Shown: positions 1 through 64,000, counted from the stretch's first letter. The stretch is 64,000 nt of DNA from an uncultured Halobacteriovorax sp. (GCA_913061265.1 CAJXVS010000001.1:434001-498000), one strand, 5' to 3'. The notes: generated from the sequence alone by a model not told the origin. Program-made: numbers and translations.

Positions 1-725
1 GTTTTGCCCTAAATGGCTATGGTGAAATCTTTACAGCGAAAAAAGATTATAAGAAATACATCAATTACCTCTTTGAACATATCCCCCACGCAAGAGTGAT
101 CATCAATTCAAATGGTTCTCTTCTTGATGATGATGCCGCTAGGTTTATCATAGAAAAAGGTGTTGATACGGTTCATTGTGATATCGATGGAGCTACTAAA
201 GAGACCTTTGAGATAGTAAGAGAAAAGTTAAACTTTGATGATGTGGTAAAAAATATCCGTAATCTAGTAAAGGTTAGAAATGAGCTTGGTAAATCATTTC
301 CTAAAGTAAGGGTTGGGATGATCGCTCAAAAGGAAAATCAGCATGAGCTTCAGGCTCACCATGATATGTGGACCGGAATTGCTGACTATGTTCAAAGTGA
401 TTATATGGTAAGCCGTGCAGGAACCATAGAGACCTTCCATGGAAATATAGATGTAGACCGCCCCTGTTCTCTCATATGGTTTGAGATGAACATCTACACA
501 AATGGAGAAGTGGTTTTATGTTGCGATGATTGGAATAATAAAGAGGTCATGGGAAATATCTTAAATGAAACTATTGTAGAGGTTTGGAAAGGTAAGAAGT
601 TTAACGATTACAGAAAGAAGCATCAAGAAGGTAAGGCCTGCGAGATTTCTCTTTGTGCAAAATGTGATTTTGCCAGACCTGGCCCCGATTGGTTCCAGGC
701 CAGGCGTTATTCAAATGCTTCTTAA
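1..725 (+). CDS. Radical SAM/SPASM protein, C-terminal part (5' end outside window)
   Basis: The frame is open from the first bases of the window, so the gene is cut by the window edge and its CxxxCxxC radical-SAM motif lies outside. What remains has the barrel segment (CDIDGATKETFEIVR, the usual 'D...ke.y..iR' region) and a C-terminal SPASM-like domain. Its cysteines occur in PCSLIWFEMNI, GEVVLCCDDW and CEISLCAKCDF, which is the auxiliary 4Fe-4S cluster pattern. Such enzymes modify peptides or sugars by radical chemistry; the substrate cannot be read from this part. It converges on the next gene with a 4-bp overlap. Confidence 0.85.
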   Translation, partial: FALNGYGEIFTAKKDYKKYINYLFEHIPHARVIINSNGSLLDDDAARFIIEKGVDTVHCDIDGATKETFEIVREKLNFDDVVKNIRNLVKVRNELGKSFPKVRVGMIAQKENQHELQAHHDMWTGIADYVQSDYMVSRAGTIETFHGNIDVDRPCSLIWFEMNIYTNGEVVLCCDDWNNKEVMGNILNETIVEVWKGKKFNDYRKKHQEGKACEISLCAKCDFARPGPDWFQARRYSNAS

Positions 726-1234
726 CTGGCGCATTCTATTTGCATATACTGTTGATCAAAATATTCTCCAGCATGTTTAATGCCCTTTTTTTCAAGGCCA
801 TATTCTTCGAAGCCAGCATTCTTAAATAATATTAGGGCCTTCTTACATTCACTCGAAGCAATCAACCTCACCATCTTTAATTTCTTATCTTGAGAGGCAT
901 CCCTTAAGAAGCTTGAAAGAAGTTTCTTACCATAACCTCTTCCTTGGAAAGCCGGGTCTACATAGAAACCCCAAAGAGTCGCCTTATGATCCACTGATGA
1001 CCTAGTCTCTGGTTTCATCCCTATAAGTCCAATCAATTTATTTTCAACAAACATACCTTTTAAATAAAACTGCGACTCACTAGCACTGTCTCTAAGAAGG
1101 TCTAAGTGTTTTTCTTTAGGACATTCTTTAAAGAATTCTGCCATGGAAGAATAGGCCACTGGGTATTGTTCTAAGGCCTTAAGCCTTACCCGGTAATATT
1201 CATCAAAGTCATTTTCATTTAAGTTTCTAAGCAT
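722..1234 (-). CDS. GNAT family N-acetyltransferase
   Basis: This 170-aa single-domain protein has the GNAT acetyl-CoA signature, with the pyrophosphate loop in 'VDPAFQGRGYGKKLLSSF' (R/QxxGxG/A) after a beta-strand 'ATLWGFYVDP'. The C-terminus (ALILFKNAGFEEYGLE) is the usual GNAT motif B. The acceptor is unknown. It stands alone and faces the radical-SAM gene tail to tail. Confidence 0.88.
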   Translation of the reverse strand: MLRNLNENDFDEYYRVRLKALEQYPVAYSSMAEFFKECPKEKHLDLLRDSASESQFYLKGMFVENKLIGLIGMKPETRSSVDHKATLWGFYVDPAFQGRGYGKKLLSSFLRDASQDKKLKMVRLIASSECKKALILFKNAGFEEYGLEKKGIKHAGEYFDQQYMQIECAS

Positions 1235-1344
1235 AGGCTCTCCATGATGTTATTGGTTAGCCTAGTTTTAAAGGAAGTTAGGAAAATAATCAACGCGCCG
1301 CGCGTATTGAGTTTTCAACTTTTTCGCGTACTATAGTAAGTAAG

Positions 1345-1366
1345 AAAAGGGCTTACGCCCCTTTTT
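1345..1366 (-). terminator. Intrinsic terminator after the SRPBCC gene
   Basis: A short GGGC-TTAC-GCCC hairpin is flanked by A4 and T6 runs immediately after the SRPBCC stop codon. It should end the ArsR-SRPBCC transcript. The A/T symmetry means it could act in both directions. Confidence 0.65.
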
Positions 1367-1797
1367 TATCTAAGTGAAAATCCCTCTAGGTGTTTAAGAA
1401 TATTATTCCATCCACCCTTATGATCATTTCTTGATTCTAATGAAGGCAAGAGTTCATGAGTTAAAGTTAATGAACAAGAACTCTCGGAAGTTTTCGCAAT
1501 ATCAATAGTAACAACAGAGTCTTCATTGTTCGTGTTGCTTGAATTCCAAGTGAACTGAATCTTAGAAGGCTTATCGAGAATCTTATACTCACCTTTATGA
1601 GGAAGCCTATTTTCTCCCACATGCATTTCAAAAAGAAACTGTCCCCCAACTCTCGGGTCTACAACGGGATTGGGTACTTCTACAATATCACCTGGCTTAA
1701 TGAATTCCTTTAAGGCCTTAGGATCAAGCCATGCTTCATAGATCATCTCAGCTGAGACGTTAAAATCTTTCTTTACTTCAATCTTTGGAGTGGTCAT
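1366..1797 (-). CDS. SRPBCC (AHSA1-like) domain protein
   Basis: The protein begins MTTPKIEVKKDFNVSAEMIYEAWLDPKALKEF, the standard start of Aha1/START-type SRPBCC proteins, and ends GGWNNILKHLEGFSL as in that family (about 143 aa). I chose the ATG at 1797 over the longer in-frame start. It overlaps the stop of the upstream arsR gene in an ATGA, which indicates translational coupling, and the longer N-terminus is arsR sequence read in another frame. SRPBCC proteins bind hydrophobic ligands in a helix-grip pocket. The ArsR-SRPBCC pair is a very common two-gene operon whose ligand is usually unknown. Confidence 0.88.
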   Translation of the reverse strand: MTTPKIEVKKDFNVSAEMIYEAWLDPKALKEFIKPGDIVEVPNPVVDPRVGGQFLFEMHVGENRLPHKGEYKILDKPSKIQFTWNSSNTNNEDSVVTIDIAKTSESSCSLTLTHELLPSLESRNDHKGGWNNILKHLEGFSLR

Positions 1798-2135
1798 TCT
1801 TTTTCCTTTTTGTTTGAGACAAAATTTTCTAGTTGATCCAATCTTTGATTCCAAAAACTAGTATAGTGATCAATCCATTTTTGCACCCTCTCTAATTCAA
1901 TTGGGTTGGCCTCGCAATAATGAACTCTCCCACTAACCTTTCTTTGAATCAATTCAGCTTTCTCTAAGACTTTTAAGTGTTTCGAGACCGCGTTCAAAGA
2001 GATGGAGTACTCTGCTGCTAGATCAGTCACTCGTTTCGGTGACTCTTTCACCTTCTGCAGTAGTGACCTTCTCGTAGCATCTGCTAGAGCATGGAAAACT
2101 AGATCTAATTTATCTTCGTTAGTATATTCAACCAT
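1794..2135 (-). CDS. ArsR-family winged-helix repressor
   Basis: This 113-aa ArsR/SmtB-type regulator has the helix-turn-helix at TDLAAEYSISLNAVSKHLKVLEKA followed by the wing 'IQRKVSGRVHYCEANP'. No metal-binding CxC motif is seen, so it is probably a non-metal sensor, as usual for the SRPBCC-linked subgroup. The start at 2135 (MVEYTNEDKLDLVFHALADATRR) fits the family. The predicted promoter lies only a few bases upstream, so the mRNA looks leaderless. A perfect 11-bp-arm palindrome spans the start codon and probably serves autorepression. Confidence 0.9.
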   Translation of the reverse strand: MVEYTNEDKLDLVFHALADATRRSLLQKVKESPKRVTDLAAEYSISLNAVSKHLKVLEKAELIQRKVSGRVHYCEANPIELERVQKWIDHYTSFWNQRLDQLENFVSNKKEKE

Positions 2136-2171
2136 TAGGTTGAATATATACAAATATGGGATTTGAGTCAA
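2123..2171 (-). promoter_or_regulatory. arsR promoter (leaderless) with start-codon palindrome
   Basis: On the minus strand TTGACT (2171-2166) and TATATT (2148-2143) are spaced by 17 bp, a good sigma-70 promoter. The ATG at 2135 lies 7 nt after the -10 box, about where transcription should begin. TATATTCAACC (2123-2133) and GGTTGAATATA (2138-2148) form a perfect inverted repeat with a 4-base centre, covering the -10 box and the start codon. It is a plausible ArsR operator. Confidence 0.6.
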
Positions 2172-2185
2172 GTCTGTTGCACTTC

Positions 2186-2228
2186 TTGACAATGTTAACA
2201 TATTAACATATATAGATCTAAGGAGGGT
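2186..2228 (+). promoter_or_regulatory. Promoter and operator-like palindrome of the AhpD-like gene
   Basis: TTGACA (2186-2191) and TATATA (2209-2214) are separated by exactly 17 bp. The spacer holds TGTTAA-CATA-TTAACA (2193-2208), a perfect inverted repeat where a repressor would block RNA polymerase. A strong AAGGAGG ribosome-binding site follows just before the ATG at 2231. The divergent ArsR protein is the obvious candidate regulator, but this palindrome differs in sequence from the one at its own promoter. Confidence 0.6.
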
Positions 2229-2230
2229 CT

Positions 2231-2785
2231 ATGGCCTATTTAAAGAGCTTACCTGTTAAAGCGCATATTGCTGATGTCTTTCAAAATTTCTCAAAAGGAG
2301 TCCCTGAACTTCTAGAGTTTCATGACCTCTACTTGCGGTCAGAGTCGGTTTTATCAGTTGGTGAGCGTGAGATGATTGCTGCTTTTGTTTCAGCTCTAAA
2401 TGGTTGCCAGTTCTGCTTTGGCTCACACTCAAGGATTGCCGCTCTTTATAATATTCAACCTTCCCTTTTTCTTGAACTTATTACTGATATTGAAACTTCA
2501 AAAGTTGATGAAAAATTTAAACCCATCTTAAGGTACGTTAAGAAACTTACCCTCACCCCAAGTAAAATCACCCAAGTTGATATCGATCAAATCTTAAATC
2601 AAGGTTGGTCCGAAGAAGCTGTCCACACAAGCGCGACAATCTGCGCTCTCTTCAATTTCATGAACCGCCTAGTAGATGGTCTAGGCGTTAGTGAAGAAAG
2701 CATTGCAAGCAAGAGCCTTCAAGGAAATGGTCACCTAAGTAAAACAAGTTATAAAGATTTTGGTCGTGCTGCTGGAATTATTTAA
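2231..2785 (+). CDS. Peroxidase-related carboxymuconolactone decarboxylase (AhpD-like) protein
   Basis: The 184-aa protein matches the alkylhydroperoxidase-like core: GEREMIAAFVSALNGCQFCFGSHSRIA carries the CxxCxxxH redox site (C59, C62, H66) preceded by the conserved glutamate near residue 45. The length fits the 'uncharacterised peroxidase-related' subfamily rather than true gamma-carboxymuconolactone decarboxylase. It is probably a thiol-based peroxidase. It is transcribed divergently from arsR. Confidence 0.88.
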   Translation: MAYLKSLPVKAHIADVFQNFSKGVPELLEFHDLYLRSESVLSVGEREMIAAFVSALNGCQFCFGSHSRIAALYNIQPSLFLELITDIETSKVDEKFKPILRYVKKLTLTPSKITQVDIDQILNQGWSEEAVHTSATICALFNFMNRLVDGLGVSEESIASKSLQGNGHLSKTSYKDFGRAAGII

Positions 2786-3149
2786 TCTCAATATCCCAGG
2801 GAAATTTTTCCTCAGCAAAGATTGACTTCATAGGTTTAAAATCTTTCTCTGATACAAAGGTATTGGCCTTGACCACAACGATATCGTCCTTAAAACCTGG
2901 AAAGGCAAAGAGATGATTCCCACAGTTCTCACAGAAGTGGGCCTTGATGCTCTCTCCAGATCCCCCTTTGTATTCATAGATTCTTGTTGGACCTGAGAAC
3001 TCAAATGAGTCTTTAGAAAAGATCGCTCCAGAGAGATGACCTCCCCCATTGAGGATTCTACAATCATGACAATGACATAAGAATTGAAAGCTGCTCTCAG
3101 ATTCAATACTATAGTTAACATTTTTACAATGGCAGTGACCTTTTATCAT
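2778..3149 (-). CDS. GFA/CENP-V family zinc protein
   Basis: The 123-aa protein has the paired zinc-site cysteines of the glutathione-dependent formaldehyde-activating (GFA) fold: CHCKNV (C6, C8), CHCHDC (C25-C30) and FCENCGNHL near residues 95-100. Members bind S-hydroxymethylglutathione or act as poorly characterised zinc enzymes; the real substrate here is unknown. Its 3' end overlaps the AhpD-like gene by 8 bp (convergent). The start codon sits at the foot of a long hairpin. Confidence 0.87.
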   Translation of the reverse strand: MIKGHCHCKNVNYSIESESSFQFLCHCHDCRILNGGGHLSGAIFSKDSFEFSGPTRIYEYKGGSGESIKAHFCENCGNHLFAFPGFKDDIVVVKANTFVSEKDFKPMKSIFAEEKFPWDIEIK

Positions 3150-3188
3150 CTAAGCTTCCTAAGTTTTTAGTTCTTAGAAAGCTTAGAT
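3148..3188. promoter_or_regulatory. 16-bp-arm inverted repeat at the GFA start codon
   Basis: ATCTAAGCTTCCTAAG (3148-3163) and CTTAGAAAGCTTAGAT (3173-3188) pair over 16 bp with one mismatch and a 9-base loop. The structure lies between the dioxygenase stop and the GFA gene and includes part of the GFA start codon. It could terminate the upstream transcript, hide the start codon in the RNA, or be a protein-binding site. Confidence 0.55.
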
Positions 3189-3215
3189 CATTTGCCTTTA
3201 TTTTGCTTTAAAAAA

Positions 3216-3881
3216 CTAAACCGACTTAATAGAAATATTAAAAATCCCGGTCTTTTTTGAATCACTTCCTTTTACAAAATCTACAATCACTTTATCGCGA
3301 TCAGCTCTAGAGAGGCTTTGGAGAATTCGGTCACCGTTATTATATTTATCGCCTTTAAAGTAGAGCTGACTTGTCAGTTCATTAAAGCCACGAAGGCTAA
3401 CCTTAAAATGAATATGCGCAGGTCTCATCCACGTGCTTGTTGCAGGATAGGCGCCAGGGATAATTGTCTTAAACATATACTCTCCCTTTGAATTAGTTAT
3501 CGCCTGTCCCCAGTACTGAAAATTAGGATCTAACTTGGCCGTATTGGGGTCGCTTCGGTGGTTATACTTTCCAGTATGGCAGGCCTGCCAAATCTCAACG
3601 AGAGCGCCTTTAACAGGACGACAAAATTCATCTTGAACAATCCCTTTTAAATAAACAACTTCTCCGATAGCTGCCTTTGTACTTCCATCGACAAAGGTTA
3701 AATCAGTATTCTTATCTAGCTGATCTTCAATTGGGTAGAAGGGACCTTCTGTTTGAGAAGGAGTCAACCCGCAGGCCTTAAGCGTTTCATCAGCTTTAGC
3801 CACAGAGGCCATAGCGATGCCGGCCCCTAGTGCAATGGTTGATCCTAGTAGTTTTCTTCTGTTGAGTTTTTCATTGTTCAT
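3216..3881 (-). CDS. Intradiol ring-cleavage dioxygenase-like protein with Tat-type signal
   Basis: The protein starts MNNEKLNRRKLLGSTIALGAG, a twin-arginine-like export signal ending near AKA-DE, so the mature enzyme is likely periplasmic or outer-membrane bound. The catalytic core matches protocatechuate/catechol intradiol dioxygenases: TEGPFYP, the iron tyrosines in GKYNHRSDPN and FQYWG, and the histidine pair in RPAHIHFKV. It would use non-haem Fe(III) to open aromatic diols. Exported members are known but poorly characterised. The longer upstream start (to 3935) adds only non-conserved residues and was not used. Confidence 0.88.
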   Translation of the reverse strand: MNNEKLNRRKLLGSTIALGAGIAMASVAKADETLKACGLTPSQTEGPFYPIEDQLDKNTDLTFVDGSTKAAIGEVVYLKGIVQDEFCRPVKGALVEIWQACHTGKYNHRSDPNTAKLDPNFQYWGQAITNSKGEYMFKTIIPGAYPATSTWMRPAHIHFKVSLRGFNELTSQLYFKGDKYNNGDRILQSLSRADRDKVIVDFVKGSDSKKTGIFNISIKSV

Positions 3882-3978
3882 TTTAATTCTCCAGTAAGAA
3901 GACTTTAGCTTTTGATCTGTCATAACTAAAATCACTAATGCCTATCCTTAGCATAAGCCTAATTTATAGTTAGATTAG

Positions 3979-4014
3979 CTTCGTCATAGGTCCAGCTCTC
4001 CTTATATGACGAAG
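3979..4014. promoter_or_regulatory. Inverted repeat between divergent dioxygenase and protease genes
   Basis: CTTCGTCATA (3979-3988) and TATGACGAAG (4005-4014) are perfect 10-bp arms separated by 16 bases. They lie in the shared upstream region of two divergent secreted-protein genes. This could be an operator or an RNA hairpin; no regulator is identifiable. Confidence 0.4.
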
Positions 4015-4099
4015 TTCAAAAGGTAATAAGTACCTGAAATGCCTATATAACCCTGTTTTAAGATAGGTATTAAGAAACCCATACTAATAAGGACCTCTC

Positions 4100-5227
4100 T
4101 TGCGAATGACTTTCCTCTCTCTTTTATTCTTAAGTTTCAGAGCTTTCACTGCCGTAACTGGAGAAGATGATAGGCTCAGCTTTCAAGAGTTAGAAAAGCG
4201 AAACCCTGCCCTTTTGGCCAAAGCAACCGCAACCCAGCTTGGCCGACGCTACCTTAAAGAAAGTGGCAGTCACTATTTATACCCAACAGGAAAACTTCAT
4301 AACCAATGCCCAGGAGAGAAGTTCAGAGAGGATCCCACTCTTGGTGGTTGTTCTGGCTTTCTTATTGGTAGCAATATCTTAGTCGCCGCTGGTCACTGTA
4401 AGGACTATCAGGCCAATGGCTGTAGTGACGATGCCTGGCTCTTCAATCACTTTTCTAAAGCTGGTAGTAAGACGCATATGATAAAAAAGTCTAATCTCTA
4501 CTTCTGTAAAAAGGTTCTCGATTTCAAGCATGATGGTGAGGGAGACTTTGTTGTTATAGAGCTTGACCGGAAAGTTTTAGGCGTCACCCCTTTAGAAATG
4601 GACCTTAAAAGTGAAGGAAAAAAAGGCGACCCTGTAGCGGTTCTAGGTTACCCCTTAGGAAGAAGCTTTACATACACTCCGGGGGGTAGGATTTTATCTA
4701 AAGATAAAAACTTTCTTCGCGTTGATTCAGATGCTTTTAAGAACAACTCAGGCTCGGCCCTTTTTAATATACGAACGGGCAAGGTTGAGGGAATACTTAC
4801 CAATGCAAGAAGAGGCCTTGGTCTCAATTCTCTTGATGGTTGCGGGCTTACAAAAAGCTATAAGGAGAATATCGTTCTCGTCAATAGACTCTCGAAGATC
4901 AATTATTTAAAAAAGAACTATTCTTTTGAGAAAGAGAATATTGGCCATAAGCTCGTTAATAACTGTAAAAATAAAATAACAGTCGTCTCTAAGTATAGAC
5001 AGAAGTTAACTTCAGATTGGGTCACTCAAATAAATGATCTTTTACCTAGTGAAGAAGTCCTCTTTGATGACTTAAGAACAAATCAACTCTTTTTAAACGT
5101 AAAGAACTTAAATGGGAAAACGATTATTAAAGGCCGTGACTTTTACGGCTTTATAAATAGAGACCGTGAAGAAGAACTTGGCTTCAAAGAAGTAGTCCTC
5201 ACTGAGGACTATAAGATCTGCTTTTGA
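4100..5227 (+). CDS. Secreted trypsin-like serine protease
   Basis: The 375-aa protein has a signal peptide (MRMTFLSLLFLSFRAFTAV) and an S1/V8-type triad: His99 in LVAAGHC, Asp149 in GDFVVIELD and Ser217 in KNNSGSALFN. The site reads NSGS where trypsins have GDSGG, closer to glutamyl-endopeptidase-like proteases. A C-terminal extension of about 110 residues after the protease domain is not recognised. The start is TTG at 4100, 6 nt after an AAGGA site; ATG at 4106 is the alternative. It is likely an extracellular or periplasmic protease. Confidence 0.87.
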   Translation: MRMTFLSLLFLSFRAFTAVTGEDDRLSFQELEKRNPALLAKATATQLGRRYLKESGSHYLYPTGKLHNQCPGEKFREDPTLGGCSGFLIGSNILVAAGHCKDYQANGCSDDAWLFNHFSKAGSKTHMIKKSNLYFCKKVLDFKHDGEGDFVVIELDRKVLGVTPLEMDLKSEGKKGDPVAVLGYPLGRSFTYTPGGRILSKDKNFLRVDSDAFKNNSGSALFNIRTGKVEGILTNARRGLGLNSLDGCGLTKSYKENIVLVNRLSKINYLKKNYSFEKENIGHKLVNNCKNKITVVSKYRQKLTSDWVTQINDLLPSEEVLFDDLRTNQLFLNVKNLNGKTIIKGRDFYGFINRDREEELGFKEVVLTEDYKICF

Positions 5228-5234
5228 ATCTAAG

Positions 5235-5432
5235 TTACTTTCGAAGAAGCCCGAAGAGACCAAGGAATGAGAAGACTCCCCCGCCTATATAAAAGAACAT
5301 AATCCTATTTGAATGAGACCCTATAACCGCCTTACTTACTCTTGAAGTAATGCTTGTAGATTCATTATAGCCAAAAAAGAGAAGACCTAATCCAGCGGCC
5401 AGAACAATAGCAAAAGCTAATTTTTTACCCAT
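5235..5432 (-). CDS. Small DUF3185-like membrane protein
   Basis: The 65-aa protein has two hydrophobic helices (residues about 4-22 and 45-62) around the segment GYNESTSITSRVSKAVIGSHSNR. This resembles the DUF3185 pattern 'GYnas.S..S.vs..ftG...dka'. Its function is unknown. It lies 3 bp downstream of the next minus-strand gene and is probably co-transcribed with it. Confidence 0.7.
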   Translation of the reverse strand: MGKKLAFAIVLAAGLGLLFFGYNESTSITSRVSKAVIGSHSNRIMFFYIGGGVFSFLGLFGLLRK

Positions 5433-5435
5433 AAG

Positions 5436-6044
5436 TTAATCCTTCATTTTATGACTAGTATCTATTAATTTTCTAAGAGAGATCAGTCTATTTGAAAAGT
5501 CTAACCTCTTGTCCTCTAGTTCTTTAAGCTTCTCACTATGACCTAGCTTCTTCACATTAGAGATATTACGATCTAATTCTTTGATAGCGAGGCTCAATTT
5601 TTCTTCGAACTTAGGATAAGAATCACTAATTAAATGTGAGCATAGAGGTAGGGCCTTATCGTACAGGCCCCTCTTATCTGAAATAGTTTGTTGGTCGACT
5701 TTAAGGTACCTAGCTTCAAAGGTCTTGATACAATGGCTAACGGAGTCTTTCATAAACGTGGTAGCGCGAGTTTCCAAGCAATCATTGTAGTCAAACCTCA
5801 TACTTTCATGATCCTCACTTCCACCATAAAAAGCGTTCAAGAAAATCACAGAGTGCTCCTCGCAGAACAGGGCCTTTTCCTTAGGACTCATGGCCGTCAT
5901 CTCTAAATATGAGAAGATCCCAAGGACACAAAGAATCAAAAAGCCTAGTAACTTGAAGAAACTCTTATAACGGCTAAGCTTAGATTCCCCTAAAATCGAT
6001 AGTAATCGACGTGCATGATCTTGAGCTTTGTTGGTTTTTTTCAT
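5436..6044 (-). CDS. Single-pass membrane protein of unknown function
   Basis: About 202 aa from MKKTNKAQDHARR, with a basic N-terminus, one membrane helix (FFKLLGFLILCVLGIFSYLEM) and a charged, mostly helical remainder containing four cysteines. The last 60 residues (EEKLSLAIKELDRNISNVKKL...) look like a coiled coil. No family was recognised. The start at 6044 was preferred to the one at 6059, but the evidence is weak. Confidence 0.6.
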   Translation of the reverse strand: MKKTNKAQDHARRLLSILGESKLSRYKSFFKLLGFLILCVLGIFSYLEMTAMSPKEKALFCEEHSVIFLNAFYGGSEDHESMRFDYNDCLETRATTFMKDSVSHCIKTFEARYLKVDQQTISDKRGLYDKALPLCSHLISDSYPKFEEKLSLAIKELDRNISNVKKLGHSEKLKELEDKRLDFSNRLISLRKLIDTSHKMKD

Positions 6045-6140
6045 AGGTTTAGTGTACACGACATGTAAATTTCAATCATATCTTTTTAGTAATTTTAAGA
6101 GTACTGTAAGGCGAAAGACACCATTTAAGAAAAGGTTCCT

Positions 6141-6470
6141 ATGAAAAAGGTATTCCAGTTAACTTCACCAAATAAAGACCCAGAAAGACAGCTCGATAGC
6201 GTCATTCACGAGATCAGAAAGTATATCAAGCGTGAGCGCAAGAAGCCCCTTCCAGATAAGGTCGACTACTGGGATTTTGACTGCAAGATTGGCCCTGATG
6301 CGGGTTCAGCAAAAGGCTTTTCTCTTGATACTCTAAACGCCAGCATTGATAAGTTTGTTAAAGCTGATAAACCAAGTTTCTATATAGAGATCCTCTCTAA
6401 GCCAGCAGTGGCCGAAAGAAAACCCAAAGAAAAATCAGAAGACGATACTAAAGAGACCAAGAGCAAATGA
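6141..6470 (+). CDS. DUF6172-like small protein
   Basis: The 109-aa protein carries a compact motif block, HEIRKYIKRERKKPLP...DYWDFDCKIG, which I associate with the DUF6172 family found next to unrelated housekeeping genes in many Proteobacteria. It has no signal peptide and a charged, probably disordered tail. Its stop overlaps the start of the YaiI-family gene (ATGA), so the two are translated together. The function is unknown. Confidence 0.7.
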   Translation: MKKVFQLTSPNKDPERQLDSVIHEIRKYIKRERKKPLPDKVDYWDFDCKIGPDAGSAKGFSLDTLNASIDKFVKADKPSFYIEILSKPAVAERKPKEKSEDDTKETKSK

Positions 6471-6916
6471 AGCTTTGGATCGACGCAGACGCCTGCCCAA
6501 ATATAGTTAAGGAAGTTGTTTATAAAGCCTCAGGTAGAAGAGGCTTTAAGGTCATCCTAGTCGCTAATAGTTATTTACAGATCCCTCTCTCGCCTAATAT
6601 TAGCTTTGTTCAAGTTGAACAAGGTGCTGATGTTGCTGATTTCTATATCGCTGATAATGTTAGTGAAGAAGATCTCGTCATCACAGCTGATATCCCCCTA
6701 GCGGCCCTTATTGTAGAGAAAAATGCTGTGGCCATAAACCCCAGAGGCGAGATCTATACTGAAGAGAATATTAGCGAAAGGCTTTCTATGCGTGACTTCA
6801 TGCAAGAGCTTAGAGACAGTGGCATGGACACTAAAGGACCCCCGCCTCTTGGTCCAAAAGATAAGGCCATGTTCGCTAATGCTCTTGAGAAAATCCTCAC
6901 CCAAAAGCTTAAATAA
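6467..6916 (+). CDS. yaiI: YaiI/YqxD family (DUF188) protein
   Basis: The 149-aa sequence follows the family closely: MKLWIDADACPNIVKE at the start, VEQGADVADFYIA and DLVITADIPLAA in the middle, and MRDFMQELRDSG and GPPPLGPKDKAMFANALE at the end. DUF188 proteins have a PIN/NYN-like fold with conserved aspartates and are suspected nucleases, but the cellular role is not established. It is translationally coupled to the DUF6172-like gene. Confidence 0.92.
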   Translation: MKLWIDADACPNIVKEVVYKASGRRGFKVILVANSYLQIPLSPNISFVQVEQGADVADFYIADNVSEEDLVITADIPLAALIVEKNAVAINPRGEIYTEENISERLSMRDFMQELRDSGMDTKGPPPLGPKDKAMFANALEKILTQKLK

Positions 6917-7071
6917 CCCTCTTTGAAAGTCTATCTTTCTCATTAGTCCAATAAGTTCGAACACTTAGACTCGCTACTAAATCCATAAAAATGTCAGGAT
7001 TCTCACCTTCATAAAGAAGTTAGTTCTTATATAGTCTGAATTACTGACAACTATCTAAAAGGAGAATTTTA

Positions 7072-7398
7072 ATGAAGGCCTTATTCTTAACCATAACTTT
7101 ACTTTTTTCAGTAACGACAAGTGCTGTAGAAAACAGAAATTATACAAAGAGAATTTCGCGAGTCGTATGCGCCAACGATATTCGTGCCTATAACTATGCA
7201 ATAATGAAACTTAATGGAAAATTAAGAAAAATGGAAATCTCAGCTGTTTCTTATCAAGATGAAAATAGCAATTATATTCAAGTAGAAAAAGTCGAAGTCA
7301 TTCCGGGCAGAAATATTATATCTTCTTCCGCTATTACTCTTTTCCATGATGATTCTCGTTTTGTGGTTTGCACAACTATTACGGCAGGGAGATATTAA
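7072..7398 (+). CDS. Small secreted protein, unknown
   Basis: The 108-aa protein has a clear signal peptide (MKALFLTITLLFSVTTSAVE) and a short beta-rich mature part with two cysteines (VVCANDI and VVCTTI) placed to form one disulfide. A good AAGGAG site precedes the ATG. It is monocistronic and followed by a hairpin terminator. No family was recognised. Confidence 0.6.
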   Translation: MKALFLTITLLFSVTTSAVENRNYTKRISRVVCANDIRAYNYAIMKLNGKLRKMEISAVSYQDENSNYIQVEKVEVIPGRNIISSSAITLFHDDSRFVVCTTITAGRY

Positions 7399-7422
7399 GT
7401 ATATAAAATCTATTCCCCTCCT

Positions 7423-7476
7423 AAGGAGTAAAACAGCATATGACACCCTGAATCGTCATCTGTTTTACTCCTTTAT
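7423..7476 (+). terminator. Long hairpin terminator
   Basis: AAGGAGTAAAACAG (7423-7436) and CTGTTTTACTCCTT (7460-7473) form a perfect 14-bp stem. Inside it ATGAC/GTCAT extends the pairing after a 3-base bulge. It separates the small secreted gene from the methyltransferase operon. The T-run is weak, so it could also be a processing or stability element. Confidence 0.6.
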
Positions 7477-7547
7477 GAAAAAATAGAAACCTTAGCCTAT
7501 CTCCTCTATACTACCCTTCATCGTAAAATGAATCACAGGAGCATAGC

Positions 7548-8297
7548 TTGACTAAGGTAGCCAACCCAATAAACAAAGAAGACGTTGACCTCAACACCTA
7601 TGAGGGAATCGCAGAATTCTACGATGAACTCATGACCAAGGGATATTACGATTATGACGAGTTAACAAAAGAGCTTAGTCAGATCATGGGTGAGAGACGT
7701 GAGATATTAGAGCTTGGTGTTGGAACAGGATTAGTTGCTGAACTGCTCTTAAAAGAAAATAGTAAGTTTTCTCTTACAGGGATTGATAATACGGAAGCCA
7801 TGATCAAACAGGCTCAAGACAGGCTGGGCGATAAGATCAGTTATGAACTGCAAGATGTTACAAAGCTCGATCTTCCTAAAAAATACGAAGGAGCTTTCTC
7901 TGTTGGTGGCTGCTGGTATTTTATTGATAATGGATCTGAGAAAAGCCTGCAGCTCTGTAGTCATATTGATGATTTAGAGACAAGTAAAAAGGGGCTACAA
8001 AAAGTTGTTGAACACCTTGAACCTGGTGGAATCTTGGCCTTAGCCCTTCAGCCTGCTCATACAAACTATTCAAAAGAATTATCGAACGAACTTATTTATT
8101 CTCAAGAGATCTTTGAAAGCCCTAATGGCTTTACAAAGCACTATTGTTTTAAGAACAAAGAAAAAGTTGTAGCAGAACAAATGTATAGCTACTTAGTAGT
8201 CTCTGAAAACGACTCTCATGATTTCTTTGCAAACTTAGGCTGCAAACCTATTGGACTCAATTCCTCTAGAAAGTTCTTCATCTATCAAAAAAGGTAA
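7548..8297 (+). CDS. Class I SAM-dependent methyltransferase
   Basis: The 249-aa Rossmann methyltransferase has motif I ILELGVGTGLVAELLL near residue 50 and the acidic post-I motif LTGIDNTEAM. The start is TTG at 7548, 7 nt after an AGGAG site. It is the first gene of a tight three-gene operon (5-bp gap to the dehydrogenase-aminotransferase fusion). This suggests it methylates an intermediate or product of that enzyme. The substrate is unknown. Confidence 0.85.
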   Translation: MTKVANPINKEDVDLNTYEGIAEFYDELMTKGYYDYDELTKELSQIMGERREILELGVGTGLVAELLLKENSKFSLTGIDNTEAMIKQAQDRLGDKISYELQDVTKLDLPKKYEGAFSVGGCWYFIDNGSEKSLQLCSHIDDLETSKKGLQKVVEHLEPGGILALALQPAHTNYSKELSNELIYSQEIFESPNGFTKHYCFKNKEKVVAEQMYSYLVVSENDSHDFFANLGCKPIGLNSSRKFFIYQKR

Positions 8298-8302
8298 ATA
8301 AA

Positions 8303-10531
8303 ATGGCGAAGCCTCTTAAACCAAAGATTTGTTTTGTTGGCGTTGGTAATATGGGAAATCCCATGGCGGCCAACTTAATTAGAGCTGGATATCAGGTTGA
8401 AGTTTTTGACCTGAATAAAGAAAAGGCGCAAAACCTTTTAGATCTCGGCGCCACTTGGTCTGATTCACTATCGAATTCAGTATCAAGAGCTAAGGTCATC
8501 ATCTCCTCTCTTCCGGGACCACCTCAAGTATCAGAAGTCCTTCTTGGATCTCAAGGTATTTTAGAGTCGGCCAAAGAGGGATCTATTATCATCGATACTT
8601 CTACTAGTTCAGTAGAACTTGCTGAAGCTATCGGAGTGAGATCCACTGAAAGAAAATTAAAGTTCCTAGAAGCCCCAATCACTAATGCCGTTGATGGAGC
8701 TAGGCTTGGTAAGTTAGCTTTCTTTATTGGCGGTAATAAAGAAGTCTTCGAAGAGCAGCGTGATATCTTCGAAGTCCTCGGTGAAGATCTCTTTTACGTG
8801 GGAAAACCTGGAAATGGGGCTACCACAAAGCTTCTTACAAACCTCTTATGGTTTATTAATGCTGCTGCTATCGGAGAAGGTCTTATGCTTGGAGCAAAGG
8901 CCGATATTCCACTCGAGACAGTATGGGCGGCCATAAAATCAAGTGCGGGAAATAGCTGGGTTGTTGAGCACGATGTACCTTCTATCTTTGAAGGCCATTA
9001 TGATCCAAGCTTTTCATTGGCCCTTTGTTGTAAAGACTTAGGACTTGTTCACGGCATCGCTAAGAAACAAGGCTTTGAACTGACTATGGGCGGAGTTGCA
9101 GAAGAGCTCTTTCAAAAAGCTAGAGAGAAGTACGGTGATGATGCACCAGAGTTATCAGTTGTTAAATTAATCGAAGAGAAGATGGATGTTCTTCTTCGCC
9201 CTACTAAAGATGAAATTAAACCTAAAGAGTTAAGCCAAAGCGAACTCATGAGTGAAGCTCATGAACATATGCCTCAAGGGGTTGCAGAGAATTACCGCTA
9301 TTGGGGAGATGATAAAACCATCTTTGTAAAAAATTCTAAAGGCTCTAAGATTACCGACGCCAATGGAAAAGTTTATACGGACTTTCGCCTAGGCTATGGC
9401 CCTATTATCTTAGGTTATGCAGATGAAAGAGTTGATAGCGCTGTCATCAAACAGATCTCTAGCGGCGGAACCTTAACGGGGTTCTCCACAGGTCTAGACA
9501 CAGAGGTTGTTAAGCAGATAAAAGAGATGTGCCCCAATATTCAAAAGATGCGTTTCGCAAACTCTGGAACAGAAGCTGTTATGGGCGCAGTGAGAACCGC
9601 TAGGGCCTATACAAAACGAGACAGGATCGTCGTTATTGAGGGCGGCTTTCACGGCCTCTATGATGAGATGATGTGGAAGTCTTCTATGGAAGATTGGGAC
9701 CCTAAAAGCAATCAAGCACCAAGAGTCATTCCTTTTGGTGATGGTATCCCAGAGAACACAAAGGAGCTTATCGATCTTCTTCCTTTAAATAACTTTGAAG
9801 AATTAGAGAGCCTCTTTAAAGAAAAAGGGGAACAGATCGCCTGCGTTGTTCTAGAGCCCATCATTGGAAACTGTGGAAGCATGTCTTCCTCTCAAGAATG
9901 GCTTCAAACATTAAAGAAGACCTGCGAGAAAAATGGCGCCCTTCTTATCATGGACGAAGTTAAGACTGGTTTTCGCGTGGCCAAGGGTGGAGCCCAAGAG
10001 CTTTACGGAATCCAAGCTGACTTAACAACTTATGCCAAGGCCATGGGTAACGGCTACCCTATTGCGGCCTTTGGTGGTCGTAGTGACGTCATGGATGTCA
10101 TCGGCTCTCATCAAGGCGGAGTTGTTCACGGCGGAACTTATACAGCAAACCTCATTGGACTCTCGGCCGCTAAGGCCACCTTAGAGATCTTAAATAATAC
10201 CAACGCACTAGAGAGCATCAATCAAATAGGCGCTTCCCTTCAAGGTATCCTAGGTAGCGTTTTTACAGATTCAGGAATTGAGCATAGCTTTGCTGGACCA
10301 AACTCCATGTTTGGTGTTCATTTTTCTAAATCACTTCCAACAAACTACCGCGATTGGAAACTAACAAATAGCTCTCTATACGAGAAGTTTGCCTGGAACC
10401 TAATCGATAAGGGCGTCATGCTAGAGCCTGACTCAAGAGAGCCTTGGTTTATTTGTGAAGCTCACAGAGAAATGGACCTTGGTTGGTTTGAAGAAGTTGC
10501 AAGAGCCTCTATGAGAAAGGCTAAAAAATAG
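8303..10531 (+). CDS. Fusion: beta-hydroxyacid dehydrogenase + class III aminotransferase
   Basis: The 742-aa protein joins two full enzymes. Residues 1-295 are a 3-hydroxyisobutyrate-dehydrogenase-type enzyme: dinucleotide loop VGVGNMGNPMAANL, substrate loop region, and catalytic Lys176 in GNGATTKLLTN. Residues about 308-742 are a glutamate-1-semialdehyde-aminomutase-like class III PLP enzyme: NSGTEAVMGAVRTAR, the PLP aspartate in LLIMDEVKTGFR (D551) and Schiff-base Lys579 in TTYAKAMGNG. The first domain could oxidise a beta-hydroxyacid to a semialdehyde and the second aminate it, giving a beta- or gamma-amino acid by channelling. This pathway is inference. Flanking methyltransferases suggest a small tailoring pathway. 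Confidence 0.9.
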   Translation: MAKPLKPKICFVGVGNMGNPMAANLIRAGYQVEVFDLNKEKAQNLLDLGATWSDSLSNSVSRAKVIISSLPGPPQVSEVLLGSQGILESAKEGSIIIDTSTSSVELAEAIGVRSTERKLKFLEAPITNAVDGARLGKLAFFIGGNKEVFEEQRDIFEVLGEDLFYVGKPGNGATTKLLTNLLWFINAAAIGEGLMLGAKADIPLETVWAAIKSSAGNSWVVEHDVPSIFEGHYDPSFSLALCCKDLGLVHGIAKKQGFELTMGGVAEELFQKAREKYGDDAPELSVVKLIEEKMDVLLRPTKDEIKPKELSQSELMSEAHEHMPQGVAENYRYWGDDKTIFVKNSKGSKITDANGKVYTDFRLGYGPIILGYADERVDSAVIKQISSGGTLTGFSTGLDTEVVKQIKEMCPNIQKMRFANSGTEAVMGAVRTARAYTKRDRIVVIEGGFHGLYDEMMWKSSMEDWDPKSNQAPRVIPFGDGIPENTKELIDLLPLNNFEELESLFKEKGEQIACVVLEPIIGNCGSMSSSQEWLQTLKKTCEKNGALLIMDEVKTGFRVAKGGAQELYGIQADLTTYAKAMGNGYPIAAFGGRSDVMDVIGSHQGGVVHGGTYTANLIGLSAAKATLEILNNTNALESINQIGASLQGILGSVFTDSGIEHSFAGPNSMFGVHFSKSLPTNYRDWKLTNSSLYEKFAWNLIDKGVMLEPDSREPWFICEAHREMDLGWFEEVARASMRKAKK

Positions 10532-11337
10532 AAAATCGAATAAAAACCACAGATAAGCACGCTCTCTACCTGGCTTCCGTTCAAGACCCTCTTGCTGATA
10601 TTGAGAGGATCTCAAAAATATATAAGGAACAGTTTGAAGCCGAGGCCTTATCCCTTAGAGAGGACTTTAGCGGAACCTTCGCCTTAAGTTGTTGTTGGGT
10701 TCAATCAAATGAAAAGCGAGAGGCCATCTCTATAGATAATGATAAGTCCACCCTAGATTATGGGATTAAGAATTATTACGAAGGCCTCTCTCTAGAAGAA
10801 AAGAAAAGATTAAAGCCTCTTCATAGTGACGCCATTGTTCAGACCGACAAGGTCGATATAGTGGCCACATTTAACTTCTCTTACTGCCTCATCCACGAAA
10901 GAAAAAGACTGCTTAAGTACCTTAAAGAAGTGCACGCCTCCTTAAACGAAAAAGGCATGATGATCCTTGACCTCTTTGGGGGAAGTGAGAGTGAGACCCC
11001 TGAGGTTCAAGAAAGAGATATAGATAATAATGATCAGATTCTTCCATTTGTCTTTGAATTTGAAAGAAAGAGCTTTAACCCCATAACAAGAATTTCAAAT
11101 TACGGTATTCACTTTAAATACCCAGATGGAACTGAACTTATGGATGCCTTTACCTACGAGTTTCGTATGTGGAGCATTACTGAATTAAGAGACCTCTTTG
11201 AAGAAGCGGGGTATTCTAATTCTGTTGTCTATTGGGAAGACTTTGATGAAGAGGGCTTTGGAAATGGAAGCTTCTACCCTACTGAAAGTGAGGAGAACTC
11301 TTTAAACTGGAATTCCTATATTGTAGGAATTAAGTAA
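10528..11337 (+). CDS. SAM-dependent methyltransferase lacking a canonical start codon
   Basis: The frame is open from 10525 and encodes a complete methyltransferase: KHALYLASVQDPLADIERI, then LREDFSGTFALS (the family's 'LREDFcGTa' motif I region), AISIDNDKSTL and LNEKGMMILDLFGG. The conserved N-terminus begins only a few codons after the open frame starts, where no ATG, GTG or TTG exists; the first GTG (10861) would delete motif I. A GAGAAAGG site (10513-10520) lies 7 nt before an ATA at 10528 that overlaps the upstream TAG stop as ATAG. The options are an AUA start, a -1 slip on the A6 run 10523-10528 that fuses it to the upstream gene, or a sequence error. Confidence 0.75.
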   Translation: MENRIKTTDKHALYLASVQDPLADIERISKIYKEQFEAEALSLREDFSGTFALSCCWVQSNEKREAISIDNDKSTLDYGIKNYYEGLSLEEKKRLKPLHSDAIVQTDKVDIVATFNFSYCLIHERKRLLKYLKEVHASLNEKGMMILDLFGGSESETPEVQERDIDNNDQILPFVFEFERKSFNPITRISNYGIHFKYPDGTELMDAFTYEFRMWSITELRDLFEEAGYSNSVVYWEDFDEEGFGNGSFYPTESEENSLNWNSYIVGIK

Positions 11338-12346
11338 GAGAGCCCATAATAGTCACTTCATTCTTGTTGGCGTTTAATTGCTTTAAGATAACTCTATAAT
11401 CACATTCTTTCGCCACTTTCTTAAACTTCTCTAAGATTCCATACTCTTTATCACCTTGAAACTTTATGGTGAAAATAAAGTGGGTGCAGTGCTTTCCTAG
11501 CACCCAATAATCTATAAGTTCTAAGATCCGCTCTGGTGCTGAGATAATATCAGAGACTACCCAATCAACCTTCTCTTCAGCCTCATACTTAAAAGCGTCA
11601 GTCTTAAGGAAGCTTACCTTAGGGTCTTGCATTAGAGTTTCTTCTAAGGGTGAGCGGTCAAGAGCAATGACCCTGGCCCCTTGCTTGCGAGCAATATAAG
11701 TCCATCCACCGGGACAAGCTCCAAGATCAACTAAGAGTTCTCCCGCAGAGATCTCTACCCCCATAAGTAGTTGAGCTTCGACTATCTTTCTATAAGCGCG
11801 AGAGGGTGCCCTTTTATCATCTTCAACATTATTAAAGCCGCCCACAAAAGGAGAGATCAAAGAATGATACTGATTCATCTCTTCAGTATTTAAAGAAGAA
11901 AAGGCCATGGAGCGATCGGGTAGAATAAGCACTTGTAAAAAAGGAAGGCTCCGGTCGAAGCCTTTTCTTAGGCAATAAATATTCTTCTTTTTTAACCCAG
12001 AGATGACCTTGCCTTTAACAATGTCTGCTCTTCCCGTTTCAAGAATGCCGTACTTGGCGGTTAAGGCGTAGACATGGCAATTGATCTTGGTATTTTCATC
12101 GATCTTCGGTAAGACAACCTCAAGAGCGGCACTAACTTGTTTACCAACAGAATCCTCTGGAACAACTTCAGCATTAATTAAGGCCGTGCTTGAAAAAGCA
12201 AGATAGGAAGCTTTTAAATTAACCCCCGCTTTTATCTCGACGAGAGGAAAGCCTTTTAAAGGCTCACATTCATTTGTGAATTCTCCACGAATCTCTTTAA
12301 CTAATTCCTTGGTCCATTTGTCGTCTTTGCATAATATATAGTGCAC
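11330..12346 (-). CDS. rlmM: RlmM-like 23S rRNA ribose 2'-O-methyltransferase
   Basis: The 338-aa protein has an N-terminal THUMP-like part and a C-terminal RrmJ/FtsJ Rossmann domain with SAM loop LLVDLGACPGGWTYIA. The K-D-K-E tetrad is visible: Lys in PSRAYRKIVEA, Asp in VVSDIIS, Lys in FTIKFQG and Glu in NKNEVTI. RlmM methylates C2498 of 23S rRNA. The assignment rests on the domain order and the tetrad; the N-terminal half is more diverged. It converges on the methyltransferase gene with an 8-bp overlap. Confidence 0.82.
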   Translation of the reverse strand: MHYILCKDDKWTKELVKEIRGEFTNECEPLKGFPLVEIKAGVNLKASYLAFSSTALINAEVVPEDSVGKQVSAALEVVLPKIDENTKINCHVYALTAKYGILETGRADIVKGKVISGLKKKNIYCLRKGFDRSLPFLQVLILPDRSMAFSSLNTEEMNQYHSLISPFVGGFNNVEDDKRAPSRAYRKIVEAQLLMGVEISAGELLVDLGACPGGWTYIARKQGARVIALDRSPLEETLMQDPKVSFLKTDAFKYEAEEKVDWVVSDIISAPERILELIDYWVLGKHCTHFIFTIKFQGDKEYGILEKFKKVAKECDYRVILKQLNANKNEVTIMGSLT

Positions 12347-12494
12347 TAAAACTCTCCGAAATCTTAAACTAACTCTCTAAAGAAGAAGTAGCATTAGCTG
12401 CCTAATATAACACTTCTAAATATTTAAGAATAGGCGGACTACTCCTTTATGCAGAGTATCAATGTTTTATATTTAGAAGATTTAGCTAAGCTGA

Positions 12495-12534
12495 TATAAT
12501 ATTAAGAAAGTAATGATGGCCCAGACTTAGGAAG
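12495..12534 (+). promoter_or_regulatory. -10 box and RBS deciding the GTG start of the histidine kinase
   Basis: A perfect TATAAT lies at 12495-12500, with only a poor -35 match 17 bp upstream. AGGAAG at 12529-12534 sits 4 nt before GTG at 12539, which supports that non-ATG start. Confidence 0.5.
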
Positions 12535-12538
12535 AAAA

Positions 12539-13768
12539 GTGGATTACAACTCATATTCTAAAGAAGAATTAATTGGTCTCTTAGGTGAGAAAGATAAAAG
12601 CATAAAGCATATGAAATCAACCTATGGCTCCTCTTTTTCAGAGAACTTTAAATCTAAAGAAAGATCAAAGTTCGGTGATACCATCGATTGGTTAGAGCAC
12701 TCTCCTGTTTGTACAAAGATCGTGGACTTAGATTTTAACCTGCAGTATATGAGCCGGGCCGGTATTGAAGGCCTTCAAGTTGATGATGTCACAAACTACT
12801 ATGGAAGCCCCTATCCTTTTCATTTCTTCCCTGAGAAATTTAAGATCAAGATGATTGCTGCTCTAGAGAAAGTAAAAGAAACAAAAGAGATGGGCCAAGT
12901 TGTAGATGAGCCTCTTTCAGACATTCATGGTCAACTTCACTGCTTTAACGCGACTTTAATTCCTGTTTTTAAAAATGATAGTGAATTAGATTATATCATT
13001 GTAGTTTCAATCAATGTCTCTGATATGAAAGCTGCTGAAAAAGAAAAAATAGAGTTACAAAGAACTTATTTCCATAATTCTAAATTAGCTTCATTAGGTG
13101 AAATAGCCGCAGGTGTTGGACACGAAATAAATAATCCCCTCGCTATTGCTATGGGATTTGTGAAAAAGTTAAAGAAAGACTCGACTATTCAGGAAGATTC
13201 TCCCTTAATCAAATCTTTTAGCCATATAGACGAAGCTCATTCTCGAATAGCCACTATCGTTAAACAGCTTAAGACTTACGCCAGAGTCGACTCCACTGAG
13301 ATTGAGCCTTTTTGTGTTGGAAGTAATATAAAACAAGTCACCATGATGCTAAAAGATATCTATACCAAAGAAGATATTCACTTCTCCATGATTAACTTAG
13401 ATGAAGAAGTTTTGTGCATGGGAAACTCAGGAAGATTTCAACAAGTCATGATGAATCTCTTTACTAATGCTAGAGATGCAATGGTAGATGCAAAGATGAA
13501 AAATATCATTATAGAATTAAGAAAGGAAAGTGAGTCGAAAGCTTCCATTCTAGTAAGTGATACGGGAAAAGGGATCCCTAAAGATATTCAAGAAAAGGTA
13601 TTTGAACCTTTCTTTACAACAAAAGAAATTGGCGAAGGCACAGGTATGGGTCTTGGGATCGTTTTGAGCTTGATCAAAGAAATTGGTGGAGAATTAAGCA
13701 TGAATTCTCAAATAAACATTGGAACTCAGTTTAAGCTTGAGTTCCCTATTTGTTCTGAAGAGTCTTAG
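12539..13768 (+). CDS. PAS-domain sensor histidine kinase (soluble, orphan)
   Basis: The 409-aa protein has no membrane helix. A PAS domain covers about residues 45-165 (WLEHSPVCTKIVDLDFNLQYMSRAG). The H-box is LASLGEIAAGVGHEINNPL and the ATPase domain shows N (NLFTNARDAM), G1 (VSDTGKGIP) and G2 (GTGMGLGIVLSLI) boxes. The 'GEIAAGVGHEINNPL' type is the HisKA subgroup seen in NtrB/ZraS-like kinases. No response regulator is nearby. It resembles the second kinase of this window (57856-59286) in architecture. Confidence 0.93.
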   Translation: MDYNSYSKEELIGLLGEKDKSIKHMKSTYGSSFSENFKSKERSKFGDTIDWLEHSPVCTKIVDLDFNLQYMSRAGIEGLQVDDVTNYYGSPYPFHFFPEKFKIKMIAALEKVKETKEMGQVVDEPLSDIHGQLHCFNATLIPVFKNDSELDYIIVVSINVSDMKAAEKEKIELQRTYFHNSKLASLGEIAAGVGHEINNPLAIAMGFVKKLKKDSTIQEDSPLIKSFSHIDEAHSRIATIVKQLKTYARVDSTEIEPFCVGSNIKQVTMMLKDIYTKEDIHFSMINLDEEVLCMGNSGRFQQVMMNLFTNARDAMVDAKMKNIIIELRKESESKASILVSDTGKGIPKDIQEKVFEPFFTTKEIGEGTGMGLGIVLSLIKEIGGELSMNSQINIGTQFKLEFPICSEES

Positions 13769-13784
13769 GCTAAAAAAAGAAGGA

Positions 13785-13955
13785 TTACTTCCCACAACAC
13801 TTTTTAAACTTCTTCTCACTTCCACATGAACATGGATCATTTCTTCCAAGTTTTGGGGTAGCTCTTACAACAGGTTTAATATCATGAGAATGATTACATC
13901 CTGGTCCATGAACATGCTCTTCTACTTCAGCTTCTTTCTTTGTTTCTTCGTTCAT
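13785..13955 (-). CDS. SEC-C zinc-motif small protein
   Basis: This 56-aa gene ends in [20 protein letters not shown], the complete SEC-C motif (CxCxnC-C) that binds zinc in the tail of SecA and in many small proteins. The N-terminal half is acidic and then His-rich ([14 protein letters not shown]). The start ATG is at 13955 and the stop at 13785. It lies convergent to the histidine kinase. Free-standing SEC-C proteins may bind ribosomes or SecB/SecY partners; the role here is unknown. Confidence 0.85.
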
Positions 13956-14121
13956 ATCATTTCCGTTTCAAGTGGTTTCTAACGGCCTTTTTAGACTGCC
14001 CTCCCCCTATAGGCAACAGGTAAGTCCTATGATGCCTAAAAAAGCATATAATCTGTTATTTAGCCCCGTCTTGGCCTAGAATTGAAGCTTAGAACCCTAC
14101 TTACTGATTACTGGAGTTTTC

Positions 14122-14571
14122 ATGAAAGCCTTATCTTTGATCTTAACCATATTACTCTTAACAGCTTGCGCCTCAAAGAAGCAAGTCTCAGTCATTGATA
14201 TGAGCTTTGATATAGCTGAAGAAAAAGGAAAGCTTTATGCTTCCTTCCTTAAGAACAAGGGCTATAAATTTGATTTTGGGACTACAGCAACGAGTTCCTC
14301 TGAAACATCTTTAATCATTAATAAAAAAGATATTACCTGTGGTAAAGGTGAGGCTGCCGGTATGGTTGTTAAATATGGAGATATTAAGGGGCCCTTTATT
14401 GTGATCCCTAAAGCTAAGTTTACTAAGTTCTATATAGTCTGCAAGATCGATACGACCTTAGCAGGTGATTACTATGTAAACTTTGAAAAGATTTATAATA
14501 CAAAAGATAAAGAGAGTATTCTTCCCCACGAAGTCATAGCTGAAAAACAAAAATGGATCTTAGCTAATTAA
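14122..14571 (+). CDS. Lipoprotein, paralogue of the one at 41861
   Basis: The 149-aa protein has a lipobox (LLLTAC-AS) and a beta-rich mature domain. It aligns with the 150-aa lipoprotein at 41861-42313: both have a CA(S/T)KK N-terminus, a central (K)DI(T/K)C segment, a second Cys before the C-terminal third, and a KIYN/RIYNN motif. It is probably periplasmic or outer-membrane anchored. The family is unrecognised. Its end overlaps the pigment-cluster dehydratase by 4 bp (convergent). Confidence 0.7.
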   Translation: MKALSLILTILLLTACASKKQVSVIDMSFDIAEEKGKLYASFLKNKGYKFDFGTTATSSSETSLIINKKDITCGKGEAAGMVVKYGDIKGPFIVIPKAKFTKFYIVCKIDTTLAGDYYVNFEKIYNTKDKESILPHEVIAEKQKWILAN

Positions 14572-14996
14572 GCGGCAAAGAGCTTTATAACCGCTTCGCA
14601 GAATTTTACTGATTCATCTTTAGAATAGATAATTCCCTGTACATAACTGATGGGACCTATAACTCTTGTCAGTTGAATCTTAATGATAATTTCATCTCCA
14701 ACTTTAGGAACAGTCTCTTCAAAACTCACTTTCTCAAACCCTACTAAGAAAGCCTTCTCAAGCTTCTTTTTTGAATCCTCTTTTTGACTATTATAGGCAT
14801 TAATATAACCAAATGATTGGGCCATCCACTCTATATAAGAAGATTGCCGAACAGTTGAATCACTAAGATAAAGAGAGTCTTCTTTAATCTCTACTAAGCA
14901 AGTTCCTGAATCACCATTAGCTTCTAAGACTTGATCTACCCAAACCATAGGTTCTCTATGAGGAAGAAAGTCTTTAAGTTCACTTACATCTATCAT
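14568..14996 (-). CDS. Hotdog-fold 3-hydroxyacyl-ACP dehydratase (aryl-polyene type)
   Basis: The 142-aa protein resembles FabZ/ApeP-type hotdog dehydratases: DFLPHREPMVWVDQVLEANGD corresponds to the FabZ 'lPHRyPfllvDrVle' segment, followed by IEWMAQSFGYINAY. It would remove water from 3-hydroxyacyl-ACP during polyene elongation. It is the last gene of a long minus-strand operon, with its start overlapping the ligase stop as ATGA. Confidence 0.83.
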   Translation of the reverse strand: MIDVSELKDFLPHREPMVWVDQVLEANGDSGTCLVEIKEDSLYLSDSTVRQSSYIEWMAQSFGYINAYNSQKEDSKKKLEKAFLVGFEKVSFEETVPKVGDEIIIKIQLTRVIGPISYVQGIIYSKDESVKFCEAVIKLFAA

Positions 14997-16231
14997 TCTA
15001 TCCCCTCAAAATACTTAGCGCATCTTAGCCTATCAATCTTAGCGTTTGAGTTAATGGGAAGGGAATCAATTATTTTGATATGATCTAATGAAAATTTTCT
15101 TTGATACTTATCAAACAGAAGCTCTGAGATCTTCTTTTTATTATTCTCACTTCCTTTTACAACAAGGGCCAAGTCATGGCCTAACCTCAAATCAGTGACC
15201 GGAAGCGCCACTACATCCATTGCCATTTCTTTAAGAAGATAGGATTCAATCTCTTCGAGAGAGAACTTCTCCCCGCCTCTATTTAAGATAAGATCGCTTC
15301 TTTTTGAAAATGAATAACTTTCATCACTATTTTTAAGCAGTATATCATTCATCTGATAAACACTTTTAGGAAAGCTGATCTTTCCTTCTTGAATGATGGC
15401 GTGGCAAATATTCTTCCCTTTAATTTCAATACAGTCTTCAAAGGTCGTGATTTCTAATTCTGGCAGAGCAAAACCTAAGTCACCATTTCTTTTTGGCATA
15501 ACTCCTGGAGGAAGATGAGTCACTCCTGGAGAGGCCTCAGTGCAGCCGTAACCAATGCTTGGATACTTTATCTTTAGAAGTTCTCTGCTTTGTTTCCATA
15601 GATCGATAGAGACCTTAGCCCCCCCTAAGACACAGGTAAGGCTTTTAGGTACTTCTATAGAGTTTCTTTGACAGTAAGAGATAAGATCAAGCATATGAGT
15701 TGGCGTGGACAAGGTCATTAGCCCTTCTCCATATTTAGCGGCACAGCTTAAAAACTCTTTATGATGATCTTTACCGTAAGCGCCTTTAGGGGTCACTAGT
15801 TCAAAGTCTTCTTGTAGACCTAAAAGGTGACCTAAACTTAGGCCAAAGATATGATAGGGCTGAGGATAGCAAAAGAGGGTCTTGACTGGGAGTTCTTTAA
15901 AGAAAGAAAGGATCCCTTTATTAGAGGACTCAATATTTTCTTTTGTAAAAAGAACAAGCTTAGCACTCTTATCAGAAGTGCCTGTGCTAAATAAACCAAA
16001 GCTCGGAAGGATTGAATACTCCTCTGAACTCTTATGATCAAAGCCAGTCCTATCTTTAAAGTCCCCTGAAAATTCAACCCTTCCCTCTGGAAGAAAAGGA
16101 AGATAATCGTCGACGTTCTCAATTCGAGGGGGGCATAGGATTAAGAGTTGATCATCTCTCAATTGCGTCTCTTCAATCAACTCTTGAACCTTTAGTGAAT
16201 GAGTGCCTTTCCAAAGGATGATCTTAAACAT
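14993..16231 (-). CDS. AMP-forming acyl ligase (starter-unit activation)
   Basis: This 412-aa ANL enzyme is shorter than typical (500+). Visible motifs are the AMP-binding loop GLFSTGTSDKSAKLVLFT, the YGCTEASPG motif, the hinge RSDLILNRGGEKFSLEEIE and a C-terminal SNAKIDRLRC with the catalytic lysine. Next to an ammonia-lyase it most likely activates (hydroxy)cinnamate and loads it on an ACP, like the ApeH-type ligases of aryl-polyene clusters. It overlaps its neighbours by 1-4 bp on both sides. Confidence 0.83.
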   Translation of the reverse strand: MFKIILWKGTHSLKVQELIEETQLRDDQLLILCPPRIENVDDYLPFLPEGRVEFSGDFKDRTGFDHKSSEEYSILPSFGLFSTGTSDKSAKLVLFTKENIESSNKGILSFFKELPVKTLFCYPQPYHIFGLSLGHLLGLQEDFELVTPKGAYGKDHHKEFLSCAAKYGEGLMTLSTPTHMLDLISYCQRNSIEVPKSLTCVLGGAKVSIDLWKQSRELLKIKYPSIGYGCTEASPGVTHLPPGVMPKRNGDLGFALPELEITTFEDCIEIKGKNICHAIIQEGKISFPKSVYQMNDILLKNSDESYSFSKRSDLILNRGGEKFSLEEIESYLLKEMAMDVVALPVTDLRLGHDLALVVKGSENNKKKISELLFDKYQRKFSLDHIKIIDSLPINSNAKIDRLRCAKYFEGIE

Positions 16232-17415
16232 TAGAGGACACCCATACGAAACAATGGATTATCTTCTTCCCACATTCCCCCAGCAACTGCTGAAGTCATT
16301 CCTCTCATGGCATGAGTCTTCTTCTCTAGGCCCTTTACTTTGTTAATAAAGTTCCCACCGTAGAAGATTTGAAGGAGGTTGTGAAAACGTTCAATTCCCT
16401 TGGTCAGTTCCTTTTGATAATCAAAAAGGTTATCCGGACTATTTAAAAGAATATCGCTATGATTTAAAGAGTGAATCAAGTTCTTAGATATTATCTGGGC
16501 AGATTTAAGTGAGACATGAACACCTGAAGAGAAGACCGGGTCAAGGAAGCTCATGGCGTCCCCTACCGAGGCCCAGCGTTCAGCGCAGAAGGTCTCACTT
16601 TTATGAGAAAAATTAGAGGATACTTTAAACTCACCGTTTCTTTTAGCGTTCTTTAAAAGAGCGCCAAACCATTTATTTTCATTAAGGCATTCTTCAAAGA
16701 AGTCTTCTCTCTTTTTTAATTCTCGAACCTGATCTTTCTTGGCCACAATACCAACAGAGGAGACATTCCCTTGAAAAGGGATCACCCATGACCAAGCCGA
16801 GTCTTTTAAGATGCCAATACTAATATCACCGGGGCTTTTTAAATGAGAGCGGTCAACGTCTTCAAAATGAGCGTAGAGCGCAAAGTTATTATGGTAGATA
16901 TTATTGATTTTCTTGGTTTGAAACTTCTTTGAAACAATGGAAGCTTGCCCGCTTGCATCGATGATAAAGCGGCTTTTGTACTGACCAGAGTTAGTCTTAA
17001 CTGAGACAAAATCCTCATGAAGCTCACAGTCTTGAAAAGTCTCTGGCTGCCTTACTTCAACTCCAGAGTTCTTTGCAAAGTCTAAGAAGTCTTTATCAAA
17101 TTCAGACCTAAGGACTTCGTAGGCATGAGGAAACTTGGCCTTCCCATTATTTGAGAAGTCGAAGTAAACCCCTTCATCAAGCTCCGTATCATAGAAAGAA
17201 GCCCCATTTTTTTGAATATACTTTCCTGAGGAAAGATCCTTGTAAAAGCCAAGCTCTTGAAAGATCTCCATTGAATACGGAAGTAAAGATTCGCCAATTC
17301 GAAAACGCGGAAACTCTTCTTTTTCAATCAGCAAGACCTTGTGCCCCGCCCTAGCAACGTAGGAAGAAACGCAAGCTCCCCCTGGTCCACCACCTATGAC
17401 TATCAAGTCATACAT
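16231..17415 (-). CDS. FAD-dependent halogenase-like oxidoreductase
   Basis: The 394-aa flavoprotein has the FAD loop VIGGGPGGACVSSY, the FRIGESLLP motif, the lysine region YIQKNGASF and the sequence SAWSWVIPF, which fits the WxWxIP signature separating flavin halogenases from monooxygenases. A second FAD motif (ASVGDAMSFLDPVFSSG) follows. Flavin halogenases chlorinate or brominate aromatic rings; xanthomonadins and some flexirubins are halogenated. Halogenation of the aryl head is therefore plausible, though unproven. It is co-directional with the ammonia-lyase (8-bp overlap). Confidence 0.82.
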   Translation of the reverse strand: MYDLIVIGGGPGGACVSSYVARAGHKVLLIEKEEFPRFRIGESLLPYSMEIFQELGFYKDLSSGKYIQKNGASFYDTELDEGVYFDFSNNGKAKFPHAYEVLRSEFDKDFLDFAKNSGVEVRQPETFQDCELHEDFVSVKTNSGQYKSRFIIDASGQASIVSKKFQTKKINNIYHNNFALYAHFEDVDRSHLKSPGDISIGILKDSAWSWVIPFQGNVSSVGIVAKKDQVRELKKREDFFEECLNENKWFGALLKNAKRNGEFKVSSNFSHKSETFCAERWASVGDAMSFLDPVFSSGVHVSLKSAQIISKNLIHSLNHSDILLNSPDNLFDYQKELTKGIERFHNLLQIFYGGNFINKVKGLEKKTHAMRGMTSAVAGGMWEEDNPLFRMGVL

Positions 17416-18976
17416 TTAGGTTTCCCTCAAACGCCTCGCTAAGAAGCATCTTATTAAGTTTTGCTACGTCTCTATCAAGACGTCTATCTTTAGCCACAAA
17501 GGCACTCTCTTCTCTAACCTTCGCGTATAACTCTCTTGAGCTGCTTCCTTTAAGTTCAATCTTCTTTAAATCTAAGGCCTGACAAAGACATAAGAGATAA
17601 CTTGAAACGACGGAAGTCACTTTTTCTAACTGGTCAAAGCATTGAGTGGCGCCACTCATACCAAGAGAAACCTTATCTTGATTATGAGATTCAGATGAGC
17701 GGGAAAAGATACTATTAGGAATACAAAGGGCCATGATCTCACTTGTAACTGCGGAGACATTTTGATGCACTCCTTTTAGACCATGATTTAAATGATTATC
17801 TTCAAGGTTATCGTTATCCCAATTGGCCAAGTTAGGCGGAAGCCCTCTATTTGTTTTATCATTGATAAGTAAGGTCAGTTGGCGATCAAGTAAATCTGCG
17901 AGGTTCCCCATGCAGATCTTTAGATAATCCATTGAGTGAGAAAGATAACCTCCATAAAAGTTACCTCCATTAGCAAGCCCGTCTTCTTGATCAAAGAGAG
18001 GATTATCAGAAGCTCCATTGAGCTCCTCTTGAACCCATGATTTTATCATTGAGAGGGTATCTTTAATTGGTCCTAAGACCTGAGAAGCGCATCTTAAAGA
18101 ATAAGGATCTTGAACAAAGTGACTGGTCTTTCCATCAACTGATTCAATTGAATCATAGCTATCTGCTTTATAATTTTCTTGATCTAACAAACTTAAAATA
18201 TTCTTAGCAGCAGTTCCTTGGCCTTCAAAACGCTTTGACTGAGAGTTCACAAGAGGCCCAAAGGCCTCTGTTCTTCCGCCGATCGCTAATGTTAGCCAGC
18301 TCGTTGAAGTTTCTGCAAGTTCAACTAATTTATAGGCCAAGCTATAGTTATAAAAACAAAGCCCAACCATGGCACTTGTTCCATTAACGATGGCCAAGCC
18401 TTCTTTAGGTCCAAGCTCATAGGCAGAATAAAGTCCTTTTGAAACAAGGTCCTCCATCTGCACAATCTCGCCTTTATAATAAGCATCCCCTTGGCCCCTA
18501 AGGTTTTCACCAATATAGGCTAAAGGAATAAGGTCCCCACTAGCTCCAAGAGAACCTTCTCTAGGAATAACTGGATAGATCCCTTTATTAAAGAGCTCCT
18601 TCATTTTCTCAAGTAGCTCCATTGAGATTCCTGAATAGCCGCGGCTTAGAGAAACAATTCTAAAAAAGAGGATGCTTCTCCCTACTTCTTCCGTTAATAA
18701 CTTTCCTGTTCCCATTAAGAGATAAGAAATAAGATTATCTTGGAGTTTCTTTGATTGCTCATTGTCGATTGTTCTATGACAACTATCTCCAAAGCCAGTA
18801 TTGATGCCATAAAGAGGGATCTTTTTATCAAACCAATTCTTAAAATTATTATGTGAACTCAAGACTCTTGAGCTTAGGTTTGAAGAAAACTCAATCTCTC
18901 TTGAATCATCTTTACCAAAAAGAAGTTTAAAGGCCTGATTAAAGTCAACATCAGCACTATCAAGTATTAGTTTCAC
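17408..18976 (-). CDS. Aromatic amino-acid ammonia-lyase (HAL/PAL/TAL family)
   Basis: The 522-aa enzyme has the MIO-forming triad Ala145-Ser146-Gly147 in GSLGASGDLIPLA, the catalytic Tyr56 in LYGINTGFG, and the conserved QDPYSLRC and HNQDKVSLG motifs. It would deaminate tyrosine or phenylalanine to the cinnamate starter. The selectivity position (His in bacterial TAL, Phe in PAL, Ser in HAL) aligns with Tyr85 in NLISYLLMGTG, so the substrate cannot be called with confidence. It sits in the middle of the pigment operon. Confidence 0.9.
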   Translation of the reverse strand: MKLILDSADVDFNQAFKLLFGKDDSREIEFSSNLSSRVLSSHNNFKNWFDKKIPLYGINTGFGDSCHRTIDNEQSKKLQDNLISYLLMGTGKLLTEEVGRSILFFRIVSLSRGYSGISMELLEKMKELFNKGIYPVIPREGSLGASGDLIPLAYIGENLRGQGDAYYKGEIVQMEDLVSKGLYSAYELGPKEGLAIVNGTSAMVGLCFYNYSLAYKLVELAETSTSWLTLAIGGRTEAFGPLVNSQSKRFEGQGTAAKNILSLLDQENYKADSYDSIESVDGKTSHFVQDPYSLRCASQVLGPIKDTLSMIKSWVQEELNGASDNPLFDQEDGLANGGNFYGGYLSHSMDYLKICMGNLADLLDRQLTLLINDKTNRGLPPNLANWDNDNLEDNHLNHGLKGVHQNVSAVTSEIMALCIPNSIFSRSSESHNQDKVSLGMSGATQCFDQLEKVTSVVSSYLLCLCQALDLKKIELKGSSSRELYAKVREESAFVAKDRRLDRDVAKLNKMLLSEAFEGNLNV

Positions 18977-19596
18977 AATGATTTCCTCATAGAAAAAGAC
19001 TTGTTAAGATGACAGTCTTCTCCTCTTTCGATTTTTTCTCTTAGAATATTATCTTCATCACAAACCTCTTCTATAAAGGGTTTGGACTTATCAATTTCAA
19101 TGCAATAATCATCCCTACCTTGAGTCTTACTTAGCTCAAAGAAGTCACAAGTATAAAAGGCTTCATCTTTCTTCGTTACTTGGATAAAGAGGATCTTCTT
19201 CAATCCTAGGCCATCGAACATATAAGCGTTCTGCGCCAGCGCAAGACCAAGAGTCTGCTTGCCTTTATTTAGACAAATCATCTCTCCTTCAAAGCCGCTC
19301 ATAAGTGAATATGAGAGCATCCGTACGTTAGGTAGAGTGTGAACAAATAATGAAGGAGAAACCTTAGCTGAGTTTTGAAAGGCCCTGTCGGTATTTAAAG
19401 AGCCCTCAGAAGCGAGAAGAACAACACTGCATGGGAGGACCTCAGAATCATAATAAAAGCTAGCTTCAGCTAAACAGAATGATTCTCCATCAAGCTGGTT
19501 CCATCTTCTAACTTTGGAGGCCCAACTCGGGGCTACCTTATTATTAAATTCTATTGTATTGAGATTTGTTTTTAAAAAGTATTTAAGCTTACTCAC
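18973..19596 (-). CDS. Ketosynthase-like chain-length-factor protein (Ketoacyl-synt_2 type)
   Basis: The 207-aa protein keeps only a part of the thiolase fold: LLASEGSLNTDRAF, then SPSLFVHTLPNVRMLSYSLMSG, the region where active ketosynthases have SPs.F..(S/T)l.N and where the short Ketoacyl-synt_2 proteins align. No active-site Cys is seen in the expected context. In aryl-polyene systems such proteins pair with a ketosynthase as a chain-length factor. It overlaps ketosynthase 1 and the ammonia-lyase by 4 bp each, consistent with partnership. Confidence 0.68.
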   Translation of the reverse strand: MSKLKYFLKTNLNTIEFNNKVAPSWASKVRRWNQLDGESFCLAEASFYYDSEVLPCSVVLLASEGSLNTDRAFQNSAKVSPSLFVHTLPNVRMLSYSLMSGFEGEMICLNKGKQTLGLALAQNAYMFDGLGLKKILFIQVTKKDEAFYTCDFFELSKTQGRDDYCIEIDKSKPFIEEVCDEDNILREKIERGEDCHLNKSFSMRKSL

Positions 19597-20720
19597 TGTG
19601 CCCGCCTAACAAGTAGAGCACCATTGACGCCACCAAACCCTAGGGAGGTGACAAGAACACTTGAAAGAGGAAGATCCAGGGCTAAATTATAAACGTAGTT
19701 CTTACCCTTAAAGCTTTCTTGATCGTGAGCATTTGGAATCGGAAAGATCTTATTATGCTTTAAACAATTTATAGCTGCGATCAAATCAACCAGGCCACTT
19801 GAACCTAAGGTATGACCTGTGGCCCACTTGGCCGCCGTGATGGGAAAGTCTTTTTTAACTAGCTCTTGAATCTTACTTAAGACTTCGTCTTCAATTAAGT
19901 CATTAGTATAAGTGGCCGTCCCATGGGCAATGGCCATGTCAGGAGCGCCTTTTTTAACCACTTCGCTAGCGCAAGTATAAAGTCCTGTTCCTTCAGGAGA
20001 CGGGCTCGTGACGGCGTGAGCTTCATTAAAAATGACGACATCGGCTAGTTCAAAGTCAGACTTGAAACTTGATAAGGTTAAAGCGCAAATAGCTTCGCCA
20101 AGGATAAGACCGTCTCGCTCTTTTTGAAAAGGCCTACATGATTCAGCACTTAAGGCCTTTAAGCTTTTGAAACCAGTTTGAATAAAAGGCCCGACTATAT
20201 CTCCAGAGATGATATGCACTCTTTCACAAAGCCCAGCTTCTATCCATTTCTTTCCAAGGGCAAGGGCCCCATGAGATGAAGCGCAAGCATTGGAAACAGA
20301 CTGGGAGATAACAATATTTTCTAAAGCGGCTTTCTCTAGGAATTCATTAAGAACGATATCAAGGCTATCAACAATTGGCCCTTCCAAAGAAAGATGATCT
20401 TCAATAGCGCCCTTTGTTGAAGAATAAATGATTCCAACCGGACAATCGGGAGCTTTTATAAAACAGGCTTTCTTAAAAACCTGCAAGAGCCTCGTCACTA
20501 AAGTATCAAGAGCAGATCCTTTAAGATCGTCTTTAATAAGACTAGCAATAGGTGTTGATTTGTATGATTCAAAGTATTCACGAGATCGTGGCGCCCATCT
20601 CTCCATACTTTGAGGAGCGACTCCACTTCTTCCTGCAGAGAGGCTGGACCAAAGCTCTTCAGAATTCTTAGAGACTCCAGTCATGCACTCGTAGCTTTCA
20701 ATATAGATTGTTCTTTGCAT
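19593..20720 (-). CDS. Beta-ketoacyl-ACP synthase 1 (FabF-like)
   Basis: The 375-aa condensing enzyme has active-site Cys146 in SVSNACASSHGALALG, His in IAHGTATYTNDLIEDE, and the second His in GHTLGSSGLVDLI, giving a full C-H-H set. The C-terminal SLGFGGVNGALLV is typical of FabF/KS. It would condense malonyl-ACP with the growing polyene. Its start codon lies only 29 bp from the divergent hotdog gene. Confidence 0.88.
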   Translation of the reverse strand: MQRTIYIESYECMTGVSKNSEELWSSLSAGRSGVAPQSMERWAPRSREYFESYKSTPIASLIKDDLKGSALDTLVTRLLQVFKKACFIKAPDCPVGIIYSSTKGAIEDHLSLEGPIVDSLDIVLNEFLEKAALENIVISQSVSNACASSHGALALGKKWIEAGLCERVHIISGDIVGPFIQTGFKSLKALSAESCRPFQKERDGLILGEAICALTLSSFKSDFELADVVIFNEAHAVTSPSPEGTGLYTCASEVVKKGAPDMAIAHGTATYTNDLIEDEVLSKIQELVKKDFPITAAKWATGHTLGSSGLVDLIAAINCLKHNKIFPIPNAHDQESFKGKNYVYNLALDLPLSSVLVTSLGFGGVNGALLVRRAQ

Positions 20721-20749
20721 TTTTTTTATTTAATCGTTAGTATCTAAAA

Positions 20750-21136
20750 ATGATTCAACTCAATACGGCATTTAAGGTAGATCTATCAAACTTGGTAAAA
20801 GAAGATGATAGTTTTACTCTCACTTGGAAAGTTCCTGAAGATCTTCCTTATTTTCAAGGGCACTTTCCTAATCAGCCAGTCCTACCGGCCGTTGCGGTTA
20901 TTGATCTTGTTCTTCATCTTATATCTCAAGTTCATTCTCAAGATTACAAATTCAAAAATATTAAGAGCGCAAAGTTTGCAGCGGTTATATCTCCAAACGA
21001 TGAGCTTGAAGTTCAAATGACTTATAACAAATCAAAGGAACTATGGTCCTCAATCTTTAAAAATAAAGACCAAGACCTTGTATGCAGGATTCAGTTTAGC
21101 TTACTTTGCGAAGAGACCTCAGCCACTAGGTCATAA
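20750..21136 (+). CDS. Hotdog dehydratase/thioesterase embedded antisense in the pigment operon
   Basis: The 128-aa protein has the FabZ/FabA-like core LPYFQGHFPNQPVLPAVAVIDLVLHL (GHFP-x-Q/P-x-LPAV), as in ApeI-type dehydratases of aryl-polyene clusters. It should act on 3-hydroxyacyl-ACP. It is the only plus-strand gene inside the minus-strand block and overlaps the 3' end of the ACP gene by 46 bp. Confidence 0.83.
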   Translation: MIQLNTAFKVDLSNLVKEDDSFTLTWKVPEDLPYFQGHFPNQPVLPAVAVIDLVLHLISQVHSQDYKFKNIKSAKFAAVISPNDELEVQMTYNKSKELWSSIFKNKDQDLVCRIQFSLLCEETSATRS

Positions 21137-21348
21137 ACATCTCCAAGAGTTTTTACCTTTTGAAATTGTTCAACATCCATCTTTACTCCGGTCTTATCTT
21201 CTATATGAACGAGCATATCAACCGCATCAAGACTGTCGAGTCCGAGGTCGTCAAAGAGATGAGCATCAGGAGTTAACTTATCTATACCAAGTTCAAATTC
21301 TTCACTTAAGGTTTCGTTAATTCCATCGACTATGAGCTGCTTTTCCAC
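21091..21348 (-). CDS. Acyl carrier protein 1
   Basis: The 85-aa ACP has the phosphopantetheine site Ser39 in DDLGLDSLDAVDMLVHIE and typical ACP helices. Carrier for the polyene chain or starter. It lies 11 bp downstream of ketosynthase 2, so the two are co-expressed. Its last 15 codons lie antisense to the hotdog gene. Confidence 0.93.
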   Translation of the reverse strand: MEKQLIVDGINETLSEEFELGIDKLTPDAHLFDDLGLDSLDAVDMLVHIEDKTGVKMDVEQFQKVKTLGDVYDLVAEVSSQSKLN

Positions 21349-21359
21349 AAACTCTCCTT

Positions 21360-22613
21360 CTACATTAAGTTTTTAATAACAAATGAAGTGTTCATGCCAC
21401 CAAAAGCAAAATTATTTGAAACGGCATATTCAATCTCAGCATTCACATTTTCTTTTAAGATATTTATTCCAGAGAACTCATCTGTTACTGAACTTATATT
21501 TCTTGTTGCTATCATTCTTTTGTTTTTCATCATCTCAACCATAGCTATCAACTCAGTTGATCCGCAGGCAGCTAAGCTATGACCAAGATGGCCTTTTAAA
21601 CTACTTACGGGGATATCTTGCCCAGGAAATGCTTTTTTAATAGCTAGGGCTTCTTGCAAGTCCCCTACTTTAGTTCCTGTAGCGTGAGCGTTTACATAAT
21701 CAACCTGTGAAGCTGATACCCCAGATTTCTCTAAGGCCATTTCAATGGTTGTGCTCATTTGTTCAGCTTGAGGTTGACTCATGTGAATACCATCACAAAA
21801 GTAAGCCCCCCCCATAAACTCAGCGTAAACCTTTCCGCCGCGCTCTTTAACATGAGATTCACTTTCAAGAACAACAATGCCAGCGCCTTCAGAGACAACA
21901 AGACCATCTCGGTTAGCATCAAAGGGACCAGGAATCTTGAGTGGTTCTTTATTATAATTTTTAGAAGAGGCCTTAACTACGTCGAAAACAGAAACAGAAG
22001 TATAGTGAAGTTCATCAGCGCCGCCAGCGATGACAACATCGTATAGGCCGGCCTTAATTAACTCTGCTCCCATGATCACTGCTTGAGACGAAGTGCTACA
22101 AGCGGAACTAGGAGAGATCAAAGGCCCAGAGTAACCCAGGGCCAAAGCCACGTTCGCCGCGACTGAGTGATTCATAACTTTAAAGAATGATGTTGAGAGC
22201 TGACCTTTAGGTCCACCGTTTTCAATCATCTTCTTGAAGTATTTTTCTAAAAAGATGGGAGAGCCTGAAGTGCTTCCCATGATGACTAATGTTCTATGAT
22301 GATTTGGTTTGAAAAGATCATTCTCTTCAGAGTTTCTCCCTACTGAAAGGGCAGCGTCTTTAAGAGCAGACTTGGTTGCGTCATAGGCCATGGTCGACAT
22401 ACGTGACATTGATCTTCTAACGTTTCTAGGCAGGGATGAGTCGTCAAACTCTTTAGCGGGAGCGGCGACAAAGGTCTCAAGACCATTATAGCTTTCCCAT
22501 TCTTCAAAAAACTTAAAGTTACACGAGCCTTTATCTAACTCTGAGAAGAGTTCTTCTGGCATATTGCCAAGAGAGCTAACCAGCCCCATTCCTGTAATGC
22601 AGACCTTTTGCAT
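21360..22613 (-). CDS. Beta-ketoacyl-ACP synthase 2 (FabF-type)
   Basis: The 417-aa FabF homologue has Cys172 in SPSSACSTSSQAVIMG, the two histidines in NAHATGTKVGD and KGHLGHSLAACG, and the C-terminal NNFAFGGMNTSFV. It is full length and has all catalytic residues, so it is the most canonical ketosynthase of the cluster. It lies 11 bp upstream of an ACP and 8 bp after the CrtI-like gene. Confidence 0.93.
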   Translation of the reverse strand: MQKVCITGMGLVSSLGNMPEELFSELDKGSCNFKFFEEWESYNGLETFVAAPAKEFDDSSLPRNVRRSMSRMSTMAYDATKSALKDAALSVGRNSEENDLFKPNHHRTLVIMGSTSGSPIFLEKYFKKMIENGGPKGQLSTSFFKVMNHSVAANVALALGYSGPLISPSSACSTSSQAVIMGAELIKAGLYDVVIAGGADELHYTSVSVFDVVKASSKNYNKEPLKIPGPFDANRDGLVVSEGAGIVVLESESHVKERGGKVYAEFMGGAYFCDGIHMSQPQAEQMSTTIEMALEKSGVSASQVDYVNAHATGTKVGDLQEALAIKKAFPGQDIPVSSLKGHLGHSLAACGSTELIAMVEMMKNKRMIATRNISSVTDEFSGINILKENVNAEIEYAVSNNFAFGGMNTSFVIKNLM

Positions 22614-22620
22614 AGAATCC

Positions 22621-24105
22621 TCAGTTTTTTAACTGGTTTAATATACTTTTAATTCCCACAATATGACCAGAAGTTCTAAGCCCTGACACAGAGGCTCCAA
22701 GGAGCCCTGGGAAGAGAGTATTTTGTCCTGTTAGGTAGAGGTTTTCAAAATGTGTTCGTGGCCCAAGTGACTTTACCCCAGTGCAAGTAGAGTCGTGATA
22801 GATTCCATAAGCGGAGCCATTTGGTGAAGGGTTATAGAATTGATTTGTTAAGGGGCTTGAATAACATATTGAAACTATTGATTTTTTAAATCCTGGAAAC
22901 TCTTCTTCAATTGTCTCTATCAAAGGTTTGAAAAGTTCCTCTTTAAGCTTTAAGTATTCTTCGTCCTTAGAACGCTTTTCAAGTTTCTCAAACCTCTTGA
23001 ACTCATCGCTCTGACACGGAGCGTGTAGTGAAAGTGGAAGTTCTCCTTCCCCGTTATAAGTCCTAAGGGGGGAGCTCATGAAAACAAAGGGTCCCCTTTT
23101 TTGACCTAGTTCTACACCAAAAACGCTCTGTGTCCCTTTGGGATAAAAGTAGTAATTAGACTTTGCATTAATCCCTACGGAGTCCTTTAGGAGAAGATAG
23201 GCACCAACAAAAGGGTCTGATTCTCTAATCTTCGTTAGTCGGCTGCTAAAAGATTTTCTTAAGTTTTCATGCCCGATCATCTCGAAGATCAACTTAGGAT
23301 GAATGCCCGAGATAAAGAGGTCGGACTCAAAGCTCTCTCCACTTTCGCAAGTAACAGCTTTAATCCGTTTACCATCGCGTTCAATAGAGGTGACTTTTTT
23401 TCTAAGAAGGATCTCTCCTCCAAGCTCGACAATCTTATCAGTAAAACGCTTAACTAATTGTTTACCACCATTTTTAAAGCCATGAGCAGAAACAATAAGA
23501 GAATCGGTCATGATGGAGTGAACCCCAAAAGAGACATCCTTAGGAGAAACTCCGTGAAGTAAACAAGGGGCCTCAAGAACTTCCCTAAGCCTTCCCTCGA
23601 TTTCTAACTCATCAAAGACTTCACTTAAACTAATATTCAAGTGTTTCATGACTAATTTTTGGTCAATTTCTGTTTTAAAGTAATAGGTGGGAAAACAATG
23701 AGCAGATTCAGAGACTCGATCAAAGAATTTTTTAATCTTCTCTTCAAGATCCGGAAAGATCTTTATAAGGTTTAAAATATTTTTTTCGTATCCCGTACCA
23801 TAGGAGAAACCCCAACCTTCAAAGCGGTAAACATCTACGTGATCTCTATCAAGTTCAATATAATCATCTTCATGAAATACACCGAGATAGGATAAGAGAC
23901 GCTGAAATGGGAGTCCATCACCAAGAGCGCCTTGATAGTGTCCACCGGTTTCATATTCAACACCAAATCTTTTAAAGGTATGTAAATATCCGCCGGCCAC
24001 GTAGTGCTGTTCTAGAATCCTTACCTCATAACCCTTTTGAAGCAAGATGATTGCTGTGGTCAATGAAGAGATTCCTGAACCAATGATTGTTACTTTCTTA
24101 CTCAT
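22621..24105 (-). CDS. Phytoene desaturase/retinol saturase-like FAD oxidoreductase
   Basis: The 494-aa protein opens with the FAD loop VTIIGSGISSLTTAIILLQKGYEVRILEQHYVAGG and ends LYLTGQNTLFPGLLGASVSG, the classic CrtI/RetSat frame. Substrates of this family are hydrophobic polyenes. Here it could desaturate, saturate or isomerise the aryl-polyene chain. It overlaps the FabG-type reductase gene by 4 bp. No other carotenoid genes are present, so a carotenoid role is less likely. Confidence 0.85.
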   Translation of the reverse strand: MSKKVTIIGSGISSLTTAIILLQKGYEVRILEQHYVAGGYLHTFKRFGVEYETGGHYQGALGDGLPFQRLLSYLGVFHEDDYIELDRDHVDVYRFEGWGFSYGTGYEKNILNLIKIFPDLEEKIKKFFDRVSESAHCFPTYYFKTEIDQKLVMKHLNISLSEVFDELEIEGRLREVLEAPCLLHGVSPKDVSFGVHSIMTDSLIVSAHGFKNGGKQLVKRFTDKIVELGGEILLRKKVTSIERDGKRIKAVTCESGESFESDLFISGIHPKLIFEMIGHENLRKSFSSRLTKIRESDPFVGAYLLLKDSVGINAKSNYYFYPKGTQSVFGVELGQKRGPFVFMSSPLRTYNGEGELPLSLHAPCQSDEFKRFEKLEKRSKDEEYLKLKEELFKPLIETIEEEFPGFKKSIVSICYSSPLTNQFYNPSPNGSAYGIYHDSTCTGVKSLGPRTHFENLYLTGQNTLFPGLLGASVSGLRTSGHIVGIKSILNQLKN

Positions 24106-24848
24106 GAAAAATACAAGCCGCCATTCACGCTAAGGGTCTGTCCGGTCATGTATGAGGCTTCTGTAGAAGCAAGAAACGAGACAACTGAAGCCACTTCTTC
24201 AGGCTTTCCAATCCTTCTAAGAGGAATGTTCTTTTTCATCTCTTCTAAAAAGGGAATATTCTCAGTCATCTTGGTTTCAATGATTCCTGGAGCCACGCAA
24301 TTGATACGTATCCCTCGCCTACCCACCTCATTGGCCAATGACTTAGTCATGGCAATAACACCTGCCTTGCTAGCAGCGTAATTGGCCTGTCCGCCATTAC
24401 CTACTTGGCCAGAGAGAGAGGCCATATTGATAACAAAGCCTTCCTTTTTTAAAAGCATCTTCTTAACTGACCATCTCATTAAATAGAAGCTGCCATAGAG
24501 GTTTGTTTCTATAACATCCTTAAAGTCATCATCAGACATAAGGCCTACTAGAGTGTCCTTAGTTATTCCTGCATTATTGATTAATCCATAGAGCTGAGCG
24601 TCTGAGTTTTCCCCAAAGAACTTCTCTAAGCTCGCTTCAACTTGTTCCCTATCACTTACATTAAACTGAATGATTGAGGCCCGACCACCGGCTTTAGTGA
24701 TCTCATCTCGACACCTCGCAGCTCCCTCTTCATTGCTATTATAATTGATCAATACTTGATAACCATCTTTGGCCATTCGCTTAGAAATGGCTAAACCAAG
24801 CCCTGATGAGCCTCCGGTAACAATGACAACCTTATTGTTTAATGACAT
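24102..24848 (-). CDS. 3-oxoacyl-ACP reductase (FabG-type SDR)
   Basis: The 248-aa short-chain dehydrogenase has the NADPH loop VTGGSSGLGLAISK, NNAG, and the S-Y-K catalytic set in MASLSGQVGNGGQANYAASKAG. The C-terminus MTGQTLSVNGGLYF is standard FabG. It would be the ketoreductase of polyene synthesis. It is first in its operon, with an AGGA site 8 nt before the ATG, and its start faces the acyltransferase gene only about 14 bp away. Confidence 0.92.
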   Translation of the reverse strand: MSLNNKVVIVTGGSSGLGLAISKRMAKDGYQVLINYNSNEEGAARCRDEITKAGGRASIIQFNVSDREQVEASLEKFFGENSDAQLYGLINNAGITKDTLVGLMSDDDFKDVIETNLYGSFYLMRWSVKKMLLKKEGFVINMASLSGQVGNGGQANYAASKAGVIAMTKSLANEVGRRGIRINCVAPGIIETKMTENIPFLEEMKKNIPLRRIGKPEEVASVVSFLASTEASYMTGQTLSVNGGLYFS

Positions 24849-24862
24849 ACTCTTTCCTAGTT

Positions 24863-25642
24863 ATGATCGAAGAAATGGCAAACATAGAAGAACATCCTAC
24901 CAAGCTGATTCATAGGTTGTCATTGCTCTACTTCGCCCTGATCGGAATTATCCTTTACTTAGTCATCGTTCCCGTCATTTTCCCCTTAAAGTTCATAAGT
25001 TTATTCTATAAAAAGGCTAATAACGCCTACTATTTAGTCATTCAAAAGTTCACTTTTATCTACCTCTTCTTAAGCCCATTAAAGCTTAAGATCATTGGGA
25101 CAGAGAAGCTCGAAGCCCTGCAAGATCAAGATTATGTCTTCGTCTCAAATCACAGGTCTCACCTCGACGTTTTTGTCCTCCTCTCTTTCATTAAAAAGCT
25201 AAGAGTCTTGGCCAATTCTTATATCTTTAAAGTTCCCGTACTTGGTTTGATGATGAGACTCTCAGGTCACTTTGAAGTTGAACCAGGGAATGTTGAGAAG
25301 TTTAATAAGGCCGTTCAAGATATCAAGCTTGCGGTTAAATTAAAGCAAAGTGTCTTGTTCTTCCCAGAGATGACCAGATGCCCTAAAGGCTTTCAAGGAA
25401 TTTCAAAGTTTAGACTGACTCCCTTTAAGCTGGCGCGGGATTTAAGTATCCCAGTAGTCCCTATTGTTTTAAAAGGAACAGACGGAGTCTGGCCAAGGGG
25501 TGTCTCCGCTCATGACTATCATTCAAAAGTAATAGTTACAGTCCTTGATCCCATTGATCCAAAGAACTTTGACTCGACTTCATCATTCTCTAAAGCTGTT
25601 AAAGAAAAGATGCTAGAGAGCTTTTCAGGTTCTCTGTCATGA
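24863..25642 (+). CDS. PlsC-type lysophospholipid acyltransferase
   Basis: About 259 aa, with one or two N-terminal membrane helices, the acyltransferase motif NHRSHLD (HX4D), and FFPEMTR where the family normally has FPEGTR (G to M). VVPIVLKGTDGVWP follows. The start is uncertain: ATGs at 24842, 24863 and 24875 are in frame; 24842 would overlap the divergent FabG start. It probably acylates a lipid anchor or the pigment head. Confidence 0.82.
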   Translation: MIEEMANIEEHPTKLIHRLSLLYFALIGIILYLVIVPVIFPLKFISLFYKKANNAYYLVIQKFTFIYLFLSPLKLKIIGTEKLEALQDQDYVFVSNHRSHLDVFVLLSFIKKLRVLANSYIFKVPVLGLMMRLSGHFEVEPGNVEKFNKAVQDIKLAVKLKQSVLFFPEMTRCPKGFQGISKFRLTPFKLARDLSIPVVPIVLKGTDGVWPRGVSAHDYHSKVIVTVLDPIDPKNFDSTSSFSKAVKEKMLESFSGSLS

Positions 25643-27645
25643 CTCCAAGACCGTTGATCTGTATTCCCACCTATAATAACTCCGAGACGATCGAGCAGGT
25701 CGTTATAGAATGCCTTAAAGAATCTCTTCTCCCCATCCTTATCCTCGACGATGGTTCACAGAACTTGGTTGAGGAAATCTTAGAGGGCTCTAACCATCCA
25801 GACCTAAAGGCCTCCCTAAAGAAGCGGATTAAGATCCACCGTTTCGAACAAAACCAAGGTAAGGGCGCGGCCATTCAAAAAGCATTTAAGCTAGCCTTAG
25901 AAGCTGCGCATACCCATTTGATTACAATAGATGGAGACGGTCAGCACAAGGCCTATGACTTAAAGAATATCGAAGCTGCCATAGAGAAAGACCCATGGTC
26001 TCTCATTATAGGAAAGAGAAAGTTCATTGGAGAGCATGTCCCTTCCTCTTCAAAGTTTGGGCGAAAGTTCTCAAATTTTTGGGTTAAGTATCAAACTTCA
26101 ACAAATATAGAGGATTCACAAAGTGGCTTTAGAAGTTATCCTTTGTTCTTTGTTCAAAACTTTAACTTCTTCACAAAGAAGTATGATTTTGAGATTGAAG
26201 TCTTAATTAGGCTCTTATGGAAAAAAGTCTTTGTGCAAGAGATTGAAGTTGATGTGTATTACCCGCCGCCAGAGATAAGAGTCTCTCACTTTGATAAACT
26301 ATGGGATAACGTAAAGATCTCCCTTCTTAATACTGTCTTAGTTATTGTCTCCCTATTAAAAGAGAACACGACCGGACTTAAGACAACTCTTTCTCTCGCG
26401 ACAGGTGTCTTCTTTGCAGTTCAGCCTATTTATGGACTACAAGTTTTCTTCCTAGGACTCGCTGCCTTTATCTTTAAACTAAATTTTTCCTTAATGTTCT
26501 TAGCCAGCCAAATTTCAATTCCCCCCCTCATTCCCTTATGGACCTACTTATCTTTGAAGATAGGTTTTTTCTTAACAGGAAAACCATTTTTTATCCCTCT
26601 AGAAGATATTACTCTAGAGTTAGCAAAAACCTTTTTATCCACTTGGGTTATAGGCAGTTTAGTTCTTGGTCTCCTTTTAGGTGGTGCGGTTATCTTAACC
26701 TCTCTCATTAAAGGCATAAAAAACACATCAAAGAACAAAGCATGGACAGGAAAGGATAGAGGCGGACGTTTTGGAAATGCCTTTATGAGAAAAGCCACTT
26801 TGCTCTTCGGTCCTAAGTTTGCTTATTTATTCTTGTATTTTATCGCTCCTTATTTCTATCTCTTTGCGATTAAAGGAAACTATGCTCAAAACATCTTCTT
26901 TAAACAGCTCTATCCCAAGACAGGTTTATTAAAGAGACAATTTCTCGTCTTAAAAACCTTTCTTAGTTTTGGGAAGATTCTGATCGATAATATCTATACT
27001 CAAAGTAACGGCGTTCATTCTTTTAAGTTTCTAAAGAATGGAAATGAAAACCTTAAGAAAGCTTTAGGATCAGGCAATGGACTTATCTTAGTTGGCGCTC
27101 ATATTGGCGGCTGGATGTTGGCCTCTAAGATCTTTCAAGATGAGTCGGACGCTCAAACAGAGGTTCGGATCAATATCGTTCAGTACAACGCAGGAGTAGG
27201 CCAGAGCTCTAGTGATAAGATTAAAGATGATGAATTAAATTATATAAACAGCTCAGATCAAGATAGCATCTTTAAGATCAACGGCGCCTTAAAGAAAAAT
27301 GAAGCCTTAGTCTTTATGGCCGATAGAAGAATGTCTAAGAATATAGAATTGATTCCTTTTCTAGGTAAGCTGGCGATCTTTGACTCGAGTCCCTTTAGGA
27401 TAGCTGTTATCAAGAAAGCTCCTATATGCTTAAGCCTTGCTTTTAAGAAGGATTCCGAGACATATGACTTCTATATATCTCCTCCTATAATTCAAGAGAT
27501 CAATGAGTCTCTCTCTAAAGATCAAGCGACCTTTAAGCTTATGCAGGAATACGTTGGATTTATGGAAGAGAGGCTTAAAAAGTATCCACACCAATGGTTT
27601 AACTTCTTCCCCTACTGGTCTTCTACTCAGTTGAGCGACTCTTAA
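25639..27645 (+). CDS. Fusion: GT2 glycosyltransferase + DUF2062 + LpxL-like acyltransferase
   Basis: The 668-aa protein has three parts. Residues 1-225 are a GT-A glycosyltransferase (PTYNNSETIEQVV, ILDDGS, TIDGDGQHKAYD, SGFRSYP). About 240-375 is a DUF2062 membrane unit (GVFFAVQPIYGLQVFFLG). About 385-668 is an LpxL/HtrB-like acyltransferase with LILVGAHIGGWMLASK in the active-site place. There the usual HX4E is HIGGWM, so the acid is replaced by Met. GT-acyltransferase fusions are typical of aryl-polyene clusters and would attach the pigment to a glycolipid. Confidence 0.85.
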   Translation: MTPRPLICIPTYNNSETIEQVVIECLKESLLPILILDDGSQNLVEEILEGSNHPDLKASLKKRIKIHRFEQNQGKGAAIQKAFKLALEAAHTHLITIDGDGQHKAYDLKNIEAAIEKDPWSLIIGKRKFIGEHVPSSSKFGRKFSNFWVKYQTSTNIEDSQSGFRSYPLFFVQNFNFFTKKYDFEIEVLIRLLWKKVFVQEIEVDVYYPPPEIRVSHFDKLWDNVKISLLNTVLVIVSLLKENTTGLKTTLSLATGVFFAVQPIYGLQVFFLGLAAFIFKLNFSLMFLASQISIPPLIPLWTYLSLKIGFFLTGKPFFIPLEDITLELAKTFLSTWVIGSLVLGLLLGGAVILTSLIKGIKNTSKNKAWTGKDRGGRFGNAFMRKATLLFGPKFAYLFLYFIAPYFYLFAIKGNYAQNIFFKQLYPKTGLLKRQFLVLKTFLSFGKILIDNIYTQSNGVHSFKFLKNGNENLKKALGSGNGLILVGAHIGGWMLASKIFQDESDAQTEVRINIVQYNAGVGQSSSDKIKDDELNYINSSDQDSIFKINGALKKNEALVFMADRRMSKNIELIPFLGKLAIFDSSPFRIAVIKKAPICLSLAFKKDSETYDFYISPPIIQEINESLSKDQATFKLMQEYVGFMEERLKKYPHQWFNFFPYWSSTQLSDS

Positions 27646-27805
27646 GGCTAAAGAGACTCAAGAGATTGATGATCAAAAGAGTATAAACAGCAAAACTAGA
27701 GACTTGTGCCGGTATCTTTAATTCAAAGCGAAGAGCCATGATTAAGCAGCTTATCAATAAAATAAGCGCCACTAAAAGAATTCTTAATTTACTAACCTTT
27801 TTCAT
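27623..27805 (-). CDS. Small membrane protein at the end of the export operon
   Basis: The 60-aa protein has two hydrophobic helices and a basic start (MKKVSKLRILLVALILLISC). It overlaps the upstream lipoprotein gene by 14 bp and the convergent GT fusion by 23 bp. The tight position at the end of the operon supports a real gene, but no family is recognised and it could be a spurious frame. Confidence 0.5.
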   Translation of the reverse strand: MKKVSKLRILLVALILLISCLIMALRFELKIPAQVSSFAVYTLLIINLLSLFSLKSRSTE

Positions 27806-28295
27806 AACGACTCAATTTTACTTTAATATTTAGGCCTGATTTTTCCTTGATAATAATAAGATTAGGCCTCGCTTTCTCTTTAAAATGATAAGATAAATCA
27901 AGAGGCCCTATCTTCTCATTACAGACTTCAAGCTTACAGTTCATAAAGCCAGTCTCATACCAATGAGTAAAGAGATCCATCATCTTTAAAAACTGAAATT
28001 TCTTAACAGGTAAGATCTTCTCATTATAATAATAGTCCCTTGAACCCATCTTTTTATTTAAACTATAGTTAAAGATAGTATTACCAAGATCTCCAATGGC
28101 AACAATCTTCAACTCACTGCGAGTAACCTTATTAATTCCCTTGAATTGAATCTTTTTCTTATTCGGAAATTCAACAGTTACATCGTGATAATAGATTCCC
28201 GTTACACTAGGAGCAAAGCTCTCTTCCTTTTTAGAGTTAAAGGCACAGGAGTTTAAGAGAAAAAGAAGAACAAAGGTATTTAGCAGCTTATTCAT
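27792..28295 (-). CDS. DUF3261-like lipoprotein of aryl-polyene clusters
   Basis: The 167-aa protein has a lipobox (LFLLNSC-AF) and a beta-rich mature domain. Its place after MMPL and LolA-like genes matches the DUF3261 lipoprotein of enterobacterial aryl-polyene clusters, probably part of pigment transfer to the outer membrane. The sequence match is by general features only. It overlaps the C45-type gene by 8 bp. Confidence 0.65.
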   Translation of the reverse strand: MNKLLNTFVLLFLLNSCAFNSKKEESFAPSVTGIYYHDVTVEFPNKKKIQFKGINKVTRSELKIVAIGDLGNTIFNYSLNKKMGSRDYYYNEKILPVKKFQFLKMMDLFTHWYETGFMNCKLEVCNEKIGPLDLSYHFKEKARPNLIIIKEKSGLNIKVKLSRYEKG

Positions 28296-29874
28296 TTAAG
28301 AGCCCTTTTAAGTATTCAGCCTTTTTCAAAAAGGCGGGTTTCTGACCTAAGGCCAGCTTCCAGTATTTCTTAGCTAGGTTCAGATCTTCCTTACAAGTTT
28401 TATAATAATTTCCCATAACAAGACTTATTTCATAATGATCGATCTTATTATTTTTAAAAGTTTTTATTTGATCTTCTGCGAGGGTACATTCTTTATTATC
28501 TATAGATTCTTGCACCCTAGGAAGCCCTTCTAAAAGCTTCGATATGTTTCTATACTCAGCACTAGAGAGATCTTCTTCTTGTTTTAAAACTGTAGCGATA
28601 ACAGGCCTTCTTTTATCAAAACTCTCGGTTAAGTCATAACCAATATAGTCCCCACTGGTGCCATCTGCGTTTGAGACATAAAAGGTATTTTCTTTTGTAT
28701 CAAAGAGAATCGAATGAGAAGCGATAAGGGCGTCAATAGTTCCTCTATTACCAATTCGAGGCTTAGCTTCCTTATAAAGGCTTTTATCTCTTAAGATACT
28801 TAAGACGCTTTTTATACCCTCTTCATGATCGACTTGTTCTAAGAGTTCAACTCCACGCTTATACCTATGCATCGTCGTTAATTCATTGATCCTCTTAATA
28901 TTTACCTTATCTTCTTTAAACTCAGGGCTTTCTAAATGATTTGAAAGGACAAAGGAGTTTGATTTTTGAATAAAGATTTGTTTTGATGGAGAATTTTCAA
29001 CAGTGATGACTTCTCCGGTTTTCCTATCCGCTATAACAAAGACTTCTGTTATAAAGGGCTTTTGCTCTAGGATAATTTCCTGAGCTTCTTTAATCGAAGA
29101 GGCCTTTAAGAGGATATTCTTAACAATTATAGTCGTCGGAGTTCCTAATCGAGAAAAACTATCTGAGCCCGCTGCATTGATAGAGGCGTAGATCCCTTGA
29201 GAGTTTACACCAGTGACGACTCCTACCATCCCGGCCCAAATAACAGAGAGATAATCATGACCTACTTTGGGGAAGCTCCATTTAAGAATCTTCTTATCAT
29301 CAAAGATGTTCTCAATATCAAAATCAAAGTTTCTTCCTATTACCCAGGATTGATCTTCATTTTTGATCGCCGCAACAAAGCATCCTGCATCAGAGAAGTC
29401 TTCATCAACGAACAACTGCCCTACTTCGTGAAGGATATGATAAGCCGCTTGTCTCGTTAGAGGGTCTGCCAAGTAGTTATATTCTTCAGGGGCGTGGATA
29501 GAGACTCCTTGCATTTCTTTTAAGGAATCTTGATCGATATGCTCTTCAAGCCCATAAAACCAAATCATGGCCCCATGAAAGAAAAGTTTTTGCACAAAGA
29601 AGTTAGGAATAAAACTCTTAAACTTCTCTAATAACTTATTCTCCTGAAGTAATAAGAGGTCTTTAGTTAGCCTAGAGAATTCAAGTCCTCGCTTATAACT
29701 AGATCCTTCTAGAACAATATGGGTATGGCCACTCTCGCCTGTTTTTATCAACTGCCCTTCAATCCCAATAAGATCCTTTTCCGTAAGTGAAAGAGGTGCC
29801 ACCACCCCTATGTGTAGAGTAAGAACATAAAGATTTAAAAAAAGGAGTAAAAGCAGAGCTAAGTTCTTAAGCAT
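28288..29874 (-). CDS. C45-type Ntn-hydrolase / acyltransferase
   Basis: The 528-aa protein has an N-terminal signal anchor (ALLLLLFLNLYVLTLHIGV), so it faces the periplasm. The core fits acyl-CoA:6-aminopenicillanate acyltransferase and phospholipase-B-like hydrolases: Cys165 in DAGCFVAAI followed by WVIGRNFDFD and GMVGVVTGVNSQGIYASINAAGSD. In this family self-cleavage before the Cys makes the active N-terminal nucleophile. It lies between MMPL and lipoprotein genes, overlapping both. Hydrolysis or transfer of an acyl (pigment) group is an inference. Confidence 0.78.
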   Translation of the reverse strand: MLKNLALLLLLFLNLYVLTLHIGVVAPLSLTEKDLIGIEGQLIKTGESGHTHIVLEGSSYKRGLEFSRLTKDLLLLQENKLLEKFKSFIPNFFVQKLFFHGAMIWFYGLEEHIDQDSLKEMQGVSIHAPEEYNYLADPLTRQAAYHILHEVGQLFVDEDFSDAGCFVAAIKNEDQSWVIGRNFDFDIENIFDDKKILKWSFPKVGHDYLSVIWAGMVGVVTGVNSQGIYASINAAGSDSFSRLGTPTTIIVKNILLKASSIKEAQEIILEQKPFITEVFVIADRKTGEVITVENSPSKQIFIQKSNSFVLSNHLESPEFKEDKVNIKRINELTTMHRYKRGVELLEQVDHEEGIKSVLSILRDKSLYKEAKPRIGNRGTIDALIASHSILFDTKENTFYVSNADGTSGDYIGYDLTESFDKRRPVIATVLKQEEDLSSAEYRNISKLLEGLPRVQESIDNKECTLAEDQIKTFKNNKIDHYEISLVMGNYYKTCKEDLNLAKKYWKLALGQKPAFLKKAEYLKGLLNE

Positions 29875-31978
29875 CCTCTCTCCATTTCATAAAGCTTGGT
29901 ACGATAAAGAAAGAGCAATAGAAGACCCCTGCCAGCCCAATAGTGATAACGATCCCTAAGTCTTTCAAGATATTATGATCACAAAAGATAAGTGGTAGAA
30001 AACCAATTAAGGAGGAGAACCATGAAAGGACAAGCCCCGTATTGATTCCTTCACCTAAATCAGCTTCATCGTTTTTATAAATAAAAGAGTCTGTAGTGAA
30101 GATGCCATAGTCTACACTTAGGCCATAGATTAAGAAGAGCCCTACAATTGACATAAAGCTTACTTCAAAATGAAAGATAAATTGTAAGAGAAAGAAAAGC
30201 CCCATCGAAAAGAAGAAAGGCAGCACGCAAGAGATCACATGATAAATATTTCGGTATCTATAAAAGAGGATGAAGAAGATAAACACAAAGGCGATGAGCC
30301 CTAAGATCAAGAGCTCATCCATTATCATGGAAGTAAAGTCCTTCATGATCTCATGGACTGTTCGTGCATTAAGGATTGAACTTAGAATAAGTTTCTCTTG
30401 TTCAGGATTGGCTGAGAACCACATAGAGATGATCTTACCTTCATGCTCTAGATGACTAATAAACTTAGGGGTTACTTTTTCATCAAAGGAGTCTAATAGG
30501 GAAAGCTCCTTAAAAAAAGGAGCAAAGACTTTTAAGCTTTGCTTAGGAATTTTTGAGAGGTCTTCTCTAAGAGACTTCCAAGAATTGAAGTTCCTTAATT
30601 GATCTTCCCTACTTGGTAGGTATTTATAAATCCCGTCGTGGTTAACTTCCGCTTTTTTAAGAACGAGATAATCATTTTGAATGCTCAACTTATCTTTAGC
30701 ATCGTAGATCTTAAAAAAGAACTTCTTCTTCCCGAGGTTTGTATAGACCCAAGAGCGCGCCGCTTCAGTTTCTTTCTTGATAAAATCAAAGCGGTACATT
30801 CCAAGTTCAAAATTAGTCAAAAAGATGGAGACAAAGCCCGCTAGGATGACAATAAGACTAAGAAGGTGAAGCTTACTGCCTTTAAAGCTCAGTTTACTTA
30901 AGTAGTTAATCTCAACCTTATTTTGAATAAATTTAGTAATAAGAAATGATAGTAAGATACCGATTGAAGAGTAGAACATCATCTGTCTTATCAAAGGAAT
31001 TGAACTCGTAAGTAAGACTAGGAAAACGGCTAAAGTCGTAATCAGTCCATAAAAGTTGGTGCGCCAAACCTGCTTTTTAGAAGGGCTAAAAAAGGCATGT
31101 AGACCATAGTCTACTCCAAGACCGATAATCCCTACCCCGAAGGCCAAGGTTAAAGCATGGATCTTTCCAAAGACAATAATGGTTATTCCCGCAGAGATTA
31201 AACAAGAGATAAGAGCCGGAATAAAGACGATCAAGGCCTTAGCAATGCCTAGTTTTATGAGCATAAGGATAAGGAGGATAACCAGAGCAATTGTCATCAA
31301 TGTGACTGTCTTAAGATCTAGTTGAATCTGAGATTTATTTTCAAGGTGGCTTTGATGGGCGCCTATCATGACCCCACCTAATGGATTTATTGTCTTTACG
31401 AGGATCGAGGTTTTCTCCATCTCTGAACCTGTAAAGCTTAATTCAATAGGAATAAGAACCTTTTCAGAACCCATAACTCTTAAGAGTCCCTCTTGCAGCT
31501 CAAAGTTTCCAAATTGGTTTGACCTAACAAGTTTCCAGTAGCGAGACTTACTATCAACGGGATCAAGGCGAGAGAGTTTAAAAAGCTCCCTCCCCTCACT
31601 TCCCATTAAGTAACTCATCTTATTTAACTCGTACTCAGACTGATTAATAAGTTCGCTGATTGAGGGGGCTTGAAACAAATAGAACTGACTCTTAAGCCAG
31701 CTCTCTACCTTGCCAGAATATTCTTGAATCTTAGGCAAACAGACTGCGGATACCACTAGGTCTTTAAGAGCTTTTAACTTTGAACAGGCCTTAAGAGCGG
31801 AGTCTACATCTGGAAAGACTAAGTAATTCCATGAGCCAATATTGAAGCTCTCAAGTTCACTAATGGTCTTTTCAATCTTAGAGGGAAAGAAATAGCCTTT
31901 TGGTGAACTCTCTATCTTGTTGCAGGAGCTAAAGAGTAAGATAAAAAATAAGGCTATAAGAAGTTTTCTATCTTTCAT
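29867..31978 (-). CDS. MMPL/RND-family exporter
   Basis: The 703-aa protein begins with a signal-type segment ending at Cys19 (LLFSSC) and shows the duplicated RND plan: helix, periplasmic domain, five-helix bundle with GVGIIGLGVDYGLHAFF, then a second domain and bundle with LIYGLSVDYGIFTTD. Aryl-polyene clusters always carry such an exporter (ApeM-type), which is thought to extract the product from the inner membrane. It overlaps the LolA-like gene by 11 bp and the C45 gene by 8 bp. Confidence 0.88.
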   Translation of the reverse strand: MKDRKLLIALFFILLFSSCNKIESSPKGYFFPSKIEKTISELESFNIGSWNYLVFPDVDSALKACSKLKALKDLVVSAVCLPKIQEYSGKVESWLKSQFYLFQAPSISELINQSEYELNKMSYLMGSEGRELFKLSRLDPVDSKSRYWKLVRSNQFGNFELQEGLLRVMGSEKVLIPIELSFTGSEMEKTSILVKTINPLGGVMIGAHQSHLENKSQIQLDLKTVTLMTIALVILLILMLIKLGIAKALIVFIPALISCLISAGITIIVFGKIHALTLAFGVGIIGLGVDYGLHAFFSPSKKQVWRTNFYGLITTLAVFLVLLTSSIPLIRQMMFYSSIGILLSFLITKFIQNKVEINYLSKLSFKGSKLHLLSLIVILAGFVSIFLTNFELGMYRFDFIKKETEAARSWVYTNLGKKKFFFKIYDAKDKLSIQNDYLVLKKAEVNHDGIYKYLPSREDQLRNFNSWKSLREDLSKIPKQSLKVFAPFFKELSLLDSFDEKVTPKFISHLEHEGKIISMWFSANPEQEKLILSSILNARTVHEIMKDFTSMIMDELLILGLIAFVFIFFILFYRYRNIYHVISCVLPFFFSMGLFFLLQFIFHFEVSFMSIVGLFLIYGLSVDYGIFTTDSFIYKNDEADLGEGINTGLVLSWFSSLIGFLPLIFCDHNILKDLGIVITIGLAGVFYCSFFIVPSFMKWREDA

Positions 31979-32537
31979 AAGTTATTTTTGATTCTTCAAA
32001 TTCAAAACTTAGCCTATCCCCGCTTGTCTCAAATAAAATTAACTTAGAGATTGGGTCACTTAAACCGAGCTTGATCTCTATCTTCTTAAAGAAAGTATTT
32101 TCATCCTTAGGTGTAAAACGAAAGAGGCGTTTTCCTATATTTTTAACGTCGTAGTTCTTTTGAACAAAGTCCACATCCATCTTTATCCAGCCACGCAGAT
32201 GAAGGATCGGCCCCACCATCGCCTTTCCAACCTTTGACAAAGACATCTCAGACTTCTTAGTCTTCCCTTCAAAAAGAGTGACCTTATCTTTATCGATTGT
32301 GAATTTGATTGGTTTTCCTGAAGTAACTGTCCATTCTAAGAGATCAGGTTTATTGAAATAGAGTGTCCCTTTTGAAGACAGGGTTAAGTCCATGCTTGGT
32401 AAGAACTTCTCTTGTTTAAACTTTGCCCGAATACTTTTCATCTTCGAGTACTTATCCCAGTGCGTTAACCACGTATTATCTTGAGACCTAGCGGCACTTG
32501 AAAATAATATGATGCTTAGGAATAGTATCCATTTCAT
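31968..32537 (-). CDS. LolA-like periplasmic carrier
   Basis: The 189-aa protein has a signal peptide (MKWILFLSIILFSSAARSQ) and LolA features: MKSIRAKFKQEKFLPSM, LSSKGTLYFNKPDLLEW, and FRFTPKDENTFFKKIEIKL. LolA-like proteins shuttle lipid-modified cargo across the periplasm; in aryl-polyene operons they are paired with the MMPL exporter. It is the first gene of the export operon. Confidence 0.86.
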   Translation of the reverse strand: MKWILFLSIILFSSAARSQDNTWLTHWDKYSKMKSIRAKFKQEKFLPSMDLTLSSKGTLYFNKPDLLEWTVTSGKPIKFTIDKDKVTLFEGKTKKSEMSLSKVGKAMVGPILHLRGWIKMDVDFVQKNYDVKNIGKRLFRFTPKDENTFFKKIEIKLGLSDPISKLILFETSGDRLSFEFEESKITYER

Positions 32538-32624
32538 AGGTCACTTCACGTTTTAGGTGGACTTAACTTATCTAGATTTTTATAATTTCGATAATAGTCG
32601 CATAAAGCCAAAAAAGGAAGCAGC

Positions 32625-32885
32625 ATGTCCATCTCAGACCCACAGCTAAAAGAAATTGCAGAGCTTATTATTTCAGCCGTTGGTCTTCCTGAATCAATCA
32701 TGGATGAACTTAGCAATGAGAGTAAACTCTCAGAAGCCCCCTTCGCATTAGACTCTATCGATATCCTAGAAATCGTCGCCACTGTGGAAGATCAATTTAA
32801 GATTCAAGTTGTTGACGCAAAAGAAGGAGCGGAGCATTTTCAAAGCCTCCAATCTATTTCTCAATTTATAAATTCAAAGAAATGA
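32625..32885 (+). CDS. Acyl carrier protein 2
   Basis: The 86-aa ACP has the modification site Ser44 in PFALDSIDILEIVATVEDQF and an AAGGAAG ribosome-binding site. It begins a plus-strand operon with a ketosynthase, a KS-like protein, a deacetylase and an enoyl reductase (4-bp ATGA overlap with the next gene). It is diverged from ACP 1, so the two may carry different intermediates. Confidence 0.92.
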   Translation: MSISDPQLKEIAELIISAVGLPESIMDELSNESKLSEAPFALDSIDILEIVATVEDQFKIQVVDAKEGAEHFQSLQSISQFINSKK

Positions 32886-34060
32886 AGACTCCCAATGAGA
32901 CCTTAATAACCGGTATAGGAGTCTTATCTCCTTCAGGAATTGGCGCAGAGGCTCTATGGGAAGACTGTCTTAATAAAAAGAGTCAAACCTCTGATGGGCT
33001 TGGTTGTATTAGTGATAAGGACTTTAAAAGTCTTTGCTCTCTTGTTAACGAAAGCCCTTGGCTAAAGAAGAAGCCTCTAAGCTTAGAGAGAAGTTTATAC
33101 TTTAGCCTCTACTCAATCATAAGCGCCATCAGTGATGCTGGTTGGAAAGAGTTCAATCAAAGTGATGTCCTTTTAATTGGGACTACAACAGGACAGCTTA
33201 GCTCCTGGGAAACCAAGTTCATTGATCTCTGTCAAAAAAAACTTGAGGAAGAAGACCTTTCTTACTTAGATAAACAGCCACTTGGAAACTTAGGCGATTC
33301 TCTTAGAGAAGCCTTATCCTTTCCTGGCAAGATTCATATTATCTCTTCGGCCTGTAGCGCTTCTACTCAAGCTCTTGGAATGGCCCATGACTATTTGAAC
33401 TCAAAGCGCTCTGAAAGAGTTATTGTTGGGGGCGTAGAAGAACTGGGACAACTGACCATAAAAGGCTTTGGTTCTTTAAAGCTCTTATCAAATAAGTCCT
33501 GCACTCCTTTTGATCAAGAACGAAGTGGAATCAACCTCTCTGAAGGCTCTGCATTTTATACCTTTGAAAAGAAGAGTTTGATGAGGCCCCACGCTTATAT
33601 CGTAGGGGGAAGAACCTTTTTAGACTCTTATCATATGACTTCCCCGCATCCTGAAGGAAGAGGCTATAAAAGATCAATTATTGAATCTTTAAAGCAAGCT
33701 GATATTACAAGTGATGAGATAGACCTTGTTCACGCTCATGGAACAGGCACCTTTAATAATGATCAAGCAGAGGCCAACGCTATTGGCGAGATCATAGGAG
33801 CAAGCACTCCGGTTATAAGCACTAAAGGTGTTCACGGTCATGCCCTCGGAGCAAGTGGTGCCATTGAGCTCTCTCTTTGTATTCAAATTCTCAAGAGTGC
33901 GATGATCCCACCTATTACGGGATTAAATAATGTTGATCCTGAGTTTAAATTACTGCTTCCTAAAGAAAAAATTGAAAGAAAGGTTACCTACCTCTTAAAG
34001 TCCACCTTAGGTTTTGGTGGGGTCAACTCCTCCATCATTCTTAAAGGAGTGGCACAATGA
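32882..34060 (+). CDS. Beta-ketoacyl-ACP synthase 3
   Basis: The 392-aa ketosynthase has Cys158 in IISSACSASTQALGMA, His in HAHGTGTFNNDQAEA and His in KGVHGHALGASGAIEL. The C-terminal TLGFGGVNSSIIL is typical. It overlaps both ACP 2 and the KS-like protein by 4 bp, suggesting a fixed ACP-KS-CLF set distinct from the minus-strand set. Confidence 0.9.
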   Translation: MKTPNETLITGIGVLSPSGIGAEALWEDCLNKKSQTSDGLGCISDKDFKSLCSLVNESPWLKKKPLSLERSLYFSLYSIISAISDAGWKEFNQSDVLLIGTTTGQLSSWETKFIDLCQKKLEEEDLSYLDKQPLGNLGDSLREALSFPGKIHIISSACSASTQALGMAHDYLNSKRSERVIVGGVEELGQLTIKGFGSLKLLSNKSCTPFDQERSGINLSEGSAFYTFEKKSLMRPHAYIVGGRTFLDSYHMTSPHPEGRGYKRSIIESLKQADITSDEIDLVHAHGTGTFNNDQAEANAIGEIIGASTPVISTKGVHGHALGASGAIELSLCIQILKSAMIPPITGLNNVDPEFKLLLPKEKIERKVTYLLKSTLGFGGVNSSIILKGVAQ

Positions 34061-34785
34061 AACTCCTGGCCTATTCTAAGACGACAGAAATCGATATAAG
34101 TGAACAGATAAGTAATCCTCTCAATAGAAAGAAGTCTATTAATATGCTTCTTTGTGAAGATTCTTTAAAGAAGCTACTTGAGTCTACCACGCTACCTGTC
34201 GGTCTCCCCCTCAAGTTATTCCTTTGCTCTGGCGAAGGCGAACTGGCACAGACCTACAAATTTTATTATGACTTAGCTGTCAATCAAAGGGCCAGGCCCA
34301 TCCTGTTTCAAAATAGCCTGCATAACTCAACCCTGGGCTCTTGTTCAATAGCTTTCCCGAATATTGAAATGGGAGCAACTATTAGTAGCTCCCTTCACAG
34401 TATTGAATCGGCCTTAGATATTGCTCTCAATGAGATTGAACCAGCGCTTATCTTAATTGTAGGAGTAGATGCTTACCCTTCTGAATTAAAAGAAATTAAA
34501 GAAGCTAGTCACTCCGGAAAGATAAACCTTGAGTCCGCCTGTAGTTCGGCCATCTTTATCAATGATAAATCTCATGCTTGCTCTAAAGCATCCCCCTTTG
34601 GTGCTATAAAAGACATCCACTTTGATTTTTCAGTTAAAGAAGGTTTTGAAAACTTAGGGCCCTATTTCCCTGCCAATGGATTAGATTCATTATTTGAAAA
34701 GCTTAGCCTTCTCAAGAAAGAAGAAAAGATAGATATCTTTAAACCAAATGGAACAAGTATTTCTTATGATATAACTTATGATTAG
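34057..34785 (+). CDS. Ketosynthase-like chain-length factor 2
   Basis: The 242-aa protein aligns with the short Ketoacyl-synt_2 proteins through FLCSGEGELAQTYKFYY and LFQNSLHNSTLGSCSIAFPN, then ALDIALNEIEPALILIVGVDAYPSE. It lacks the catalytic Cys and both His motifs. It follows ketosynthase 3 with an ATGA overlap and is probably its non-catalytic partner. Confidence 0.68.
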   Translation: MKLLAYSKTTEIDISEQISNPLNRKKSINMLLCEDSLKKLLESTTLPVGLPLKLFLCSGEGELAQTYKFYYDLAVNQRARPILFQNSLHNSTLGSCSIAFPNIEMGATISSSLHSIESALDIALNEIEPALILIVGVDAYPSELKEIKEASHSGKINLESACSSAIFINDKSHACSKASPFGAIKDIHFDFSVKEGFENLGPYFPANGLDSLFEKLSLLKKEEKIDIFKPNGTSISYDITYD

Positions 34786-35452
34786 AACAAGTCTTTACGA
34801 TTTTTTCACAGGACGCTGCCTTAGAAGAGTCAATACTAACTCTCCTGAACTCTACCTCACTTTTGATGATGGACCCGACTCCATAGTCACCCCAAAAGTC
34901 CTAGAGCTTCTTAAGAAGTACAAGGCCCAAGGGACCTTCTTTCAAATTGCCAATAGGGCCCTTGAAAATACAGACCTCTGTCAAAAGATCTTGGCCGAGG
35001 GACATACCATAGGCAATCATACTCACGATCACGATACATCTCACTACTTCAAAGATAAGAAGCATCTTGAACAATGGGTCCATGATTCGAATAAGATCTT
35101 TAAAGAGAAACTCGAAATTGACTGCGTCGGTTTTAGAAGTCCCCTTGGGATTAAGACTCCGGCCCTTAATAAGGCCTTAAAAGAAAATAAGATCCCCTTG
35201 GTTCTCTGGGATACTCGTTTCTATGATACTAAATACCCTCTTACAAAGACCAAAATAGACAAGGCCCTCAAAAATCTAAAAAATGGAAGCATCATCCTTC
35301 TTCATGATGTTCAAAAAGAACACCTCCTCCAAGATTTTTTAAAGTACCTAGAGTACTTTTTGGATCAGGCCAGCCAAAATGGATTTAGTTTTAAAGCTTT
35401 AACGAGTTCTATCATCGAAAAATCATTCAAGGATAAATATGAAACTAAGTAA
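34778..35452 (+). CDS. Polysaccharide deacetylase (NodB-type, CE4)
   Basis: The 224-aa enzyme has all five CE4 motifs: LTFDDGPDS (metal Asp pair), GNHTHDHD (His-x3-His), FRSPLG, the WDTRFYD region and ILLHDV. There is no signal peptide, so it would act in the cytoplasm, unlike most peptidoglycan deacetylases. Together with the cluster's glycosyltransferase this suggests removal of an N-acetyl group from a glycan on the pigment head (inference). Confidence 0.87.
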   Translation: MIRTSLYDFFTGRCLRRVNTNSPELYLTFDDGPDSIVTPKVLELLKKYKAQGTFFQIANRALENTDLCQKILAEGHTIGNHTHDHDTSHYFKDKKHLEQWVHDSNKIFKEKLEIDCVGFRSPLGIKTPALNKALKENKIPLVLWDTRFYDTKYPLTKTKIDKALKNLKNGSIILLHDVQKEHLLQDFLKYLEYFLDQASQNGFSFKALTSSIIEKSFKDKYETK

Positions 35453-36203
35453 TAAGAAGATCCTCGTTTTAGGTCTGGCCAATAAACGCTCCATTGCGTG
35501 GGGTATCATTCAAAAACTCCGCGCTGAAGGGGCTCAAGTTGGTATCTGTTACTTTCATGAATCAAACTTAAAGAGGGTTAAACCCTTAGCTGAAGAGGCG
35601 GGAGCGGACTTTCTTGTAGAGTGCGATGTTACTTCTAAAGAAGATCTTATGAAGCTTCATGCTACAGTAAAAGAGAATTGGGGAAGCTTTGATGGCCTTG
35701 CCCATTCAATCGCCTTCTCTCCAAGCGAAGAATTTGAAAAGCCTTTTGTTCAATGTTCAAAGGAAGGATTCTTCAACACCTTAGATATATCGGCCTATTC
35801 CCTTATAAGCGTCACAAACGCCCTTCTAGAATTAAAGAACCCTCAATTTTCTATCCTCGCCTTAAGCTATTACGGCGCTCAGAAGGTTCTCCCGGGCTAT
35901 AATCTTATGGGGGTAGCGAAGGCCGCCCTTGAGTCTATCGTCCGTTATCTTGCAGTAGATCTCGGTGGAGAGAATATTAGAGTGAATTGTATTTCAGCTG
36001 GACCTATTAAGACTTCGGCCGCAACAGGGATCCCTAATTTTTCTCATTTTCTAGATGAGATCGAGAAGCATTCCCCTCTTAAACAGAATGTAGACATTCA
36101 CGATGTTGGAAACCTGGCTTCGTTTTTAATGTCAGATGATTCATCTCGAATAAGTGGACAAACACTTTTTGTAGATTCAGGGATGTCTGTTATTGCCCGC
36201 TAA
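35439..36203 (+). CDS. Enoyl-ACP reductase (FabI-type SDR)
   Basis: The 254-aa protein matches FabI: VLGLANKRSIAWGIIQKL (NADH site), the SYYGAQKVLPGYNLMGVAKAAL segment with the Tyr-x6-Lys pair, and ISAGPIKTSAATGI. FabI saturates the enoyl double bond, which a polyene pathway does not need. It may make a saturated part of the product, or be a housekeeping gene captured in the operon. It overlaps the deacetylase by 14 bp and the convergent GNAT gene by 27 bp. Confidence 0.9.
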   Translation: MKLSNKKILVLGLANKRSIAWGIIQKLRAEGAQVGICYFHESNLKRVKPLAEEAGADFLVECDVTSKEDLMKLHATVKENWGSFDGLAHSIAFSPSEEFEKPFVQCSKEGFFNTLDISAYSLISVTNALLELKNPQFSILALSYYGAQKVLPGYNLMGVAKAALESIVRYLAVDLGGENIRVNCISAGPIKTSAATGIPNFSHFLDEIEKHSPLKQNVDIHDVGNLASFLMSDDSSRISGQTLFVDSGMSVIAR

Positions 36204-36683
36204 AAGATCGATCTTCATAGGGTGACCTTCTACTTTAACTCCTCCGAGTAAACAGAAGTCATCCTCTTCATATTGAATAAAGCCTAGTTTTTCATAGAAT
36301 TTTTTAGATGTCTTAGTCGATGATAGAAAGATTTCTTTAAAGCCTAAGGATAAGGCCACCTCTTTCATTTCTTGAACCATGATCCGCCCAAGCCCTTGTC
36401 CTAAAACTGTAGGTGTAAAATATAAGGCGCCTATCTCTGCTTGATCCTTATTTATAAAAAGTAGCCCATAGCCTTCTACGGCTCCTAAGAGCTCAACCAC
36501 CCAAACATGTTGGTTCTTAATTAGGCTATTCTTTGCTTCAAAGTTAAACTCACGGCCTCCCCATGCATTGATTTGCTCCTCAGTATAGTCTTTAGAGCAA
36601 ACCTCTTTGATGGACTTCATATGGGCGATATGAATGCCTTCTTCATCGCCTTCAATCGCTTTTCTTACAATTGCCTTAGTCAT
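36177..36683 (-). CDS. GNAT family N-acetyltransferase
   Basis: The 168-aa protein has the acetyl-CoA motif ALYFTPTVLGQGLGRIMVQEM (QGxG) and C-terminal FLSSTKTSKKFYEKLGFIQYEE. The start region (AIRKAIEGDEEGI-type, HMKSIKEVCSKDYTEEQINAW) is common in unassigned GNATs. Its 3' end overlaps the FabI-type gene. The substrate is unknown. Confidence 0.86.
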   Translation of the reverse strand: MTKAIVRKAIEGDEEGIHIAHMKSIKEVCSKDYTEEQINAWGGREFNFEAKNSLIKNQHVWVVELLGAVEGYGLLFINKDQAEIGALYFTPTVLGQGLGRIMVQEMKEVALSLGFKEIFLSSTKTSKKFYEKLGFIQYEEDDFCLLGGVKVEGHPMKIDLLAGNNRHP

Positions 36684-36710
36684 TTTAACTCTCTTAAAAA
36701 AAAGTTAGTT

Positions 36711-37616
36711 CTACTTTCTCTTAGGCTTATACCAACAAAGTGGACGGGTTCCAAAGTCCCCCTCTTGAGTATGCCTTGAGCATACACCGGCCTTAGCATC
36801 TTTATAGCTCACTTCTTCTCTTATGCTTTTTGTGCATAGAGAGGCGTTAAAATAAGTATCTAGCCGGCATTGAGGCTCTGGGTGTTTCTTATTAGTCTTC
36901 CTTACTTTTTTATCACTAGGAGCTGAGAACTTAGGACCAGCTTGCAATTGTCTGATGCTCGTAAAAACATTAGTAAGCGCCAACCCTGCCATAGCAGATC
37001 TCATACAAAGGGCGCGCTCTTGATTTCCAAAGAAACTCTTCGAGCATTTCTCTTTAACCACCGTAGGAATCTTCATCTCCCTAATGGCGGCAATATTATC
37101 TTCTACTGCGAAGATTCTTCTTAAACACTTAAGAGATCCCCAGTAATCAGCTTGACCTTCGTTCGTGGCCCATTTTTTAAAACGTAAGAAACTTCTCTTA
37201 ACAGGAGCTCCTCCCATATGATGACCAAGCTCATGGCAAGCAAGTAAAGTAATTCCATCTTTAGTAATGGCCTTATGCCGGGCAAAGCCCCCAAAGAAAG
37301 TCATGACCCATTTATCTTTATCGCGGTTAGCAAAAGCATTAACAGTTCCGTCTTCCCAGTCTTTCTTAACAACGAGCTCGGCGCCTTTTGAAGCGACAAT
37401 ATCTTTAAAAGTAGAAGTTACTTTATCAATTGATTGATTGAACTCTTCTTCACTGAGACCTACTTTCTTTTGAAATTTATTTGAACTTTGGACTTTGATA
37501 TATAGATTATTCTTAGGGACGATCCCTGTCTTTCCGTGCATATCACAGGCAAAGCTTGAAGTTATTCCTAAAAGAAAAAGGGAGAGGAACATGGGTAGTT
37601 TTAGCGCTTTCATCAT
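36711..37616 (-). CDS. Secreted zinc metallopeptidase-like protein
   Basis: The 301-aa protein has a signal peptide (LFLLGITSSFACDM) and HELGH (residues 128-132) in LLACHELGHHMGGAP, with a downstream NEGQADYWGSLKCLR that supplies the third zinc ligand as in M48-like families. The C-terminal 80 residues hold several cysteines (disulfides). It is probably a periplasmic or extracellular protease. It is in the same direction as, and 7 bp from, another HExxH protein. Confidence 0.8.
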   Translation of the reverse strand: MMKALKLPMFLSLFLLGITSSFACDMHGKTGIVPKNNLYIKVQSSNKFQKKVGLSEEEFNQSIDKVTSTFKDIVASKGAELVVKKDWEDGTVNAFANRDKDKWVMTFFGGFARHKAITKDGITLLACHELGHHMGGAPVKRSFLRFKKWATNEGQADYWGSLKCLRRIFAVEDNIAAIREMKIPTVVKEKCSKSFFGNQERALCMRSAMAGLALTNVFTSIRQLQAGPKFSAPSDKKVRKTNKKHPEPQCRLDTYFNASLCTKSIREEVSYKDAKAGVCSRHTQEGDFGTRPLCWYKPKRK

Positions 37617-37623
37617 AGGCCCT

Positions 37624-38838
37624 TTAGTAATTCTTGCATGCTGGTTTTTCTTCCGAAGAAGAAATATCTGTAAAAGTCTCTAGTTCAAAGACCGAAACTA
37701 TTGAGTTAAGCTCAAGTGCTAGATGAGAAGGAAGCATTAAATCGATGGCTCCCTTAGCTTCGGCTAGAATATTATCCTGTAGGATTCTGTTCTTTTGAAA
37801 CCAAAACAATTCAGACTTCTTATCAGTGGATTCTCTATATTTTCCATAAACACAAGTCTCATAGTGCTCCGTAAAAAGCATAAAGTAGCTTTCCATCATC
37901 ATGGCCAAGTGCTCGCGGTTGGTAAGGTAGGAATAAAAAACCATTCCAATATTGGGGGCAAAGTCAGAGAGAAAATCATCTTTCGTAAAAAGATGACTAT
38001 CTGGATTGATAAGCTCTCCATCTACGACAAAGATAGCGTATTCCCATGCTTTTTTTGTCTCAGGATAAACGATCATTCTGCTGATCATTTCTTTAGATTC
38101 GTATCTTTTTGTTCTTAATTTATAATAACTCTCGCTTACATCTAACTGACTATGCAGATCGGCAGGATAAACATCATTGGCATGAGTTAATTCATGGAAG
38201 AAGAGACGGCTTAGATCTGGAGCGATATCAGTTATCTCTCGCTCGCTCTTTCTAGCTTCATCGTAGATGATCTTATTATCTTTAACATAATCAATATCGG
38301 TTAAGATCTTCTTTCTCTCGTCTCTAGAGAAGCGCCCATCTTTTTTAAACTTAAGCTTTGCTAGTTCCTTTTGAGTCTTCCAAAGGTAGCGGGCATTAAT
38401 ATAGATCATGCCCGTTGGCGTATAATAAAATGAAGAGCTGATCTCATCGGTTATCACAATCCCTGAAACTGATCCAAAGAGAGCAAAGAGGTATTTGTTA
38501 TTTACGGAGTTAAGATATTCCTTAAAGTTCAGGGCCAAGAAATCATGGCTTACGATCGTGTTCTTTAAAACATAATCCACGTTAATTTCAGCATCTCTCA
38601 TTCCTAAAAGAGGAACCTTTTCAGGTGTACAACCCTCCCCCTCTTTTTTTAAAGCGCAACTTGAAATGGCCTTAAAATAGGGCGAACCAGCTGAAGCGGC
38701 CACAAGAGGCTTATTGCTTTCAAATAAGCTAAAGCTTGCTTCGATCTCTTTTTGATGAGGTTCTCCTGAGACAGGAGAAGACTTCTTTGCACAAGAAGTT
38801 ATAAGGATAATAAGTGCTAAGGTGAGGATTTTATTCAT
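37624..38838 (-). CDS. Lipoprotein with HExxH metallopeptidase motif
   Basis: About 404 aa, starting at MNKILTLALIILITSC-AKK (lipobox). LSRLFFHELTHANDVYPADLH carries HELTH near residue 216, the zinc-binding motif, and no wider family is recognised. It probably sits on a periplasmic membrane face. It is upstream of the secreted metallopeptidase with a 7-bp gap, so the two are probably expressed together. Confidence 0.72.
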   Translation of the reverse strand: MNKILTLALIILITSCAKKSSPVSGEPHQKEIEASFSLFESNKPLVAASAGSPYFKAISSCALKKEGEGCTPEKVPLLGMRDAEINVDYVLKNTIVSHDFLALNFKEYLNSVNNKYLFALFGSVSGIVITDEISSSFYYTPTGMIYINARYLWKTQKELAKLKFKKDGRFSRDERKKILTDIDYVKDNKIIYDEARKSEREITDIAPDLSRLFFHELTHANDVYPADLHSQLDVSESYYKLRTKRYESKEMISRMIVYPETKKAWEYAIFVVDGELINPDSHLFTKDDFLSDFAPNIGMVFYSYLTNREHLAMMMESYFMLFTEHYETCVYGKYRESTDKKSELFWFQKNRILQDNILAEAKGAIDLMLPSHLALELNSIVSVFELETFTDISSSEEKPACKNY

Positions 38839-38913
38839 TAGAGGCAACCTATCACAAAACGACGCCCTGCGGCGCCACTTTGAAATAATTACATCTATTA
38901 TATCTGCTACTTA

Positions 38914-38936
38914 GCCTAGTTTTAAGTAAACTAGGC
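38914..38936 (-). terminator. Hairpin after pmbA
   Basis: GCCTAGTTT (38914-38922) and AAACTAGGC (38928-38936) form a perfect 9-bp stem with a 5-base loop just after the pmbA stop. There is no strong T-run, so its efficiency is uncertain. Confidence 0.5.
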
Positions 38937-38943
38937 CTAGCTT

Positions 38944-40284
38944 TTACTTACCAGCAATCTTAAGCCCACCAAAACGAATGGCAGGAGAAAAGAAGCCTCG
39001 AGAGTTATTAGAGTGAGTTGTGCTTCCCATCATCTTAATCTCTTTTAAGAGTTCAAAGAAGTTACCCGAGATCGTTATTCCGGCAGCAGGAGTTAAGATA
39101 TTATCCCCTTCTTTAAGATAACCACTGGCCCCAAAAGAAAAGTTTCCACTTACTGAATCAGCACCAGAGAAAAGTCCCTGCATCTTAACCACTTCAAAAT
39201 AGCGATCTTTTTTAAGTTCACTCTCTGATGTGCTTCCAGGAAGGATGATCTGATTACTACCAGAGACCCCAAGAGACCCACGGGCGGATCTTGCCGCATG
39301 AAAAGTATTAGGCACCTTAAAGAACTTAGAGGTCTTACTATTGTGATAGAAGGTCTCTAACTTTCCATTTTCGATAAGAGTTGTCTTCCCCGTCAGCTCT
39401 CCTTCATTATCAAACTTTGTATAACTAAAGCCTTTTTCAAAAGAAGGATCATCAAGCAAGCTAAACTCACTCATGGCCAGGACCTCTCCTACTTTATTCT
39501 TCCAAGGATTGGTATCATTCATGGCCGAATGCCCTGAAAGTAATCCAGAGAAGCATGAGAAAAGATCTGCCAATTCATCTGTCTTAAAGATGACATCATA
39601 ATGGCCAGTTTCAATAGGACCTGCTCCTAAGAGCTTATTAGCATGTAGGTAAGATTCTTCAACCACTTCACTTAAGTTTAACTCACTAAGCTTTCTTCCT
39701 ACGCTTACATGGTAGTGCATGCTTTGCTGATTTTCTTTTTCAATAAGTGCAGAAGTAAAACAAGAAAAACTTCTGGTCTTTTGTCCGCAAAATGTGCCAA
39801 GAGAATTCCCATAGAGGTTCTCACTTTCACTACGGGAAAGATTATTATAAGGCGTGCTTTTAACAGCGCTGTCCTTTTTCTTCACTTCAGATTCTAAAGA
39901 AAGACAAAACTTGATCTTCTCCTCTAGAGAAGAGTCATCTTCTTTATAAACCTTATCAATAGTTCCTTCTAAGAAATCAGCTCTCTTAAGATCAATCGTC
40001 TCAAGGGGCTCTTCTTTAGTATATTTAGAAAAGCCAATAGCCGAGTCAACCATTTGGCCCAGACTCTCTTTATCCCAAGACTCACTATAGCTAGTTCCTA
40101 CTCGCTTATCTTTAATAACTCTAACTCCAAGAACAAGGCTTGAAGAAACCTTATGCTCTGAGAGTTCTTGATCTTCAGATTTTAAGGAAAGGAGAGAGTT
40201 AGTATTTAAGATGCAATCAGCGTCTACGCCCTTACTCTTTGCAATCTTTAAAACGTCTTCAACAATATTTCTATAATCTTCCAT
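38944..40284 (-). CDS. pmbA: TldE/PmbA metalloprotease subunit
   Basis: The 446-aa protein follows the PmbA (TldE) frame: early ALxIAKSKGVDADCIL, a central LGAGPIETGHYDVIF, and C-terminal PGSTSESELKKD and LEAEKMMGSTT-type segments. It has no HExxxH; in the TldD/TldE pair only TldD carries the zinc site. The heterodimer proteolyses unfolded peptides and processes microcins and modified peptides. Translation is coupled to tldD (1-bp overlap). Confidence 0.92.
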   Translation of the reverse strand: MEDYRNIVEDVLKIAKSKGVDADCILNTNSLLSLKSEDQELSEHKVSSSLVLGVRVIKDKRVGTSYSESWDKESLGQMVDSAIGFSKYTKEEPLETIDLKRADFLEGTIDKVYKEDDSSLEEKIKFCLSLESEVKKKDSAVKSTPYNNLSRSESENLYGNSLGTFCGQKTRSFSCFTSALIEKENQQSMHYHVSVGRKLSELNLSEVVEESYLHANKLLGAGPIETGHYDVIFKTDELADLFSCFSGLLSGHSAMNDTNPWKNKVGEVLAMSEFSLLDDPSFEKGFSYTKFDNEGELTGKTTLIENGKLETFYHNSKTSKFFKVPNTFHAARSARGSLGVSGSNQIILPGSTSESELKKDRYFEVVKMQGLFSGADSVSGNFSFGASGYLKEGDNILTPAAGITISGNFFELLKEIKMMGSTTHSNNSRGFFSPAIRFGGLKIAGK

Positions 40285-41672
40285 TATGCCTGACCTCCAA
40301 CTAAAATCTCATCAATCTTTAAGGCCGGTTGCCCAACTGTTGTCGGTACCGCTCCAGAGACTGAACCGCACATTCCTGCAGCTAGTTCAAAGTTATTTCC
40401 TACCATTGAAATCTTCTGTAAGACTTCTGGTCCTGTTCCAATCAGCGTAGCTGATTTAAGAGGTTTAGTGATCTTTCCATTCTCAATAAGGTAAGATTCT
40501 TGAGCGGCAAAGTTAAACTCTCCCGTTCCAGGTTGCACAGAACCTCCCCCCATTTTTTTACAATAGATTCCCTTATCAATAGAGGCCACCATCTCCTCAA
40601 GCGAGCTATCTCCCGCTTCAATAAAGGTGTTTCTCATTCTTGAAGCTGGTGCAAAACGATAACTCTGTCTTCTACCAGAGCCTGTTCTATCAAAACCAGT
40701 TCTCATAGCCCCAATCTTATCCACAAGAAAACTCGTTAGCATCCCATCTTTAATAAGCTGAGTCTTCTGTGTCTCCATTCCTTCATCATCAATATTGATT
40801 GATCCCCATTCATTCTTAATCGTACCGTCATCAACGGCCGAGACAACAGGGCTTGCAATTTGTTGATCCATCTTATCCCAAAAGACTGAAGCCTTTTTCT
40901 GAACAGAAGTCGTCTCTAATAAATGCCCACAGGCTTCATGAAAGATAACTCCGCCAAAACCATTATCAATGATCACTGGCATCTTTCCAGCAGGACAAGG
41001 ATCTGCCCCTAATTTAATTAAGGCCTGCTCAGCTACTTTTGCTCCAAGAGCTTGTGCTGAAACTGATTTCGTAAATTCAAATCCGGCTAAGGCGCCCGGG
41101 CCTTCATAGCCTTCAGATTGTTCACCATTTTTCTCCGCAATAGAAGAAGCCACGATACGAATATAATTTCTAGTATCAAAGGACTGTAGCCCTTCGGTGT
41201 TAAAGATTTCTATTTCTTGTCTTTTTTCTAAACTAGAGACTGTAACCTGATTGATCATCTCACTAACAGAGCGGGCCGCTTTATCAATATCATGGAGGTA
41301 TGAAATTTTAGAATCAAGTTCTAAGTCTGATCCGAGTGGTGTAACAACTGGATGAATATCTACCGTTGGTTTTAGAGTGAAGTCGAGGAACTCATGCTTA
41401 CGAGTACTCTTCTCTCTTTCAGAAATTAAGCTAACAATTCTTAAGAGCTCTTCGCTCGTTGGAATATTGGTATAACCATAAAGCACCCTATGCCCATAGA
41501 TCATCCTGATGCCTAATCCAAAATCAATCCCTCCACCAATCTCGTGAACCTTTTGAGAGAGGACAGTGGCCTTTTGAATATTGGTTTTTTCGACAAAGAT
41601 CTCAGCAAAATCAGCTCCCCTTGAGAGGGCATGATCGAGAACTAATTGGGCAATATTTTTATCTAATAACAT
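40284..41672 (-). CDS. tldD: TldD metalloprotease subunit
   Basis: The 462-aa protein has the zinc site HEACGH (residues 245-250) in GGVIFHEACGHLLET, and the family-specific GSGRRQSYRFAPASRMRNTFIEAGD. It is the active partner of the PmbA-like subunit encoded immediately downstream. Function outside microcin maturation is broad peptide proteolysis. No precursor peptide is adjacent. Confidence 0.95.
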   Translation of the reverse strand: MLLDKNIAQLVLDHALSRGADFAEIFVEKTNIQKATVLSQKVHEIGGGIDFGLGIRMIYGHRVLYGYTNIPTSEELLRIVSLISEREKSTRKHEFLDFTLKPTVDIHPVVTPLGSDLELDSKISYLHDIDKAARSVSEMINQVTVSSLEKRQEIEIFNTEGLQSFDTRNYIRIVASSIAEKNGEQSEGYEGPGALAGFEFTKSVSAQALGAKVAEQALIKLGADPCPAGKMPVIIDNGFGGVIFHEACGHLLETTSVQKKASVFWDKMDQQIASPVVSAVDDGTIKNEWGSINIDDEGMETQKTQLIKDGMLTSFLVDKIGAMRTGFDRTGSGRRQSYRFAPASRMRNTFIEAGDSSLEEMVASIDKGIYCKKMGGGSVQPGTGEFNFAAQESYLIENGKITKPLKSATLIGTGPEVLQKISMVGNNFELAAGMCGSVSGAVPTTVGQPALKIDEILVGGQA

Positions 41673-41860
41673 AGGTAACTCCTTAGCCTGACAGTATAGA
41701 GGCAGCGTCCTAGATAGGGAAGAATCACGCTTTTTTTAAGGCGAACTTAGTTGAGAATCAGCCTAAAACGCTAAAACCGTCAAAAGAGTGCCTCAGAAAT
41801 TGAAAAATGGGCTCCCTATCTATATAAATAAGGAGAAAAAAACAACTAAATGGAGTTTCA

Positions 41861-42313
41861 ATGAAAAAGACAATTCTCTTATGCATCTTATTAGCACTTT
41901 CAAGCTGTGCTACTAAAAAGATTATGATCGGTGATAACGAAGCCAAAAAGGACGGAGAATTCGCCCTTAGTTCAACTTTTATCAAAGTTAAAGGTAAGCT
42001 ATTCGCTGGTGAATTTGCCCTTAGAAACTTAAATGACAAAAAAAGCGTCATCATCCTTCTCTCAGATATCAAATGTAAGTGGGGCGATCAAACAGGTCAT
42101 GTTAAGAACGATAGACCTTTTAATATCGGTGAAAAAACAATCAATATTCATGTTCTAGGCGTGAAGAACGCGAAGCTAAAATGTGAAGTTCCTAAGAAAG
42201 GAAGCGGTGAGATGCAATTGATTGTTAAAAGAATCTATAACAATGTAAATCACGACGGTAAATCACTAGGTAAGGTTCTTACTAAAGATTTCGTTTGGAA
42301 GCATTCTCTATAA
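41861..42313 (+). CDS. Lipoprotein, paralogue of the one at 14122
   Basis: The 150-aa protein has a lipobox (LLALSSC-AT) and shares the CATKK N-terminus, the SDIKC Cys, a second Cys (LKCEV) and the RIYNN motif with the lipoprotein at 14122. It is beta-rich and probably periplasmic. The gene is single, with a bidirectional hairpin terminator. No family is recognised. Confidence 0.7.
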   Translation: MKKTILLCILLALSSCATKKIMIGDNEAKKDGEFALSSTFIKVKGKLFAGEFALRNLNDKKSVIILLSDIKCKWGDQTGHVKNDRPFNIGEKTINIHVLGVKNAKLKCEVPKKGSGEMQLIVKRIYNNVNHDGKSLGKVLTKDFVWKHSL

Positions 42314-42326
42314 AATAAAGCGTAAT

Positions 42327-42360
42327 AGCTTCTTTGAGGAATTATTGCCTCGAAGAAGCT
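42327..42360. terminator. Bidirectional terminator between convergent genes
   Basis: AGCTTCTTTGAGG (42327-42339) and CCTCGAAGAAGCT (42348-42360) pair over 13 bp with a single G-U-type mismatch and an 8-base loop. The hairpin lies between the lipoprotein stop and the convergent 244-aa gene's stop. Confidence 0.7.
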
Positions 42361-42362
42361 TC

Positions 42363-43097
42363 TTATTTAAGATGAGCTTTTGTATTAATAAGAACCCTAG
42401 AGATTATCTTCTTCATTCTCTTTGAAGCAATCCCAAAAATATTTCGATTCTTCCACCAGCTATTATTTGCTTTAGCGATCACATGACAAACCACAGCTGT
42501 TTTAGTTTTCATGGGAATAAAGTTACAAACGACAACCAATCGGTCAAAGCCCATATTAAACTCCGTTAGACGAATATGAACTTGATAATCAGACTTTGGA
42601 AGATCTGTTGTGATCCTATCTGATGCATGAAAATACTCTTCAAAGATATCATTTTCTAACTGACTATAGCTAAGCTGCTTAACTTCAAGCTTAGATTCAA
42701 CATCGTAGATATAAATAGGAATGACTGAGTTCCAAACACTTTTCTCAGTGCTCTGTTCTTTTAATGAAGAAGCCCCCATGATGTCTTTTATAAGGTTTGT
42801 GTTCTTAAAGATTGAAGTATCAAGTTCTTCTATTTTCTTATCAATACTAAAAGCCGAGCGAGCAAAGAATATTCTAGAATTTGAATCTTCTGATAGGCCC
42901 TCTACATCAAAGTCAGAAAGACCTAGTTTTGAGAACCGGCCCTTAGTGTATTCTGAGTAGCTATAATAGATATCATTTGATTCGAGCATCTTTTTTGATA
43001 TTTCAAAATCTGCCTTTGAAACAAGAATCTCTTTGGTGTAACCAATTGAGATAGATAAAATACCAATAAAAAGAAGCAGGACCGCTTTTAAATTCAT
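42363..43097 (-). CDS. Secreted protein of unknown function
   Basis: The 244-aa protein has a signal peptide (MNLKAVLLLFIGILSISIGYT) and no recognisable domain. Mature part is a mix of helical and beta segments with two cysteines near the C-terminus (VVCNF, VVCHV). It ends right at the bidirectional terminator. Confidence 0.6.
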   Translation of the reverse strand: MNLKAVLLLFIGILSISIGYTKEILVSKADFEISKKMLESNDIYYSYSEYTKGRFSKLGLSDFDVEGLSEDSNSRIFFARSAFSIDKKIEELDTSIFKNTNLIKDIMGASSLKEQSTEKSVWNSVIPIYIYDVESKLEVKQLSYSQLENDIFEEYFHASDRITTDLPKSDYQVHIRLTEFNMGFDRLVVVCNFIPMKTKTAVVCHVIAKANNSWWKNRNIFGIASKRMKKIISRVLINTKAHLK

Positions 43098-43171
43098 GCC
43101 CTCTTATAGTCGAGTTTTTAAAGGATTGATGATTTCAGCCTAAATAAGGTAGTTTTTACAGTGATTTAAGC

Positions 43172-43615
43172 CTATTTGAGGCCAAATAATCTCTTAAAGA
43201 ATGAAGGACTCTTCACAATGTTCTTTGAAGTCTTTGATTCATTGTTTTGCTTTGATTTATGACTATCACTTTTCTTCTTACGCTTCTTTTTCTCCTTCTT
43301 AGGCTTTAAAAGAACCTTCGAAGTCATCTCTAGGATGGGAGATAATTTATTCTTCTTTTTATTAAAGGTATCAGGAAGAAGAAACCAGTTCTCCATCTCC
43401 TTTCCCTCTAAAGTCCACTTTGATACTTCGGGCATATTTAGGATAGTCTTCTTAACTTCAAAGTCATCGACCTTAACCACAATCTGTTCGTTAGCAGTGA
43501 TCACGATAAAGGGACTGTTCTTTAAATAAAAGGCATCAAGACCGTAGAGTTTTCGCGAGGAAATCCCTGGGTACGAGGCCGTTCTCTTTCTTACAAATTC
43601 TTGGAGTTCACTCAT
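43172..43615 (-). CDS. TfoX N-terminal-like small protein with basic tail
   Basis: The 147-aa protein resembles the TfoX N-terminal domain (YxxMFGxxxFxxxgxxFaxixxxxLvlK): RKLYGLDAFYLKNSPFIVITANEQIVVKVDD. The last 50 residues are lysine-rich and then a short end (FFKRLFGLK), not part of the family. The role is unknown; TfoX proteins regulate competence in some Gammaproteobacteria, but that function cannot be transferred from the N-terminal domain alone. Confidence 0.6.
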   Translation of the reverse strand: MSELQEFVRKRTASYPGISSRKLYGLDAFYLKNSPFIVITANEQIVVKVDDFEVKKTILNMPEVSKWTLEGKEMENWFLLPDTFNKKKNKLSPILEMTSKVLLKPKKEKKKRKKKSDSHKSKQNNESKTSKNIVKSPSFFKRLFGLK

Positions 43616-43665
43616 GGACGGACTATAACTCAGTCAGGTTAAAGGGGCCATTATTTGAGGAAAAA

Positions 43666-44571
43666 CTATTTACAACCGAAAAGATTCTTAATCTTATCAT
43701 TCTCACAGCTGCCTTTGAGAAAGCTTTTAGCTTCATCTAACCTTTTATTTGCCAGTAGAAATTCATAGTAAGACCAACATACGTGAGATTGTTTTTGGTC
43801 ACAGGCCATCCTAAGCATTTCGCCCCCTTTATCAATCAATCCTTTTTTAAAATAGTAATGGGACGCCGACTGGCACGAATACTTACCTCCTGCCTCGCAG
43901 GCCTTTAAAAAGAACTGTCCTGCCCTTGGATCTTTTATTCTATTGAGACTAGCCCCTAGGCTATCACAAGTTTTCACATCCAATTCGCATCCTCTTTCTC
44001 TCAGTTCAAAAGCAACCTTATCTAACTTTATATCTCTATATTCCAAGATGCTTCCTAAACTAACACAGGCCTTGGCATTATTTCTTTTACATTCTTCTTT
44101 AAGTTTAGAAGTTATTTTTTTCTTAAGCGCCTTATTCTCTTCTAAATTATGAAGCTGCACACAAGAGTCCACCTTATCGTTGGTGCAATTACTATTTAAA
44201 TGCTTTAGTAGTTTTTTCTTCTGCCCCGTTATGCGAAATAGTGTTTCCAAATGCCAACAAGCAACTTCATTACCACCTCTGCAATCAATGCGAGCTTCCT
44301 CCTGTACACTTCTCTTAGTCAGGAAATCATATCTCTTTTGATGGTACTTACGATCAGGTTTTGACTTCGTCTTTGAGCCAGTTTTTTCACTCTTTAAATC
44401 TACTAGAGCCTCCGAAGGAGTATTTTTAACAAGCAATTGTGCAGATTCTTTTTCGACTATTTTTTCAAGAACTTCTATCTTCACTTCAGTTGATGGAACG
44501 ACAGAGCTCTTTCCCATAGTAAAGGCCAAGGCAAGTGAGACAAGCCAAACTAAGGAGATTATAATCTTCAT
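43666..44571 (-). CDS. Cys-rich Sel1/Hcp-like repeat protein (membrane-anchored)
   Basis: The 301-aa protein has a signal anchor and then repeated segments of about 36 residues, each with a Cys pair: (E)CRGGNEVACWHL, NCTNDKVDSCVQL, ECKRNNAKACVSL, GCELDVKTCDSL, ACEAGGKYSCQSA, ACDQKQSHVCWSY. This is the layout of Helicobacter cysteine-rich proteins (Sel1-like, one disulfide per repeat). Such proteins mediate periplasmic protein contacts. Confidence 0.78.
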   Translation of the reverse strand: MKIIISLVWLVSLALAFTMGKSSVVPSTEVKIEVLEKIVEKESAQLLVKNTPSEALVDLKSEKTGSKTKSKPDRKYHQKRYDFLTKRSVQEEARIDCRGGNEVACWHLETLFRITGQKKKLLKHLNSNCTNDKVDSCVQLHNLEENKALKKKITSKLKEECKRNNAKACVSLGSILEYRDIKLDKVAFELRERGCELDVKTCDSLGASLNRIKDPRAGQFFLKACEAGGKYSCQSASHYYFKKGLIDKGGEMLRMACDQKQSHVCWSYYEFLLANKRLDEAKSFLKGSCENDKIKNLFGCK

Positions 44572-44672
44572 TTAAAGACTCCGGCTAAGATGAACAGGAA
44601 AGAATTAAGTAATTATATTATAATAGAGGCAATAAACAAGGAAACTCAGAGTTTAGTTAAAGAGATCTAACT

Positions 44673-44703
44673 AAAAAGGCCAAGCAATTGCTTGACCCTT
44701 TTT
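44673..44703 (-). terminator. Terminator after the first secreted paralogue
   Basis: An A5GG...CCT5 outer stem encloses CAAGCAATTGCTTG (44681-44694), a perfect palindrome. It lies just beyond the stop of the 182-aa gene and is symmetrical enough to work in both directions. Confidence 0.65.
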
Positions 44704-44723
44704 ATATTCAATTAATCTTTTTC

Positions 44724-45272
44724 TTAACGACAGCTTGGGATTCTGTACATGGCAGATCCTGAGTTTTGTCTTTCAGAGTATGAACCAAAATCAAGGTAAG
44801 TATCAAGACGTTGACTTCTCTTAAGAGGCTTTGTTCCTCTTTTTACACATCTTGATCTTCTTCTATCACCGTCTCCGTCACCTTCATTTACAACATAGCT
44901 TTCCCACTTAAGACAAGCGCTTCTTACCATTGGAATTACTTTAGTTACTGTAGTTGTTGTAAGGGTCTTACATGAAGGAGTATAGAAGGCTCCGAAACGT
45001 CCTGAAGAACCTTGAGCTCTCCACTCAGCGTCAGTTAGAACATAATCTTGTGGGAATACTGATCCACGATCATCAGAATCAACAGTCCAAATTCTTTCGC
45101 ATTTTTCAATCTTAACTTTTGCTTCTAATTCTCCGTCACCTAGGTAACAAACATTTTGAAGTCTAGCACCTACTGGGTGAAACCCTGTGTTGAAGTCATA
45201 TTTTTCATTAGCTCCAAGAGCAAATACACTTCCTGCAAACATCAATCCTACTAGTACAATTACTTTTTTCAT
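44724..45272 (-). CDS. Secreted Cys-containing protein, paralogue 1
   Basis: The 182-aa protein has a signal peptide (VLVGLMFAGSVFA) and a mature domain that is nearly collinear with the 201-aa neighbour. Shared blocks are GANEK(Y/F)DF, KCERIWTVDSD, GSVFPQDYVLTD, EWRAQGSSGRFGA, YTPSCK, ACLKWESY, RRSRCVKRG, QRLDTYLDFGSYS and RQNSGSAM. About six cysteines are conserved. The family was not recognised. Its upstream region holds the parS-like array. Confidence 0.8.
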   Translation of the reverse strand: MKKVIVLVGLMFAGSVFALGANEKYDFNTGFHPVGARLQNVCYLGDGELEAKVKIEKCERIWTVDSDDRGSVFPQDYVLTDAEWRAQGSSGRFGAFYTPSCKTLTTTTVTKVIPMVRSACLKWESYVVNEGDGDGDRRRSRCVKRGTKPLKRSQRLDTYLDFGSYSERQNSGSAMYRIPSCR

Positions 45273-45375
45273 TACAATCTCCTGTGTGTTGTTAACGGTT
45301 AAATTTTTCTAATGCACTTTATATAAGGACTAAGAATGAAAACCTCAACAGAGAAAAGTAAATGGGAGTGAATAC

Positions 45376-45484
45376 TGTTTCATGAGAAACGTATTTTATT
45401 TTTATGAATTTCGTGTGAAATATATTGAGGAGTGCTTTGGTTTCACGTGAAACTAATTTCTAAAAACTAGTTTCACATGAAAGG
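45376..45484. promoter_or_regulatory. Array of four parS-like palindromes, ~31 bp apart
   Basis: Four 16-bp sites lie at 45376, 45407, 45439 and 45469 (spacings 31, 32 and 30 bp, close to three helical turns). Site 3 has the perfect 14-bp core GTTTCACGTGAAAC (45440-45453) of the near-universal ParB-binding parS sequence. Sites 1, 2 and 4 are degenerate (TGTTTCATGAGAAACG, AATTTCGTGTGAAATA, AGTTTCACATGAAAGG). The array lies between the two secreted paralogues. It could be a centromere-like site or a helically phased operator. No parA or parB is in this window. Confidence 0.7.
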
Positions 45485-45493
45485 GATTGGTCT

Positions 45494-46099
45494 TTAATGA
45501 AATTCTTCGCGGCACCTTGGAATAGTAAACATAGCAGATCCAGAGTTCTGTCTATCACTGTATGATCCAAAGTCTAGGTAAGTATCAAGCCTCTGAGCGC
45601 GAGGTAACTTCTTATAGCCTCTCTTCACACATCTTGACCTTCTATTGCCCTCTTCATTGTTATAGCTCTCCCACTTAAGGCAGGCGGCACGTTTCATAGG
45701 AATCGATTTTATCACCTCAGTGGTCTTTAGAGTCTTACATGAAGGTGTATATAGAGCCCCGAATCGCCCTGAAGATCCCTGAGCTCGCCACTCTTTGTCG
45801 GTTAAGACATAGTCCTGTGGAAAGACGCTTCCTTGATGATCAGAGTCAACAGTCCAGATCCTCTCACATTTTTCTTTCTTGATCTTTCCCTTAAGGGTTT
45901 CATCATCGATATAGCAAACCTTATCTAGACCAGCTCCAGAAGGAGCAAAGCCTGTTCTAAAATCAAACTTCTCATTCGCCCCAAGGCGATTAAGATTAGA
46001 GTTTACGGCCATACCACCGCCACCACCTTGGAAGGTTCCGGCCATTGCAACATTAATTAAAATGAAGGCAAAGATAAAGATATGAGATGAGGTTTTCAT
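45494..46099 (-). CDS. Secreted Cys-containing protein, paralogue 2
   Basis: The 201-aa paralogue of the preceding gene has a longer N-terminus (signal peptide, then TFQGGGGGMAVNSNLNRL, a glycine-rich linker) before the shared LGANEKFDF block. The cysteines and GSSGRFGA motif are conserved. It is 14 bp downstream of the HTH gene, which suggests co-transcription. The function is unknown. Confidence 0.8.
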   Translation of the reverse strand: MKTSSHIFIFAFILINVAMAGTFQGGGGGMAVNSNLNRLGANEKFDFRTGFAPSGAGLDKVCYIDDETLKGKIKKEKCERIWTVDSDHQGSVFPQDYVLTDKEWRAQGSSGRFGALYTPSCKTLKTTEVIKSIPMKRAACLKWESYNNEEGNRRSRCVKRGYKKLPRAQRLDTYLDFGSYSDRQNSGSAMFTIPRCREEFH

Positions 46100-46113
46100 A
46101 AGTTCGTTCCGAA

Positions 46114-46971
46114 TTAGTTATATTCCAAGCTGTCAAAATAAGAAGTTAAGAGATAGATATCGCCGTCCTCGCACTTATCCTTCTCCATCAATTGGTAACA
46201 TTTCATGAAGGCTTCATACTGTATATTGACTATCGATTTAATCGTTTCGCGTGGAATGCTCTCTTGATAGGCGTACATCAAGTTAGTGCCGCTATGCATG
46301 TTCTTCTCTTTAAAGAACTTATAAAGCTTTGGTAGATGCTTTTTAGTTATAGAGACTTTGAGTTTTGGATTAGTGCAGAGAGATCTTAAAAAGCCATCCT
46401 CTTCAACTAAGATCTTATGATCAATCAACTTATCTATCTTAACATCGGCCACATGACCTAGGCGCATAAGAAGGTCATCATTTAAGTCATCATCTTCAAT
46501 GCTAAGCTCAAGTTGTTCTAAAGAATAGGTTCCCACGATCTTCTTCACTTCTAACCGACTCATTTTCTTTTCAGTATTAGTTACCAAATAGATTAAGTAG
46601 CAATAGAAGTCCTCTAAGAGATCATTGATCTCATGAACTACAACTGAGGGCGTCTCTCTTTCAAAGTCACCCGGAAAGGATCCTTTTAAATAATCTCCAA
46701 TAACTTCAGAAGATGACGAAGCGATCTGAACAATATTCTCTTTCTTGGTCACGTACTTCATTAAAGACAGTACATGGTATGGATTAGGGGCCTTAGTATT
46801 CTTAAAGTTCACCCAGCGCCAAAGCGTAGGTTTTGAGATGCTCACTTTTTGAGCGAGAGCGGAGAGACCGCCGCTATAGCTTTCAACATAAGTCTTTAAC
46901 TCCACATAAAGCGGATAGAACTCATTTGCCATAGTGGCCTTCGAATTTTCAGATATTGTATCTGAGTGCAT
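46114..46971 (-). CDS. HTH regulator (TIGR02147/DUF4423-like)
   Basis: The 285-aa protein has an N-terminal helix-turn-helix (SGGLSALAQKVSISKPTLWRWVNF) and a helical C-terminal part with no recognised ligand domain. A general likeness to the TIGR02147 regulators of Fibrobacter and Bdellovibrio relatives is seen, but is uncertain. AAGGAAG precedes the first ATG by 4 nt, which supports the long start. It probably controls the downstream secreted paralogue. Confidence 0.72.
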   Translation of the reverse strand: MHSDTISENSKATMANEFYPLYVELKTYVESYSGGLSALAQKVSISKPTLWRWVNFKNTKAPNPYHVLSLMKYVTKKENIVQIASSSSEVIGDYLKGSFPGDFERETPSVVVHEINDLLEDFYCYLIYLVTNTEKKMSRLEVKKIVGTYSLEQLELSIEDDDLNDDLLMRLGHVADVKIDKLIDHKILVEEDGFLRSLCTNPKLKVSITKKHLPKLYKFFKEKNMHSGTNLMYAYQESIPRETIKSIVNIQYEAFMKCYQLMEKDKCEDGDIYLLTSYFDSLEYN

Positions 46972-47196
46972 CGACTTCCTTATTAGTTAATTTTAAGTGA
47001 AGCTATCAATTTGCCCCTAAATTAACCTTAATCTCGAAAGAATTACACCCAAGCCACTTCAATTAGTTCGTCATGTTGATAAAAAGGACATAACTTTTCT
47101 CTAGAATTCAGGTACTTCCCCCTAAAGAACCTGCCTATTCATTAATTCTCCTGTCGTGTCATAATATTAAAAAGACTACATTTTAAAAGGATGCCT

Positions 47197-47274
47197 ATGA
47201 AAAACCTATTTCTTATCTCTCTATTTTCCGTATTGATTAGCTCAAGCGCCTTTATTAGATACTCAATAGCTTGA
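47197..47274 (+). pseudogene. Orphan signal-peptide remnant
   Basis: An AAAAGGA site precedes a 25-codon frame (MKNLFLISLFSVLISSSAFI...) that is a well-formed signal peptide ending at a stop, with no mature protein. It looks like the 5' stub of a secreted-protein gene truncated by deletion or, less likely, a true tiny hydrophobic peptide. The 300 bases on the left (46972-47196) hold nothing else recognisable. Confidence 0.45.
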
Positions 47275-47277
47275 CCC

Positions 47278-48105
47278 TTAATAACTAAGAAGCCCTTTAT
47301 TATCCCAATATTCAAATTCAAAATAGCCCATCTCTCTTATGAGTTTTTGCTTATTAATTTCAGAATCGATGTAACTTTTTTCAGGTAGTCGAGGGCCTCT
47401 ATCATCAGGATGAAGGTAGCCCCTGTCTTTAACAAAGGTCCTTGTCTCTTTTTCTTTTCGGTTTATTAAAGACGTATTCCACTCTTCAAGAGTCTTTGTT
47501 TTATCAGCAATTCCGACATCAAGGACATAAGGTTTTATGACGCCGTTCTCTTCTACAAGAACGTAAGGCGCAACATGATACCGCCACCCCACAAAGCCCT
47601 CAGCAGCAGGAACTTTTTCACCGGCCCTTTCTTTTGTCATCCATTCCTTTGGATAGAGGCCGCCACTATCGATTGCATCTCCGTACATGGTCATGGCCTT
47701 GCCCATTTCAATTCCATTGGCCTTCGCTATCAAGGCGTATTCATGGGCCCTAATCTCGCACCCTGCATGAAGATAATCAAACTTCATATAATCAACTTCA
47801 GAGAAGGCCTTAAAGAGTTTATCCGCTTCTTCTCTGCTGAGAACAGAAAGGCTGTCCTCTTCATATTCATTCGTTTTAAATTTCTTTGAAAAACCTAAAT
47901 CTACTTTCTCATGAAGTTTCGAGGCATCTGCCCCCTCTTCATAATAAACCTGCCTCGGAGGAACCTTCCCATCACGACAAGGCATAAGAGGATCAGTGCC
48001 ACGGCTTGCTACTTGATTGAAGCCAGTGATCGCATCTTCTAACTCTTGATTAGCATATGAATATGAGCATAGAGCGAGCCCTATGAGGAAGGTTAAGACT
48101 TTCAT
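47278..48105 (-). CDS. Secreted protein-glutaminase-like enzyme
   Basis: The 275-aa protein has a signal peptide (MKVLTFLIGLALCSYSYA). The segment AGCEIRAHEYALIAKANG (Cys116, His121) followed by GWRYHVAPYVLV (His177) and YVLDVGIAD (Asp196) matches the Cys-His-Asp triad frame of protein glutaminases (Chryseobacterium type, 'DGCYARAH...WSYHVAI...IIDPSL'). Such enzymes convert glutamine in proteins to glutamate. Nothing around suggests a toxin-immunity pair. Confidence 0.74.
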   Translation of the reverse strand: MKVLTFLIGLALCSYSYANQELEDAITGFNQVASRGTDPLMPCRDGKVPPRQVYYEEGADASKLHEKVDLGFSKKFKTNEYEEDSLSVLSREEADKLFKAFSEVDYMKFDYLHAGCEIRAHEYALIAKANGIEMGKAMTMYGDAIDSGGLYPKEWMTKERAGEKVPAAEGFVGWRYHVAPYVLVEENGVIKPYVLDVGIADKTKTLEEWNTSLINRKEKETRTFVKDRGYLHPDDRGPRLPEKSYIDSEINKQKLIREMGYFEFEYWDNKGLLSY

Positions 48106-48178
48106 ACAGTCTTATCGGTAATTGAACGTTACATATTACACTTTAAATAATTTCTATTTACGAAAAGGAAAGATTGAA

Positions 48179-48589
48179 TTAAGAGCGGCAATCACTACAA
48201 AGGCCAACGAGTTCAACGCTATGGCCTACTAAAAGAAAGTCCACAGTTTTGGCCATTTCCTTCATTCTTTTCTCGAGACCACATACCTTTAAACACTGAA
48301 TCTTTTTGCAATTACTACAACTGATATGATGATGATGATGCCCATGATTTACCAGTTCATAACTTTGATAGTCACCGGCGGAAGGAATGGATTGAATAAT
48401 TCCGGCTTCTTCAAGTTTAGTTATATTTCGGTAAATGGAGGATTCATTGAAAGATTCAAAGGTCTTATCGCCTTTAAAGTCTAAGACATTCAAAGGCTTT
48501 TTGGATTTTAAAAAGAATTCTAGAACAGATTTTCTGGCCTCAGTGACACTTAGTTTTTTTTCTTTTAAAAGCTTTTCTGCCTTAGTCAC
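48179..48589 (-). CDS. zur: Zur-type Fur family repressor
   Basis: The 136-aa Fur-family protein has a winged-helix domain (TEARKSVLEFFLKSKKPLNVLDF, SSIYRNITKLEEAGIIQ), a His-rich hinge (HGHHHHHISC), a structural CxxC pair (SCSNCKK) and a C-terminal second CxxC (GLCSDC). It lies at the end of the zinc-uptake operon it probably represses and overlaps znuB by 8 bp. Confidence 0.88.
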   Translation of the reverse strand: MTKAEKLLKEKKLSVTEARKSVLEFFLKSKKPLNVLDFKGDKTFESFNESSIYRNITKLEEAGIIQSIPSAGDYQSYELVNHGHHHHHISCSNCKKIQCLKVCGLEKRMKEMAKTVDFLLVGHSVELVGLCSDCRS

Positions 48590-49400
48590 TGCGCTTATTC
48601 CTCTGTGTTTGTAACACTAGACCAATGACCACCAGAAATACCAAAAGGGTTAAAACTTGAGTGGGCACTGTGCTTAGCCTCTCTAACCAAATAGAGCCAC
48701 CCAATCCTAGCATAGAACTTACTCCAGTAACAATAAGCATTATAGTAATTATCTGCCCCAGGCTTCTTCCTTTGCTACCTATTAGGACAGTTGGGAAGAT
48801 TATTGTTGAGACAGTAAAGAGGAAGCCAAAGCTATATAAAGAGATGACAAAAATAAGGGCAAAAAGAAGCTCTTCAGAAAGCTCGATTTTCTTAGAGCCT
48901 AAGACCGCTTTTTCAAAGCTCCCCCTAAGAAGTCTCCTTCTCATTAAAAGCATTATAATCAGTAAAACGAAAAGGATGATTGTTATAACAATTGATCTCT
49001 CTACAGGCAGAGACACAATATCCCCGAAGAAACTAACTGCCATATGACCTTCTAGCCCAGGAAATATTGAAATCAATAAATAGCTAATAGAAATAAGAGA
49101 TAAATAAGTGACGACAAAAAAGGTCTCCTTCGAACTTCTCATGATTCTTTTTGAATAGATAAAAAGAAGCTTGAAAATGATAAAGAAGATCAATGAAAAG
49201 ACTAGGACTCCGATTTCTTGTAACTTCTCTGAAAAAGCAAGGCGTCCAACAAGATTTCCAACCAAAGCAGCTTGCGCCAAGGCTAGGACTTGTAAACTCT
49301 CCTTTCTCGTTACGAGATGAGCTCCAAGAAAGCTAAGTAAGACCCCAGCCACTAAACAAAGTAAGAAAGCATATTGGTAGACAGCAAAGAGTTCAATCAT
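48582..49400 (-). CDS. znuB: Zinc ABC transporter permease
   Basis: The 272-aa ABC-3 family membrane protein has about eight hydrophobic helices and the typical N-terminal segment GVLLSFLGAHLVTRKESLQVLALAQAALVGNL, where ABC-3 permeases contact the ATPase. It overlaps znuC by 4 bp. Partner ZnuA/ZnuC genes are adjacent. Confidence 0.9.
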   Translation of the reverse strand: MIELFAVYQYAFLLCLVAGVLLSFLGAHLVTRKESLQVLALAQAALVGNLVGRLAFSEKLQEIGVLVFSLIFFIIFKLLFIYSKRIMRSSKETFFVVTYLSLISISYLLISIFPGLEGHMAVSFFGDIVSLPVERSIVITIILFVLLIIMLLMRRRLLRGSFEKAVLGSKKIELSEELLFALIFVISLYSFGFLFTVSTIIFPTVLIGSKGRSLGQIITIMLIVTGVSSMLGLGGSIWLERLSTVPTQVLTLLVFLVVIGLVLQTQRNKRSD

Positions 49401-49975
49401 AACAATTCCACTTCAACAACTTTATGTTGATCAAAGTCTACGGCCACGTGGCTGATCAAAATAATTCCTTTAATAATTTTCTCATCTAAAAGGTGAGATA
49501 AAAAATCGAGAACTTCACCTATGGCCTTTGTATCCATATGATTAAAAGGCTCATCTAAAATGAGAAAGCTTATTCCTTGCCTAAGCCGAGTCAAGATTAA
49601 AGCCTTTTGCCTCTCTCCACCACTAGCATCGTTAAAACGCCTCTTCTTCAATTCTTCTGGGATAATATCTTTAACTTCCTCTTTGAGTAAAAAGCAATCT
49701 AAGATTTCGCCAAGAGTTACACTTAGAGAAACTTCATGAGTAACGAGCTGAGGTAGGATCGCGACTTCTTTTTTATCAACGCTCCAGTAAACATTTCCCT
49801 CTAGAGGTTTTTTATCTCCAAAAAGGGTTTTAATAAGAGTTGTTTTCCCAGAACCATTTCTTCCCTTTATAAAGAGAACACCACCTTCTTCAACTGAAAA
49901 GTTTAAGTTCTTTTGGATGGCCTTTTTATAACCTATTGAAAGGTTACTAACACTTAAAAGATCATTCACGAGCAT
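49397..49975 (-). CDS. znuC: Zinc ABC transporter ATP-binding protein
   Basis: The 192-aa ATPase has Walker A GRNGSGKTTL, the signature ASGGERQK, Walker B FLILDEPFNHMD and the H-loop LISHV. It is shorter than most ZnuC proteins (about 230-250 aa), lacking the extra C-terminal part. It overlaps the znuA stop by 14 bp. Confidence 0.93.
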   Translation of the reverse strand: MLVNDLLSVSNLSIGYKKAIQKNLNFSVEEGGVLFIKGRNGSGKTTLIKTLFGDKKPLEGNVYWSVDKKEVAILPQLVTHEVSLSVTLGEILDCFLLKEEVKDIIPEELKKRRFNDASGGERQKALILTRLRQGISFLILDEPFNHMDTKAIGEVLDFLSHLLDEKIIKGIILISHVAVDFDQHKVVEVELL

Positions 49976-50861
49976 TCTCTAGAATCAAATTGGCTAGATT
50001 AACTAGAAGTTCTTCGTAGTTTGAAGGACTCCCAGTGAGCTTTATAGAAAGAGGGACTATGGCCACAGGAACACCTGAAATTTCATTAAACTTATCTAGG
50101 ATATTTTTCGGATTCGCCGTCGTTCCTAAGACTAAGTCTATCTTGTCTCTCTTAGCTTGAAGGCCAACTCTTGCAATTCTACCCGCCGATGGGGGGACTC
50201 CAGGAGTTTCTTCAATTGAACTTGCACTAACTAAGTTAAAGTCCTTAAAGAAGTAAGAGAACTCCTTATGATAACTCATAATTCTTATTCCAGATTTACT
50301 TTTTAAAAGAGCAGCGACCTTGTCTTTTATTTTGCTAATCTTAACCTTTAGTTTATCTAAATTGGCTGAATAGAATTCTACATTTTTAGTATCAACTTCA
50401 ATAAGGGTTGAAAAAATGGATTCTGCTGCTTGAAGGTAGAAAGTTGGTCCTAAATGATAATGTGGATTACCTTCCCCATGCATATCTCCCATAGAGCGAT
50501 CAATCTTACCTTTAGGTATATCAAGGGCCTTAACGGTCTTACCACCATTACAGTGTCCCTTTCCCCCTGGTTGAACTTTAGCGTTTCCTGAGCGGCTTAA
50601 TACTTTTGGCGCCCAGCCTACCTCTAAATCCATACCCACAAAACAAAACACATCTGCGTTACTAACTTTTGATATCCAATTAGGCATGGCATCTACGTAG
50701 TGAGGGTCTTCCGTTCCATTTAGGAGTGAAATGACTTCAACTTTGTTTGTCCCAATTTGATTTACCAGCCAAGCTAAATCGGGAGTTGTCGTAACAACCT
50801 TAATCTTAGCTTGAGCCAAGAAAGAAAAAGATAAAAATATAAGAACGAGAATATGTTTCAT
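49962..50861 (-). CDS. znuA: Zinc-binding periplasmic protein
   Basis: The 299-aa cluster A-I solute-binding protein has a signal peptide and the ordered metal ligands of this family: His in GTEDPHYVDAMPNW, His in GNPHYHLGP, His in MSYHKEFSYFFKDF and an acidic residue in the C-terminal part. It delivers zinc (or manganese) to the ZnuBC permease. Confidence 0.92.
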   Translation of the reverse strand: MKHILVLIFLSFSFLAQAKIKVVTTTPDLAWLVNQIGTNKVEVISLLNGTEDPHYVDAMPNWISKVSNADVFCFVGMDLEVGWAPKVLSRSGNAKVQPGGKGHCNGGKTVKALDIPKGKIDRSMGDMHGEGNPHYHLGPTFYLQAAESIFSTLIEVDTKNVEFYSANLDKLKVKISKIKDKVAALLKSKSGIRIMSYHKEFSYFFKDFNLVSASSIEETPGVPPSAGRIARVGLQAKRDKIDLVLGTTANPKNILDKFNEISGVPVAIVPLSIKLTGSPSNYEELLVNLANLILENARE

Positions 50862-50869
50862 AGAGATTC

Positions 50870-51928
50870 CTAAAAGCTATGGGCAGGATGAGCTCCCAAG
50901 ATAAAGACAAATTGGGCCATGGCCTTTGTATCTTTTCCTGAAGTTAATCCTTCTTCTCTTGTAAAAGAGTGAGAGAGCCCTAGTCTTGTTTTGACAAATT
51001 CACTTGAATTCCAAGTCAGTTCAAGAGAGCTACCATAGTCGATGTTATTAATTTTTTTATTAGTAATGGCGTTTCTTTTACTCAAGTCTTTAAAAGCGTC
51101 CAGTCTAAGTCCTAAAAGGAAGTCACTAGAGAACCCGTATTGATTAAAGACATAGAGTCCAACTTGCTCAGATACACTTTCGAGGCGGTCTTTTTGTGTT
51201 CTAAACCAGGCTTCACTTATGATTTGATAAATAAGCCTTTTTCCCTCTCTCCATTTTGCAACAATCTCAGCACCAGTAAGCTTTGTTTGATTCTTTTGCT
51301 CATCTGTTCTTCCAAGGTAACTTAAAGAAAAGAGAAGACCATTTGTACTAGAGAATTCATTAAAGGTAGCTAACTTTAAGTAGTGAGTGGGTACTAATGG
51401 TTTTGAGCCAGAAGTATGAGCGTGCCCAAAGCGATGACCAGAAGTTAAGCCAACAGTTAAATCTAAGTAAAAGTCTGTCGGTAATAGATACCCATATTCA
51501 ACTCCAGCATCAAAAACCCCTTCTTCATCAAGAAAGGTTTCATGGACTTTAGGCGCCTCTATAAAGGGCCAATCATGTTGATGAATATGATTGATCCTAC
51601 CTATTCCTAAAAAGTACTGACCTATCTTAAACCTAGATCTAGGAATCATTTTTGTAGAAGCGAGGTATAACTCATGAAGTTCAAAGACCGTCTCACCATT
51701 TTCATCATGGGCAGCAGCCGTTAAGTTTCCGTCAAACCTATGATCTATAGGAGCAAAGAAACTCATCTCTGCTCCTCTCATTTTTAACTTTTCATTTGCA
51801 CCACTAGTCTCATTTAGACCTTGGCTATAAACCATATCACCAGAAAGACTCACTTCAAGTCCACTGGTATCCATAGCTTGAATAGGAAGTGATAACAAAG
51901 ATAAGGTGACTAATATTAAATTACGCAT
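50870..51928 (-). CDS. Outer-membrane barrel protein of the zinc operon
   Basis: The 352-aa protein has a signal peptide and a series of alternating beta-strands ending in aromatic F (ILGAHPAHSF), typical of outer-membrane barrels. Conserved HIHQHDWPF and GHRFGHAHTSG are His-rich periplasmic or surface loops. It lies in the zur-znu operon, so it is probably a zinc porin. Similar Zur-controlled 'ZnuD2-like' barrels are known in other genera, but sequence identity was not tested. Confidence 0.7.
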   Translation of the reverse strand: MRNLILVTLSLLSLPIQAMDTSGLEVSLSGDMVYSQGLNETSGANEKLKMRGAEMSFFAPIDHRFDGNLTAAAHDENGETVFELHELYLASTKMIPRSRFKIGQYFLGIGRINHIHQHDWPFIEAPKVHETFLDEEGVFDAGVEYGYLLPTDFYLDLTVGLTSGHRFGHAHTSGSKPLVPTHYLKLATFNEFSSTNGLLFSLSYLGRTDEQKNQTKLTGAEIVAKWREGKRLIYQIISEAWFRTQKDRLESVSEQVGLYVFNQYGFSSDFLLGLRLDAFKDLSKRNAITNKKINNIDYGSSLELTWNSSEFVKTRLGLSHSFTREEGLTSGKDTKAMAQFVFILGAHPAHSF

Positions 51929-52541
51929 CAGAAACTGCTCCTAAAGGCCCTTCAAGGTCTTCAATCAAACTTCGATCTCCTTGGACACCCCAAAATGTTC
52001 CAGGAGCACGGCCTTGGCTTCCCCATGGACCGTCGTTGGGAAAAGTATAAAATTCACTATTATAAAGACAATTCCCGTCTTCTACACATTCTTCTGAGTC
52101 ATCATAAGGCCCTTGAGAATTCCAAAGTATAAAATGTGAATCTTCATGATCGTTATGCATATCAAGCATGACATCTACAACTTCACCAACGTCCTTAAGT
52201 TCTCTGGTATCAGATTCTCCATTTAAGCTAAAGTTAACAAAGGTCTTTCCTCCAGTTCTATTAAAAGTAGCCACTAGTGCATTATTAAGACCTCTATCTG
52301 AAAAGAAAAAGAACCTAAGGGATTTTCCCTCTGGAAGGTTAAACTTCATTTTAAAACTATGGGCGCCACCAGCTTCCATAGTTCCACTAAGAAGTAGTTT
52401 TCCCTCTCCAATTTCTAAAAAGGGGATGCCTCCTAATATTTTATCAAAGGGAGTTTCATTGGCCCCTGTACTTTTACCGGTAAGCTCTCCACAAGAGTTA
52501 AAAACCAGTGATATAAAGAGAAGAGCAATCATTTTTTTCAT
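51921..52541 (-). CDS. Lipoprotein of the zinc operon
   Basis: The 206-aa protein has a lipobox (LVFNSC-GE) and a beta-sandwich-like mature domain. Its C-terminus is rich in aspartate, glutamate, asparagine and glycine (SEECVEDGNC, YTFPNDGPWGSQG). It overlaps the barrel gene by 8 bp and the His-rich gene by 4 bp. The role in zinc handling is inferred from position only. Confidence 0.62.
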   Translation of the reverse strand: MKKMIALLFISLVFNSCGELTGKSTGANETPFDKILGGIPFLEIGEGKLLLSGTMEAGGAHSFKMKFNLPEGKSLRFFFFSDRGLNNALVATFNRTGGKTFVNFSLNGESDTRELKDVGEVVDVMLDMHNDHEDSHFILWNSQGPYDDSEECVEDGNCLYNSEFYTFPNDGPWGSQGRAPGTFWGVQGDRSLIEDLEGPLGAVSDA

Positions 52542-53113
52542 AACGTTGGCTCCCCTTTTCCTTTTCTTTTATAATGACAAGCAAATCCTTCTTCTTTTTC
52601 TTCATGCTCGTGGCACTGTATAAAGACGATCACTTCTTTTCCACTCATGTCGTAATTAACTTTTGTCCAAACATCAGCTCCATGCTCATGCCCATCATCT
52701 CCTGAATCAGTAGAAGAGAGTTTCCAAACTTTAATTGATTTAAGAACATTTAAATCAGAGCCTCTTCTTCTAAGAGTCTTTTCAAGCTTTTCAAGACCAG
52801 CGGTATGACCTTCTTCTATATGATCAAAACCTTCCTGACTCTTTAGAGCTTTATGATCGTCGCCTTCCTCGTGGCAGGCCATGCTGTTACCATGAAAGTG
52901 ACATCCAAAAACATGAACTTCTTTCTCATCCTTAAAAGAGACTTCAATCTCTTCATTTAGGGGTGTTACTTCAAAGGCAGTAACAGTATCTAAATCTATC
53001 TCAAAACTCGCCTCTTCTATGGCCGCATCTCTAGCAGCTATAAGGTTAGCGCCAGTAACTGACCATGCATTTAGACTTAAAAATAAAACTGAAATGATTA
53101 ATGATATTTTCAT
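52538..53113 (-). CDS. His-rich secreted protein, first gene of the zinc operon
   Basis: About 191 aa from MKISLIISVLFLSLNAWS, a signal peptide. It contains GCHFHGNSMACHEEGDDH, GDDGHEHGADVW and QCHEHEEKEEGFACHY, likely zinc-binding clusters. I prefer the ATG at 53113 to one 39 codons upstream because the longer form puts the signal peptide internally. The shared control region with the plus-strand 627-aa gene starts immediately upstream. Confidence 0.78.
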   Translation of the reverse strand: MKISLIISVLFLSLNAWSVTGANLIAARDAAIEEASFEIDLDTVTAFEVTPLNEEIEVSFKDEKEVHVFGCHFHGNSMACHEEGDDHKALKSQEGFDHIEEGHTAGLEKLEKTLRRRGSDLNVLKSIKVWKLSSTDSGDDGHEHGADVWTKVNYDMSGKEVIVFIQCHEHEEKEEGFACHYKRKGKGEPTL

Positions 53114-53130
53114 TTTGTACCTCGCTGTAA

Positions 53131-53147
53131 TTGCAATTGATTTGCAG
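53131..53147. promoter_or_regulatory. Probable Zur box 1
   Basis: TTGCAATTGATTTGCAG contains the inverted repeat TGCAA-N5-TTGCA, repeated 44 bp away in the same divergent control region. Four helical turns separate the copies. The assignment to Zur is by context. Confidence 0.6.
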
Positions 53148-53174
53148 AAAAATCTTAACAGAGTGAATTTGTTT

Positions 53175-53191
53175 TTGCAATAGACTTGCAG
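53175..53191. promoter_or_regulatory. Probable Zur box 2
   Basis: TTGCAATAGACTTGCAG is the second copy, identical to box 1 at 15 of 17 positions. Each copy is nearest to one of the two divergent genes (53113 minus, 53246 plus), so each may control one arm. Confidence 0.6.
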
Positions 53192-53245
53192 TTTTGTTAG
53201 CGTTCTTAAAATTAAAAAGAACAACAACAACTGAAGGATTTAGAT

Positions 53246-55129
53246 ATGTTCCATTATTTCAAACACTTAGCGGCTTTTCTTATCATCATCCCTTACCTCG
53301 CTTTTGCCCATGGCAATCATGGAGGTGGCAGTATCAGTATTGAAGATATGTTTGCCTCCCCATGGCACCTTCATCTACCAGTAGAGATAGGCCTTGATGG
53401 CAGCACTCATTACGGGTACGGGGGCCATAGTCATAGCGATCACGAAGATCACGAAGATCACGAAGATCACGAAGATCACGAAGAGCATGATGACCATGAT
53501 GGTGAGCATGACGAAGACGGACATGAAGAGCACGAAGATCATGACGAAGAAGAGCACGAAGAATCCGAAAGCAACTGGAGCCTTCATCCTTCTTTAATTT
53601 TTGGAGGTGATGTTATCTCTCGAACTTTAGCCTTAGATAAAGTTTTAGTTGGAAGTAGAAATGGAGAGATTCAACAGACTAATGGATCAAAGGGATTCTT
53701 AGTTATAAAGAATACTAAGATTACCGCGGGCCTAGGTCTTGACCTAGACTACCACTTACCGACTACTGGATTGATAGGAATTGGTATCTCTAAAGTTAAA
53801 GGTTCTAAAAAGTACTCAGAGCAATTTGTTAAAAGCCTAAAAGATAAAGATCAACTTAAATCGATGAAAGCACCTAGAACCTTAAAGGACCTAGAGAAGT
53901 GGACTATTGGTGATAAGCTAGTTTTTGGTGTTAATGGTGGTTTTACTCTTATGTCTCATTTTGGGATAGAGCCTTTCTTTCACGCAGGACCTTTATACCA
54001 CGCTGGCGGCTCTTGGGTGGTTAAGATTAAAAAGCTAGATGATTCTAAAATGGAGTTAAGAATTAGTAAAAGTAAGGTTAAGGCCTTGGCCATAGAAGTA
54101 GATGGAATCTTTATCTCTGCCGAAACTGAAAAGTTCAATGGGCAAGATAACTTCATGTCATTTATCTTTGATCTCTCCACTCTTAATGCTGAAATTGCTC
54201 TTGAGAAGCTATATAAAGGTGATCTCAAATATGCTCAATCCCTTATGGCGCAAAAGAACTCTGGAGTAACAAGACAAACTAAAGGTGGTAGCCTAACTGC
54301 AGGCACAACAAAGATGATTAAATTCTCTCTTCCTTTTTTCTTTGGGGCTTCAAAGGCAAAAGCAAAGCTTAGCTCTTATGGAAACGAAGAAGACCTAGTC
54401 AGAAATTCCAAAACAAAAGTTTATAGTTCGATTGTGGGAATTGAGACCTCAACAAAAGGAATTCTAAGTAAGCATAAAATGGCGATAAAGAACTTTTACG
54501 CCAATTTTGCAGATGAATGGCATGTGGATCATCAGCACGTAAGTTTCGGTGGAAGCTTCAAGTGGATGTATGAGAAAGATAAGGTTCGTTCAAAAACAGT
54601 TATGAACAAACTTGAAAAGCTCCAAAAGCTAACAGGAATGTACAAATCACTCGACCTAACTCTACCTGAGAAGAAACTAGGATACTTTAGAGTTGAGTTT
54701 GATACGAATATCTCAGACAAAGACACTCTTAAATTAATGGGCCTCCCTGAGAACAAGCAGGCTCCTGTCGAGGAGTTCATAGCAACAGCTAAAAGTAACT
54801 CTCATTTTTTAATTAAAGAGTATTTTCAAACAAAAGACTCTAAAGATCTTTGTCCTATTCTTTCTGCTAGAAAATGTATGAAAAAGATGAAGAAAAAGAC
54901 TCGCGAAGCTTTTTCTAAGCTAAACGGCCTAAGTCTTAAAATGAAGAAGCTCTTTGTTGAGAAAAAGTATAAACAATGGACAGAGGCCTACGCTACTTGG
55001 GGTAGCCACTTAATCTCTAATCAATTTGTTTTTAAAGCTGTCCTCTCAGAACTTAAAAAGACGAAGTTCGAAATTTCTCTTAAGGGTGAAAAAATCGCTA
55101 CTCAAAAGCTTAAGCTCAAACTTAAGTAA
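53246..55129 (+). CDS. Large His-rich secreted zinc-locus protein
   Basis: The 627-aa protein has a signal peptide ending at AFA-HG and a His/Asp/Glu-rich zone (residues about 55-108). It includes five exact DHE repeats encoded by GATCACGAA (53438-53482). The remaining 500 residues contain beta-rich and helical parts with two cysteines near 545 but no recognised domain. It is divergent from the zinc operon behind the same boxes, so it probably binds or captures zinc outside the inner membrane. Confidence 0.78.
   Translation: MFHYFKHLAAFLIIIPYLAFAHGNHGGGSISIEDMFASPWHLHLPVEIGLDGSTHYGYGGHSHSDHEDHEDHEDHEDHEEHDDHDGEHDEDGHEEHEDHDEEEHEESESNWSLHPSLIFGGDVISRTLALDKVLVGSRNGEIQQTNGSKGFLVIKNTKITAGLGLDLDYHLPTTGLIGIGISKVKGSKKYSEQFVKSLKDKDQLKSMKAPRTLKDLEKWTIGDKLVFGVNGGFTLMSHFGIEPFFHAGPLYHAGGSWVVKIKKLDDSKMELRISKSKVKALAIEVDGIFISAETEKFNGQDNFMSFIFDLSTLNAEIALEKLYKGDLKYAQSLMAQKNSGVTRQTKGGSLTAGTTKMIKFSLPFFFGASKAKAKLSSYGNEEDLVRNSKTKVYSSIVGIETSTKGILSKHKMAIKNFYANFADEWHVDHQHVSFGGSFKWMYEKDKVRSKTVMNKLEKLQKLTGMYKSLDLTLPEKKLGYFRVEFDTNISDKDTLKLMGLPENKQAPVEEFIATAKSNSHFLIKEYFQTKDSKDLCPILSARKCMKKMKKKTREAFSKLNGLSLKMKKLFVEKKYKQWTEAYATWGSHLISNQFVFKAVLSELKKTKFEISLKGEKIATQKLKLKLK
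53438..53482 (+). repeat. Five tandem 9-bp repeats GATCACGAA
   Basis: Five exact in-frame copies of GATCACGAA encode (Asp-His-Glu)5 in the His-rich protein. Exact copies suggest recent expansion and length variation between strains. Confidence 0.95.
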
Positions 55130-55134
55130 AAAAA

Positions 55135-55168
55135 GCCCCCAGTCTAACTGGGGCCTTTATTCTTTTTT
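55135..55168. terminator. Bidirectional terminator
   Basis: The hairpin CCCCAG-TCTAA-CTGGGG (55137-55153) is flanked by A- and T-runs. It sits between the stops of the 627-aa gene and the convergent His-rich gene, with T-rich stretches on both outer sides. Confidence 0.85.
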
Positions 55169-55470
55169 TATTTCTTAACTTTCTTCTCAGGTCCTTCACA
55201 ATCGTGAGTATGTCCTTGCATCTGGTGATGCTGATGCCCATCATGCTTATAGTCAGTATGATCCCCATGTTTCTTAGCATCATGTCCGCAACCTTTTTTA
55301 TGAAGATGCTTATGATCCTTATGATGATCATGGTGATGACTATGGTGGTCGTGACCTCTATGCATATTCTGAACGTTTTCTTCGCTATGCTTATGCTTCT
55401 TAGTTTTCTTATCTGAAGCTATGCTAGAAAAAGAAAATAATAAAGCGATTGAAATTAATATAGTTTTCAA
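55168..55470 (-). CDS. Small His-rich secreted protein
   Basis: The 100-aa protein has a signal peptide (MKTILISIALLFSFSSIAS) and a mature part with about 24 His in 80 residues (HRGHDHHSHHHDHHKDHKH...). Two Cys are present (GCGHD, HDCEG). It is probably a zinc- or nickel-binding store or buffer. No Zur-like box was seen upstream. It converges on the 627-aa gene. Confidence 0.8.
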   Translation of the reverse strand: MKTILISIALLFSFSSIASDKKTKKHKHSEENVQNMHRGHDHHSHHHDHHKDHKHLHKKGCGHDAKKHGDHTDYKHDGHQHHQMQGHTHDCEGPEKKVKK

Positions 55471-55616
55471 AAATGCCTCCTAGACAAAATATTCTTAAGC
55501 CTAAAATAGTATAATCCCAGTCTACTGTGAAGGAGCGATGCGAATCAACTAATATGATTGCCAAGGGAGCAAGGCAGCTTTAACTTAGTATCCTCACCTA
55601 TATAAACGAGAAATGA

Positions 55617-56657
55617 ATGACTGATATAATCAACTTGAAAACAAACACATATTATATTGAAGTGACTGGATCTGGGATACCCGAAATTGACGGCCTCTTC
55701 GTGCCTTCCGTAGCGCCTCCCGTAAAATCTGAATCAGGAACTAAGTCTAGCTTAGGTTACTGGAACGGCAGGATGGCATGGGACCGTGCTGACGGTAAGG
55801 CCGCTAGAAGCCCTTCCCTTTCATACTCAAATAGTTATAAGTCGTGGAGGATCTCGCGTCTCGATGGGCATCTTGCTTATGATATGACTTGTGACGATGA
55901 GTTACCTCCAACAGACAGAGAGTGGCATGTTTATAAAATGGGCGTGGCCCCAGCTCCTAAGATAATTCTTCACTTCTTTGATCCACGTAAGCCCTGTCCC
56001 GAACCTAATGTCGTCTTCATTTTGGGCGGCCCTGGAAGTGGCAAGGGCACAATGTGCGAGCTAGCAGAAATACAACTTGGTTGGGTGCACCTCTCTGCTG
56101 GAGACCTTCTACGTGAAGAGCGAAAGAAAGGCGGGGAGGTTGCTGATTCAATCGAAGATTTTATCACAGGAGGAAAGTTAGTTCCCCGTGAGATCATAGT
56201 GAATCTTCTTAAAAGCGCTATGGAATATACGACTAGAACTACTGGCAAGAATAATTTTCTAGTGGACGGCTTTCCTCGATCTGTGAACAACCTTGAAGGC
56301 TGGCTTGAAGCTTCTGGGCCCGATGCCAAGCTTCCGAAGATGCTCTATTTTGAGTGCCCTTACGATGTCCTTGAAAAACGAGTCATGGGGCGGGCCAAGT
56401 TTACGGGTCGTAGCGATGATAACCTTGAAAGCATAAAGTTAAGGTTTGATACTTTTAAGGCCGAGACCTTACCTACTGTTGAATTATTCAAGAGTAAGAA
56501 TCAATGTGTTGAAGTGGATGCTAGTCAAGAAAGACAGGATGTTTATTCTGTCTTTAAAAAGGGATTGAGTGAGCATACTGATAAGTCGCTCTTAGAAGAT
56601 CCTTTTACGGAAAAAGCAGAGATGCTGCTTGGGCTTAGGCCTTATCCTAAAAAATAA
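55617..56657 (+). CDS. Adenylate/UMP-CMP kinase-like protein with extra N-terminal domain
   Basis: Residues 130-320 are a nucleoside-monophosphate kinase: P-loop FILGGPGSGKGT (134-145), HLSAGDLLREE, GGKLVPREIIVNLL, FLVDGFPRS and GRAKFTGRSDD. This resembles eukaryotic UMP-CMP/adenylate kinase 1. Residues 1-120 are a separate W/Y-rich beta domain (IEVTGSGIPEIDGLFVPS, LGYWNGRMAWDRADG, WRISRLDG, LPPTDREW) of a kind I know mostly from protist proteins. GC is about 52% in three 60-base lines I counted, well above the neighbours (about 37%). Transfer is likely. Confidence 0.82.
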   Translation: MTDIINLKTNTYYIEVTGSGIPEIDGLFVPSVAPPVKSESGTKSSLGYWNGRMAWDRADGKAARSPSLSYSNSYKSWRISRLDGHLAYDMTCDDELPPTDREWHVYKMGVAPAPKIILHFFDPRKPCPEPNVVFILGGPGSGKGTMCELAEIQLGWVHLSAGDLLREERKKGGEVADSIEDFITGGKLVPREIIVNLLKSAMEYTTRTTGKNNFLVDGFPRSVNNLEGWLEASGPDAKLPKMLYFECPYDVLEKRVMGRAKFTGRSDDNLESIKLRFDTFKAETLPTVELFKSKNQCVEVDASQERQDVYSVFKKGLSEHTDKSLLEDPFTEKAEMLLGLRPYPKK

Positions 56658-56791
56658 AAGCTTAGGGACACTAAGTCTTCAAGTACCTAAAGTATAGACT
56701 CCCCTTTGCTAAGAGTCATTAGCCGAGAATAATGCTCATGTACTCTCATTAAATTCAGCTTTTTACCCGAAAAGGTTTCGGGGAGAAGTAC

Positions 56792-57838
56792 TTGAAAAAC
56801 AAAGGCTTAGTCACATTCATTTTTATGCTTTTTGCTTTCGCTTTTAGCATAAGAAACACAGTCCCTCTGATGGGGGATCGCACGCCGGCCATGGTTAGTG
56901 GTAAAACCTGTGTCAAACTGCTTGAGAATATCCTAGGTCACTATGAGTCTGATTTAGTAGAGAGTAGAGTATTCTTTCCTAAGGCGGCGCTTCTCCTTCA
57001 AGAACAATACAAAACCAAGAGCGAGCTCTCTAGAACCTTCCTTGATAATCTAGATATCTCCAGTCGGCTTGAGAAAAGACTTAATGTCTTTGATGTTGAA
57101 ATAAAAAAACTATTAGAAAAAGAGATTCCAACTTCAGACGCGAAGGTCTCAAGAGAAGTCCTCTCGATTGGTGACAGAGAGTTTAATCAATTAGGAAACC
57201 TCATAGGCTCCATGAATAAAGGAATCTTTGAAAGTCGTGACGGGAGATCAATTGTAAAAAAAGTTGAAGGTCTAGACGCGCTAACATTGAAAGAGATGTT
57301 TTGGGCACTACAGGTTGAGAACATAGGCGGGCCTAAGTTAATGGGCATTTTCAGAAATGAGAAGGGAGAGATTTACTTTGAGATGGAGAAAATCTTTCAT
57401 GATGAAGCCGCTGTTACAATGAAAGAGATAAGAACTCGCTCTAGTGCGGGCAGTGAATTCATGGACGACTTCGGTGATCGAGAGTTTGAAGAAAAGTTAA
57501 TTGATCAAATGGCGAAACGTTTTAGAGATACAACAGAGCGAAAGATAATTCCTAGTGATTCAGACTTCATGGTTAACTCTAAAGGAGAATTGCGCTGGCT
57601 AGATGTTGGGCTCTGGACTCTTCCAGAGAACCCACTTGATATCATAAAACAAATGGAACACTACCTTCAAGGAATGAGCAGCTCTTCTTTAAGTTCGGAT
57701 TTTTCAGATAAAGTCTTTGAAGAATACTTTAAACTCCTGAAGAAATCGCCAAAGGTCTCGGATGAAGAGTTAGAGAAATATCTCTCGGTTTATAGGTCTT
57801 GCCCCTGTACGGTCCTTGGAATGAAAAGAAAATTCTAG
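56792..57838 (+). CDS. Secreted protein with a degenerate kinase-like core
   Basis: The 348-aa protein has a signal peptide and starts at TTG (56792) after a GGGGAGAAG site. It has IVKKVEGLD and VENIGGPKLMGIFRNEKGEIYFEMEKIF near the middle, followed by IPSDSDFMVNSKGELRWLDVGLW. These resemble the ATP-lysine, hinge and catalytic/metal loops of aminoglycoside-kinase/protein-kinase-like folds. The DFG-like Asp is present but the catalytic His-x-Asp is not typical. Fold assignment is inference. Confidence 0.6.
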   Translation: MKNKGLVTFIFMLFAFAFSIRNTVPLMGDRTPAMVSGKTCVKLLENILGHYESDLVESRVFFPKAALLLQEQYKTKSELSRTFLDNLDISSRLEKRLNVFDVEIKKLLEKEIPTSDAKVSREVLSIGDREFNQLGNLIGSMNKGIFESRDGRSIVKKVEGLDALTLKEMFWALQVENIGGPKLMGIFRNEKGEIYFEMEKIFHDEAAVTMKEIRTRSSAGSEFMDDFGDREFEEKLIDQMAKRFRDTTERKIIPSDSDFMVNSKGELRWLDVGLWTLPENPLDIIKQMEHYLQGMSSSSLSSDFSDKVFEEYFKLLKKSPKVSDEELEKYLSVYRSCPCTVLGMKRKF

Positions 57839-57855
57839 ATAAAAGAATCAGGTGC

Positions 57856-59286
57856 TTATTTGATAGCTTTTTTAAGCTCAAATTCTATTCTGGTATTAGA
57901 GCAAGATTCATTTATACTTAGTTTAGAATCATGATTTTGAATGATCCCTTGAGAAATACTTAGCCCAAGGCCTGTCCCATCACCTATTGGTTTAGTGGTA
58001 AAGAACGGATTAAAGATCTTATCTTTTATCTCTATTGAAAACCCTGGTCCACTATCGGTAATGGCTATTAAGACCTTCGTCTCCATCTCTTTTACCTCGA
58101 TCTTAATCCAACGTTCTCCCTCGCATTCGTTAACAGCATAAAGAGAGTTATTAAGAATATTGATTAATACCTGTGAGATGGGAATTGGCTTGCAAATAAC
58201 TTTTATATCTTTTTCTAGACCTAAAACTTCTAGCGATACCCCTTCGTTTTCTATCTTAGAGAGACAAAGCCCTTTCACGTCGTTAATAATTTCTAAAAAA
58301 GAGGCTTCTATAAACTCATCATGAGAATCTTCTCTAGAGAACTTTTGAAGTCCTTTGATAATTTGGCTAATCCTGCCGATATTTTTTATCATTGACTCTG
58401 AATGCCTATAAAAGACTTCTTCAAATCCTTGTTTTTTTTCAAAAGTCTTTTGCATAACTTGTACGCTCAGTTGTATAGCTTGGGCCGGGTTGTTAATTTC
58501 ATGAGCAATACCTCCCGCCATTTCACCAATTGAAACTAACTTTGCCGAATGAACGAGTCTAGCTTCAGCAAATTTTAGTTCTTCTTCGATCTCTTTTTGA
58601 TTTGTGATATCCCTTTGCTCTAAAAGTATACTTTTATCTCCAGAGACGGGATCAATGATCTCTCGTCCAAATGAAAGCATCCACCTTTCTCCAAGATTTG
58701 TTTTAACAAATAATTCTTTTTCAAAAACATTCTCTTCTTTTAGTATTGTAAAGATATCGGTATCTGACGTAGTAAAGCTGAGACGATCAACTAAAGAGGC
58801 TTCAGAAAAGAACTGGCTACTAACGGGGTTTTGAAAAACGAGATCACCATTATAATCAAATTGCGAAATAAGAATATTGCTATGGCGAATAGCTTCCATT
58901 CCCCTAATCTCTTCTTTTCCTAGTTGCTTACTTTGATAAGAAACCACTTGTGCAAACATCACATTCTTCTCTTCTAGCCAGTTTCCTTTTGAGAAGTTCA
59001 CTTCGACGACAGTTGGAATCCCGCTCGGATAAAAAGTCCAAACCTCTCGCCCCTCTCCCCCTTCTTGAATCTTCCTTTTATATTCTTGAAGTCTAATTTT
59101 AACTGTATTAGACATAGAGCTTTGAAAATCTCGATTGATAAGTAAATCTAGAGAGTCCGCTTCCCAAAGCTCAATCGCCTGGCCGTTTCCCCAAAGCATC
59201 TTAAAATTATCTAAATCAAAGAACCAAACTGCGGTGGCCAAGGATTCATAGACGTGAATAAAGTCACTATGTTTCATCAAATTCAT
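57856..59286 (-). CDS. Two-PAS sensor histidine kinase
   Basis: The 476-aa protein has two PAS-like regions (about 5-125 and 135-240), the H-box LVSIGEMAGGIAHEINNPAQAI, N-box NILNNSLYAV, G1 ITDSGPGFS and G2 GTGLGLSISQGII. No transmembrane helix is seen. It is an orphan: no response regulator is adjacent. It resembles the kinase at 12539. PAS ligand is unknown. Confidence 0.92.
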   Translation of the reverse strand: MNLMKHSDFIHVYESLATAVWFFDLDNFKMLWGNGQAIELWEADSLDLLINRDFQSSMSNTVKIRLQEYKRKIQEGGEGREVWTFYPSGIPTVVEVNFSKGNWLEEKNVMFAQVVSYQSKQLGKEEIRGMEAIRHSNILISQFDYNGDLVFQNPVSSQFFSEASLVDRLSFTTSDTDIFTILKEENVFEKELFVKTNLGERWMLSFGREIIDPVSGDKSILLEQRDITNQKEIEEELKFAEARLVHSAKLVSIGEMAGGIAHEINNPAQAIQLSVQVMQKTFEKKQGFEEVFYRHSESMIKNIGRISQIIKGLQKFSREDSHDEFIEASFLEIINDVKGLCLSKIENEGVSLEVLGLEKDIKVICKPIPISQVLINILNNSLYAVNECEGERWIKIEVKEMETKVLIAITDSGPGFSIEIKDKIFNPFFTTKPIGDGTGLGLSISQGIIQNHDSKLSINESCSNTRIEFELKKAIK

Positions 59287-59334
59287 TTTATTTACAATAA
59301 TCCATCGATTTCAGCAAAATGACAATAAGTTTAG

Positions 59335-59382
59335 GTACCTATAGGTACCTGGTTACTTGTACCTATAGGTACCTGGTTACTT
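59335..59382. repeat. Two tandem 24-bp units with an 18-bp palindrome
   Basis: The 24-bp unit (59335-59358 and 59359-59382) is repeated exactly. The first copy with the preceding bases gives AGGTACCTATAGGTACCT (59333-59350), a perfect 18-bp palindrome. A close relative (AGGTACCTGGTCACTTG) lies at about 62928-62944. It could be an operator or a mobile-repeat scar. Confidence 0.75.
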
Positions 59383-59471
59383 GTAAATCTGAAATCTTTA
59401 TATGGACAAGTATCCATTCAGCTACTTAACAGGTATTTACTTGAATCCTAACCTTTAGACTAAGAGATTAT

Positions 59472-59663
59472 ATGGCAACTGAAACAATTGAAGATTTTTT
59501 GGCCCGTGGCGGAGTTGTTGAGAAGTCAAACTCCCAAGTAACCTTCTCCGAACTATTGCAAAAAGAAGGCATTCTAAGTGATTTGGATGCTAAGAAAGTG
59601 GCAGAAGATCTAAATGATACTCTACTAAAAAGTATGGATGAAAGTATCGAAGTTAAAGAGTAG
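59472..59663 (+). CDS. Small acidic protein, duplicated at 62739
   Basis: The 63-aa protein has no hydrophobic segment and no recognised domain. Its last 43 codons and about 24 bp after the stop are copied at 62739-62892, with two differences in the coding part. The duplication supports a real gene and a mobile history. It could be translated from ATG at 59472; the upstream ribosome-binding site is weak. Confidence 0.62.
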   Translation: MATETIEDFLARGGVVEKSNSQVTFSELLQKEGILSDLDAKKVAEDLNDTLLKSMDESIEVKE

Positions 59664-59928
59664 GTTATGAACTAATGCCAGAGTTTTTACTAACTAAAAG
59701 TTGATCAAAAATTTCGATAAGTTACAAAGAATAATTCTCCACTCTCCATTTCTGTTTTAATTAGTTTCAACTTAGTTTGTGAGAAAAAGTATGCCCCCTT
59801 ATCAAACCTTTGAACTTATAAAAGGTTGTTGAGTGCTTATATGCTTCTATTTATTGTGATCTTAATCATAGTTATTTGCTAAGCGGAAATATATCTTCTC
59901 TGGTAATATATTCAGGTGAGGTTCAAAT
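59664..59928. other. Non-coding gap, AT-rich
   Basis: About 265 bases with no gene, no clear hairpin terminator and no recognised promoter beyond A/T-rich stretches. It holds the end of the segment duplicated at 62871-62892. Confidence 0.6.
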
Positions 59929-60366
59929 ATGGAAGAGAGAAAAAGAAAAAAATCCTGGAATGAAAAAGTTTCTGAAGCTAAATCATCTTATCTTCGATCA
60001 AGGAGCTCTGAGCACCTGAGCAAGGATTTTTATAAAAATCTCTTTTACCTTAATCCCTCTCTTGAGAAATATTTTGTAGATACTGATTGGAAACATCAAC
60101 ATATTGCCTTGTTAAAGGCGCTAGAGCATCTTTTTAACTTTTTAGAAGAGCCAGATAGTTATCACCGTAATCATATTAAAAGGATTGCTAAAACTCACTC
60201 TAGCAAAAACATGAACATTCATCCCCAACATTATTACTACTGGATAGATGCCTTAATCTTGACTTTTAAAGACCATGATAAAGGATGGAATAGAGACCTT
60301 GAATTCTATATGAGAGAATGTCTTTTCTTTCCTGTCTCTTTTATTATCAGCCTCTATCATCACTGA
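59929..60366 (+). CDS. Single-domain globin
   Basis: The 145-aa protein shows the globin plan: helix A-B (FYKNLFYLNPSLEKYF), E helix (HQHIALLKALEHLFNFL), the proximal F8 His90 in IKRIAKTHSSKNMNIHP, G helix (HYYYWIDALILTF) and H helix (CLFFPVSFIISLYHH). It resembles single-domain haemoglobins of protoglobin/FHb type; haem binding is likely. It stands alone next to a 573-aa orphan gene on the other strand. Confidence 0.82.
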   Translation: MEERKRKKSWNEKVSEAKSSYLRSRSSEHLSKDFYKNLFYLNPSLEKYFVDTDWKHQHIALLKALEHLFNFLEEPDSYHRNHIKRIAKTHSSKNMNIHPQHYYYWIDALILTFKDHDKGWNRDLEFYMRECLFFPVSFIISLYHH

Positions 60367-60370
60367 TCGA

Positions 60371-62092
60371 TTAACTTATTTTCTTAAACTTCCTATAGTC
60401 GATCTTATCAGCCACCATAACTTTAGAATTTAGATCTATTTCAACATGTCTTTTAATTCTTGCGAAAGAATCGTTATAAATGACATCCTCGAGTCCATAC
60501 TCCATCAATTCTTTATCGCTAAGGAAAACCTTATCAAAGTCAGACCCTATCTTGTCATTATTTAAGTATTTGTTTAACGAGCATAGATATAAGCTCCAAT
60601 AAGCTTCTGAAGAAGATAATTCTTTTTCAGTCATCGTAACTTTATTATCAACTTCTATTGATAATAGTTCTAAGAAGTCTATCTGATTTGAAGAAGGACT
60701 ATTTTTAAGAATGAAATTTCTAAAGTCATACTCAAACAAAACTTTTATCAAATCTACCCGGTGCTCTTTTATATTTGAAGCATTCTTTATTCCTTCTAGT
60801 TCAAAAATGCTTGGGTCTAAGATCTGTTTGAGTTCAGAGATGACTTCTTCATTGAACATATACTTAGAGTTGATTAAGCTCGAGAATAGAATAATAGTGC
60901 TTACTCCTCTTAAAATAACATCGTGTTTCTTAATTGTGCCGTACAGGTGAGAAAGAATCCCTATCACTCTTTTTACAGACCAGCATTCAGACTCCCTATA
61001 TCCCTCGATACAGAACTCAAACAAAATAAAGAATGAAGTCTCCATGCAAGACTGCTTAGTCGTTTTCTCTAACTTGTCTTCGAAGATTTCAAAAAATGCT
61101 CTTAGCTCAGCCTGCCCTTTTTGATCTTCCTGCAGCCCACTTGTCTCATAATCTTTAAAGAAAGAGATAACAGTAGCTAAATAGAAAGACATTTCAATAA
61201 GAGAGAGGTCTTTAAACTCCTGCCCCCTCTCTTCGAAGCTATGAATGACTTCATAAGAGAAGGAAAGTTTAAGTCTTAATGAGGAAATTATGCGTTTATG
61301 CTCTCTATTGAAAACGTGTGCTGAAAGCGACAATCCTTCAAGAGAGCCTGCGGCTATTCTATAAATTAAAATCCTTCGCGATTTTGGAATATTTAAAGTT
61401 GAAGCTGAGGATACGGGTAGTTGAGTGTAGTTAAGAAATCTGAAAAATGTATCAGGAAGAGTTTGATTAGGTTTTAGATCCTCGTAAAATCTTTTTAAGA
61501 TTGCTTGAGTGAAAGGATAATTAATATGTTCTCTTAAGTTGAATTTCTTAACAAGCCTACTTAGCCCGGAGATAAAATCATCTGGGCTTAAGCTCTCTTC
61601 ATCAGATTCTTCAAGGTAAAAAAAACGATACCTCGAAGATGTGTTGTAATGGTCTTCATACTTGAGCCCCATTTGATCTTGTAACTCTTGAAGAGCATCT
61701 GATACTTTATAGGTGTCAATATTAGTTGAAAGCAGGTAGTTGTAAGCGAAAAAAAATGCATCTAATCTTATAGCGTTTATCTCTTCAGGAAAAAAGCCTT
61801 TTCTCATTTCAGTCGAATACAGGTTATTTTTATTTAAGAGGCGGTTCTTTATACGAGAGACCCTAGAGTTTTGAGGTGTAATCTTTAGATTTTTTAAGAG
61901 GTTTTCAAGAGTGTCGCTTATACTTAAAGAGGTCAATTCTTCTTCAAAGCCCTCAAGTTCACTACATGTTATTTTCACTGATTGAAATACATGGAGAATA
62001 TAGGTTATGACTTTAACTCTCTCTTCCTGTCTCCAAGTCTCTGGGAATGGATTATAATATTTATAAGAAATAAGATCTAGTTTAGTATTCAT
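60371..62092 (-). CDS. 573-aa cytoplasmic protein of unknown function
   Basis: A long, helix-rich protein with no signal peptide, no membrane helices and no motifs I recognise. It contains several Leu-rich amphipathic segments (SLSISDTLENLLKNLK, LEKTTKQS). Overlaps the membrane gene at its start by 11 bp. It could be a lineage-specific scaffold. Coding potential is good: long open frame and normal codon use. Confidence 0.6.
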   Translation of the reverse strand: MNTKLDLISYKYYNPFPETWRQEERVKVITYILHVFQSVKITCSELEGFEEELTSLSISDTLENLLKNLKITPQNSRVSRIKNRLLNKNNLYSTEMRKGFFPEEINAIRLDAFFFAYNYLLSTNIDTYKVSDALQELQDQMGLKYEDHYNTSSRYRFFYLEESDEESLSPDDFISGLSRLVKKFNLREHINYPFTQAILKRFYEDLKPNQTLPDTFFRFLNYTQLPVSSASTLNIPKSRRILIYRIAAGSLEGLSLSAHVFNREHKRIISSLRLKLSFSYEVIHSFEERGQEFKDLSLIEMSFYLATVISFFKDYETSGLQEDQKGQAELRAFFEIFEDKLEKTTKQSCMETSFFILFEFCIEGYRESECWSVKRVIGILSHLYGTIKKHDVILRGVSTIILFSSLINSKYMFNEEVISELKQILDPSIFELEGIKNASNIKEHRVDLIKVLFEYDFRNFILKNSPSSNQIDFLELLSIEVDNKVTMTEKELSSSEAYWSLYLCSLNKYLNNDKIGSDFDKVFLSDKELMEYGLEDVIYNDSFARIKRHVEIDLNSKVMVADKIDYRKFKKIS

Positions 62093-62450
62093 TCTTCATT
62101 CCTCTTCGCATTCGGTTTAAGCGTGCGATTCGACGCTTTTTTTCATAATGCTTTATTAAGGCATCAGGCACCTTTTTCTCAGGCTCTGATTTCTTTGGTG
62201 TGAGATTGTTAATGATAAGAAATCCAATTAATGAACAGATCATATTGGTGAATACATCAAGCAAGTGATCGTCCACTGATGGAGTCACAAAACCACTTTT
62301 ACTCAAGTACCAATAATCAAAAAACTCTTTGAAGAAGCTTATAAACAACATTAAGACAAAGCCAGGAATCACCTTAAGCCTCGCTCCTCCGATACAGACT
62401 CCGAGAATAAAAGAGATTAAGGCGTGAAACATAAACCGATCGAACTCCAT
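62082..62450 (-). CDS. Small VanZ-like membrane protein
   Basis: About 122 aa from MEFDRFMFHALISF, with three hydrophobic helices, a conserved acidic pattern KEFFDYWYLSKSG...VDDHLLDVFTNMICSLIG (as in VanZ/YfiM-like proteins), and a basic tail ending KNEY. It overlaps the 573-aa gene by 11 bp. The longer start at 62462 adds only four residues. Confidence 0.62.
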   Translation of the reverse strand: MEFDRFMFHALISFILGVCIGGARLKVIPGFVLMLFISFFKEFFDYWYLSKSGFVTPSVDDHLLDVFTNMICSLIGFLIINNLTPKKSEPEKKVPDALIKHYEKKRRIARLNRMRRGMKNEY

Positions 62451-62462
62451 CCACACCTCCAA

Positions 62463-62738
62463 ACCTGCGTCACATGCCAGACCGCGCCGCTCTATCTTGC
62501 TGAAATTAATAATAACATAAAATAAAATCTACATTTCTTAAGTTTTTCTGATTTTAATCATGTTTTATTTAGAAGTGCCTTGAATGAACGGACACTTATC
62601 TAAAGAATACAAAAAGGGTACGTGATACCTTTTTTGGTAGTCGCAATTACTATTTAAAGTGGTGTCACGTACTCAGTTTGAATCTTCAGATTGAATTGAC
62701 CAAGGGATGAGCTCCCAGACTTATCTCGTTTTTCAAAT
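62463..62738. other. Gene-free stretch before the duplicated fragment
   Basis: This gap holds a terminator-like hairpin (62611-62635) and 'GTGTCACGTACTC', related to the hairpins at 62948. No gene is seen. With the next 230 bases it looks like a small inverted-repeat-bounded segment. Confidence 0.55.
62611..62635 (+). terminator. Palindromic terminator-like hairpin, left copy
   Basis: AAAAAGGGTA-CGTGA-TACCTTTTTT is a 10-bp stem (one G-U) with a five-base loop and T-run. An almost identical sequence lies inverted at 62948-62968. Confidence 0.6.
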
Positions 62739-62870
62739 ATGCAAGTAACCTTCTCCGAACTATTGCAAAAAGAAGGCATTCTAAGTGAGATGGATGCTAA
62801 GAAAGTGGCAGAAGATCTAAATGATACTCTACTAAAAAGTATGGATGAAAGTATCGAAGTTAAAGAGTAG
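62739..62870 (+). CDS. 43-aa copy of the small protein at 59472
   Basis: An ATG-started frame encodes MQVTFSELLQKEGILSEMDAKKVAEDLNDTLLKSMDESIEVKE, differing by two residues from the C-terminal 43 residues of the gene at 59472. The 5' third is missing. It is either a truncated duplicate or the true core of the family. No ribosome-binding site is obvious. Confidence 0.55.
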   Translation: MQVTFSELLQKEGILSEMDAKKVAEDLNDTLLKSMDESIEVKE

Positions 62871-62947
62871 GCTATGGAATAATGCCCGAGTTACCCTATC
62901 TAAGTAGGATAAGCTGACGGGCTAGGTAGGTACCTGGTCACTTGCAT

Positions 62948-62968
62948 AAAAGGTATCACGTACCTTTT
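62948..62968 (-). terminator. Palindromic terminator-like hairpin, right copy
   Basis: AAAAGGTA-TCACG-TACCTTTT is a perfect 8-bp stem and 5-base loop. It overlaps the stop codon of the minus-strand lipoprotein gene, whose last codons are encoded inside the hairpin. Confidence 0.7.
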
Positions 62969-63480
62969 TTATACTTCTCCAAAAGTCGATTGAGAGCAGG
63001 CACACTGAATCCAGTATCGTGAAAGAAAAGAACCTTTCCATCTTTTCCAAGAAGTATAACCCTTGCACTACGAGGATTTACATTTCCTAAGAATTCTTGA
63101 ACTTTTGAGCCATCTTCATAGATCGTAATCACGCCTTTCCAAATAGGTTTGGGAATCCCTTTTTTCATTCCCTCATCAATCATCGTTGAGAACATCTGAG
63201 GGAACATTCCTTTAATTGTTGGAGCCTCAAAAGTTGGTATGGTGGCCTTTTTCATATCAAGCCCTATAAACCAGCGGTCAATATCAAATTGCGACTTGTG
63301 CCGGAAACCAACTAAGAGAAGAGTCATCTCGCCCTTAAAGTCTTCTGGAATACTCCACTCTTTCCCATCTAAGGCTTTGCCGCTAACCGAAGGAAAGCCC
63401 TTGCCTACAATGTCTTGATTAGGGAAGCTTGAGCAGCTAACTAGTGATAAAAGAATTAGAAGTTTTAATAAGTTTTTCAT
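62956..63480 (-). CDS. Lipoprotein with thioredoxin-like/ATP10-like fold
   Basis: The 174-aa protein has a lipobox (LLSLVSC-SS), then FPSVSGKALDGKEWSIPEDFKGEMTLLLVGFRHKSQFD, the pattern of AhpC/TSA or ATP10-like thioredoxin-fold proteins, and GNVNPRSARVILLGKDGKVLFFHDTGFS. No CxxC is present, so it is not a normal thiol oxidoreductase. Its end lies in a hairpin terminator. Confidence 0.7.
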   Translation of the reverse strand: MKNLLKLLILLSLVSCSSFPNQDIVGKGFPSVSGKALDGKEWSIPEDFKGEMTLLLVGFRHKSQFDIDRWFIGLDMKKATIPTFEAPTIKGMFPQMFSTMIDEGMKKGIPKPIWKGVITIYEDGSKVQEFLGNVNPRSARVILLGKDGKVLFFHDTGFSVPALNRLLEKYKKGT

Positions 63481-63604
63481 AAAATCAATTTAGCATAAGA
63501 GTGCGACTTAAAAAATGATGTCTAAGTTTTGTTCTTAGACATTATCTGGGCGGCCCTTTAACTCTGGAAGATAATAATGATATGTATTGGTTAAGGAGAT
63601 CATT

Positions 63605-64000
63605 ATGAAATATTTAATCATGTTACTATTATTACCAAGTCTAGCTTGGGCCGATGGTTCGAGCCTCTTAAATGAGACCGCAGTTGTAAGCGAATTTGGA
63701 AAGATTAGCTACAGAGCACCAGTAAATAAAAATAGCCTTAAGAAACCAATTGTACTTTTTCACGGTGTCTACGGAGGAGCTTCCCATAGAACTTGGAAGA
63801 AACTCGTCCCCCTCCTTGATCAGGCAGGAGAAAGAGTCTTTGTCATGGACCTTCCTGGAGTTGGAGAGAGTGAAAAGCAAAAAAGGCCCTATACTATTTC
63901 TGATTTTGATAAGTTTGTTGAAAACTTTCTAATAGAAGTTGTGAAAGAAAGAGCTACTATCGTTTCAGAATCAATTCTAAGTAATGGAGTCCTTTCAGTA
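63605..64000 (+). CDS. Secreted alpha/beta hydrolase (3' end outside window)
   Basis: The open frame runs off the window (132 codons). A signal peptide (MKYLIMLLLLPSLAWA) is followed by PIVLFHGVYGGASHRTW (oxyanion-hole HG), VFVMDLPGVGESEK, and VSESILSNG in the nucleophile-elbow position. AAGGAG precedes the ATG by 5-6 nt. The substrate is unknown. Confidence 0.82.
   Translation, partial: MKYLIMLLLLPSLAWADGSSLLNETAVVSEFGKISYRAPVNKNSLKKPIVLFHGVYGGASHRTWKKLVPLLDQAGERVFVMDLPGVGESEKQKRPYTISDFDKFVENFLIEVVKERATIVSESILSNGVLSV

Follow-up and report, generated by a model that had tools for sequence, protein, structure and literature searches.

A conserved porin-znuABC operon with a Zur-like regulator as a candidate TonB-independent zinc path in a Bdellovibrio-like bacterium

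Gene content and operon structure

The analysed window is a stretch of 64,000 nucleotides from an uncultured Halobacteriovorax sp. The host genome, that of a Bdellovibrio-like organism, is 3.97 Mb in size and 99.75% complete. Seven minus-strand genes of the window form one tight operon in the order H191-LIPO-BARREL-znuA-znuC-znuB-zur. Neighbouring genes of the operon overlap by 4 to 14 bases, and the sole gap (8 bp) lies between the barrel gene and znuA. The first gene encodes H191 (52538-53113), an exported protein of 191 aa with Cys/His motifs. Its start at 53113 is preceded by a GAGG ribosome site and was preferred to a 230-aa version of the ORF, which is a mechanical extension across the boxes described below. 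The following genes encode a lipoprotein, LIPO (51921-52541), and a 16-strand porin-fold outer-membrane protein, BARREL (50870-51928), which we regard as a candidate zinc porin from its model, its similarity to OprP/OprO, its adjacency to znuA and its invariant His residues.

The next three genes carry the domains of a ZnuABC-type zinc ABC importer, all above the Pfam cut-off: znuA (49962-50861; PF01297, E 1.7e-37) for the periplasmic zinc-binding protein, znuC (49397-49975; PF00005, E 3.4e-17) for the ATPase, and znuB (48582-49400; PF00950, E 4.4e-12) for the permease. The best PDB matches of the znuA product are the zinc ABC binding proteins 2ov1/1pq4. The last operon gene (48179-48589) has a GTG start and encodes a Zur-like regulator of the FUR family (PF01475, E 5.6e-18).

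H627 (53246-55129, plus strand), an exported protein of 627 aa with a His/Asp/Glu-rich N-terminal arm and a core of about 480 aa, is divergent from the operon. A bidirectional terminator (55137-55153) separates it from H100 (55168-55470, minus strand), a small exported His-rich protein with 23 His in 100 aa, a TTG start behind AGGAGG and a signal-like N-terminus. Two putative Zur operators, box 1 (TGCAATTGATTTGCA, 53132-53146) and box 2 (TGCAATAGACTTGCA, 53176-53190), lie between H191 and H627, each with an exact TGCAA-N5-TTGCA palindrome. The analysis confirmed all parts named in the first-pass annotation: znuABC, zur, the barrel, the lipoprotein, the 191-aa and 627-aa proteins, and the palindromic boxes. 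A phage origin of the locus received no match.

Three observations concern the surroundings. Adjoining zur, an exported protein with a protein-glutaminase-type domain is encoded at 47278-48105 (minus strand; PF18626, E 2.3e-17). A tandem pair of genes at 44724-46099 (minus strand) encodes two exported proteins, of 182 and 201 aa, that are clearly related to each other; the 182-aa one has no Pfam match. The gene at 55617-56657 (plus strand) has an unusual architecture, with an adenylate/UMP-CMP-type kinase domain (PF00406, E 1.4e-35) after an unassigned N-terminal region of about 130 aa.

Conservation of the cassette in relatives

The genomes of relatives and a scan of 84,980 species genomes gave 54 non-duplicate barrel-gene loci, mostly from Bdellovibrionota. 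The gene directly downstream of the barrel gene was znuA in 50 of the 54 loci. The other genes occurred less regularly: znuB in 47, znuC in 40, LIPO in 34, a nearby FUR gene in 18, and H191, at the same position, in 15. From these counts, barrel-znuA is the core of the cassette, LIPO is a frequent partner, and H191 accompanies it in a portion of the clade. H191 and LIPO are not essential parts, because they are missing from many barrel-znuA loci. The barrel, the lipoprotein and the 191-aa protein, which the first-pass annotation had proposed as unrecognised zinc components, therefore belong to a zinc operon of the Zur type as conserved members. One relative (G004) has two split cassettes, H191-LIPO-BARREL without ZnuABC (L087) and BARREL-ZnuABC without H191/LIPO (L091), with a box each.

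Within the phylum, a profile search found the barrel in 101 of 291 genomes, or in 85 of 222 when only the good ones are counted. Outside the phylum, barrel loci were found in Vibrio, in Sulfurovum, and in records titled Candidatus Manganitrophus, Zetaproteobacteria, Betaproteobacteria and Leptospiraceae, of which some MAG titles may be wrong. The Sulfurovum copy has as neighbours a binding protein and a permease annotated as parts of a zinc ABC system. Bdellovibrio bacteriovorus has the same cassette, so the cassette can be tested in that organism.

Palindromic boxes and the regulator

The whole 3.97 Mb genome contains only two exact copies of TGCAA-N5-TTGCA, both at this locus and 44 bp apart. 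Every inverted repeat of five bases around a 5-base spacer (1024 in total) was scored in the region upstream of the cassette at the 54 loci. Of these loci, 23 had the TGCAA palindrome and 2 had the next best one. The shared palindromic boxes of the first-pass annotation are thus conserved regulatory boxes, which recur at the same place in relatives far above chance. The wider consensus is approximately TWATTGCAARTNAYTTGCAWTWA. In B. bacteriovorus kdesi (L121), the box before the same cassette grows into a near-perfect 31-bp palindrome, TTTCTAAATGCAAATTTATTGCATTTAGAAA. The exact box is missing from about half of the loci, which counts against control of the cassette by a Zur box. Where the first cassette gene lacks an exact box (29 loci), a few one-mismatch sites occur, and no replacement palindrome common to these loci was found.

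Several relatives have the box between the FUR gene and the cassette. In one genome (G019), an unlinked box separates a FUR gene from a cluster that includes a MerC gene (L166, contig C24), and in another (G035) a box precedes the gene of another MerC-family membrane protein (L090, 9550-9998). The same regulator may control such MerC genes as a second target. Since the palindrome recurs beside Fur-family genes, once unlinked from the cassette, TGCAA-N5-TTGCA is very probably a Zur box, and the locus would supply a Zur-box consensus for Bdellovibrionota. Most other exact matches in relatives lie within coding sequence and are probably due to chance. A wider regulon did not emerge in the own genome, where mismatched sites were near the reversed-pattern control (103 vs 89 at up to 3 mismatches) and all six sites with 2 mismatches were inside ORFs.

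Read by eye, TTGCAA (53175-53180) in the region of box 2 is a possible -35 and TAAGAT (53152-53157) a possible -10 element, with a spacer of 17. Together they could drive H191 as a weak sigma-70 promoter. Box 1 follows closely downstream, in a repressor-like layout; the promoter scan did not list this promoter.

The regulator scored 65.7 bits against the FUR-family domain model PF01475 (cut-off 23.1). Its score with the Zur equivalog PRK11639 was 41.1 against 167 bits, but that model describes a gammaproteobacterial protein, so a score under its cut-off is compatible with a Zur function. The sequence by itself cannot fix the FUR subfamily, and we infer Zur from the context and the box. The barrel-znuA-znuB operon of Vibrio campbellii has no TGCAA box; TGTTATGCTATAACA and TGTTATAACATAACA lie immediately upstream of it. 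The Zur site of V. cholerae is TGTTATGTTATAACA, which TGTTATGCTATAACA matches at 14 of 15 bases (PMC8248653). These Zur-like sites would tie the barrel-znuA operon to Zur independently.

The same evidence bears on the metal. A locus for Mn, Co or Cu with a Mur- or Fur-like regulator would agree with the unfixed FUR subfamily and with the Mn binders that the ZnuA family also includes. Against this, ZnuA matches zinc binding proteins first, the closest ABC models are those of the zinc system AztABC, and the Vibrio orthologue has a Vibrio-type Zur site. We consider another metal very improbable.

The barrel protein

The AlphaFold2 model of the barrel (45 homologues) has a pLDDT of 93.3 and 16 strands. 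Its closest solved folds are OprP/OprO and general porins; with OprP, the Z score was 28.2 at 3.0 A over 306 residues. The number of strands and a loop (107-138) between strands 5 and 6 assign the model to the 16-strand outer-membrane porin fold. In porins, this loop is at the position of the constriction loop L3. The loop contains the invariant residues N113, H116, H118 and E136, in the pattern N-x2-H-x-H. The model places H74, E83, H85 and E86 on strands 3 and 4, and H347 and H350 are at the chain end in a C-terminal GxHxxH motif.

H116, H118, H347 and H350 were present in every sequence, even at about 25% identity, those of Vibrio and Sulfurovum included. The Vibrio, Sulfurovum and four distant Bdellovibrionota barrels retain E86, N113, H116, H118, E239 (or a neighbour), H347 and H350, whereas most other charged positions change. 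Such a pattern of retained His and acid residues is what a metal path would leave, and the His residues may face the lumen.

The barrel could also be an ordinary general or anion-type (OprP-like) porin that is merely co-regulated, with structural His residues and unspecific diffusion of zinc. The fold itself, which general and phosphate porins have in common, agrees with this, as does MspD, a Zur-induced mycobacterial porin of general type with a reported accessory zinc role (PMC13098993). The znuA adjacency in 50 of 54 loci argues against an ordinary porin, as does the invariance of the L3 and C-terminal His residues across distant lineages in which most other charged positions vary. We therefore rate an ordinary porin as rather unlikely, and prefer a pore dedicated to zinc.

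A TonB-dependent receptor was considered and rejected: the barrel matched neither the plug (PF07715) nor the barrel (PF00593) model, and the confident model has 16 strands. The absence of TonB-dependent receptors stated in the first-pass annotation is true of the locus, but two such receptors are encoded elsewhere in the genome. An HmuY gene follows one of them; the second is an ordinary plug-plus-barrel protein, BtuB-like by our reading. Neither is near a box, because the only exact boxes of the genome are at this locus.

LIPO and H191

Among 31 homologues of LIPO, the lipobox C17 and two His residues, H129 and H136, around an HN(D/E)...H motif were invariant. The LIPO model (pLDDT 88.7) is a lectin/galectin-type beta-sandwich, with Z scores of about 9-12 to CBM66, galectins and legume-type lectin domains; the beta-sandwich is a common fold. 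H191 has a CHxHG...CH motif in its first half and a CHxH...CH motif near the C-terminus, the latter kept in nearly all homologues. It had been described as a His-rich protein, and is better called an exported CHxH...CH protein, with a conserved place in the operon. Neither LIPO nor H191 had a convincing known family in Pfam or PDB, the window proteins likewise had none in NCBIfam, and H191 had no relative among PDB chains. From its motifs, H191 is a putative zinc carrier. The His-bearing proteins may be exported past the periplasm.

The lectin-like fold allows for import of a zinc complex (a zincophore, or glycan- or protein-bound zinc) by the barrel and LIPO, with LIPO as the surface capture part. 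CBM66, galectins and lectins are its structural relatives, and its gene is beside the barrel gene in 34 of 54 loci. Yet no metallophore synthesis genes were seen at the locus, and the barrel is a porin pore and not a gated receptor. Import of a complex thus seems improbable to us, and we retain free zinc as the likely cargo.

H627 and H100

The arm of H627 consists of 15% His and 25% Asp/Glu, and its gene has the boxed intergenic region in common with the operon. The C-terminal part of about 480 aa belongs to a phylum-wide family found in 51 of 192 genomes, with ten matches in one genome. This core matched neither Pfam, PDB nor the barrel profile (hhalign probability 2%). The N-terminal arms of the homologues consist of MGD, GN or NxGN repeats, including that of a paralogue in the own genome (G000:C5:1-2126); among the homologues read, only this lineage has the His-rich (HED) arm. 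The core family (L003-L029) thus has swapped N-terminal repeat arms of the HED, MGD, GN and NxGN types.

The first-pass annotation had counted the 627-aa protein among the zinc components of the locus. We rejected it as a cassette member, as its homologues sit away from the cassette in all relatives examined. There is a substantial chance, somewhat short of even, that H627 is a repeat-arm surface protein that stands beside the operon by accident and is unrelated to zinc, in line with the location of its homologues and their MGD, GN or NxGN arms. The acidic, His-rich arm and the shared boxed region speak against this, as does one homologue (L103) that has a His-rich stretch and is followed by a CobW (COG0523-type) gene. 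The CobW/COG0523 family is partly linked to zinc (PMC2770081). With low to moderate confidence, we take H627 for an exported protein of the repeat-arm type that came under the zinc promoter in this lineage, its zinc role being suggested by the arm and the promoter. It is probably a lineage-specific, zinc-induced, metal-binding add-on, an assignment of low confidence. H100 has no box, and its match to the ZrgA model is weak (E 0.0069) and far below the cut-off.

Proposed zinc path

The locus is of the known Zur-controlled Znu type. What is new is the recurring outer-membrane porin with probable metal-ligand residues, together with two unnamed exported families. We favour, with some confidence, an operon for zinc acquisition that is repressed by Zur and provides a path across both membranes. 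Upon zinc starvation, Zur would leave the two TGCAA-N5-TTGCA boxes and the operon would be transcribed. The 16-strand porin would be a dedicated, TonB-independent pore for Zn2+, in which the invariant His and acid residues around L3 would attract zinc and the His-bearing C-terminus would release it on the periplasmic side. The CHxH...CH protein H191, and possibly also a porin-docked, lectin-fold LIPO, would hand zinc to ZnuA, and ZnuBC would pump it inward. A passive pore by itself has no concentrating force, which is a point against a zinc pore; tight binding by ZnuA would make the entry of zinc one-way.

An alternative zinc path across the outer membrane, built from the barrel and secreted His-rich proteins, had been suggested before. 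A TonB-independent path is a natural reading because the operon has conserved Zur-type parts and the barrel has a porin fold; H627 does not belong to it as a cassette part. The conserved set of porin, lectin-fold lipoprotein and Cys-His protein suggests a non-TonB passage of zinc across the outer membrane. More tentatively, and with the balance slightly against it, the set may be a full TonB-independent conduit: a family of zinc-selective porins with a His-lined constriction, together with a lipoprotein of lectin fold and a periplasmic CHxH...CH carrier, both feeding ZnuA directly, controlled by Zur through a clade-specific box, in Bdellovibrionota and scattered lineages of other phyla.

To our knowledge, TonB-dependent receptors account for almost all that is known of zinc passage across the outer membrane. 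The znuA-linked porin family with its invariant His residues offers a defined candidate for a passive, zinc-selective pore that can be tested, and the locus gives three uncharacterised protein families a functional context.

Comparison with known systems

Zur-regulated znuABC/aztABC loci have the same ZnuA-family protein, ATPase, ABC-3 permease and FUR regulator in one operon. The best NCBIfam models for the present locus, AztA for znuC among them, are AztA, AztB and AztC, but no score comes near the equivalog cut-offs of Azt and Znu (AztA 85/220, AztB 32/280 and AztC 71/350 bits). The present locus also differs in that AztD and ZinT are missing and that it encodes three extra exported proteins, among them a porin directly before znuA.

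ZnuD-type TonB-dependent receptors mediate Zur-controlled zinc entry across the outer membrane (PMC2895646, PMC4176598). The barrel would fill the same role, but it has 16 strands, no plug and no match to the TonB barrel model. A 2018 review of Zur regulons lists mostly TonB receptors as outer-membrane zinc components (PMC6103462). Our literature search found no paper on this porin-znuA operon, and such an absence is not proof of novelty.

OprP/OprO and general 16-strand porins have the fold and the strand 5-6 loop in common with the barrel. The barrel differs from OprP/OprO in its low identity (about 12%), in the invariant His and acid residues that replace the arginine ladder, and in its link to znuA. 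Many barrel homologues (24 of 45 at E <=0.01, best 6.5e-9) match the BBP2 putative porins of Pfam (PF07642), while the window protein is under the cut-off (21.2 vs 26.2 bits).

The nearest porin precedent is MspD of Mycobacterium smegmatis, reported as a porin-type, non-TonB zinc route under Zur, as the barrel would be (PMC13098993). MspD is a mycobacterial porin of the MspA family, unrelated to the barrel in sequence, and its abstract does not state membership in a znuABC operon (PMC13098993).

ZrgA, PA4063 and ZepA are exported His-bearing zinc proteins that are controlled by Zur and encoded beside transporters (PMC8248653, PMC8561739, PMC10957091), as would be the case for H191 and LIPO. 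H191 and LIPO differ from them in matching neither the ZrgA model NF047873 (cut-off 185 bits; H627 scored 9.4 and H100 16 bits) nor any PDB chain. ZepA is defined by a C-terminal PEP-CTERM and an H-X2-9-H-F/Y-H motif (PMC10957091), whereas the C-terminus of LIPO is GPLGAVSDA, and its HNDHEDSHF stretch lacks the H-F/Y-H triad.
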